Shown: positions 1 through 33,684 of the stretch, one piece after another
How the letters are laid out: every line of letters begins with the position of its first letter
Numbering within the stretch: the stretch's first letter is position 1
Source: Alphaproteobacteria bacterium
GTDB taxonomy: Bacteria > Pseudomonadota > Alphaproteobacteria > ATCC43930 > CGMCC-115725
DNA: 33,684 nucleotides
Assembly: GCA_030041335.1 (NCBI GenBank)
Contig: JASHOB010000167.1
Span: 1 to 33,684 of the forward strand
Reading direction: 5' to 3'
Position numbers and translations under genes: made by a program
Notes under the pieces: generated by a model
What the model was told of the DNA's origin: nothing
The model's database searches: none
What the model saw: the letters and a program-made list of their open reading frames with translations, nothing else

Positions 1-16
1 CTGCCACGAAAATGGT

Positions 17-1258
17 TCACGCTGCGGGAGCCTCTTTGGGCTGGAGCTGGACGAAGTAGCCGAGCCGTTCCAGCCGGCGCTTGAGGTTGGCGGCGGTACG
101 GGTGTGGTCGATCTGGTCGAGGTAGGCCTCTCCCAGGTCGCGATAGGGGATTCCTTTGGCGAGCATGTGATAGGCGGCGATGAGGATCTTATGGGCGATG
201 GCGAGGGCCGCGCGGAGGCCGCCACGCCGGGCCTTGAGGCGGTAAAACTTGTCCTTGAGATAGCTTCCTTTGGTGCGGCCGGCGGAGATCGCCGCGCCAA
301 CGAGCATGGTGCGGAGATGAACGTTGCCTTTGCGGCTGCGCCCGCTCTTCTGCTTGCCCGCGCTCTCGTGGTTACCGGGACAGACGCCTGCCCAGGCGGC
401 CAGATGATGGACGCTGAGGAACACGCTCATATCGACGCCGATCTCCGCGATCAAAACCGCGGCGACCACCCAATCCACGCCAGGGATTTGCATCAGCAGA
501 GATTGCTGCAGGTGGTATGGCTCAAGCCGCTCGGCAATGCGCCGATCGAGAGCTTCGATATCCTGCTTGGCCGTTTCGAGCCGGCGAAGCTGTATGCTCA
601 GCAAGAACCGGTGGTGTTCCTCGACCCGGCCCTCGAGTGCCAGCACCAACTCGTCGCGCTTGCGGCGTAGCTGCCCTTTGGCAAGGCCGGCCATCTCTTC
701 GGCGGAGGCGTTACCCTCGATCAGTGCCTTGAGCATAGCCTGACCGGAGACGCCGAAGACGTCGGTGGCGACACTCGCCAGCTTGATATTCGCCGTCTCC
801 AGAAGCTTAAGCAGCCGGTTGCGTTCCGCTGCCTGACTCTCGATGAGCTTGCGGCGATAGCGCAGCAAGTCCCGCAGTTCCCGCAGCGGAGGCGGCGGCA
901 CGAAGCTCTTGGTGATCAGGCCGTGGCGGACCAGGTCGGCGATCCACTCGGCATCCTTCACGTCGGTCTTGCGCCCCGGCACGTTTCGAATGTGCCGGGC
1001 ATTGCCGACAATCAGGTCAAAATGCCCCTCCAGTACCGTGTAGACCGGACGCCAGTAGACGCCGGTGCTCTCCATCCCGACATGGGTCACGCCCTCCGCC
1101 CGCAACCAGTCGCACAATGCCTCGAGCTCGCGTGTCATCGTGCGGAAGGTTCGCACCTCCTTCCGCGGCCGATGTCCAGGCGTGCCGACCAGAACACACG
1201 CCACAACGGTTTCTTGGTGAACGTCTAACCCGCAGCACCGCTCAGCCATGACCTGCAT
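17..1258 (-). CDS. IS110-family transposase (DEDD recombinase)
   Basis: This enzyme catalyses cut-out and insertion of the IS through a circular intermediate. The N-terminal RuvC-like domain shows GLDVHQ (Asp12), GMESTGVYW (Glu63) and KTDVKDAEW (Asp99, Asp102), the DEDD set. The C-terminal Transposase_20 domain begins at QIPGVDWVVAAVL and contains the AWAGVCPGNHESAGK block, where the family places its catalytic serine. The 413-residue length is full size and the frame is intact. I chose ATG at 1258 because AGGAGG at 1264-1269 (minus strand) lies 5 nt upstream; a GTG at 1264 would overlap that site. Members of the family are guided by a bridge RNA encoded in a non-coding end. That the family applies here is clear; activity is inference. 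Confidence 0.95.
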   Translation of the reverse strand: MQVMAERCCGLDVHQETVVACVLVGTPGHRPRKEVRTFRTMTRELEALCDWLRAEGVTHVGMESTGVYWRPVYTVLEGHFDLIVGNARHIRNVPGRKTDVKDAEWIADLVRHGLITKSFVPPPPLRELRDLLRYRRKLIESQAAERNRLLKLLETANIKLASVATDVFGVSGQAMLKALIEGNASAEEMAGLAKGQLRRKRDELVLALEGRVEEHHRFLLSIQLRRLETAKQDIEALDRRIAERLEPYHLQQSLLMQIPGVDWVVAAVLIAEIGVDMSVFLSVHHLAAWAGVCPGNHESAGKQKSGRSRKGNVHLRTMLVGAAISAGRTKGSYLKDKFYRLKARRGGLRAALAIAHKILIAAYHMLAKGIPYRDLGEAYLDQIDHTRTAANLKRRLERLGYFVQLQPKEAPAA

Positions 1259-1264
1259 GGACAC

Positions 1265-1480
1265 CTCCTCTTCACCAGGTGGCGACCGTGACGCCGCAGG
1301 TACAATCGAGACACTGCCACGCGTGCTCCCTGTTCACAGGGGCGACAAAGAATGATACCTCTACGCCGCGCGGGCCGGACTGTTTATCGGGGTCGCTAGC
1401 CACCGCAGAAAAGCCAGCCTCAACACGATCGCCGTGGAGAGGTTCGGACAAACCGGCCCGCCCCACCACCATTTTCATTC
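1265..1480 (-). ncRNA. Candidate bridge-RNA-encoding end of the IS110 element
   Basis: This non-coding stretch lies directly 5' of the transposase, where IS110-group elements encode the bridge RNA that pairs with target and donor DNA. It contains a perfect 5-bp hairpin with a 4-nt loop (1328-1341, CCCTG/CAGGG) and a 7-bp hairpin, CACCATT/AATGGTG, at 1467-1489 near the element edge. I cannot identify the target- and donor-binding loops by eye, so the RNA boundaries are not defined. The assignment rests on position and family knowledge, not on a covariance match. Confidence 0.4.
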
Positions 1481-1525
1481 ATAATGGTGCACCGCAGGCG
1501 CAAGTTGGCTGTATAGAAGATGGCG

Positions 1526-2470
1526 ATGAAGAATCAACGGGTCACGATTGTCGGCGGCGCCGGTTTCGTCGGCCGCGACATTGTCAGGCGCCTGGCGGCG
1601 CGGGGAGCCGTCATCGCGGTCGCATCGCCGCACGCGGTGCGCGCCGGATTCCTGCGCCCGATGGGCGATGTCGGTCAGATCGCGACCATCGATGTTGACA
1701 TCTTGGAAGAAGCGCCCCTGGCGCAGTTAATCGAAGCTGCCGACATCGTGATTTGCGCCGCCGGAACGATGGCGGGAAGCAGCTTCGATCGCGTGCATCA
1801 TCGCGGGCCGGCTTTGCTGGCGCGGCTTGCCGCCCGTGCCGGGGCGAAACGTTTTGTCCATATTTCGGCGATTGGCGCCGATGCGCGCTCGCCCTCTGCC
1901 TATGCGCAATCGAAAGCCGCCGGCGAAACGGCCGTTCTCGAAGCCTTTCCCGGTGCGACCATCTTCCGGCCGTCGCTCGTGTTCGGGCCGGAGGACCATC
2001 TCTTCAACCGGTTCGCGGCCATGGCACGGATGGCACCGGTCTTGCCATTGATCGGAGGCGGCGAGACGCGATTCCAACCGGTGTTTGTCGGCGATGTCGC
2101 GCAAGCGATCCTCGCCGCGCTTGACCGGCCGCCAACCGCAGCCAAAGTCTTCGAGCTGGGCGGGCCCGAGATTCTGACATTCCGTCAGTTGATGGAGTTG
2201 CTCCTGAGGGAGATCCGCCGGCCGCGGCTCTTGCTACCGGTGCCGACGTCCGTGGCGGCAATTGCCGCCTATGTCGGCGAATTCCTGCCCGATCCGCCGC
2301 TGACGCGGGATCAAGTCAAATTGTTGCAGATCGACAATGTCGTGGCGCCGGGTATGCCCGGGCTCGAAGCGCTCGGCATTGTGCCGACTGCCCTCGAATT
2401 GGTGCTCCCGACCTATCTCGATCGCTTTCGCAAGGGCGGCCGCTTTGCACCGGTGACGCAAAGTCCGTGA
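1526..2470 (+). CDS. NDUFA9-like NAD(P)-binding protein (atypical SDR)
   Basis: This is an extended/atypical short-chain dehydrogenase of the complex I NDUFA9 subunit type. An N-terminal Rossmann motif, GGAGFVGRDIVRRL, is followed by ICAAGTMAG and by FVHISAIGADARSPSAYAQSKAAGE, which carries the YxxxK pair. FQPVFVGDVAQAI is typical of NDUFA9 and NAD(P)-binding relatives. In mitochondria the family is an accessory subunit of complex I; in bacteria the role is mostly unassigned, so I claim no substrate. ATG at 1526 is preferred over ATG at 1520 because AGAAG at 1515-1519 gives it a 6-nt spacing. The IS110 element ends about 50 bp upstream, so the native promoter may be gone. The protein is about 314 residues, normal for the family. 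Confidence 0.85.
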   Translation: MKNQRVTIVGGAGFVGRDIVRRLAARGAVIAVASPHAVRAGFLRPMGDVGQIATIDVDILEEAPLAQLIEAADIVICAAGTMAGSSFDRVHHRGPALLARLAARAGAKRFVHISAIGADARSPSAYAQSKAAGETAVLEAFPGATIFRPSLVFGPEDHLFNRFAAMARMAPVLPLIGGGETRFQPVFVGDVAQAILAALDRPPTAAKVFELGGPEILTFRQLMELLLREIRRPRLLLPVPTSVAAIAAYVGEFLPDPPLTRDQVKLLQIDNVVAPGMPGLEALGIVPTALELVLPTYLDRFRKGGRFAPVTQSP

Positions 2471-2632
2471 CGATGATTGAAGGGCCACGACAGCGTCGGC
2501 TCGCCAGCCATTCGGTCGTCCCGCAGCCCCGCCCAAAACCGCCTCAGCCCGCCTGCCTCAGGCTTATGCTGTTGGGTTAACAGATTCAGGTTTCTATTCA
2601 AGCACGGCGAATCGCGCTTAAATTCCCTAAAG

Positions 2633-3301
2633 ATGCGTTTGCTCTATCACCTCTGGCTGTCGCCGACCTGTCGCAAAATCCGTATCGCGCTCGCTGAAAA
2701 GGGGCTCGAGTTCACGATGAAGCTCGAGCGCGTCTGGGAACGTCGTCCGGAATTCCTGGCCCTCAATCCTGCCGGCGAAGTGCCGGTATTGATCGAACCC
2801 GAGGGCACGGTGCTCGCCGGTCCCGACGCCATCGCCGAATTCCTCGATGAAGTCTATCGCGACAAGCTCTTGATTGGTCTCAACCCGCTCGACCGCGCCG
2901 AGGTGCGGCGGCTCGTTGCCTGGTTCGACATCAAGATGAACGCTGAAGTGACCGACAATCTGGTCGGGGAAAAAATGATGAAGCGGTTTTTGGGCTTCGG
3001 CGAGCCGAACTCGGCGCGCATTCGCGCCGGAAAGATCAATATCGGTCACCATCTGCAATATATCAGCTGGCTGGTGGAGCGGCGGCGTTGGCTCGCCGGC
3101 GAGCATTTTTCCCTCGCCGATGTCAGCGCTGCCGCCCATCTCTCGGCGCTCGATTATCTCGGCGACGTGCCGTGGGACGAACATGAGCCGGCCAAGGAAT
3201 GGTACGCCCGTGTCAAGTCGCGACCCTCATTCCGAGGCATCCTGAGCGACCACATCCCGGGCGCACCGCCCCCCAGCCATTATGCCGATCTCGATTTCTG
3301 A
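2633..3301 (+). CDS. Glutathione S-transferase family protein
   Basis: The 222-residue protein has the two-domain GST layout. An N-terminal thioredoxin-like domain (about residues 1-80) begins YHLWLSPTCRKIRIALAEKGLEF and includes the cis-proline segment NPAGEVPVLIEPEGTVLAGPDAIAEFLDE. An all-helical C-terminal domain carries WLAGEHFSLADVSAAAHLSALDYLGDVPW, the conserved capping-box motif with Asp. The family conjugates glutathione or isomerises substrates in the cytoplasm; the substrate here is unknown. ATG at 2633 is the natural start for the GST fold; the frame stays open upstream to 2477 but encodes low-complexity sequence there. It follows the NDUFA9-like gene by 162 bp on the same strand. 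A maleylpyruvate-isomerase role linked to the distant gentisate gene is possible but not supported by position. Confidence 0.9.
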   Translation: MRLLYHLWLSPTCRKIRIALAEKGLEFTMKLERVWERRPEFLALNPAGEVPVLIEPEGTVLAGPDAIAEFLDEVYRDKLLIGLNPLDRAEVRRLVAWFDIKMNAEVTDNLVGEKMMKRFLGFGEPNSARIRAGKINIGHHLQYISWLVERRRWLAGEHFSLADVSAAAHLSALDYLGDVPWDEHEPAKEWYARVKSRPSFRGILSDHIPGAPPPSHYADLDF

Positions 3302-3878
3302 TCTGCTCTTTTCAGCTTATCGGTGCAATATATAAAGTCTGATCGCGTCGCCGCCGCACAGCCACGCCTCTCCAACCGCTTTTGATATCGTGAAGAATAG
3401 CCTCTCGTTCCCCCCGCGGATTGTGCTTCCTCGTCGCACCGCAGCAAAAACGCTTACGCCCGCGGTTGACCGGCTGCGCGACCTCTCTGCCAACGGGCGC
3501 CTGTTGCTGTCGGCGGCGCTGGCTCCGGTCGCTGGCACTGCCGGCACGGCAGCGGCAGCGGAGCTGCTGTGTGGCGGATCAGGAGTTGCTCACCGGCTAC
3601 GACGATGAGCTGGTTGGTGCCCTCGTCGACCGCAGGGCCGCCGCCGATGTCGGCCGCGTCCCGATCCTGAGCCGCGGCGGCGGCGGGCTCGCGGGACTGG
3701 TGGCGCGCCGCGATCGGTTGTACGTGCGCGCGAACGTGGGGCGCCACGCGCGCGAGCGTCAAGTGCTCTTGTGGTTTCGACCGCGGCGACAAGCGTGCTT
3801 GATCGCGCCCTGCATTGCCGCTTGCTGCGGTAAGGAGTATGGCTTCCCGCAAAAGCTTTACCGCGGAAAGGGAATGCG
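3302..3878 (+). other. Intergenic region without a supported gene
   Basis: About 577 bases separate the GST gene from the LemA gene. Open frames exist on both strands (for example 3421-4014 plus and 3454-3852 minus), but their products are Arg/Ala-rich, low in complexity and match nothing I recognise, which fits GC-rich noncoding DNA. A short AT-rich patch around 3328-3342 (AATATATAAAG) could be part of a promoter, but no -35/-10 pair is convincing. I see no terminator, tRNA or repeat. Confidence 0.5.
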
Positions 3879-4481
3879 ATGTTCGGCTCTTGGCCGCAGC
3901 GCGGCACGCAGGTGCTGCTCCTTGTGTTCATCGGCATTGGCCTCTCGGGCTGCGGCTATAACAACGTCCCGCGTCTTGACGAACAGGCAAAGGCGGCGTG
4001 GAGCGAGGTCCTGAACCAGTACAAGCGCCGCGCCGATCTGGTCCCGAACCTGGTCGAGACGGTGAAGGGTTTTGCCGCGCAGGAAAAATCCGTTCTGACC
4101 GAGGTGACGCAGGCGCGGGCGTCGGCGTCGCAAATGAAAATACCCGACGATATCCTCACCAACCCGCAGGCTTTCCAGCAATTCCAGGCGAATCAGGCGC
4201 AACTGACCGGCGCGCTCGGCCGTTTGCTGGTCACGGTCGAGAAATACCCAGACCTCAAATCCAACCAGAATTTCCTGGCGCTGCAATCCCAGCTGGAAGG
4301 TACCGAGAACCGCATCGCGGTGGCGCGGCGCGATTATATCGCAGCGGTGCAGGCCTATAACACCGAGCTGCGCACGATACCTGGCCGCTGGTGGGCCGCG
4401 CTACTCTATCCCGACGCCAAGGTGAAAGAGACTTTCACCATCACCGCCGCCGAGCAGGAAACCCCCAAGGTCAAATTCTGA
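3879..4481 (+). CDS. LemA family lipoprotein
   Basis: LemA proteins are membrane-anchored, helix-rich proteins of unclear function, often encoded with TPM-domain proteins. An N-terminal hydrophobic segment (residues 12-22) ends in the lipobox LSGC with Cys25, so the mature protein is predicted to be lipidated. The following YNNVPRLDEQAKAAWSEVLNQY and YKRRADLVPNLVETVKGFA are diagnostic LemA blocks, and the C-terminal YNTELRTIPGRWWA matches the family's NxxxxxxP end. The 200-residue length is standard. GGAAAGGGA upstream provides a ribosome-binding site for ATG 3879. It is the first gene of a three-gene unit; the TPM gene starts 2 nt after its stop. Assignment to the family is secure; function is not known. 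Confidence 0.95.
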   Translation: MFGSWPQRGTQVLLLVFIGIGLSGCGYNNVPRLDEQAKAAWSEVLNQYKRRADLVPNLVETVKGFAAQEKSVLTEVTQARASASQMKIPDDILTNPQAFQQFQANQAQLTGALGRLLVTVEKYPDLKSNQNFLALQSQLEGTENRIAVARRDYIAAVQAYNTELRTIPGRWWAALLYPDAKVKETFTITAAEQETPKVKF

Positions 4482-4483
4482 CC

Positions 4484-5257
4484 ATGCGGTGTCTGCGGTC
4501 GGGCGTGCTCGCGATTGCCGCCTTGTGGTCGGTCATCGCAACGGCTTTGCTTGCGGCGCCGCAATTTCCGCCCTTGACCGGGCGCGTGGTTGACGATGCC
4601 GGGTTGTTGTCGCCCGACCAACGCCAGCAGCTCACGAGCTTGCTTGCCCAGTTCGAGACCGCGACCAAAAGGCAGGTCGTGGTCGCCACGGTGAAGAGCC
4701 TGCAAGGCAATGCCATCGAGGATTACGGCTACCAGCTCGGCCGCTTCTGGGGCATCGGCGCAAAAGACAAGAACACCGGCGCGATCCTGCTGGTGGCGCC
4801 AAACGAGCGAAAGGTGCGCATCGAAGTCGGCTATGGCTTGGAAGGCGAACTCACCGACGCGGTTTGCAGCACCATCATCAATCAGGACGTACTGCCGGCG
4901 TTTCGCCAAGGCAGATATGCCGAAGGCATCATTGCCGGCACCGCCGCGATCCTGCAGGTGCTGGGGTGGAACGGCGCCAGCGCCGCCATTCCGCCGCCAT
5001 CCCGCCCCGCCCAGGCCGAAGGGGCGTGGGGCTTCGTCCCTATGCTGCTGCTTCTGGTCATGATCTGGATCGTCTTTTGGCGCCTGTTCCGGCATGGCGG
5101 TGGCCCCGGGGGCGGCACCATGGCCATGCTCGGCTACGGGCTCGGCGCCATGTCGGGGGGCGGCCTTCGCTTTGGCGGCGGCGGCTTCAGTGGTGGCGGC
5201 GGCTTTTCGGGCGGCGGCGGTTCCTTCGGCGGCGGCGGCGCTTCGGGGAGCTGGTGA
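4484..5257 (+). CDS. TPM-domain secreted/membrane protein with Gly-rich tail (YgcG-like)
   Basis: This 257-residue protein starts with a signal sequence (about residues 1-26, LAIAALWSVIATALLAAP). A TPM domain follows: LTGRVVDDAGLLSPDQRQQL, KRQVVVATVKSLQG, IEDYGYQLGRFWGIG, GAILLVAPNERKVRIEVGYG and LEGELTDAVCSTII. After it come a linker, one membrane helix (MLLLLVMIWIVFWRLF) and a Gly/Ser-rich C-terminal tail ending GGASGSW. TPM proteins (TLP18.3/Psb32/MOLO-1 fold) sit at or outside the membrane; some have phosphatase activity, others aid membrane-protein assembly, so no reaction is claimed. Translation is probably coupled: ATG 4484 lies 2 nt after the lemA stop. The next gene overlaps by one base (TGATG). 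Confidence 0.92.
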   Translation: MRCLRSGVLAIAALWSVIATALLAAPQFPPLTGRVVDDAGLLSPDQRQQLTSLLAQFETATKRQVVVATVKSLQGNAIEDYGYQLGRFWGIGAKDKNTGAILLVAPNERKVRIEVGYGLEGELTDAVCSTIINQDVLPAFRQGRYAEGIIAGTAAILQVLGWNGASAAIPPPSRPAQAEGAWGFVPMLLLLVMIWIVFWRLFRHGGGPGGGTMAMLGYGLGAMSGGGLRFGGGGFSGGGGFSGGGGSFGGGGASGSW

Positions 5258-5871
5258 TGCGCGGCCTGTCCGATGCGGAGCGGCATCAAATCGAGGCCAC
5301 CGTGGCCGCCGCCGAAAGCCGGACGGCGGCGCGTTTTGCCGTCGTCATTGCCCACGCGAGCGACGACTACCCCGCTTTTCCGATGTTGTGGGCAGCCCTG
5401 ATCGCCCTGATCGTGGGCGACATCGTCGCTCTCGCTTGGCCGGCGCTCGCGACATGGTGGATCGTCGCCCTGCAGGCGGCGTTGTTCGTCGCCGCCGATG
5501 CGCTGCTCCACCATCATCGGGTCCGGTATTGGCTGGTGCCGCGGCGGGTCAAAAAATTGCACGCGCGAAAGCTGGCGCGCCTCGAGTTCGCGGCGCTGGT
5601 CCATGATCGCACGCCGGGGGATGTCGGCCTGATGCTGTTTGTGGCTCAAGCCGAGCGGCACGTCGAGATCGTGGCGGATCGCGGGATCGACGAGCGGGTC
5701 GATCAGGCGGCGTGGGATAAGATCATCGCCGATTTCGTCGCCGCTTGCCGCGCCGACCATGTGGCCGAGGCGCTCGTTTCGGCCATCGCCGCTTGCGCCG
5801 CCATCCTCGAGCGCCATTTTCCGGCGACCGCCACGCCGGCGTCACCGCCCTCGGAGGTCACGGAACTCTGA
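5257..5871 (+). CDS. Second TPM-domain membrane protein
   Basis: The 204-residue product has no signal peptide. It begins with a short amphipathic part (LSDAERHQIEATVAAAESRTAA, resembling the first TPM strand-helix with RFAVVIAHAS). Two hydrophobic segments follow (LWAALIALIVGDIVALAW and WWIVALQAALFVAADALL), then a conserved C-terminal half with TPGDVGLMLFVAQAERHVEIVADRGI and a helical end. The layout, a TPM fold interrupted by a two-helix membrane hairpin, matches the short partner protein commonly found after lemA and the Gly-rich TPM gene. ATG 5257 shares a base with the upstream stop codon, so the three genes are likely co-translated and may act together at the membrane. Molecular function is unknown. 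Confidence 0.88.
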   Translation: MRGLSDAERHQIEATVAAAESRTAARFAVVIAHASDDYPAFPMLWAALIALIVGDIVALAWPALATWWIVALQAALFVAADALLHHHRVRYWLVPRRVKKLHARKLARLEFAALVHDRTPGDVGLMLFVAQAERHVEIVADRGIDERVDQAAWDKIIADFVAACRADHVAEALVSAIAACAAILERHFPATATPASPPSEVTEL

Positions 5872-6035
5872 TACCGGAGGCGTGGATGAGGCGCTTGCGC
5901 TTTCCGACCCGACGCGAACCGCCGCCCGGGTGCACCGTGGCGGGTCACCGGCGGGCGCGGCCGGCCGGCGACGCGACGATGGCCGTGGGGCCAGGTTTGC
6001 TTAATGAATTATGAGTAACTCGACTGTCGTGGGAC

Positions 6036-6064
6036 TTGGCGGCGCCGGTTCGCTAGTTTATAGT
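6036..6064 (+). promoter_or_regulatory. Sigma70-type promoter for dapC (-ftsK)
   Basis: TTGGCG at 6036-6041 and TATAGT at 6059-6064 are separated by 17 bp, close to the vegetative consensus. Transcription would start near 6071, giving a leader of about 34 nt before the dapC GTG at 6105, with GGGA at 6093-6096 as ribosome-binding site. No other promoter is evident between dapC and ftsK, which fits one transcript. Confidence 0.55.
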
Positions 6065-6104
6065 GAGCAGTCCAATATTTCCTTGCTAAGTCCGGGAATT
6101 AGTC

Positions 6105-7298
6105 GTGCCTCTTAGCGCGAAATATCAATCTTTGGAAGAATACCCTTTTACCAGGCTCAACAAATTGTTGGGACCGGTGACGCCGCGTGCCAACGAAACC
6201 CCGATTTTGATGTCGGTCGGCGAACCGCAACACGAGCCGCCGGCGTTCATGGCGCGTGTCATCGCCGAGAACAGTCATCTTTGGAACCGCTATCCGGCGA
6301 TGAGCGGTAGCCAGGCGTTGCGCACGGCGGCGGCGCACTGGCTCACGGCGCGCTATCGCCTGCCGCAAGGCATGATCGAGGCCGGTCGCCATGTGGTTGC
6401 GCTTTCGGGTACCAAGGAGGGGCTTTACCTGCTGGCCTCCTTGGCGATTCCGGAGAGCAAAGCGGGCCAGCCGCCCATCGCGCTGATGCCCAATCCCTAC
6501 TACCTCGTCTATAGCGGTGGCGCGCATATGGCCGGCGCCGAGACCATGCCGCTCGACGCCACCGCCGGCACCGGCTTTCTGCCTGATCTCGATGCCATCC
6601 CCGAAGCGGTGTTGCGGCGCACCGCGCTCTTTTATCTGTGCACTCCGGCAAACCCGCAGGGGGCCTGCGCCGATCTCGATTATTTCCGCAAGCTCATCGG
6701 CCTGGCGCGGCGGTTCGATTTCGTGCTGGCGGTCGATGAATGCTATTCCGAGATCTACGACCGCGTGCCGCCGGTCGGCGGGCTCGAGGCTTGCGCCGCG
6801 ATGGGCGGCGACACCTCGCACGTACTCGTGTTCCACTCGCTGTCGAAGCGCTCGAACGCGGCCGGGCTGCGGATCGGGTTTGCCGCAGGCGATCCCGACT
6901 TGCTGGCAAAGTTCGGCGTATTGCGCTCTTACGGCGGCGCGCAGGTGCCGCTGCCGTTGCAGGAGGCCGCGGTTGCGCTGTGGCAGGACGAAGCGCATGT
7001 CGAGGAGAACCGGCGCCTCTATCGCCGTAAATTCGACATCTGCGAGGAAATTCTGAAGGACCGGTTCGGCTTTTATCGGCCGCCGGGCGGATTTTTTCTC
7101 TGGCTCGATGTCGGCGACGGCGAAGCCGCGGCGCTGAAATTGTGGCGCGACGCCGGTCTGCGGTCGCTGCCGGGGCCTTATATCGGCCGCGCCAACGCGC
7201 AAGGGATCAATCCGGGCGAACGCTACATCCGCCTCGCCATCGTGCATGACGATGACACCGTCGCAGCCGGCATGCGCCGGCTCCTGCGGGTGTTGTAA
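6105..7298 (+). CDS. dapC: N-succinyldiaminopimelate aminotransferase (DapC-type)
   Basis: This is a PLP-dependent class I/II aminotransferase of 397 residues. It likely makes N-succinyl-L,L-diaminopimelate from the keto precursor in the succinylase route to lysine and peptidoglycan. Visible features are ALSGTKEGLYLLASLA (cofactor phosphate loop), LMPNPYYLVYSGGA, FYLCTPANPQGA (Asn/Pro motif), LAVDECYSEIYD (Asp and Tyr contacting PLP), HSLSKRSNAAGLRIGF with Lys248 as the Schiff-base lysine, and a C-terminal RYIRLAIV carrying the substrate-carboxylate Arg. Start is GTG 6105 with GGGA 8 nt upstream. The neighbour ftsK follows within about 16 nt. dapD and dapE occur at 22.9-23.8 kb, which supports the DapC reading. 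Related aminotransferases with other substrates cannot be excluded by motif alone. Confidence 0.85.
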   Translation: MPLSAKYQSLEEYPFTRLNKLLGPVTPRANETPILMSVGEPQHEPPAFMARVIAENSHLWNRYPAMSGSQALRTAAAHWLTARYRLPQGMIEAGRHVVALSGTKEGLYLLASLAIPESKAGQPPIALMPNPYYLVYSGGAHMAGAETMPLDATAGTGFLPDLDAIPEAVLRRTALFYLCTPANPQGACADLDYFRKLIGLARRFDFVLAVDECYSEIYDRVPPVGGLEACAAMGGDTSHVLVFHSLSKRSNAAGLRIGFAAGDPDLLAKFGVLRSYGGAQVPLPLQEAAVALWQDEAHVEENRRLYRRKFDICEEILKDRFGFYRPPGGFFLWLDVGDGEAAALKLWRDAGLRSLPGPYIGRANAQGINPGERYIRLAIVHDDDTVAAGMRRLLRVL

Positions 7299-7314
7299 GA
7301 GCCCTGAGGTGACC

Positions 7315-9657
7315 GTGACCGCGATGGCGAGAGGTGCGCTGCCGCTGCCCAATTTGCTGCGCTCGCTCCTCGCCTTTGCCGGTTTCGTGTTTCTCGTCGG
7401 GACCTTTCTGCTCGCGGCAATGCTGGCAACCTACAACCACGACGATCCGTCGTGGAATCACGCGATCGACACGTTGCCGACCAATCTGCTCGGCTGGTTC
7501 GGAGCCGACCTTGCCGACATGCTGGTGCAAAGTTTCGGCGCCGCGGCGTTGCTGTTGCCGATCATAGCGCTCGACTGGTCGGTTCGGTTGTTGGCGGGAC
7601 GCTGGCTCGAGCGGCTGTGGCTGCGGATTCCGCTGACCCCGCCGATTCTCTTTAGCGCCGCGCTGGCGCTGGCGATCGTGCCGCCGCCCCAGCGCTGGCC
7701 GCACGATGTCGGCTTCGGCGGCGTCATCGGCACGATCGCGCGGCACTATCTCGATCCGTTCGGCGCCGCTGCCCCGGTGTCGGCGATGGCGGCCGCTGCG
7801 CTGGCGGGACTCCTTCTGCTTTACATCACCGGCTTCACCGCGGACGCCGCCGGCGACGAAGAGCAAGACGACGATCGGCACCAGGAGGCGGCGCCCGCCC
7901 TCAAGTATAACGCGGCTAAACCGCGAATCGCCTTCCCGGGGATCGTCGGCTGGCTGCGGCGTCCGCGACGCGAGCCGATGGCCGAGCGCGAACGCCGCGA
8001 GCCGATCATCGGCGACGCCGAACCGACGCGCGGGCGCGACGAACCGCGGGGATTGCCGCTCGCCCGACCGCGCAAGCTCGCCGACATCGCGCAACCGCAG
8101 CGCGCGCCCAAGCGCTCCGAAGCGGCGCGGCAAACTTCGCTCGATCTCGGCATCGAATTCGAGTTGCCCTCGCTCGATTTGCTGACCGAGCCGCCGCCGC
8201 AGCGCGGAACACTGGTGAGCACCGAGGCGTTGCAGCAGAACGCGCGCCTTCTCGAAAGCGTGCTCGAAGATTTCGGTATCCGTGGCGAAATCCACAAAGT
8301 GCGGCCTGGCCCGGTGGTGACGCTCTACGAGCTTGAGCCGGCGCCCGGCATCAAGGCCTCGCGCATCATCGGTCTCGCCGACGATATCGCCCGCTCGATG
8401 AGCGCGATCTCAGCGCGCGTGGCGGTGATCCCTGGACGCAACGTCATCGGCATCGAGTTGCCCAACAGCAGAGCCGAGACCGTCTATCTGCGCGAGCTCT
8501 TGTCATCGGAGGCATATGAGCGCAGCAACGGCCGTCTCACGCTGCTGCTCGGCAAAGATATCGGCGGCGCGCCGGTGACCGCCGATCTTGCCCATATGCC
8601 GCACCTGTTGATTGCCGGAACCACCGGTTCCGGCAAGTCGGTCGGCATCAACACCATGATCTTGTCGCTGCTGTTTCGCCTGCCGCCCGACAAATGCCGC
8701 TTTATCATGATCGATCCGAAGATGCTCGAGCTGTCGATGTATGACGGCATCCCGCACCTTCTCTGTCCGGTCGTGACCGATCCGAAAAAGGCGGTGGTCG
8801 CGCTCAAATGGACGGTGCGCGAGATGGAGGGCCGCTATCGCGCCATGACCAAGCTCGGGGTGCGCAACCTCGACAGCTACAATCAGCGTCTCAGGGAGGC
8901 AAAGGCACGGGGCGAAGTGCTTACCCGCCGGGTCCAGACCGGTTTTGACCCCGAGACCGGTGCGCCGCAATTCGAGGAAGAATCGCTCAATAGCGAGCCG
9001 CTGCCGCTCATTGTCGTCGTGGTCGACGAAATGGCCGACCTGATGCTGGTCGCGGGGAAAGACATCGAGGCGGCGGTGCAGCGCCTGGCACAAATGGCGC
9101 GCGCTGCAGGCATTCACATCATGATGGCGACGCAGCGCCCGTCGGTCGACGTCATTACCGGCACCATCAAGGCCAATTTCCCGACTCGCATCAGCTTTCA
9201 AGTGACCTCGAAAATCGACAGCCGCACCATTCTGGGCGAGGCCGGCGCCGAACAGCTGCTCGGCCGCGGCGACATGCTCTACATGGCCGGCGGCGGCCGC
9301 ATCACCCGCGTCCATGGTCCGTTCGTCTCCGACAAGGAAGTCGAAGCTGTCGTCCAGTTCCTCAAGGAAAGCGGCCCGCCGCCCTCCTATATTGACGACA
9401 TCACCGAAGATGACGAGGTCGACGAATTTGGCGCGGCGCCGGTCGGTACCGACGATGGCGCCAGCGCCGATCTCTACGACCAGGCGGTGGCGCTGGTGTG
9501 CCGCGAGCGCAAGGCGACGACAAGTTACCTGCAGCGCCGTTTCGAAATCGGCTACAACAAGGCGGCACGGCTGATCGAGCGGATGGAAAAAGAAGGCGTG
9601 ATCTCGGCGCCCAACCATGTCGGCAAGCGCGAGGTTCTGGCGCCCGATATCCGCTAA
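7315..9657 (+). CDS. ftsK: DNA translocase FtsK
   Basis: FtsK couples chromosome segregation and dimer resolution to septation at the division site. The N-terminus has about four membrane helices (for example LLAFAGFVFLVGTFLLAAML, LLLPIIALDWSVRLLAG, ILFSAALALAIVP, AALAGLLLLYITG). A charged linker of roughly 130 residues follows, then the alpha/beta motor: Walker A GTTGSGKS at 435-442 and Walker B IVVVVDEMADLM with Asp571. The C-terminal gamma winged helix (YDQAVALVCRERKATTSYLQ) recognises polarising DNA motifs and activates XerD in known members. At 780 residues it is a short-linker alphaproteobacterial form. I chose GTG 7315 because TGAGG at 7305-7309 is 5 nt away; ATG 7324 is an alternative with a poor 14-nt spacing. 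Confidence 0.97.
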   Translation: MTAMARGALPLPNLLRSLLAFAGFVFLVGTFLLAAMLATYNHDDPSWNHAIDTLPTNLLGWFGADLADMLVQSFGAAALLLPIIALDWSVRLLAGRWLERLWLRIPLTPPILFSAALALAIVPPPQRWPHDVGFGGVIGTIARHYLDPFGAAAPVSAMAAAALAGLLLLYITGFTADAAGDEEQDDDRHQEAAPALKYNAAKPRIAFPGIVGWLRRPRREPMAERERREPIIGDAEPTRGRDEPRGLPLARPRKLADIAQPQRAPKRSEAARQTSLDLGIEFELPSLDLLTEPPPQRGTLVSTEALQQNARLLESVLEDFGIRGEIHKVRPGPVVTLYELEPAPGIKASRIIGLADDIARSMSAISARVAVIPGRNVIGIELPNSRAETVYLRELLSSEAYERSNGRLTLLLGKDIGGAPVTADLAHMPHLLIAGTTGSGKSVGINTMILSLLFRLPPDKCRFIMIDPKMLELSMYDGIPHLLCPVVTDPKKAVVALKWTVREMEGRYRAMTKLGVRNLDSYNQRLREAKARGEVLTRRVQTGFDPETGAPQFEEESLNSEPLPLIVVVVDEMADLMLVAGKDIEAAVQRLAQMARAAGIHIMMATQRPSVDVITGTIKANFPTRISFQVTSKIDSRTILGEAGAEQLLGRGDMLYMAGGGRITRVHGPFVSDKEVEAVVQFLKESGPPPSYIDDITEDDEVDEFGAAPVGTDDGASADLYDQAVALVCRERKATTSYLQRRFEIGYNKAARLIERMEKEGVISAPNHVGKREVLAPDIR

Positions 9658-9702
9658 GGTTCAATGGCCCGTGAGCGGCAGCAGGCTGGCAAAGGCGAAG
9701 CG

Positions 9703-10161
9703 ATGACGGACGACACCCGTTGGCAATCGGACCGTTTCGGCGCGGCGGCGCGCGGCGAGAATCCGATGTTCGTGGCACCGCTCGCCACCGGCCTGGTCTT
9801 TCTCCACGACGCCCAGTTCCTGCCAGGCTGGTGCGTGCTCTTTGCCCGTCCCGAGATCGGACGACTGGAGGATCTCGACCATGATCGCGCGGGCGATTTT
9901 CTCGGCGACATGGCACGGCTCGGCCGCGCACTGAGCGCAGTGTGCCGCCCGCGCCGGATCAATTACGCGATTTATGGCAACACCGCGCCCGTTTTGCACG
10001 CGCATGTCGTGCCACGCTACGATTGGGAGCCGCCGGACCGCATCACCCAGCCGGTTTGGACCTATCCCGCGGGTCAGTGGCGCGATCCGCCGCTGGACTA
10101 TGAGGCATCGCAACATGCGCCGCTACGCGACCGGATTCGAGCAGCGCTGCTCCTGGCTTGA
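9703..10161 (+). CDS. HIT-like family protein with variant triad
   Basis: The roughly 152-residue protein resembles histidine-triad (HIT) nucleotide hydrolases/transferases: an early MFVAPLATGLVFLHDAQFLPGWCVLFARPE strand pair, a central helix (LGDMARLGRALSAVC), then NYAIYGNTAPVLHAHVVPRYDWEP. In canonical HIT proteins the last block reads H-x-H-x-H; here the first position is Val97 and only His99 and His101 remain. His99 aligns with the nucleophile, so activity may persist in altered form. ATG 9703 has AAAGG at 9691-9695; an in-frame ATG at 9664 just after the ftsK stop is possible (AAGG 4 nt upstream). It is downstream of ftsK on the same strand. The fold assignment is good; substrate is unknown. 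Confidence 0.85.
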   Translation: MTDDTRWQSDRFGAAARGENPMFVAPLATGLVFLHDAQFLPGWCVLFARPEIGRLEDLDHDRAGDFLGDMARLGRALSAVCRPRRINYAIYGNTAPVLHAHVVPRYDWEPPDRITQPVWTYPAGQWRDPPLDYEASQHAPLRDRIRAALLLA

Positions 10162-10655
10162 TCACGGCGGGAACTCCCTGTCCCACCCTCGTGCTGCCGC
10201 AGACGTCCAGGCGCAAGCCCGCCACGCCAATGGTTCTGAACCGTTGACCTCGCCACTGACGGGACGCCACGAACGGCGTTTCGGCAGTTTCTTGGGCCGC
10301 GCCGATTTCGACGTCAATAGGCCGAGGCTCGCGCCCGGCGCCATTTTTCACGCCGCACCGGATGAGCTGACGACGTTCTCGGAGGCGGGCCGATACCGAT
10401 CACCAACGCCGATGCATCACCTCGTCAACCACGGCACCGCCGATGTGGATAGCGTCGAAATCGGCGATCACACCAGGCGACACCCGCGTTCTCCGACGAC
10501 GACATGAACCGCGCCCGCCACGACGCCAGTCGCGCTGTCGGCACAAAGACGGACGGCCCTACTGAGGGCGCAGTTGAAGCCCTATATTTGTCGTGACCGT
10601 GTTCGTCGCCGGTTGCCGAATAGCGTCGGCGAAACGGATTGGGAACCGCAAGCAG
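10162..10655 (+). other. Intergenic region without a supported gene
   Basis: Nearly 500 bases lie between the HIT-like gene and lolA. Frames on both strands are open for up to about 100 codons but give low-complexity, Arg/Pro-rich products with no motif I recognise. No clear terminator or promoter stands out. In many relatives lolA follows ftsK closely, so this stretch with the HIT-like gene looks like an insertion in a conserved pair, or the remnant of a lost gene; neither is proven. Confidence 0.45.
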
Positions 10656-11321
10656 ATGGTAATGGAAAAGCTGGTGCGCCGGCGATTGGTGTTGAAGGGC
10701 CTGCTCTTGGGGGCGATGGCGATGGCGCCGCGGTCGGTGCGCGCGGCACCCGCGGGCGCGATCAGCCTCAGTGAACAGGACCGTGCCGTCGTTGACCGGG
10801 TCGTGGCCTATCTCAACAACATCCACACCATGGAAGCACGCTTCGAGCAGATTGCCGCCGATGGCAGCAACTCGTCGGGCACGATCTATGTGGAGCGGCC
10901 CGGCAAGCTGCGGCTTCAGTACGACCCGCCAATGCCCGTGATGATCATCGCCGACGGCCGCGGCATCTACTATTGGGACAGTAAACTGGAGCAATTGTCG
11001 CAGACGCGCGTCGAGGACACACCCGCCTGGTTTCTGTTGCGTCCCGACATCAGCGCAAACGGCGATGTCACGGTTACGCATTTCGAGCACCAGCCCGGTC
11101 TGATCCGAGTGACCATGGTCGAGACCGCGCATCCCGAGCTCGGCAGCGTCACTTTGACCTTCGCCGACCATCCGCTTGAGTTACGCCAATGGACGATCGT
11201 CGATGCTCAGGCCCGTCCCGTCACCGTTACCTTGATCGACCCGCGCTTTGGCATGGCGATACCACCGTTGCTGTTCGACTGGATCGACCCGCGGATCACG
11301 CAAGGCCGGATTCCGCATTAG
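10656..11321 (+). CDS. lolA: Outer-membrane lipoprotein carrier protein LolA-like
   Basis: LolA carries lipoproteins across the periplasm from LolCDE to the outer membrane. The 221-residue protein has a signal peptide with RRRLVLKGLLLGAMAMAPRSVRA and a likely cut after residue 30. The mature part starts LSEQDRAVVDRVVAYLNNIHTMEARFEQIAADG, the typical first helix and strand, then GTIYVERPGKLRLQYDPP and ADGRGIYYWDSKLEQLSQT, all hallmark LolA blocks with the aromatic and Arg residues of the hydrophobic cavity. The RR-x-V-L-K signature hints at Tat export. ATG 10656 (or 10662) places the signal peptide correctly; an upstream in-frame start at 10593 would add a poorly conserved extension. The ftsK-lolA neighbourhood is common in alphaproteobacteria. 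Confidence 0.92.
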   Translation: MVMEKLVRRRLVLKGLLLGAMAMAPRSVRAAPAGAISLSEQDRAVVDRVVAYLNNIHTMEARFEQIAADGSNSSGTIYVERPGKLRLQYDPPMPVMIIADGRGIYYWDSKLEQLSQTRVEDTPAWFLLRPDISANGDVTVTHFEHQPGLIRVTMVETAHPELGSVTLTFADHPLELRQWTIVDAQARPVTVTLIDPRFGMAIPPLLFDWIDPRITQGRIPH

Positions 11322-11394
11322 CGGCATGATGAATTCCAGTTCATTAGCGGAATGGGTCTTGCATAGTGATCGTTGTGCGACAAAGGTCGATGCC

Positions 11395-12219
11395 ATGTCT
11401 TCCCGCCCGCTGATCGGCATTCCCTGCTGCACCGCGATCGCCAGCAATCGCCCGACCCACTGGGTAGCCGAAAAATATGTGGTTGCCGTTCACGACGCGG
11501 CCAACGCCATCCCGATGCTGCTGCCCGCGATCGCCGACCGCTGCAGCGTCGACGACATCGTCTCCCGCATCGATGGGCTGTTCCTCACCGGCAGCCGCTC
11601 CAATATCGAGCCGGCGCGTTATGGCGGCGCTCCCGACCCTGCCGAGCCGGACGAAGACGATCCGCGCGACGTCAAGCGCGACGCCCTCACCTTGCCCCTG
11701 ATCCGCGCCGCGGTACGCGCCGATGTGCCAATCTTGGCGATTTGCCGCGGCTGCCAGGAGCTCAACGTCGCGCTTGGGGGAACGCTCCACTCCAGGGTAC
11801 ACGAGCTTGAGGGGCACATCGATCATCGCTCGCGGCATATTCCGGTCGAAAGCCGTTACCAATACATTGCTCACCCGGTGCGGCTGAGCCCCGACGGCGC
11901 GCTGGCGCGCCTCGCCGGCCAGTCCGAGATGGTCGTGAACTCATTGCATTGGCAGGGTATCGACCGACTCGGCATGGACCTGGCGGTCGAGGCGGTGGCA
12001 CCGGACGGTCTGATCGAGGCGGTCCGACATCGGCGCGCCGATTTTATCTTGGGGATCCAATGGCACCCGGAATACCGGGTGATGGAAAACCCCTTCTCCC
12101 GTGCCCTTTTTGCCACCTGGGGCGAGGCGTGTCGGCGCTACGCCGCCGGCCGGCGAATCCGACTGAGCAACCCGACCAGCACCGCCTTTTCATCAGCGTC
12201 GAGATCGCCCGCGATATGA
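11395..12219 (+). CDS. Gamma-glutamyl-gamma-aminobutyrate hydrolase-like (class I GATase, peptidase C26)
   Basis: This is a stand-alone class I glutamine amidotransferase-like hydrolase of 274 residues. IGIPCC at the start, DGLFLTGSRSNIEPARYGG (oxyanion region), PILAICRGCQELN with nucleophile Cys117, VVNSLHWQGIDRL and GIQWHPEY with His224 and Glu226 form the catalytic set of the PuuD branch, which cleaves gamma-glutamyl-GABA and similar gamma-glutamyl amides in polyamine breakdown. No other puu gene is nearby, so the true substrate is open. AAAGG about 8 nt before ATG 11395 supports the start. The 3' end overlaps the convergent MarR gene by 82 bp. The last ~25 residues are Ser/Arg-rich and probably an extension created by read-through into that overlap. 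Confidence 0.9.
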   Translation: MSSRPLIGIPCCTAIASNRPTHWVAEKYVVAVHDAANAIPMLLPAIADRCSVDDIVSRIDGLFLTGSRSNIEPARYGGAPDPAEPDEDDPRDVKRDALTLPLIRAAVRADVPILAICRGCQELNVALGGTLHSRVHELEGHIDHRSRHIPVESRYQYIAHPVRLSPDGALARLAGQSEMVVNSLHWQGIDRLGMDLAVEAVAPDGLIEAVRHRRADFILGIQWHPEYRVMENPFSRALFATWGEACRRYAAGRRIRLSNPTSTAFSSASRSPAI

Positions 12220-12626
12220 GCTTCGTGCGCACGCACGCGCGCCACCAGCTCATGCAAGAGGTCGCGACCCGCCTCGCTGATATGGAGCGCGTAGGAACGC
12301 CGGTCGCGTGGCGAGTCGGCCCGCTTGACCAGGCCTCTTGTCTCCAGACGGTCGATAATGGCCACCAGGGTCGAGCGGTCGATGATCAGGGTTTGGCCGA
12401 GACCGGTCTGGCTTAAGCCGGGATTGCGCTCGATTACCACCAGCGCCGCAAACTGGGCGGGCGTGAGTTCGCCGGCGCCGACGGTGCGCGCGAAATCCTG
12501 AAAGACCGCGAGCTGTGCCTTGCGCAGATGGTAGCCGATCAGGTCAGGCAATAGGCCGAGATCGATCGGGCGCTCCGGCTCCGTTAACGTGGCGGTTTCG
12601 GTTTTGTCGTTTTTGGCCGGCATCAT
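12138..12626 (-). CDS. MarR family transcriptional regulator
   Basis: The 162-residue protein has the winged-helix MarR layout: an N-terminal dimerisation helix (LGLLPDLIGYHLRKAQLAVFQDFA), then LTPAQFAALVVIERNPGLSQTGLGQTLIIDRSTLVAIIDRLETRGLVKRADSPRDRRSYALHISEAGRDLL (in these blocks, helix-turn-helix and wing with the conserved DxRRS-type DRRSY motif), and a C-terminal helix. Such proteins bind short palindromes and are released by phenolic ligands. The gene is transcribed away from gentisate dioxygenase, 573 bp distant, which fits control of that aromatic-degradation gene, but this is inference. Its 3' end overlaps the convergent amidotransferase gene. No good Shine-Dalgarno is seen before ATG 12626 or the adjacent ATG 12623. 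Confidence 0.92.
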   Translation of the reverse strand: MMPAKNDKTETATLTEPERPIDLGLLPDLIGYHLRKAQLAVFQDFARTVGAGELTPAQFAALVVIERNPGLSQTGLGQTLIIDRSTLVAIIDRLETRGLVKRADSPRDRRSYALHISEAGRDLLHELVARVRAHEAHIAGDLDADEKAVLVGLLSRIRRPAA

Positions 12627-12876
12627 TTTAAAGCAGTTGGCAAAAAATCAGCATGCCGGAGGACGGTTTGGACGACAAGCCATTGGCCGGCACCAATGTC
12701 GATGGCAACGCCTGCACTTATCAATGGATGAGGCATGCGGCTGCGGCAACGGCTGCCATGCGCTTTCGGCATTGTTCCCCTAGCTCCGAAACCGCCATTT
12801 TATCGGGAGAAGCGGTCGGCGGACCCTCCCGCCGTTTGTTCAGCGCCGCCCGACGTGGCGCAGGACCCGCGCTTCC

Positions 12877-12915
12877 GGCGCTCGGTCAATCCCCCCTGGC
12901 CGGGCGCCTTTTTTT
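12877..12915 (+). terminator. Possible intrinsic terminator
   Basis: GGCGC at 12877-12881 can pair with GCGCC at 12904-12908, with further weak pairing inside (CGG/CCG), followed by seven T residues at 12909-12915. The stem is short and the loop long. No plus-strand gene lies directly upstream, so its purpose is unclear; it could insulate the dioxygenase promoter. Confidence 0.3.
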
Positions 12916-13135
12916 GCCAACGAAGAAAAAGAATTGATGCCCCGATCTGCGCCCGCCGCTTCATCGCCCCCTCACTTTCGCCCGGCGCCGCGATGCCTCC
13001 GGCGCGGCGATGGCGGTGCGGGTTTGTGGGCGAATGCCCACCGGTGATGGCGACCGCCTTACCGCGAATGGGCGGCATCGTTTTGGCTCCAACCGCCGAG
13101 CGCTCGCAGGCGACTGGCGCCCGGCTCATGGATGT

Positions 13136-13164
13136 TTCAAACTCATTTGATCAGGCGCTAGAGT
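13136..13164 (+). promoter_or_regulatory. Promoter and candidate operator of gentisate dioxygenase
   Basis: TTCAAA (13136-13141), a 17-bp spacer and TAGAGT (13159-13164) form a plausible promoter about 30 bp before the ATG at 13199. Inside it is the inverted repeat TCAAA-CTCA-TTTGA at 13137-13150, a 14-bp palindrome of the size MarR proteins bind, placed over the -35 element and spacer. Binding there would block polymerase. The link to the nearby MarR protein is inference. Confidence 0.4.
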
Positions 13165-13198
13165 CGGGCCAATCGCAGACCGGCGCCAGGAGGCGACC

Positions 13199-14245
13199 AT
13201 GGAAGGCTCTGTCCCAACCCACACCACAGAGCGCGAAGCATTCTACCGCGAAATAGCGCCGGGCAATCTGGCGCCGCTCTGGGAGGTGCTCCACAGTCTG
13301 GTCACGCCGGAGCCGGTGACCCCGGTGCAGCCGGTCATGTGGAAGTATCAGGACGTGCGGCCTTTCATCGAGCGGGCAGGCAGGCTGATCACCGCCGCCG
13401 AGGCGGAGCGCCGCGTGTTGGTGCTCGAGAATCCCGGCCTCAAGGGTCGATCCTCCATCACCCATTCCCTCTTTGCCGGCATGCAGCTGATTCTGCCGGG
13501 CGAAATCGCGCGGGCCCATCGCCATGCCGCCTCGGCGCTGCGTTTCATCCTCGAAGGCAAGGGCGCTTATACCGCGGTCGACGGCGAGCGCACCTATATG
13601 AATCCCGGCGACTTCATCATCACGCCCTCGTGGACGTTCCACGATCACGGCAACACCACCGCGACCCCGATGGTTTGGCTCGACGGGCTCGACGTGCCGC
13701 TGGTCAATCTGCTCGACACCAGCTTTCAGGAACGCACCGCGGCGGAGAGCCAGGAAGAGACGCGCCATCCCGGCGATTCGATGGCGCGCTTCGGAGCCGG
13801 GCTGATGCCGGTCGACTGGAAGCCGAAGACCCGCACCTCGCCGGTCTTTACCTACCCCTATGAGCATACCCGCGCGGCGCTCGACACGATGAAGCGCGAG
13901 CAGGACTGGGACGCCTGCCACGGCCTCAAGCTCAAATTCATCAACCCGGCTACCGGCGAGCACGCCATGCCGACCATCGGCACCTTCATGCAGCTGCTGC
14001 CCAAGGAGTTTTCGACGGCGCCTTATCGCTCGACCGACAGCACCGTCTATGTCTGCGTCGAAGGCCGCGGCCTGACACATGTCGGTGATCAGTTCTTCAC
14101 TTGGGGTCCGCGCGATATTTTCGTCGTCCCCAGCTGGTATCGGCATTTCCATCACGCCGACGAGGAATCGGTGCTGTTCAGCTTTTCCGACCGCCCGGTG
14201 CAAGAAAAGCTCGATCTCTGGCGCGAGGACCGCGGTAACCACTAA
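13199..14245 (+). CDS. gtdA: Gentisate 1,2-dioxygenase
   Basis: The enzyme opens the ring of gentisate (2,5-dihydroxybenzoate) to maleylpyruvate using Fe(II) and O2. The 348-residue protein is a bicupin: the first cupin contains GEIARAHRHAASALRFILEG with His107 and His109 as iron ligands, then GDFIITPSWTFHDHGN carrying the third His. The second cupin (STVYVCVEGRGLTHVGDQFFTWGPRDIFVVPSWYRHFHHAD) is also conserved. AFYREIAPGNLAPLWEVLH at the N-terminus is characteristic. A strong AGGAGG ribosome-binding site precedes ATG 13199. Maleylpyruvate isomerase and fumarylpyruvate hydrolase genes, usually adjacent, are missing here. A relative acting on salicylate or 1-hydroxy-2-naphthoate is possible. 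Confidence 0.92.
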   Translation: MEGSVPTHTTEREAFYREIAPGNLAPLWEVLHSLVTPEPVTPVQPVMWKYQDVRPFIERAGRLITAAEAERRVLVLENPGLKGRSSITHSLFAGMQLILPGEIARAHRHAASALRFILEGKGAYTAVDGERTYMNPGDFIITPSWTFHDHGNTTATPMVWLDGLDVPLVNLLDTSFQERTAAESQEETRHPGDSMARFGAGLMPVDWKPKTRTSPVFTYPYEHTRAALDTMKREQDWDACHGLKLKFINPATGEHAMPTIGTFMQLLPKEFSTAPYRSTDSTVYVCVEGRGLTHVGDQFFTWGPRDIFVVPSWYRHFHHADEESVLFSFSDRPVQEKLDLWREDRGNH

Positions 14246-14370
14246 TTTTATCCGGGGCGCGCCGCTTGTCCCCTCGCCATGGTGGCCCGATCCGCCGCAT
14301 GCCCGGTCGCGCGCGGTGATCGCCGGCAGCGCCCGAGCCGCGCGGATTTGGCCTTTGCCCGCGCTTTCCC

Positions 14371-15063
14371 TTAAAGGCTGGTGCCTGGCCGCGCGCCTTC
14401 GGGCGCGATCGGCGGTTTGGTTTGCGGGCGTTGCAGGCCGGCAACGACCATGCCCAGCAGCCGCTCGATGATACCGTCGAGGGAGAGGTGGGCCGGTGGC
14501 ACCTTGTCGATCACCAGCATGGTCAAGCCATGGGCGGCGGACCAGGCCGATAGCGCAGTCAGGGCGACCTCCTCTGGATTCCCGGGCGCAACGGCGAAAA
14601 CGCCGGAACGGGCTCCGCGCAAGATGACTTCCTCCAGCACCGCTCTGGCCTCGGCACCAGCCGCCTTGGCGATCGTCGGGCGAGCAGCGGACCCGGCAGC
14701 GGACAGCGCCGGACCGAACATCAGACGGTAGAGCGCGGGATTTTCGAGGCCGAGACGGACGTAAGTTCGGCAGATCGCGACAAGGAGCGCGTCGGCATCG
14801 TCGATGCCAACCATGGCGCGCCGCATGCCGTCACGCAGCCTTTCGAAGCCGACGGCGGCGGCGGCCGCAAGCAGGTCGAGCTTCCCGGGAAAATGGTTAT
14901 AGGGCGCGTGGTGGCTGACGCCGGCACGGCGCGCCACCTCGCGCAGCGAGAACGCCCAGTCCTGCTCCTCGGTCACCAGGTCGAGCGCGGTCTCGATGAG
15001 CGCGCGGCGCAGGTCGCCGTGGTGATAGGGCTGAGGTTTGGTGGCGTGATTTTTTTTTGGCAC
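14371..15063 (-). CDS. TetR/AcrR family transcriptional regulator
   Basis: The protein begins PKKNHATKPQPYHHGDLRRALIETALDLV, the usual lead into the TetR helix-turn-helix, followed by FSLREVARRAGVSHHAPYNHFPGKLDLLAAAAAVGFERL. The C-terminal part (TYVRLGLENPALYRLMFGPALS) matches the WHG-type ligand-binding domain. I place the start at GTG 15063, with GGAAG about 6 nt upstream; the longer reading from ATG 15096 would begin inside the palindromic operator and upstream of the predicted transcription start. The product is about 230 residues. It is divergent from the class II aldolase and most likely controls both genes through the 42-bp palindrome at 15078-15119. Ligand unknown. Confidence 0.92.
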   Translation of the reverse strand: MPKKNHATKPQPYHHGDLRRALIETALDLVTEEQDWAFSLREVARRAGVSHHAPYNHFPGKLDLLAAAAAVGFERLRDGMRRAMVGIDDADALLVAICRTYVRLGLENPALYRLMFGPALSAAGSAARPTIAKAAGAEARAVLEEVILRGARSGVFAVAPGNPEEVALTALSAWSAAHGLTMLVIDKVPPAHLSLDGIIERLLGMVVAGLQRPQTKPPIAPEGARPGTSL

Positions 15064-15077
15064 GGCGGCTTCCAAAA

Positions 15078-15119
15078 ATGTTGACAATGGGTACATGATG
15101 ATGTATCCATTGTCAACAT
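15078..15119. promoter_or_regulatory. 42-bp near-perfect palindrome with divergent promoters (TetR operator)
   Basis: The arms 15078-15090 and 15107-15119 are perfect 13-bp inverted repeats (ATGTTGACAATGG and complement); over the full 21-bp half-sites 19 positions match. Each arm carries TTGACA as a -35 element. On the plus strand TTGACA (15081-15086) is followed after 17 bp by TATCCA (15104-15109), aimed at the aldolase gene. On the minus strand TTGACA (15116-15111) is followed after 17 bp by TACCCA (15093-15088), aimed at the tetR gene. Both promoters overlap face to face, so one bound dimer or pair of dimers would silence both. Confidence 0.8.
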
Positions 15120-15185
15120 AACCGGCGGGATGTCAATCCGCGGCGTCACGGCGAGTCTGGATCACTAACCGAGCGAGGTGCAGCG

Positions 15186-15956
15186 ATGACACCGCAGCAA
15201 TCGTCGACCACCGTTCGCGACCGGGTCTCGGCGCAAGAATGGCAAGCGCGCGTCGCGCTCGCGGCCGCCTATCGGTTGGTCGCCCACTTTCACTGGGATG
15301 ATCTCATTTTCACGCACCTCTCCGCGCGGGTTCCGGGCGGCGATGACCACTTCCTCATCAACCCCTATGGCATGACCTTCGACGAGATCACCGCGTCCAA
15401 CTTGGTCAAGGTCGACCTCGACGGCAACAAGGTCATGGCGTCGCCGCATGAGATCAATCCCGCCGGCTTTACCATTCACAGCGCCATCCATGCCGCCCGC
15501 GAGGATGCAAAATGCGTGCTCCATGTTCACAGCGTAAATGGCGTCGCGGTGTCGGCGCAGAAGCACGGCGTGTTGCCGATCTCGCAGCAATCGATCTTCG
15601 TGCTGTCTTCGCTCGCATACCACGACTATGAAGGCGTGGCCTTGCGCGACGATGAGAAGCCGCGCCTGGTGCGCGACCTTGGCGACAAAAATTTCTTCAT
15701 GCTGCGCAACCATGGCCTGATCACCGTCGCCGACAACGTGCCCGATGCCTTCCTGTTCATGTACATATTCGAGGCCGCGTGCCTCATTCAGGTGCGCGCG
15801 CAGGCCGGTGGCGGACCGCTCATCCCCATCGATCCCGGCATTATTGCAACCGCGCAGCAACAGGCGACGGCGGTGACGAACGCGGCGAGCGGGGCACTGG
15901 CCTGGCCGGCACTGCTGCGGCGACTCGATCGGATCGACCCCTCCTACCGCAACTGA
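15186..15956 (+). CDS. Class II aldolase/adducin family protein
   Basis: This 256-residue cytoplasmic protein belongs to the zinc-dependent class II aldolase/adducin fold, which cleaves or decarboxylates small phosphorylated sugars and similar compounds; the exact substrate cannot be read from sequence. Zinc-binding residues are visible as CVLHVHSVNG (His113, His115) and FFMLRNHGLITV (His176). FTHLSARVPGGDDHFLINPYGMTFDEITASNLVKVDLDGN is the family's N-terminal signature, with the usual catalytic acid region in HEINPAGFTIHSAIHAARED. GAGG lies a few bases ahead of ATG 15186. It stands alone, divergent from the TetR gene, and is probably derepressed by that regulator's ligand. Confidence 0.92.
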   Translation: MTPQQSSTTVRDRVSAQEWQARVALAAAYRLVAHFHWDDLIFTHLSARVPGGDDHFLINPYGMTFDEITASNLVKVDLDGNKVMASPHEINPAGFTIHSAIHAAREDAKCVLHVHSVNGVAVSAQKHGVLPISQQSIFVLSSLAYHDYEGVALRDDEKPRLVRDLGDKNFFMLRNHGLITVADNVPDAFLFMYIFEAACLIQVRAQAGGGPLIPIDPGIIATAQQQATAVTNAASGALAWPALLRRLDRIDPSYRN

Positions 15957-16249
15957 GCGAAGCCGCAAACTGTCACCGGTCGATCCCGCATTGCCGTTTA
16001 GATCGGCGCGTGCAACGGCGGCGTCACCACCCTAGGCGCCCGATGTCACGCCATGACCGAAGGTACCCGCGACGACGGGGCAACTCATTGGCGGCGAACT
16101 GACGTGGTTCGCGAGGGCAACTTCCCGATCGCCTTGTCGCGCATCGCAAGCTGCTCCATAGCGATCAGGTTCGGGCCAAGAGCGACCGTGCGCCGCCCCG
16201 CCGTGCGACGGTGCCGAACGGACCTCAAGCGCCGCCAGAGGCAAAAGCA

Positions 16250-17944
16250 TCAATGTGAAACCCTTGCCGCTTCCTCGGCCAGCAAAGCTTTCTTGTCAGG
16301 CTTGCCGATCGGGGTCAGCGGCAGAGCGTCGCGGAATTCGATCATTCGCGGGCGCTCGATCGGCGACACCTTGTCCTTGAGAAAATCGAGCAGCTCTGCT
16401 TCGGAGATGGTCGCGCCGGCGCGCGGCTGCACCACGGCTTTCACCGTTTGGCCACGGTAGGGATCCGGCACACCGATGACGATCGCCTGCGCCACGTTTG
16501 GGTGCTGATAGAGCGCTTCTTCGACCAGGCGCGGATAGATCTTGTAGCCGCTGGCGATGATGATGTCCTTGATGCGGTCGACGATGAAGAGATAACCGTC
16601 CGCGTCAAGGTAGCCGATATCGCCGGTGTGAAATCGCCCACCCGCCATCGCCTCAGCGGTCTCGACTTCCTTGTGCCAATAGCCCGCCATGACCTGCGGA
16701 CCGCGCGCGCAAATCTCGCCACGCTCGCCCGGCGCCAGCACGGTCAGCGCATCCTCGGTCGAAACGATCTCGATCGCCGTGCCCGGTACCGGCAGGCCGG
16801 CCGAGCCCGAACGCGCCGAGTCGATCGGGTTGATGGTCAGCACCGGTGCCGTCTCCGACAGGCCGTAGCCCTCCATCAGCTTGCACCCGGTTGCGGTCTC
16901 GAATTTAGTCTTGACCTCGAGCGGCAGCGAGGCACCCCCCGAGACGCAAATCTTGATCGACGACAGATCGACACGCTTGGCCTTGGGATGACTGTAGATC
17001 GCGGTATAAAGCGTCGGCACGCCAGGCAGATAGGTCGGGCGCTTGCGCTTGATCAGCGCGAACAGCGCGTCGATGGTGAAGCGCGGCATCAGCAGCAGCT
17101 CGGCGCCGCATGCGATGCCGATATTCATGGCGCCGGTCATGGCAAAGACGTGAAAGAACGGCAGCACACAGAGGACGCGCTCGATGCCGCCCGGCGTCTG
17201 CTGCAGCCAACTGTGACATTGCTGCGTGTTGGCCCACAGATTGCGGTGCGTCAGCATCGCGCCCTTCGGCACGCCGGTGGTGCCGCCGGTATATTGCAGC
17301 ACCGCGATGTCGTGATCCGGATCGATCGCCGCCGGTTTGACCGTCCCGTCGTTGGCGGTGAGCGCCCGGAAATCGAGATGATGAGCGTCATGCGACCAGA
17401 CCGCCGCATCGCCGCGTTTGAACCAGCGATAGAAGAGGCCCTTCGCCGCCGGCAGAAGGTCGGCCATGCGTTGCACCACGATGGTCTTGACCGTGGTGCC
17501 GCCGAGCAGGGGGGCCGCCAGGGCGTAGAGCTGTTTGACGTCGAGCGTCACCAGCACTTTGGCGCCGGAATCCTCGACGAGGTGGCGGATTTCGCGGGCT
17601 GCATAGAGCGGGTTAAGGTTGACCACCGTGCCGCCGATCATGGCGACGGCGAAATAGCAGATTACATAGGTTGGCGAGTTGGGTAAGAGCAGGGCAACCC
17701 GCGTTCCCTTGCCGACGCCGATCGCGGCCAAGCCGGTGGCGGCGCGTCGTACCCGATCGCCCAGCTCGCGATAGGAGTAGGAACGGCCGAGAAAGTCGAG
17801 ACACGGTTTGTCGGCATGCGCCGAAACCGCGTTGAGCAACAGCTCATGGATCGGCCGGCCCGGGTAGTTCTGCTGCCAATCGATGCCCGGCGGATAGGAT
17901 TTGAGCCAAGGCCAGGTCGTTGCTTCCGCTTCCTGGATTGTCAT
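16250..17944 (-). CDS. Long-chain fatty acid--CoA ligase (FadD-like)
   Basis: This 564-residue ANL-superfamily enzyme activates a carboxylic acid, probably a long-chain fatty acid, through an acyl-AMP to its CoA thioester. The nucleotide-binding P-loop YTGGTTGVPKGAM lies at 218-230, and the A5 motif appears as GYGLSETAPVLTINP. GEICARGPQVMAGYWHKEVET and FHTGDIGYLDADGYLFIVDRIKDIIIASGYKIYPRLVEE cover motifs A7-A8 and the hinge, and LPLTPIGKPDKKALL holds the catalytic C-terminal Lys. The start ATG 17944 fits the family N-terminus (WPWLKSYPPGIDWQ). No Shine-Dalgarno is visible; TATAGT (17956-17951) lies 6 nt before the ATG, suggesting a leaderless message. Confidence 0.93.
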   Translation of the reverse strand: MTIQEAEATTWPWLKSYPPGIDWQQNYPGRPIHELLLNAVSAHADKPCLDFLGRSYSYRELGDRVRRAATGLAAIGVGKGTRVALLLPNSPTYVICYFAVAMIGGTVVNLNPLYAAREIRHLVEDSGAKVLVTLDVKQLYALAAPLLGGTTVKTIVVQRMADLLPAAKGLFYRWFKRGDAAVWSHDAHHLDFRALTANDGTVKPAAIDPDHDIAVLQYTGGTTGVPKGAMLTHRNLWANTQQCHSWLQQTPGGIERVLCVLPFFHVFAMTGAMNIGIACGAELLLMPRFTIDALFALIKRKRPTYLPGVPTLYTAIYSHPKAKRVDLSSIKICVSGGASLPLEVKTKFETATGCKLMEGYGLSETAPVLTINPIDSARSGSAGLPVPGTAIEIVSTEDALTVLAPGERGEICARGPQVMAGYWHKEVETAEAMAGGRFHTGDIGYLDADGYLFIVDRIKDIIIASGYKIYPRLVEEALYQHPNVAQAIVIGVPDPYRGQTVKAVVQPRAGATISEAELLDFLKDKVSPIERPRMIEFRDALPLTPIGKPDKKALLAEEAARVSH

Positions 17945-18024
17945 GGCGCAACTATAGGACGCTCGCGCCTAATAGGAATCACTAATAGACGCCCGCCACC
18001 TCGGCGCCGGCTCGGTTTTTAGGG

Positions 18025-18369
18025 TCAGCCGGCATCATCTTCCGCCTCCGGATCGGGCACATAGACGTCATCGAGTGTGCTCGCAGGGGTCTCCGGTTTG
18101 CGGCTCGGCCCGGCGAGGCCGCGAGCTTCCGCGGCCTCGCCGCGGGGGAGCAGCACCCATTCCGCTCCGAGCGCGGCGGCGAGAGCGATAAGGGTCGAGG
18201 CCCTCGGGTTGACGGTCCCTTTCTCGATCGCCGAGACATGGCTTCGCAGGCCACCCGTGCGTTCGGCGAGCGCTTGCCGGCTCAGTCCCTTTTGTTTGCG
18301 CATCGCCTGCAACGCCGCGCCCAGGGCCGATATTCGGCGCGGGCGGGACGGGCGGGGTTGGCGTGCCAT
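18025..18369 (-). CDS. XRE-type helix-turn-helix regulator
   Basis: The 114-residue protein holds a Cro/C1-type HTH in its first two thirds: LGAALQAMRKQKGLSRQALAERTGGLRSHVSAIEKGTVNPRASTLIALAAALGAEWVLLPRG. The last ~35 residues are acidic and unstructured (DDVYVPDPEAEDDAG). The shape resembles HipB-like antitoxin/regulator proteins, but no hipA-type kinase gene is next to it, so a toxin-antitoxin role is not supported. Downstream (to its 3' side) is the acyl-CoA ligase gene, 80 bp away on the same strand, which it may control. Two adjacent 8-bp palindromes at 18391-18407 lie just upstream of its start and may be its own operator. Confidence 0.85.
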   Translation of the reverse strand: MARQPRPSRPRRISALGAALQAMRKQKGLSRQALAERTGGLRSHVSAIEKGTVNPRASTLIALAAALGAEWVLLPRGEAAEARGLAGPSRKPETPASTLDDVYVPDPEAEDDAG

Positions 18370-18390
18370 TGCGTCGCCTTCTTCGATGGG

Positions 18391-18407
18391 CCCCGGGGAC
18401 CCTAGGG
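18391..18407. promoter_or_regulatory. Paired 8-bp palindromes upstream of the XRE gene
   Basis: CCCCGGGG (18391-18398) and CCCTAGGG (18400-18407) sit 22-38 bp before the start of the small XRE-type gene, one base apart. Paired short palindromes are usual binding sites for Cro/C1-type dimers. An autoregulatory role is inferred from position only. Confidence 0.35.
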
Positions 18408-18741
18408 TAAAATAGATAACGATTTGGACATAGCCGGTTTACTGCATATCTCACGAACCGATTGGTGCGTCGGCGCTCGAAAGGAGCGGCGCGCGCTCAA
18501 GCGATGTCGCTTGATTGCACGCCGCGCGGGCCGGACGAAACTGCCCTTACCCGCAGGAGACCGGGCGCTGCCGCAGCGTTGATCGCACCATCCCTCTTTT
18601 TGATCTGAAGCTTCGCGATCACCGAAGCGCCGACCCGCCGGCCGTGAACCGATTTCGCCAGGCGAGGCAAACGCGCACACCGCCACGCCCGCCGCTCCAA
18701 GGAGATATTAATCGCTTGCCGATCCGCACTAAGCTCCCGCC
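18408..18741 (+). other. Intergenic region upstream of fmt
   Basis: No gene is supported here. The usual partner def (peptide deformylase), which in many alphaproteobacteria lies directly before fmt, is absent. The stretch contains a perfect 8-bp inverted repeat with 2-bp centre (18497-18514) and, 4 bp after it, an 18-bp segment (18519-18536) that is identical to one in the non-coding end of the IS110 element at 1363-1380. AAGGAG at about 18698-18703 precedes the fmt start by too far to be its ribosome-binding site. Confidence 0.45.
18497..18514. repeat. 18-bp palindrome (TCAAGCGA-TG-TCGCTTGA)
   Basis: A perfect 8-bp inverted repeat with a 2-bp centre lies between the divergent XRE and fmt genes. 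It could be a dimer-binding site for a regulator or a small hairpin. No T-run follows, so it is not an intrinsic terminator. Confidence 0.45.
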
Positions 18742-19674
18742 ATGCCTTTGCGTCTCGCCTTCATGGGTACCGCCGATTTCGCCGTGCCCAGCCTCGCCGC
18801 CCTGATTGCGGCCGGCCACGATGTCAGGGCCGTCTATTCGCAGCCGGCGCGCCCGCGCGGGCGCGGTCACCAGCCCCGGCCCTCGCCGGTCGCGGCGCTC
18901 GCGGTCGAGCACCGGATCGCCGTGCACACCCCGGAACGGCTCGATGAAGCGGCGATCAGGGATTTGGCGGCTCTTGAGCTCGACGCCGCGATCGTCGCCG
19001 CCTACGGTCTGATCCTGCCGCCGGCGCTGCTCGCCGCACCTCGCCTTGGTTGCCTCAACGTGCATGCCTCGCTGCTGCCGCGCTGGCGCGGCGCCGCGCC
19101 GATCGAGCGCGCCATTCTTGCGGGCGACACCGAGACCGGCGTCACGATCATGAGGATGGCAGCAGGGCTCGACACCGGCCCGATTCTACTCGTCAAAACC
19201 GTGCCGATAGGTCCGCGCGCCACCGCGGTGGTGTTGCACGATGAGCTGAGCCAAGTCGGCGGCGCCTTGCTGGTCGCGGCGCTCGACCGATTGTCGCGGG
19301 GCCAGATCGTTCCCCGGGCTCAGCCCCAAAGCGGCGTCACCTACGCAAAGAAATTAGGCCGCGAAGAAGGCGCGATCGACTGGCGAAAATCGGCGGCCGA
19401 ACTCGATCGTCTGGTCCGTGCCCTGAACCCGCGTGTGCCGACCTGGTTCACGCATGAGGGCGAGCGCATCAAACTCACCGAAGCCCTGCCGGTAACCGGG
19501 CAGGCCGCGCCCGGCACCGTGCTTGATGCCCGGCCGACCATCGCCTGCGGCGACGGCGCACTGCTGCTGTTGCGCTTGCAGCGCGAAGGCCGTGCCGCAA
19601 TGAGCGCCGCCGAATTTCTTCGCGGCCATCCGATGCGGCTCGCCACCATCCTGCCATGCCCCGCTACAAGCTGA
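18742..19674 (+). CDS. fmt: Methionyl-tRNA formyltransferase
   Basis: Fmt formylates initiator Met-tRNA with 10-formyl-tetrahydrofolate. The N-terminal formyltransferase domain (about 1-200) starts RLAFMGTADFAVPSLAALIAAGHDV and holds the active-site block LNVHASLLPRWRGAAPIERAILAGDTETGVTIM, with Asn106 and His108 and the SLLPxxRGxAPI loop. MAAGLDTGPILL follows. The C-terminal OB-like tRNA-binding domain contains TYAKKLGREEGAIDW. At 310 residues it is full length. The stop codon lies inside truA (overlap of 19 nt), so the pair is translationally coupled. The neighbouring def gene normally expected is not present. Confidence 0.97.
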   Translation: MPLRLAFMGTADFAVPSLAALIAAGHDVRAVYSQPARPRGRGHQPRPSPVAALAVEHRIAVHTPERLDEAAIRDLAALELDAAIVAAYGLILPPALLAAPRLGCLNVHASLLPRWRGAAPIERAILAGDTETGVTIMRMAAGLDTGPILLVKTVPIGPRATAVVLHDELSQVGGALLVAALDRLSRGQIVPRAQPQSGVTYAKKLGREEGAIDWRKSAAELDRLVRALNPRVPTWFTHEGERIKLTEALPVTGQAAPGTVLDARPTIACGDGALLLLRLQREGRAAMSAAEFLRGHPMRLATILPCPATS

Positions 19675-20426
19675 CCATCGAGTATGACGGCACCGGCATG
19701 GTCGGCTGGCAGCGCCAAGCCACGGGCCAATCGGTGCAAGAGCTATTGGAACGCGCGGTCAGGCTCTACTGCGGTAGCGACCTGAGGGTGCATGGCGCTG
19801 GCCGTACCGATGCCGGTGTTCACGCGCTCGGGATGACCGCGCATCTCGATCTGCCGCGCGCCGATGCGCCGGAAAAGATCAGGGGCGCGCTCAACCATCA
19901 TATGCGGCCCGCCAAAGTGTCGGTGCTCAGCGCCGAGCCGGTCGGTGACGATTTCGACGCAAGACGCTCCGCCAAGAGTCGGGTCTATGTTTACCGCATT
20001 CTCAACCGCCGGGCGCCGCCCATGCTGGACAGGAACCGCGTATGGCACGTGGCGCCGCAACTCGATGTCGGTGTCATGGCCGAAGCGGCGCAGCTGCTTC
20101 TCGGCAAGCACGACTTTTCGACGTTTCGCGACTCGCTATGCCAGGCGAGATCGCCGGTCAAGACGCTGGACCGGCTCGCCGTCACGCGCTCTGGCAATGA
20201 AATCCGCATCACCGCTCAAGCGCGTTCCTTCCTCCATCACCAGGTGCGCAACATGGTCGGCACCTTGAAGCTGGTCGGTCTCCACCAATGGCGCCCGCAG
20301 CACGTCGCCGACGCGCTCGCCGCGCGCGACCGCCGTGCCGGCGGCCCGATGGCGCCTGCCTACGGCCTTTACCTGGTCGAGGTGATCTACGATGGGCGGT
20401 CGCTACGCGCCCCCGACGATGGCTAG
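19656..20426 (+). CDS. truA: tRNA pseudouridine(38-40) synthase TruA
   Basis: TruA isomerises uridines 38-40 in the tRNA anticodon stem to pseudouridine. The 256-residue protein has MPRYKLTIEYDGTGMVGWQRQ at its start, the catalytic motif GAGRTDAGVHALGMTAHLD with Asp52 as the nucleophile, and the C-terminal ITAQARSFLHHQVRNMVGTLKLVG block that contacts RNA. FSTFRDSLCQARSPVKTLDRL is also diagnostic. The gene starts 19 nt before the end of fmt. Downstream genes run the other way. Confidence 0.97.
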   Translation: MPRYKLTIEYDGTGMVGWQRQATGQSVQELLERAVRLYCGSDLRVHGAGRTDAGVHALGMTAHLDLPRADAPEKIRGALNHHMRPAKVSVLSAEPVGDDFDARRSAKSRVYVYRILNRRAPPMLDRNRVWHVAPQLDVGVMAEAAQLLLGKHDFSTFRDSLCQARSPVKTLDRLAVTRSGNEIRITAQARSFLHHQVRNMVGTLKLVGLHQWRPQHVADALAARDRRAGGPMAPAYGLYLVEVIYDGRSLRAPDDG

Positions 20427-20447
20427 GGGGCCACCCTTGAGCGGCGC

Positions 20448-20512
20448 GGACGCGGCTGGGCGTCTCGCCTTTTGGCGAGCGAACCCGGCAACCGGCGAGC
20501 GCCGCGGCGTCC
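20448..20512. terminator. Structured convergent region after truA/exoD
   Basis: GGACGC (20448-20453) can pair with GCGTCC (20507-20512), enclosing the perfect hairpin CTCGCC-TTTT-GGCGAG at 20464-20479. It lies between the convergent ends of truA and the exoD-like gene. There is no T-run on either side, so if it ends transcription it is not a classical intrinsic terminator. Confidence 0.35.
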
Positions 20513-20548
20513 CCGACGCATAAATTGGATGTCTGTCGCTCTTGGTGG

Positions 20549-21211
20549 TCAGCGCGCCAGATATTTGAGCGCGTAGTCGACCATCTGCACGCCGGCGATG
20601 ACGATGCCGACATTGAACAGCGTGGCCAACCCGCCGATGACGATGCCGGCCGTCTCCACCTTCTCGTCGCCCTCGAAAATGCCCAGGGCCAGGATGCAGA
20701 TGGCGAATGCCTGAGGTCCGTTGCCGAGCGGAATCGGCAACGCCAGCACCAGGGCGAAGAGAATGATGATGATGCCAAGCGCGCGCGGCCGGTCGCCGCG
20801 CCGCGTCAGGAAGCGCGCGTGGCGCGGCCTGAACCAACGTTCGAAGCGGCGCAGGGCCGGCTCGACATAGGTGACGAAGCGACGGAAGCGGTCGCGCGGG
20901 ATCGCGCGCCGCCGCAGCCAGGCGGGCAACAGGGGCCGGCGGTGACCCTGCAGGATCTGCACGCCCAGAACAATGATGCCGAGCGCGAACGGCACCGAAA
21001 AACCGGGAATCATGGGTCCCGGAATTGCATTGGGCAGCGCCAGCACCAGCAGCAGCACGCCGAAAGCGTGGTTGCCGAGGCCGGTCAGAAGCTCATCGAC
21101 GCTGATATATTCGCCGGCGTGCGCGTCCGCGAGGCCGCGCAGCATGTCTGTTGCGCTGGGCCGCGGCAACACGACGGGCAGCAACGGCCCTGGGCTCGAT
21201 TGGGCGGTCAA
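20549..21211 (-). CDS. Exopolysaccharide synthesis protein ExoD-like
   Basis: The 220-residue integral membrane protein matches the ExoD family. Conserved blocks are ISVDELLTGLGNHAFGVLLLVLALPNAIPGPMIPGFSVPFALGIIVLGVQ and WLRRRAIPRDRFRRFV, with later hydrophobic helices (ALGIIIILFALVLALPIPLGN, AFAICILALGIFEGDEKVE). ExoD is needed for exopolysaccharide production and alkaline tolerance in rhizobia; the biochemical role is not known and no polysaccharide genes are nearby. Its ATG overlaps the stop of the upstream membrane protein by 4 nt (ATGA), so it is the last gene of the dapD-dapE unit. Family assignment is good, function in this organism unknown. Confidence 0.9.
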   Translation of the reverse strand: MTAQSSPGPLLPVVLPRPSATDMLRGLADAHAGEYISVDELLTGLGNHAFGVLLLVLALPNAIPGPMIPGFSVPFALGIIVLGVQILQGHRRPLLPAWLRRRAIPRDRFRRFVTYVEPALRRFERWFRPRHARFLTRRGDRPRALGIIIILFALVLALPIPLGNGPQAFAICILALGIFEGDEKVETAGIVIGGLATLFNVGIVIAGVQMVDYALKYLAR

Positions 21212-21786
21212 TAGAGGCTCTGCGTGACGCGGCTCAACCCGGCGCCAAGAACGAGGTCAATCAACACCAGCGCCGTTGCTGCCGCGGCGCCGGCACGTGT
21301 CGCGACCCGCGCGATGAACCATTCGTAGGCCAGCACGAGCAGCAACACGATCAGCGACAGAATGCTGGTAAAGCCATCGGGCAGGATTTGAAGGACGCTG
21401 ATCAGTGCAACGATGAGGAACACACCGGTCTCCAGAATCTGGGACCAGTTGTAGGCGGTGACGTAATCGAAGCCGCCGCCACCGATGCCCAGGAGGCGGC
21501 AAAACGCCAGCACCGCCAGCGGATAGGCCGCCCAGCCGACGACATAACCGATGCTTTCCACCAGAAGGATATGGGCAACGCCGGACGCCGCCCAATCCTG
21601 TGGCGACACCCGCAGCGCCAGTAGTGCGACAAAGCCGGGGAAGCAGATAATTGCCGCCCAAAACGAGCGCGCGGTGCCTGCGGGCCCGCGATCGAACCAG
21701 GCCATCGCCTTGGTATCGAGCCGCGCCAACCGCCACGCGCCGTAAAGGCCGCACGATACTTCACGCAGACTGGGAATCGCGGTCAT
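21208..21786 (-). CDS. Conserved membrane protein of unknown function
   Basis: I do not recognise a characterised family. The 192-residue protein has a short cytoplasmic N-terminus ([27 protein letters not shown]) and about four or five membrane helices: [92 protein letters not shown] and [18 protein letters not shown]. The overall pattern recalls small Yip1-like membrane proteins. It is coupled on both sides: its start overlaps the dapE stop by 4 nt and its stop overlaps the exoD start. That suggests shared expression with cell-wall precursor genes but not a shared reaction. Confidence 0.85.
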
Positions 21787-22943
21787 GACGATGGGAAATA
21801 GCCCTCGAGCACAAGCCGGTAGATTTCGGTAAGATGGCGCAGGTCGAGAACCGGTACGCTTTCGTCGACCTTATGCATGGTCTGTCCGACCATGCCGAAT
21901 TCCGCCACCGGACAGTAGCGATGGATGAAACGGGCATCCGAGGTTCCACCCGCGGTACTCAGTTCCGGTATTCGGTTGGTGACCCTCCGGATCGCCTTGG
22001 TCAAAAGGTCACTGACCTCGCCTGGCGGCACCAGAAACGATTCGCCGCTGACCTGAACCGCCAAATCGTAGTGGTCGATCGCCACGGCATCGAGCTTTTG
22101 CCGCAGCCAGGTTTCGATTGAGCCGCTCGACCATCTGTCGTTGTAGCGGATGTTGAAAACCGCGCGCGCCCGGCCGGGGATCACGTTGGTCGCGGGATTG
22201 CCGATATCGATGGTGGAAACCTCAAGCGTTGAGGGCTGGAAATGCGTGCTGCCGCGATCGAGCGGTTCAGCCAGCACTTCCCCGAGCATCGCCACCAGAC
22301 GATGTGCGGCATTGTCAGCAAGATGGGGATAGGCGGTGTGACCTTGGGTACCGTGGACAGTGATCGTGACGTTGAGGCTGCCGCGGCGACCGATTTTGAT
22401 CATGTCGCCCAACGCCGCGACGTTGGTGGGTTCGCCGACGAGACAGGCATCGAGCTTTTCGCCGCGCGCCGTCAGCCAGTCGAGCACCTTCCTGGTACCG
22501 TTGATCGACACGCCTTCTTCATCGCCCGTGAGCAGCAAGCTGATCGATCCGGCGAAATTTTTGCCGCGCGCCGCGAGAAATTGCGCCGCCGCCGCCACAA
22601 AACAGGCGATCGCGGACTTCATGTCCGAAGCGCCGCGGCCGTAAAGCATGCCGTCGCGGATGGTCGGGCTGAAGGGGTCGCTCGTCCACGCGTCGCGCGG
22701 ACCGGGCGGCACGACGTCGGTGTGGCCGGCGAAGCAAAAGTTCCGCCCGCCAGCGCCGAAGCGGGCATAGAGATTGAGGACCGGATCGGTGCCGGGTTCC
22801 GCAAATTCCTTCAACTCGCAGTGAAATCCCATCGGCTTGAGCAGCGAAGCGAGATGCGGCAGCGCACCGGCATCCTGCGGCGTGACGCTCGGCGCCCGGA
22901 TCAGCGCTTCGGCCAGTGCCAACGGATCAATCGTTGCGGTCAC
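21783..22943 (-). CDS. dapE: Succinyl-diaminopimelate desuccinylase
   Basis: DapE hydrolyses N-succinyl-L,L-diaminopimelate to L,L-diaminopimelate and succinate with two zinc ions, in the step after DapC. The 386-residue M20-family protein shows [11 protein letters not shown] (His74, Asp76), [15 protein letters not shown] (Asp107, the bridging ligand), LLLTGDEEG (Glu142 general base, Glu143) and [20 protein letters not shown] lies in the dimerisation domain. Start is GTG 22943: no ATG fits, and this places [20 protein letters not shown] at the N-terminus. The gene overlaps the end of dapD by 17 nt, so translation is likely coupled, although the ribosome-binding site is weak. Confidence 0.96.
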
Positions 22944-23793
22944 GTTCGTAATCGTCGCGCAGCAAGTCGTTAATCGAGGTCTTGCGCCGCGTCTGCTCGT
23001 CGACCCGCTTGACGATGACGCAGCAGGCCAGGGACGGACCCGGCGACCCACCGGGCAGAGGCCGGCCCGGCAGGGTCCCGGGCACCACCACGGAATAGGC
23101 CGGCACACGCCCCAGATAGATTTCGCCGCTGGCGCGGTCGATGATTTTGGTCGAGGCGCCGATGAAACATCCCATCGCCACGACCGCGCCCTGCTCAACG
23201 AGCACGCCCTCTGCGATTTCGCTGCGCGCGCCGATGAAGCAATCGTCTTCGACGATCACCGGGCTCGCCTGCACCGGTTCCAAGACGCCGCCGATCCCCA
23301 CCCCGCCGGAAATATGGCAATTTTTGCCGATCTGGGCGCACGAGCCGACGGTCGACCAGGTGTCGATCATGGTGCCACGATCGACATAGGCGCCGACATT
23401 GACGAAGCTCGGCATCAGCACCACGCCAGGCGCCACGTAGGCCGAGCGCCGCACCACGCAAGTGGGCACGGCGCGGAAGCCGGCAGCGCCGAAGCGCGCG
23501 CGATCCCAACCGTCGAACTTGGCCGCGACCTTGTCGAACCACGTGGCCTCCCCCGGGCCGCCGCTGATGACCGCCGCGTCCGTGATGCGGAACGACAGCA
23601 GCACGGCTTTTTTCAGCCACTCGTTGACATGCCAGGTGCTGCCGCGCTTTTCCGCGACCCGGAATCGTCCGGCATCGAGGCCGTCGAGCGCTGCCTCGAT
23701 CGCGTCGCTGGCTTCATCCTTCCTTGCCGGCGTGACGTTGTCCCGGCGTTCCCAGGCCGCGTCGATGATGGCAGCGAGTCGCTCTTGGTCCAT
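22927..23793 (-). CDS. dapD: Tetrahydrodipicolinate N-succinyltransferase
   Basis: DapD transfers succinyl from succinyl-CoA to tetrahydrodipicolinate, the committed step of the succinylase branch. The 288-residue protein has an N-terminal helical domain ([17 protein letters not shown]) and a left-handed beta-helix of hexapeptide repeats: [55 protein letters not shown] and [34 protein letters not shown] in sequence. The GTMIDTW and GGVLEP blocks are typical of the family. ATG 23793 begins [10 protein letters not shown], matching relatives; the frame stays open to 24027 but upstream sequence is not conserved in character. It starts the dapD-dapE-membrane protein-exoD unit. Confidence 0.96.
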
Positions 23794-23930
23794 GATGCTT
23801 CGTGGCAGCTGACAGGGCGGGCACCATGGGGCAGCGTCGGGGTCTTCGTCAACCGATAGGGACCGGCCGGCGCGCCGGCGGACTTTTGTTCCCCTTACGT
23901 TCGAAGATCTGACAAATGGCCGAATTGGGG

Positions 23931-24638
23931 CTATTTCCGCGCCGCCGGCTCGACGGCACAGAGCCAGCCTGCGAGGTCGTCGATGATGTAATGGACGTAG
24001 GGCTGGTCGGCGCCCAGACGCGCCCAATCGAGCGGGCTCTTAAGCCAGGCCGTGGTCATGCCGAGCGCGGCAGCAGGTTCCAGATTTCGCGCCATATCTT
24101 CGATGAAAAGCGCCGTTTTGGGCGAAAATCCATACCTTCTCGTCAGCGCGTCATAGGCGTTTGGGTCGGGCTTGGGGCGGTATTCGCTGGCGACAATGTC
24201 ATGCACCGCGTCGATCTCCCCGCTGAGACCGATCCGTTCCATCACCCGCTCGGCGTGCCGTGCCGTGGCGTTGGTGAACACGAACTTGCGGCCGGGCAGC
24301 CGGTTGATCGCCGCCACCAGCACCGGATCGGCGGGAATGCCGGACAGATCGATCTCATGGACATAATCGAGAAAACGGGTCGGCTCGATGCCGTGGTCAA
24401 GCATCAGCCCGCGCAGCGTCGTGCCATGGCGATGGAAGAATTCCCGGCGCATGCGATGCGCCTCGTCATAGTTGATGTCGAGCTCGGCCATGATAAAAGC
24501 CGCCATCCGCTCCTCAACTTGACCGAAGAGATTGCAGGTAAGCGGGTAAAGCGTGTTGTCGAGATCGAAAATCCAGGTCTCGATTTCGTCAAGCGGCTGG
24601 CCGCCACCGCCGCTGGGCGCGTCATTCGCAATTGTCAT
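23931..24638 (-). CDS. Pyrimidine 5'-nucleotidase (HAD superfamily)
   Basis: This HAD hydrolase likely removes phosphate from pyrimidine nucleoside monophosphates. Motif I is [18 protein letters not shown] with the nucleophile Asp and the acid Asp two residues on; motif II is [16 protein letters not shown]; motif III Lys lies in [17 protein letters not shown]; motif IV is [19 protein letters not shown]. This arrangement (DLDNTLYP) is characteristic of the PyrF-type 5'-nucleotidases common in alphaproteobacteria. I prefer ATG 24638, which has AGAGG 4 nt upstream, over ATG 24677, giving 235 residues. It lies upstream of dapD on the same strand with a 137-bp gap, and is divergent from the EcsC gene. 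Confidence 0.9.
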
Positions 24639-24692
24639 CGCGCCTCTTTGGCAAATCGCCGATCGGCGCGCAAACATAATCTGCCGACACTA

Positions 24693-24698
24693 TATGAT
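24693..24698 (+). promoter_or_regulatory. -10 element of the EcsC gene (possible leaderless start)
   Basis: TATGAT at 24693-24698 lies 6 nt before the ATG at 24705, so transcription would start at or next to the start codon. No Shine-Dalgarno is visible, which fits a leaderless message. No good -35 is seen 17 bp upstream. Confidence 0.35.
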
Positions 24699-24704
24699 TC
24701 AACC

Positions 24705-25502
24705 ATGACAACCACCTTCAGCGAAACCCCGACGCCTTACGAGCAAAGCCAGATCGATCAGATCCGCGCGTGGCGCCACGAACCGCCCGGCGTGATCGAA
24801 CGGGCAAGCGCCATCGCCCTGTCTCCCGTCGCCCGTCTCCTCTCGGGGCTGGTGCCGTCCGCCGCGATCGAGGCGCTGCTGCGGGCGTCGGATTGGATGG
24901 CGGTGAAGACGATCCCGGCCTCGCGGACATCCGATGATGCCGATCTCCAACGACGCGATTCCGAGGCGCGCCAAATCCGCAACTGGGCGATCGCCTACGC
25001 CGGTAGCGAAGGCGCCGTCGCCGGCGCGGTCGGCCTCGTCTCGCTGCCCGTCGACCTGCCCGCGGTCATCACCTTGTCGCTGCGCACCATCCGCCGCATC
25101 GGAGCGACCTACGGCTATGCCGCTGCCGGCGACCAGGAAAGGCAATTCATCTACGGCGTGCTGTCGATCGCCAGCGCCAATTCGGTGCGGCAAAAGCGCG
25201 ACGCACTCGACACGTTGCGAGGTCTGGAGACGCCGATGCTGGCTCATAACTGGGCCGCAATCGGCGAGCGCGCGGCGCGGCGCGGTGTTGGCGCCGAGAG
25301 CATCTTGCTGCTGGCGCGCGACGTCGCAGAACAGCTCGGCTTCAACCTTAGCAGACGCAAGGCGCTGGCGGCGCTTCCGCTGGTCGGCGCCGCCATGGGT
25401 GCCACAGTCAACGGCTGGTACATGCGTGATATCGCCGCGGCAGCGCAGCGCACCTACCAGCAACGCTGGCTCGAGGATCGCGGCTTATACCGTGATCAAT
25501 GA
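24705..25502 (+). CDS. EcsC family protein
   Basis: The 265-residue protein matches the EcsC domain: IRAWRHEPPGVIERASAIALSPVARLLSGLVPSAAIEALLRASDWMAVKT at the start, then AYAGSEGAVAGAVGLVSLPVDLPAVITLSLRTIRRIGATYGY, the conserved Gly/Ala-rich helix pair with the DLP motif, and the C-terminal LSRRKALAALPLVGAAMGATVNGWYMRDIA. In Bacillus EcsC is encoded with an ABC transporter but its role is unknown; no transporter is here. The helices are hydrophobic and the protein is probably membrane associated. ATG 24705 is the start; the frame is open far upstream (to 23916) but that part is antisense to the nucleotidase gene. Confidence 0.9.
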   Translation: MTTTFSETPTPYEQSQIDQIRAWRHEPPGVIERASAIALSPVARLLSGLVPSAAIEALLRASDWMAVKTIPASRTSDDADLQRRDSEARQIRNWAIAYAGSEGAVAGAVGLVSLPVDLPAVITLSLRTIRRIGATYGYAAAGDQERQFIYGVLSIASANSVRQKRDALDTLRGLETPMLAHNWAAIGERAARRGVGAESILLLARDVAEQLGFNLSRRKALAALPLVGAAMGATVNGWYMRDIAAAAQRTYQQRWLEDRGLYRDQ

Positions 25503-25731
25503 TTGTGCAATGCGGTGATAGCGTCGGTCGCCAAGGCTCACGAAGAGGTCATTTCGATTTCAAAAAAGTGACATGAATTCAATGGGCTGCGACATTCAAC
25601 CGCTATCCAGTCTTGCATGTCTGCCGAGCGTACAATGACATTTTGCAAGTGCACAGTCGTACCCACTTTAGCTCCGTATCGTTCGGCCGGGGCAGTCTCG
25701 TTGGGCTGCCGGCCAAGGTTCGGAGGTTTTC
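25503..25731 (+). other. Leader/intergenic region before small ORFs
   Basis: This 229-base stretch is more AT-rich than its surroundings (for example 25555-25590) and has no recognisable gene. TACAAT at 25631-25636 is a fair -10 candidate for the small ORFs that follow, leaving a leader of nearly 90 nt; no good -35 partner is seen. No terminator for the EcsC gene is evident. Confidence 0.35.
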
Positions 25732-25932
25732 ATGTCAATTCGCCTTGTCGCTATCGCAGCTTTCTTCGCGGCCGCCATTGCCGTCACCGCCATCTACACC
25801 TCGTCCTCGGCCTCGTCGGCGGCGGCCGAGGCAAGCAACTTGGCGATCGCGCGCACGATTCCCAACTATATGCTGCGCTGGGATAATCCGTTGCTGGCCC
25901 CGGCTCCGGTGGCGCCTGTCCTCGGCAAATGA
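25732..25932 (+). CDS. Small exported/membrane protein of unknown function
   Basis: A 66-residue product that I do not recognise. It has the layout of a small exported or membrane-anchored protein: MSIRLVAIAAFFAAAIAVTAIY is a hydrophobic N-terminus with one Arg, followed by a Ser/Ala run (SSSASSAAAEAS) and a short tail, LAIARTIPNYMLRWDNPLLAPAP. CGGAGG about 6 nt before ATG 25732 is a strong ribosome-binding site, which argues that it is real. It lies upstream of another small ORF and of the amidohydrolase gene on the same strand. Confidence 0.6.
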   Translation: MSIRLVAIAAFFAAAIAVTAIYTSSSASSAAAEASNLAIARTIPNYMLRWDNPLLAPAPVAPVLGK

Positions 25933-25991
25933 AGCGGTTGCCATCCACGGCAAGGCTGCCGGATTGCCTTCCACCTCCGAAGGAGGGCCCG

Positions 25992-26219
25992 ATGAGTAGG
26001 AAAGATTTTCTCGGACCAAAGACGATAGCGGCGGCCGCTGGCATCCCGCCAATGGGCACGGTCTTCACCACGCTTCCACCGGTGAATTATCGGTCCGCGA
26101 TCGACGCACCGCAGAGTTTGCCCCGGGCACCGGGTTGGGTCGAAGACGCCCTTCCGGCGCCACACAAAATCCGTCGCACGCCCAAAGCACTACGCTGCCG
26201 CTCCCGGCCTAGCCCATAG
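25992..26219 (+). CDS. Small proline-rich protein of unknown function
   Basis: A 75-residue ORF beginning MSRKDFLGPKTIAAAAGIPP, rich in Pro and Arg, with no transmembrane segment and no family I recognise. AAGGAGGG ends about 5 nt before ATG 25992 and is one of the best Shine-Dalgarno sequences in the window. An in-frame upstream ATG at 25929 overlaps the previous small gene's stop (ATGA) and would give 96 residues, but the added part looks random. The last third (HKIRRTPKALRCRSRPSP) is basic. It may be a true small protein or a leader ORF. Confidence 0.5.
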   Translation: MSRKDFLGPKTIAAAAGIPPMGTVFTTLPPVNYRSAIDAPQSLPRAPGWVEDALPAPHKIRRTPKALRCRSRPSP

Positions 26220-26250
26220 GCCGGGCCCTCGGGCGTCGACGTCGTTTCCC

Positions 26251-26299
26251 TCTCCCTCTTGGAGTTCTCGGACGGTAAGCTTCTCCAAGCCAAGGGAGA
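26251..26299 (+). promoter_or_regulatory. Long hairpin masking the amidohydrolase ribosome-binding site
   Basis: The left arm 26251-26264 pairs with 26283-26299, giving 14 base pairs with a 3-nt bulge (26290-26292) and an 18-nt loop. The right arm contains AGGGAG (26293-26298), the Shine-Dalgarno of the ATG at 26305. No T-run follows, so it is not a terminator. A translational switch, such as a thermometer or protein-bound leader, is inferred. Confidence 0.55.
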
Positions 26300-26304
26300 A
26301 GTGC

Positions 26305-27288
26305 ATGACCGTGATTGACGTTCACACCCACATGCTGGGCCGTGCCTGGTTCGAGATGTTGCGACAACATGGCGGGCCGCATTACGAAATTCGCCCATCC
26401 CTTGACGTCCCGGAAGCGGTCTATTGTGACGGCGCGCCGTTCCTGACACCGCAGCCGGCGCATTTCGACTACGGGCTGCGGGTCAAGGAAATGAGCGCGG
26501 CCCATGTCGATCTCGCCGTCGTGTCGCTGACGGCGCCGTCCTGCTACTGGGGCGGCCGTGATATCAGCTTGCGCTGCGCCGGCGTGGTGAACGACGAGAT
26601 GGCGGCGGCGCAGAGCGCCTTTGCCGATCGCATCCGCTGGTTCGCAACCTTGCCCTGGGAATATCCCGATGTGGCGGTCGACGAACTGGCGCGGGCGTGC
26701 GATCGCGGTGCGGTCGGCGTCATGGTCATGGCCAATATCAATGGCCGCTCGCTGACCGAACCCCATTTTGCCGCGATCTGGCAAGCGATCGACGCGCGCG
26801 GGCTGCCGGTCTTGTTGCACCCAACCTCGCCGCCCGCCACCGCCGCGCTTGATATCGCGGATTACGGCATGGTCGCCGCCGTCGGCTTCATGATGGACAC
26901 CACTCTGGCAATTTCGCGCATGATCTTTGACGGGTTTTTCGATCGCTACGCCAAGCTCAAACTCATCGCCTCGCATGCCGGCGCGACCCTGCCCTATCTC
27001 GCCGGACGGCTCGATTTCTGCTGGCAGAAAATGCGCGCGGCACGCCAGCACATCGACCGTCCCCCGAGCGAATATTTGCGCCACATCTTTTACGATGCCG
27101 TGTGCTACCGTCCCGAGGCATTGGCGATGGCAATCGAAATCGGCGGCGCCGACCACGTGCTTTACGGCTCGGATTACCCGCACAATATCGGCGACATGGC
27201 CGGCTGTCTCGCGCGCGTCGACGCCCTGCCGCCGCGGCAACGCGATGGGATCCGCGGCGGCAACGCACAACGCATTTTCAAGATCTAG
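26305..27288 (+). CDS. Amidohydrolase family protein (ACMSD-like)
   Basis: The 327-residue TIM-barrel metal enzyme belongs to the amidohydrolase 2 group, which includes decarboxylases and hydrolases of aromatic or cyclic acids. DVHTHMLGRAWFEML carries the HxH metal pair (His7, His9); LPVLLHPTSPP has a third His, KLIASHAGATLPYLAGRLDF a fourth, and VLYGSDYPHNIGDM the metal Asp. The exact reaction (for instance aminocarboxymuconate semialdehyde or 5-carboxyvanillate decarboxylation, or hydrolysis) cannot be told. AGGGAGA upstream gives the start, but a stable hairpin covers it. The PmbA-like gene starts 2 nt after its stop, so the two are co-transcribed. Confidence 0.9.
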   Translation: MTVIDVHTHMLGRAWFEMLRQHGGPHYEIRPSLDVPEAVYCDGAPFLTPQPAHFDYGLRVKEMSAAHVDLAVVSLTAPSCYWGGRDISLRCAGVVNDEMAAAQSAFADRIRWFATLPWEYPDVAVDELARACDRGAVGVMVMANINGRSLTEPHFAAIWQAIDARGLPVLLHPTSPPATAALDIADYGMVAAVGFMMDTTLAISRMIFDGFFDRYAKLKLIASHAGATLPYLAGRLDFCWQKMRAARQHIDRPPSEYLRHIFYDAVCYRPEALAMAIEIGGADHVLYGSDYPHNIGDMAGCLARVDALPPRQRDGIRGGNAQRIFKI

Positions 27289-27290
27289 CG

Positions 27291-28622
27291 ATGGACGACC
27301 TCTCGCTCCTCGGCGATCTCGTCTCGCGCGCGAAAGCGGCGGGCGCGGACGAGGCCGATGCCTTGCTGTCGGAAGGCGCGTCGCTCAGCCACAGCCAGCG
27401 GCTCGGACGCACCGAGAAACTGGAACGCGCGGAGCATTTCGATCTCGGTTTGCGAGTGCTGGTTGGCAAGCGCCAAGCCATCGTGTCGGCCAGCGAACGC
27501 AATCCGAGCGAGTTTCCGGCATTGGTGACGCGCGCCATCGCGATGGCACGGGCGGTGCCGGAAGATCCCTATGTCGGTCTCGCCTCAAGCGATCAAGTCA
27601 CGCGGAACTGGCCTGATCTCGATCTCGTCGACCCGGTCGAACCGGCGCCGACGACTTTGATCGAGCGCGCCAAGCTTGCCGAAGAAACGGCGCGCGCCGT
27701 GGCCGGCGTGACCAATTCCGAAGGCGCCGAGGCGGGCTGGAGCCGCGGCCGCATTACCCTGGTGGCGTCGAACGGCTTTACCGGCACATTCGAGGCGACC
27801 GGGCATAGTGTCAGCGTCGCGGTGCTGGCCGGCACGGGCACCTTGATGGAACGCGATTACGATTATTCATCGGCGGTTCACGCCGCCGACCTCGAAGACG
27901 CGGCCGTGATCGGTCGCAGTGCCGGTGAGCGCGCGGTCAACCGACTCAATGCACGGAAAGTCGCGACCGGAAAATATCCGGTGCTTTATGACCGCCGGGT
28001 CGCCGGTGGTTTGTTGCGCCATCTGATCGGGGCGATTTCCGGCCCGTCCGTCGCGCGCGGCACCAGTTTCCTTAAGGAAAAGCTCGGGCAGAGAATCTTC
28101 TCCGCCGGCATCAACATCGCTGATGATCCGCACGTTCGCCGCGGCCATCGTTCCAAGCCCTTCGATGCCGAAGGCATCGCCAACCGGCGCCGCGAGATCG
28201 TCGCCGACGGCGTGCTGCAAACCTGGCTTCTCGATCTCGGTTCGGCCCGGCAATTAGGGTCGAAGACGACCGGCCATGCCAGTCGCGGCACCGGCTCGCC
28301 GCCGGGACCGGCGCCCACCAATTTTTGGCTCGAGCGGGGCGTGGTCACACGACAGGAATTGATTGGCGACGTGTCCGAGGGGCTGTACATCACCGAGCTC
28401 ATGGGCATGGGGGTCAATGGCGTCACCGGCGACTATAGCCGTGGCGCCTCCGGCTTCTGGATCCAGGCTGGCGCGATCGCCTACCCCGTCCATGAGATCA
28501 CGATCGCCGGCAACCTCAAGGACATGTTCCTGGCGCTGACGCCGGCGAGCGACCTTGAATTCAAAACCGGCATCGACGCACCGACAGTGCGCGTCGACGG
28601 CATGACGGTGGCCGGACGCTGA
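27291..28622 (+). CDS. pmbA: TldD/PmbA family metalloprotease-like protein (TldE/PmbA side)
   Basis: TldD and TldE (PmbA) form a heterodimeric protease that degrades unfolded peptides and matures microcins and some RiPPs. The 443-residue protein reads as the PmbA side: AGADEADALLSEGASLSHSQRLGRTEKLERAE at the start, VGKRQAIVSASERNPSEFPALVTRAIAMARAVPEDPY, then YPVLYDRRVAGGLLRHLIGAISGPSVARGTSFL and the C-terminal GLYITELMGMGVNGVTGDYSRGASGFWIQAG. The HExxxH-type zinc motif of TldD is absent, as expected for this partner. tldD is not in the window. ATG 27291 lies 2 nt after the amidohydrolase stop. Its end is 3 nt from the convergent SDR gene. Confidence 0.92.
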   Translation: MDDLSLLGDLVSRAKAAGADEADALLSEGASLSHSQRLGRTEKLERAEHFDLGLRVLVGKRQAIVSASERNPSEFPALVTRAIAMARAVPEDPYVGLASSDQVTRNWPDLDLVDPVEPAPTTLIERAKLAEETARAVAGVTNSEGAEAGWSRGRITLVASNGFTGTFEATGHSVSVAVLAGTGTLMERDYDYSSAVHAADLEDAAVIGRSAGERAVNRLNARKVATGKYPVLYDRRVAGGLLRHLIGAISGPSVARGTSFLKEKLGQRIFSAGINIADDPHVRRGHRSKPFDAEGIANRRREIVADGVLQTWLLDLGSARQLGSKTTGHASRGTGSPPGPAPTNFWLERGVVTRQELIGDVSEGLYITELMGMGVNGVTGDYSRGASGFWIQAGAIAYPVHEITIAGNLKDMFLALTPASDLEFKTGIDAPTVRVDGMTVAGR

Positions 28623-28625
28623 GGC

Positions 28626-29396
28626 CTAAAGCCGATTGGCAACCGTGATGCCGCCATCGATGACGATGGTGGTGCCGGTAATGAATTTTCCCGCATCCGA
28701 AGCCAGCATCACGGCCGCGCCGGCGACATCGCCGGGATCACCGATCCGACCCAGCGGCGTTTGCTTGAGGGTCGAGGCCAAAATCTCGGGATTGTCCCAG
28801 AGCGCCTTGGCGAAATCCGTCTTGATCAGGCCCGGCGCGATGCCGTTGACGCGAATGCCGTCGCGGCCCCAGGAAACCGCGAGGTTGCGGACGAGCTGCA
28901 TATCCGCCGCTTTGGTGATGGCGTAGGCACCGAGCGCGACGTTGCCCGAGATGCCGGCGATGCTGGAGATGATGATGACGACGCCCGATTTGCGCTCCGC
29001 CATCGCCGGGCGCACCAGCGCCGCGAGATTGAGATTGCAGCGCACATTGACCGACATCATCCGGTCGAAGATTTCGTCCGGCGTGTTTTCGATCGGACCG
29101 TAGTAAGGATTAATCGCGGCATTGCAGACGAGAATGTCGACGGCACCCAGCCTTTCCCGCGTTTGCTCGATCAATTGCCGACGTTGATCGGCATCGCCGA
29201 TATGACAAGGGATCGCTTCCGCCTTTCCGCCGGCGGCCCGGATCGCCGTCGCAACGGCGACGCAGGGTTCAAGCTTGCGGCTCGAGATCACGACATTGGC
29301 CCCGGCTTGAGCCATCCCTTCTGCGATCGCGCGACCGATACCCTTCGATGACCCGGTGATCACCGCGGTCTTGCCGGTGAGATCGAAAATGCTCAT
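28626..29396 (-). CDS. SDR family oxidoreductase
   Basis: A classical short-chain dehydrogenase of 256 residues. The cofactor motif is TGSSKGIG at 14-21, NAAI at 92-95, catalytic Ser144/Ser145 in IIISSIAGISG, and Tyr158-x-x-x-Lys162 in GAYAITK. PGLIKTDF and the C-terminal TGTTIVIDGGITVANRL complete the fold. It reduces or oxidises an unknown carbonyl or alcohol using NAD(P). A very strong GGAGGAGGAAG lies just before ATG 29396. The gene is convergent with the PmbA-like gene and divergent from the SAM-II/metZ unit, from which it is 55 bp apart at the promoter. Confidence 0.93.
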   Translation of the reverse strand: MSIFDLTGKTAVITGSSKGIGRAIAEGMAQAGANVVISSRKLEPCVAVATAIRAAGGKAEAIPCHIGDADQRRQLIEQTRERLGAVDILVCNAAINPYYGPIENTPDEIFDRMMSVNVRCNLNLAALVRPAMAERKSGVVIIISSIAGISGNVALGAYAITKAADMQLVRNLAVSWGRDGIRVNGIAPGLIKTDFAKALWDNPEILASTLKQTPLGRIGDPGDVAGAAVMLASDAGKFITGTTIVIDGGITVANRL

Positions 29397-29451
29397 GGCG
29401 CTTCCTCCTCCTCCGCAAGTTAGCCGAGCAACCCGCGTCGCGCCATCGCGC

Positions 29452-29480
29452 TTGACTGGCGCCGACGGCAGTAGTACCCA
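29452..29480 (+). promoter_or_regulatory. Promoter of the SAM-II/metZ transcript
   Basis: TTGACT (29452-29457), 17 bp and TACCCA (29475-29480) form a probable promoter. Transcription would begin near 29487, immediately before the riboswitch. The -10 sequence is the same as one of the two in the TetR operator at 15088-15093. Confidence 0.5.
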
Positions 29481-29484
29481 TCGG

Positions 29485-29545
29485 TGCTGTGGTGATTTGA
29501 GCCGACCGGCTTGCGGCCACGTTAAAAATCCCGCTAAAAGGTCGG
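29485..29545 (+). ncRNA. SAM-II riboswitch (metZ leader)
   Basis: The conserved blocks of the SAM-II aptamer appear in order: GGTGATTTGA (29491-29500), GCC, CTTGC (29510-29514), CCACGTTAAAA (29517-29527) and GCTAAAA (29533-29539). SAM-II folds as an H-type pseudoknot that binds S-adenosylmethionine and is typical of alphaproteobacterial methionine genes. When SAM is high, expression of metZ is expected to fall. It is followed by an intrinsic terminator, and GGTCGG (29540-29545) can also pair with CCGACC (29502-29507), an alternative fold. Recognition is by sequence pattern, not by a covariance search. Confidence 0.9.
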
Positions 29546-29556
29546 TGGCTGAAGTA

Positions 29557-29585
29557 GCCCTGGCCCTGCGGGACCGGGGCTTTTT
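29557..29585 (+). terminator. Intrinsic terminator after SAM-II
   Basis: GCCCTGG (29557-29563) pairs with CCGGGGC (29574-29580; one T-G wobble), with an inner CCC/GGG pairing, and five T residues follow (29581-29585). It lies between the riboswitch and the metZ start at 29631, the place for a ligand-dependent terminator. A small competing hairpin, GGCT/AGCC at 29547-29559, overlaps its left arm and could act as antiterminator. Confidence 0.75.
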
Positions 29586-29630
29586 CATGCCCGGCGATCC
29601 GGTCGGCGTGGCTTGCGGCAGGAGCAGTAC

Positions 29631-30830
29631 ATGACCGACGCGTTCGATCCAATAACTCAGAGCCTTCGTCCGCAGACGTTGTTGTCGCGCGGCGGCACCT
29701 TGCGCAGCCCCTTCGGCGAGACCAGCGAAGCCATCTTCATGACTTCGGGCTATATCTACAAACGCGCGGAGGACGCCGAACAGGCGTTCGCCAAGCCGGG
29801 GTCGGCCTACGTCTATTCGCGCTACGCCAATCCGACCGTGACCATGTTCGAGGAGCGGTTGCGCTTGATCGAGGGCGCCGAGGCATGCCGGGGCCTGGCG
29901 AGCGGCATGGCAGCGGTATTCGCGGCCTTGGCCTGCTATGTCAAGGCCGGCGACCGCCTGGTGGCGTCCCGCGCCTTGTTCGGCTCCTGCGACTATATCG
30001 TGAAGCAGATCCTGCCCGGTTACGGGATCGCGACCGAATTGGTCGACGGCCGCGATCTCGCGGCCTGGGAAGTGGCGCTATCGCGGCCAGTCAAGGCGGT
30101 GTTCGTCGAAAGCATTTCCAACCCGGCGCTCGAGCTCATCGACATCGAAGCGGTGGCGAGGCTCACGCATCGGGCCGGCGGGTTGTTGTTCGTCGACAAT
30201 GTGTTCGCGACCCCGCTCCTGATGAAGCCCTTGGCGCTCGGCGCCGATATCGTCATCTATTCGGCGACCAAGCATATCGACGGCCAAGGCCGCAGCCTCG
30301 GCGGCGCAATTCTCGGTCCCGCAAACTGGTTGACGGAGCACCTGGCGAATTTCCTGCGCCACACCGGGCCGTCGCTCAGCCCATTCAACGCTTGGCTTTT
30401 GCTCAAAGGGATGGAGACGCTCGACCTGCGGATCGAGCGGATGAATCGGAGTGCCGGGCACGTCGCGGCCTTTCTCGAGAGCCACGCCAAAATCGAGCGT
30501 GTCCTTTACCCTGGGCTTGCCAGCCATCCGCAGCAGGCGCTGGCGGCGCGGCTCCTGAAGGGCGGCGGCACGCTTCTCGCCTTCTCGGTCCGCGGCGGCA
30601 AATCCGCGGCATTCCGCTGTCTCAACGCGCTCAAGCTGATTCTCATCAGCAACAATCTGGGCGACGCCCGCTCGCTCGTGACCCACCCGGCGACCACGAC
30701 GCATTTTCGCCTCAAACCGGAAGAACGCGCGGTGTTGGGGATCGACGATGGACTGATTCGGCTGTCGATCGGCCTCGAGGACCCGGCTGACCTGTGCGAC
30801 GATCTCGATCGCGCGCTTGCCGCTGTCTAA
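29631..30830 (+). CDS. metZ: O-succinylhomoserine sulfhydrylase
   Basis: MetZ makes homocysteine directly from O-succinylhomoserine and sulfide, the direct sulfhydrylation route to methionine. The 399-residue protein is a Cys/Met-metabolism PLP enzyme: SEAIFMTSGYIYKRAEDAEQAF, YVYSRYANPTVTMFEERLRLIEGAEAC, ASGMAAVFAALACYVKAGD, VDNVFATPLLMKPLALGADIVIYSATKHIDGQGRSLGG with Lys214 as PLP Schiff base, and SNNLGDARSLVTHPATTTH near the C-terminus. These match MetZ rather than MetB/MetC. ATG 29631 has AGGAG 7 nt upstream. Expression is set by the SAM-II riboswitch and terminator just before it. Confidence 0.95.
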   Translation: MTDAFDPITQSLRPQTLLSRGGTLRSPFGETSEAIFMTSGYIYKRAEDAEQAFAKPGSAYVYSRYANPTVTMFEERLRLIEGAEACRGLASGMAAVFAALACYVKAGDRLVASRALFGSCDYIVKQILPGYGIATELVDGRDLAAWEVALSRPVKAVFVESISNPALELIDIEAVARLTHRAGGLLFVDNVFATPLLMKPLALGADIVIYSATKHIDGQGRSLGGAILGPANWLTEHLANFLRHTGPSLSPFNAWLLLKGMETLDLRIERMNRSAGHVAAFLESHAKIERVLYPGLASHPQQALAARLLKGGGTLLAFSVRGGKSAAFRCLNALKLILISNNLGDARSLVTHPATTTHFRLKPEERAVLGIDDGLIRLSIGLEDPADLCDDLDRALAAV

Positions 30831-30876
30831 TATCCAGCAAGGGTTGTAGCGGCGTATTTATTCGCGTTACTGTTCC

Positions 30877-30900
30877 CCCAATGACATGACTCGTATTGGG
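30877..30900 (+). promoter_or_regulatory. Short hairpin touching the ribosome-binding site of the second acyl-CoA ligase
   Basis: CCCAAT (30877-30882) and ATTGGG (30895-30900) form a 6-bp stem. The right arm's GGG is the first part of GGGAGGA, the Shine-Dalgarno for ATG 30909. The stem is short, so the effect may be weak. Confidence 0.3.
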
Positions 30901-30908
30901 AGGAATAG

Positions 30909-32543
30909 ATGCGTGGTTTGATGATGGATCGGCCGCTGCTGATCTCGAGCCTTATTCAATATGCGGCCGAGTATCACGGCGACACCGAGATCGTAACCCG
31001 AACGGTCGAAGGCCCGATCCACCGCTACACCTATGCCGACGCTCATGCGCGCGCCAAGCGACTGGCGAACGCGCTGGTGCGGCTGGGCATCGGCATGAGC
31101 GACCGCGTCGCCACCATCGGCTGGAACACTTACCGACACTTCGAACTCTATTATGGGATTTCCGGCATCGGCGCGGTGATGCACACACTCAATCCGCGCC
31201 TGTTCCCCGATCAGCTGCGTTATATGGTCAATCACGCCGAGGACAAGCTCGTCTTTCTCGACCTCACCTTTGTGCCGCTTGCCGAAAAGATGGCGCCGCT
31301 GTGGCCGACGGTGAAGCATTACATCGTGCTGACCGACCGCGCGCATATGCCGCCGACCGCATTGCCCAACGTGTTGTGCTACGAGGAATTGCTGGCGGCC
31401 GAAGAAGCCGCGTTCGCCTGGCCGTTGTTCGACGAGAACACCGCATCCTCGCTTTGTTACACCTCCGGCACCACGGGCAATCCGAAGGGCTCGATGTACA
31501 CGCATCGCTCGACGGTCCTGCACAGTATGGCGGCATGCACGGCAAACGCGATCGGCCTTTCCGTCGAGGATTGCGTGTTGCCGATTGTCCCGATGTTCCA
31601 TGTCAACGCCTGGGGCACGCCTTACAGCGCGGCTTTCGCCGGCGCCAAGCAGGTCCTGCCCGGCACCAAGCTCGACGGCGCCAGCATATGCGAGCTGATC
31701 GAAAACGAGGGCGTCACCATCGGTCTCGGCGTGCCCACGGTATGGCTTGGATGCCTGCAGTATCTCGAGCAGACCGGCAAGAAGCTCGACACGATGAAGC
31801 GGGTATTGTCGGGGGGTTCGGCCGTCCCGATTTCCATGATCAAGGCGTTCGCCGAGAAACATGGTGTCGAGTTCCTGCAAGGCTGGGGCATGACCGAGAT
31901 GAGCCCACTAGGCACCGTCAGTCGGCTGAAACATAAGCATCGATTGCTCGACAAGGACAGCCAGCATGCGGTGCGCGCCCGTCAGGGCATCCCGATCTGC
32001 CTGGTCGACTGCAAGGTGGTCAGCTTCGACGGCAAGATAGCGCCGCATGACGGCGAGACACGCGGCGAACTTCACGTCCGCGGACCGTGGATCGTGGCCG
32101 GCTATTACAAGGATGAACCCGCCACCAAGGCCGCGCTCGACAGCGAGGGCTGGTTCAAGACCGGCGACGTTGTGGTGATCGACCCTGAGGGTTATGTGCA
32201 AATCGTCGACCGCAGCAAGGATGTGATCAAGTCGGGCGGCGAATGGATCAGCTCGATTGATGTCGAGAACGCCGTGATGGCACATCCCGATGTCGCCGAG
32301 GCGGCCGTGATTGGCCTGCCGCATCCCAAATGGGACGAGCGACCGCTACTGATTGTCGTCAAGAAGCCCGGGCGAGAGCCGCAAGGTTCCGAGCTTTTGG
32401 ACTTCCTCTCGAACAAGCTGGCAAAGTGGCAGCTCCCTGACGAGGTCGTGTTCGTGGCCGAAATTCCCCATGGCGGCACCGGCAAGATTCTAAAGACGCG
32501 CCTGCGCGAAATGTTCCGCGAGCACCGGCTGCCGACGGCATGA
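30909..32543 (+). CDS. Acyl-CoA ligase, 3-(methylthio)propionyl-CoA ligase-like (DmdB type)
   Basis: This 544-residue ANL enzyme forms an acyl-CoA from a short/medium carboxylic acid, ATP and CoA. The P-loop is YTSGTTGNPKGSM at 184-196; LQGWGMTEMSPLGTVSR is motif A5; GELHVRGPWIVAGYYKD, WFKTGDVVVIDPEGYVQIVDRSKDVIKSGGEWISSIDVENAV give A7-A8; and IPHGGTGKILKTRLREMF holds the adenylation Lys. The N-terminus (MMDRPLLISSLIQYAAEYHGDTEIVTR) resembles DmdB proteins that act on 3-methylthiopropionate, an intermediate of DMSP demethylation, but other family members use fatty acids. GGGAGGA precedes ATG 30909. It follows metZ by 78 bp with its own leader. Substrate is inference. Confidence 0.9.
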   Translation: MRGLMMDRPLLISSLIQYAAEYHGDTEIVTRTVEGPIHRYTYADAHARAKRLANALVRLGIGMSDRVATIGWNTYRHFELYYGISGIGAVMHTLNPRLFPDQLRYMVNHAEDKLVFLDLTFVPLAEKMAPLWPTVKHYIVLTDRAHMPPTALPNVLCYEELLAAEEAAFAWPLFDENTASSLCYTSGTTGNPKGSMYTHRSTVLHSMAACTANAIGLSVEDCVLPIVPMFHVNAWGTPYSAAFAGAKQVLPGTKLDGASICELIENEGVTIGLGVPTVWLGCLQYLEQTGKKLDTMKRVLSGGSAVPISMIKAFAEKHGVEFLQGWGMTEMSPLGTVSRLKHKHRLLDKDSQHAVRARQGIPICLVDCKVVSFDGKIAPHDGETRGELHVRGPWIVAGYYKDEPATKAALDSEGWFKTGDVVVIDPEGYVQIVDRSKDVIKSGGEWISSIDVENAVMAHPDVAEAAVIGLPHPKWDERPLLIVVKKPGREPQGSELLDFLSNKLAKWQLPDEVVFVAEIPHGGTGKILKTRLREMFREHRLPTA

Positions 32544-32658
32544 CGATACCGCGGGCGCCGACCGCGCCTGCGAATCCCCAGGCGGCTTCAGGTCCCATAC
32601 CCCGCCGTCGATCAATGGGTGCCTTATCGGCATGTCGCCGCCCCAATGAGATCGTGCC

Positions 32659-33360
32659 TCAGAGCCAGCGCCACTGGCCGATGACACGGCCTCGTAGATG
32701 AGCCTCGCCGACGGTGCGTTCGCTCGGATCGTATTTCGGATTGTCAGATGTGATTTTGACGCGCGCCGGTTCGCTGTGCGGCAGCAACGCGACCCGGCGG
32801 ACGACCAGGCCCAGCCCGTCCCAGACGACAAAAATCCCGGGCGGGCTCGGCTTCGTGTCGCCGGTATCAACCAGGATGCGCTGGCCGGACTGCAGGGTCG
32901 GCTCCATGCTGTCGCCCATCATGGCAATGATGCGCAGGTCGCTCGCCGGTGCGCTCGAATAGCCGCGGATGATTGCGGCTGGAATCTGCCAAGTGTCGAT
33001 CACGGTCTCAGTCTCGCCGGTGAGCGCCGCACCGGCGCCGGCCCGGATGTCGAGTTCCTTGACGCGGATGATGCGGGGATCATCCTCCGCGGGCTTGGTG
33101 CCGAGAAGATGGCTGCCGCTGGCATCGACCCCCGCGAGCGCATAGAGCTCGGCCGGATCGGCACCTGCCTTGGCGAAGATCGGCACCAGCTTCTGCGTCA
33201 GGTCGAGCGGCAAGAGCGGCTTGCGGTAACGGTCCTCGTAATGCTGGTAGGAGCTGCCATGCTCCATGCCCAGCGCCTCAGCCACTTCGCGGATCGAAAG
33301 CCCGACGCGGCGCCTGATTTCTTTGAGCCGCCGGGATACCGCCGAAACGTCTCCCGCCAT
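32659..33360 (-). CDS. XRE/S24 repressor-like regulator with Lys-to-Arg change
   Basis: A 233-residue C1/LexA-like protein. Its N-terminal HTH (RRLKEIRRRVGLSIREVAEALGMEHGSSYQHYEDRYRKPLLP) is followed by a linker with RAGAG (107-111), where LexA-type repressors cleave, and by the S24 fold: MMGDSMEPTLQSGQRILVDTGD with the nucleophile Ser151, then DGLGLVVRRVALL. LexA spaces the catalytic Ser and Lys by 37 residues; here the residue at that spacing is Arg188, not Lys, so self-cleavage is probably lost or slow. It may be a constitutive regulator or a relic of a prophage repressor. An imperfect inverted repeat upstream (33393-33415) could be its operator. Confidence 0.88.
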   Translation of the reverse strand: MAGDVSAVSRRLKEIRRRVGLSIREVAEALGMEHGSSYQHYEDRYRKPLLPLDLTQKLVPIFAKAGADPAELYALAGVDASGSHLLGTKPAEDDPRIIRVKELDIRAGAGAALTGETETVIDTWQIPAAIIRGYSSAPASDLRIIAMMGDSMEPTLQSGQRILVDTGDTKPSPPGIFVVWDGLGLVVRRVALLPHSEPARVKITSDNPKYDPSERTVGEAHLRGRVIGQWRWL

Positions 33361-33684
33361 AAAATTCTAGTTTATCCTTTACCCGTAGATCCCGCCATAC
33401 GCTTTATACGTGGCGTGGCCGGGGAACCCGGGCGGGCCATGTCCCGATCGGTGCCGTCCGCGCTTCGCCAACCGGCAGGCGTCGGTCCGAGGCCGATGCC
33501 AGACCGGCGTCCGCGAACGCTCGATGTCGTCACGCCGGCGGCCTGGCTTGCCAGCGCTTCGCGGCGCCGCCCGCACGATCGGCGCCAACACGCTCCCCAC
33601 GGTCGCGATGGCGGATGGCAGGCGAGAGTACAAGGCCGGGTTTCCTCGACGATGGGCGAGGGCGGCGGTCGCGCAGATTTAGTG
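33361..33684 (-). other. Upstream region of the S24 regulator to window edge
   Basis: No supported gene to the right edge. An imperfect palindrome, CGCCATACG at 33393-33401 and CGTGGCG at 33409-33415, brackets an AT-rich centre whose minus-strand reading (TATAAAGC) could be a -10. The rest is very GC-rich; frames on both strands remain open but code for Arg/Pro-rich product. A gene continuing beyond the window cannot be ruled out. Confidence 0.4.

Follow-up and report, generated by a model that had tools for sequence, protein, structure and literature searches.

The window analysed here, a stretch of 33,684 nt from an Alphaproteobacteria bacterium (GCA_030041335.1, contig JASHOB010000167.1), carries a tetR gene and a divergently oriented gene of the class II aldolase/adducin family, which are separated by an intergenic region of 122 bp extending from GTG 15063 (tetR) to ATG 15186 (aldolase) and containing a 42-bp composite palindrome (Table 1). 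The tetR product belongs to the TetR family, as indicated by matches to PF00440 (TetR_N; 32.0 bits versus a cut-off of 24, covering residues 48-79 only) and to PF13305 (45.7 bits versus a cut-off of 26.8). On its other side, tetR adjoins, in convergent orientation, a gentisate 1,2-dioxygenase gene (13199-14245, plus strand; TIGR02272 above cut-off). A MarR-type gene is located further away at 12138-12626 (minus strand), and a transposase-like ORF, of IS110 type by eye, lies at the contig end (17-1264, minus strand).

The same divergent aldolase-tetR arrangement is present in two further genomes, at loci L070 and L071 (2 of 80 loci, these being the best 80 of at least 573 homologous loci, with flanks of 3 kb, some shorter). 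L070 is the same contig as locus L007 of the same-genus genome G001, and the L070 record is labelled as a Rhodospirillales MAG. Both orthologues inform the position of the tetR start codon. The ORF list extends tetR to an ATG at 15096, within the palindrome; GTG 15063 of the window is aligned with an ATG in the L007/L070 orthologue, where an in-frame TGA starts 9 nt upstream of that ATG, and with a GTG, preceded by GGAG, in L071. On this alignment tetR probably starts at GTG 15063, and the long form, which had already been doubted in an earlier reading of the sequence alone (hereafter the sequence-only reading), is unlikely.

Table 1. Genes, operator boxes and promoter elements at the tetR/aldolase locus; positions refer to the window unless another locus is named.
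Feature	Position	Strand	Details
tetR	14371-15063	-	TetR_N, TetR_C_33; probable start GTG 15063, GGAAG at 15073-15069
Class II aldolase/adducin family gene, PRK07044 type	15186-15956	+	ATG 15186, GAGGTG at 15175-15180
42-bp composite palindrome	15078-15119	.	two boxes in mirror order, 4-bp gap
TetR operator box 1 (putative), nearer tetR	15078-15096	.	ATGTTGACAATGGGTACAT; held-out score 18.6 bits
TetR operator box 2 (putative), nearer aldolase	15101-15119	.	ATGTTGACAATGGATACAT on the minus strand; held-out score 22.5 bits
tetR -35 (probable)	15131-15136	-	TTGACA; consensus scan, 10/12 together with GACAAT; outside the palindrome
tetR -10 (probable)	15109-15114	-	GACAAT; 4/6, 16 bp on from the -35, inside box 2
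Aldolase promoter (weak candidate)	15081-15109	+	TTGACA-N17-TATCCA; -10 3/6
Boxes at the paralogous tetR, near-perfect	L036 3757-3775 and 3783-3801 (contig C157 20256-20300)		

The palindrome reads ATGTTGACAATGGGTACATGATGATGTATCCATTGTCAACAT. Of its 21 half positions 19 are complementary, with mismatches at positions 14 and 20, and the outer 13-bp arms are perfect. No other 42-mer in the window reaches at least 19/21, and 200 random copies drawn from a first-order Markov model of the window gave 17/21 at best; both the recount and the Markov controls therefore bear out the 42-bp palindrome, with its 13-bp arms and its 19 matches, described in the sequence-only reading. A search of the own genome with a 201-bp query (E <= 0.001) returned the palindrome locus as the single place, for which reason a repeat element was rejected. 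The half-site, with up to three mismatches, has one further copy in the own genome, located within an unrelated coding sequence (selA-like by translation). The inner 30 bp of the palindrome were encountered in 1 of 385 genomes drawn from the class, namely the own genome; the same-genus genome G001, which is outside this draw, carries them as well.

To place the palindrome in its family context, we made use of a de novo motif search, with no motif supplied, in the DNA upstream of 82 tetR homologues, comprising the best 80 of at least 573 homologous loci, the window and a paralogous tetR of the own genome (L036). The motif obtained is a symmetric 19-mer, ATGTTGACA-N-TGTCAACAT, of 19.4 bits (log-likelihood 2411), compared with 6.6 bits in shuffled upstream DNA (log-likelihood 55) and 12.0 bits, in the form of a GC-rich pattern, in DNA inside genes (log-likelihood 1576). 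The operator tetO is 19 bp long with an unpaired centre. As the 82 loci of the initial box scoring had also served to train the first motif model, boxes were scored again in a run held out by cluster, itself seeded with a weak version of the consensus derived from all loci. Under these conditions, at least one box was detected in 82/82 loci, at least two in 80/82 (the loci lacking a pair being L101 and L148) and at least three in 52, and all members of 36 of the 38 clusters had two or more; in 2367 control windows taken from these loci, the share with at least one box was 2.0%. The box threshold of 8 bits and the clustering limits, which gave 60 clusters in the motif search and 38 in the held-out run, were our choice.

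Taking one member per cluster, the centres of paired boxes are 18-19, 23-27, 29, 31-33, 36-42, 44-45, 54 or 60 bp apart, 27 bp being the commonest spacing. In loci L078-L105 a third box was observed 30-33 bp beyond a 27-bp-spaced pair in 23/28 loci, and 13/28 have, within the pair, TTGACA or TTGACG followed after 16 bp by TAAAGT or TAGAGT towards tetR. A box was detected in 11 of 29 more distant TetR homologues that had not been used for training, and a pair in 6, suggesting that the motif is a trait of the subfamily and not of relatives in general; in the 15 distant homologues starting with GYHHGNLRE or AYHHGNLRE, boxes were confined to 2 members, with one weak box each. Within the own genome, a search allowing up to three mismatches gave five boxes: the pair at the paralogous tetR, the pair in the window and a single one within a coding sequence (a LivH-like permease by translation), and the TetR regulator of the window hence seems to be local. 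A wider regulon in the own genome was rejected, since the other half-site and box matches fall within coding sequences.

The window palindrome resolves into two such boxes, the centres of which are 23 bp apart. Box 1 is a pseudo-palindromic version of the family box with its good half facing outward and three mismatches in its inner half, and the inner half of box 2 is likewise poor, again with three mismatches. Both boxes are kept in the orthologous pairs, with centre distances of 23, 23 and 24 bp in the window, L070 and L071, respectively, and held-out scores of 17.1 and 18.6 bits in L070 and of 14.8 and 14.3 bits in L071. Of the palindrome itself, which the sequence-only reading proposed to look for between tetR and class II aldolase genes of related genomes, L007/L070 has a diverged form; in L071 the two boxes are recognisable and the long palindrome is much degraded. 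Upstream of tetR in L071, on the aldolase side of the boxes, TTGACAT is repeated four times in 16-bp steps (2861-2914), as possible repeated -35 elements or half-operators.

These boxes also offer an explanation for the TTGACA contained in both arms of the palindrome. Because a box precedes 82/82 tetR homologues, at least two precede 80 of them, and the spacings range from 18 to 60 bp, the arm TTGACA can be explained as an operator half-site. Across the family, the better half of a box points outward in 53/72 boxes, with 3 ties (held-out scores), and judged from these scores the long palindrome of the window is the outcome of two close boxes with their better halves outward.

The same symmetry could nevertheless mean that the long palindrome is recognised as a whole, either by one TetR dimer or by two overlapping dimers in the manner of QacR. 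The composite is symmetric, the outer halves tend to score above the inner ones, and binding of two dimers is known in the family (PMC6018408, PMC5895659); moreover, the three mismatches in the inner half of each window box leave some room for a single unit or for a shifted frame of recognition. However, the centre spacing of 18-60 bp across homologues is hardly tolerable for one recognition unit, so the long palindrome does not appear to be the general one, and the motif search returned a 19-mer that is symmetric and complete in itself. With regard to overlapping dimers, the two 19-bp boxes of the window are separate, at a centre distance of 23 bp, if the footprint is taken to be the 19 bp of the motif. 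Recognition as a single unit is accordingly judged to be improbable.

A palindrome of this kind might also act at the RNA level, as a terminator or attenuator hairpin in the transcript of either gene or of both. A hairpin of 19 pairs is predicted for the plus strand (-28.8 kcal/mol, z -6.3) and the minus strand is similarly stable (-26.8 kcal/mol, z -6.0), with four T after the stem; L070 reaches a z of -4.1. Against this, the scan passed no terminator-like site in the window, the box spacing in the family varies between 18 and 60 bp, and the pairing in L071 is weakened to shuffle-level stability (z +0.3 and -0.2) with both boxes still recognisable. Since L071 keeps the boxes but not the stable pairing, a DNA operator is favoured over an RNA structure, and a hairpin function appears highly improbable.

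Taken together, these results argue with good confidence that the palindrome is an autoregulatory TetR double operator of the tetO1/tetO2 kind, composed of two 19-bp boxes. The intergenic region is shorter than 200 bp (122 bp), the genes form a divergent pair and two palindromic boxes are common to the homologues. In Streptomyces, 5/5 tested TetR-family regulators located less than 200 bp from a divergent neighbour repressed that neighbour, and several footprinted members of the family have two or three operators (PMC3511530). Such a double operator is ordinary in kind, a self-regulating switch. The segment is very probably a regulatory palindrome of the tetR/aldolase pair, usable by one regulator to shut both genes, and the proposal of the sequence-only reading that a single regulator could do so is supported at this strength.

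The sequence-only reading had, in addition, interpreted the arms as two mirrored promoters: face-to-face, fully overlapping sigma-70 promoters in which each arm provides the -35, the -10 lies in the opposite arm and TetR covers both. The letters are as it described them, with TTGACA in both arms and, 17 bp further on, TATCCA on the plus strand and TACCCA on the minus strand; their identity as -10 elements was not supported. Matching TATAAT at 3/6 and 2/6 positions, respectively, both hexamers are devoid of its last T, and, given the base composition of the locus, over three spacings matches of at least 3/6 arise by chance in 35% and of at least 2/6 in 77% of cases. When a -10 of at least 4/6, with A2 and T6, was demanded at 16-18 bp from the arm TTGACA, 0/2 directions passed in the window and 0/4 in L070 and L071, and the arms of L070 read TAGACA and TTTACA.

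A better candidate promoter for tetR is located partly outside the palindrome. The consensus scan identified a probable -35/-10 pair (Table 1) from which transcription of tetR would start near 15102, close to the middle of the palindrome and hence under the repressor; random sequence of the local composition yields a -10 of 4/6 or better, over three spacings, in 8% of cases. When the window, L070 and L071 are aligned, all three have the TTGACA of this candidate in the same place; the hexamers following at 17 bp in the orthologues, GACAGT (L070) and GACACT (L071), match at 3/6 positions each, and in neither orthologue did a promoter pass the limits of the per-locus promoter listing. For the aldolase gene, no plus-strand promoter in the window passed the consensus scan, and for this reason TATCCA, paired with the TTGACA of the arm, is still the best, albeit weak, candidate in that direction.

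The reading of the arms as mirrored promoters does draw some strength from this last point, and from the subfamily at large, where the layout seems to be realised at the paralogous tetR of the own genome (54% identical to the tetR of the window). There, TTGACA-N16-TATATT can be read in both directions (11/12): each -35 occupies the outer half of a box, its -10 lies at the inner end of the partner box, and 2/2 directions pass the arm-promoter test. In box pairs 22-28 bp apart, a -10-like hexamer at 16-18 bp from the arm was found in 9.6/38 cluster-weighted directions, compared with 2.4 expected from shuffles. The paralogue is alone among the listed close pairs in having an arm promoter in both directions, and the window, L070 and L071 contribute 0/6 directions to this count. 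Owing to the excess over expectation and to the clean paralogue case, operator halves doubling as -35 elements are, by this count, a recurrent trait of the group, one for which the window itself fails the test. The mirrored architecture is accordingly encountered at the paralogous tetR and in part of the family; in the window, 0/2 directions pass the test, the arm TTGACA is accounted for as a half-site and the better candidate for the tetR promoter lies partly outside the palindrome. For the window, we therefore consider mirrored sigma-70 promoters rather unlikely.

A broader version of this idea would combine both functions. The TTGACA half-site would also be a -35 with its -10 in the other box, so that pairs spaced 23-27 bp apart would give fully overlapping promoters, one for the regulator and one for the target, that exclude each other; the paralogue would be the clean case and the window a weaker version, and competition between polymerases would set the ratio of regulator to enzyme. 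We regard this as an unlikely extension.

Returning to the double operator, we propose a model in which TetR dimers would bind both boxes and cover about 42 bp of the 122-bp region. Bound TetR would block the tetR promoter, with its predicted start near the palindrome middle, and would also block an aldolase promoter situated in or just after the boxes. A small ligand, perhaps the substrate or product of the aldolase-like enzyme, may then release TetR.

This arrangement resembles known systems to different degrees. A precedent for mirrored overlapping promoters is E. coli bioO, an imperfect palindrome of about 40 bp between bioA and bioB under overlapping face-to-face promoters, although its regulator is BirA and not a TetR protein. 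With Tn10 tetR/tetA, the window has in common a divergent gene pair and, between the two genes, two separate palindromic operators, putative in the window; in Tn10 the repressor controls both genes, and the operators tetO1 and tetO2 are given as 15-bp palindromes (PMC3511530). In contrast to Tn10, the box sequence of the window is different, the boxes are mirrored and so close that they form one long palindrome, and the target is an aldolase-like enzyme and not an efflux pump. The likeness to QacR-type systems would lie in the occupation of a long palindrome by two dimers of the TetR family (PMC6018408), and two dimers on one DNA target have been described for QacR and others (PMC6018408, PMC5895659); QacR dimers, however, occupy overlapping sites, whereas a gap of 4 bp separates the adjacent boxes of the window, and the spacing varies in relatives.

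The divergent neighbours of box-bearing tetR homologues provide a further indication of possible targets. One divergent ORF was profiled in each of 8 loci. Members of the aldehyde dehydrogenase family were found in L106 and L114 (adjacent) and in L072 (about 0.8 kb away), a tautomerase in L073, a monooxygenase-like protein in L077 and an aldolase in L071; the ORFs of L036 and L094 had no Pfam match, and by eye that of L036 looks similar to the L073 tautomerase. The NCBIfam model that best fits the three aldehyde dehydrogenases is benzaldehyde dehydrogenase, below cut-off. CalR in Shewanella is reported, as a comparative prediction, to control a coniferyl aldehyde dehydrogenase (PMC3223726), and the CalR-calB pair is similar to L106 and L114, in which a box-bearing tetR homologue adjoins a divergent aldehyde dehydrogenase family gene. 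An identity of CalR with the TetR group studied here is a lead only, the passage concerned in PMC3223726 giving neither the family nor the motif of CalR.

Overall, these findings suggest how a palindrome may come to resemble two mirrored promoters, namely through operator half-sites that resemble a -35 element, and they designate the paralogous tetR locus as a better place than the window for testing competition between overlapping promoters. As a binding motif open to testing, the box could allow the target genes, and perhaps the ligands, of uncharacterised regulators to be predicted in this TetR subfamily, whose members, mainly from alphaproteobacteria, are encoded beside genes for aldolases, aldehyde dehydrogenases and tautomerases.
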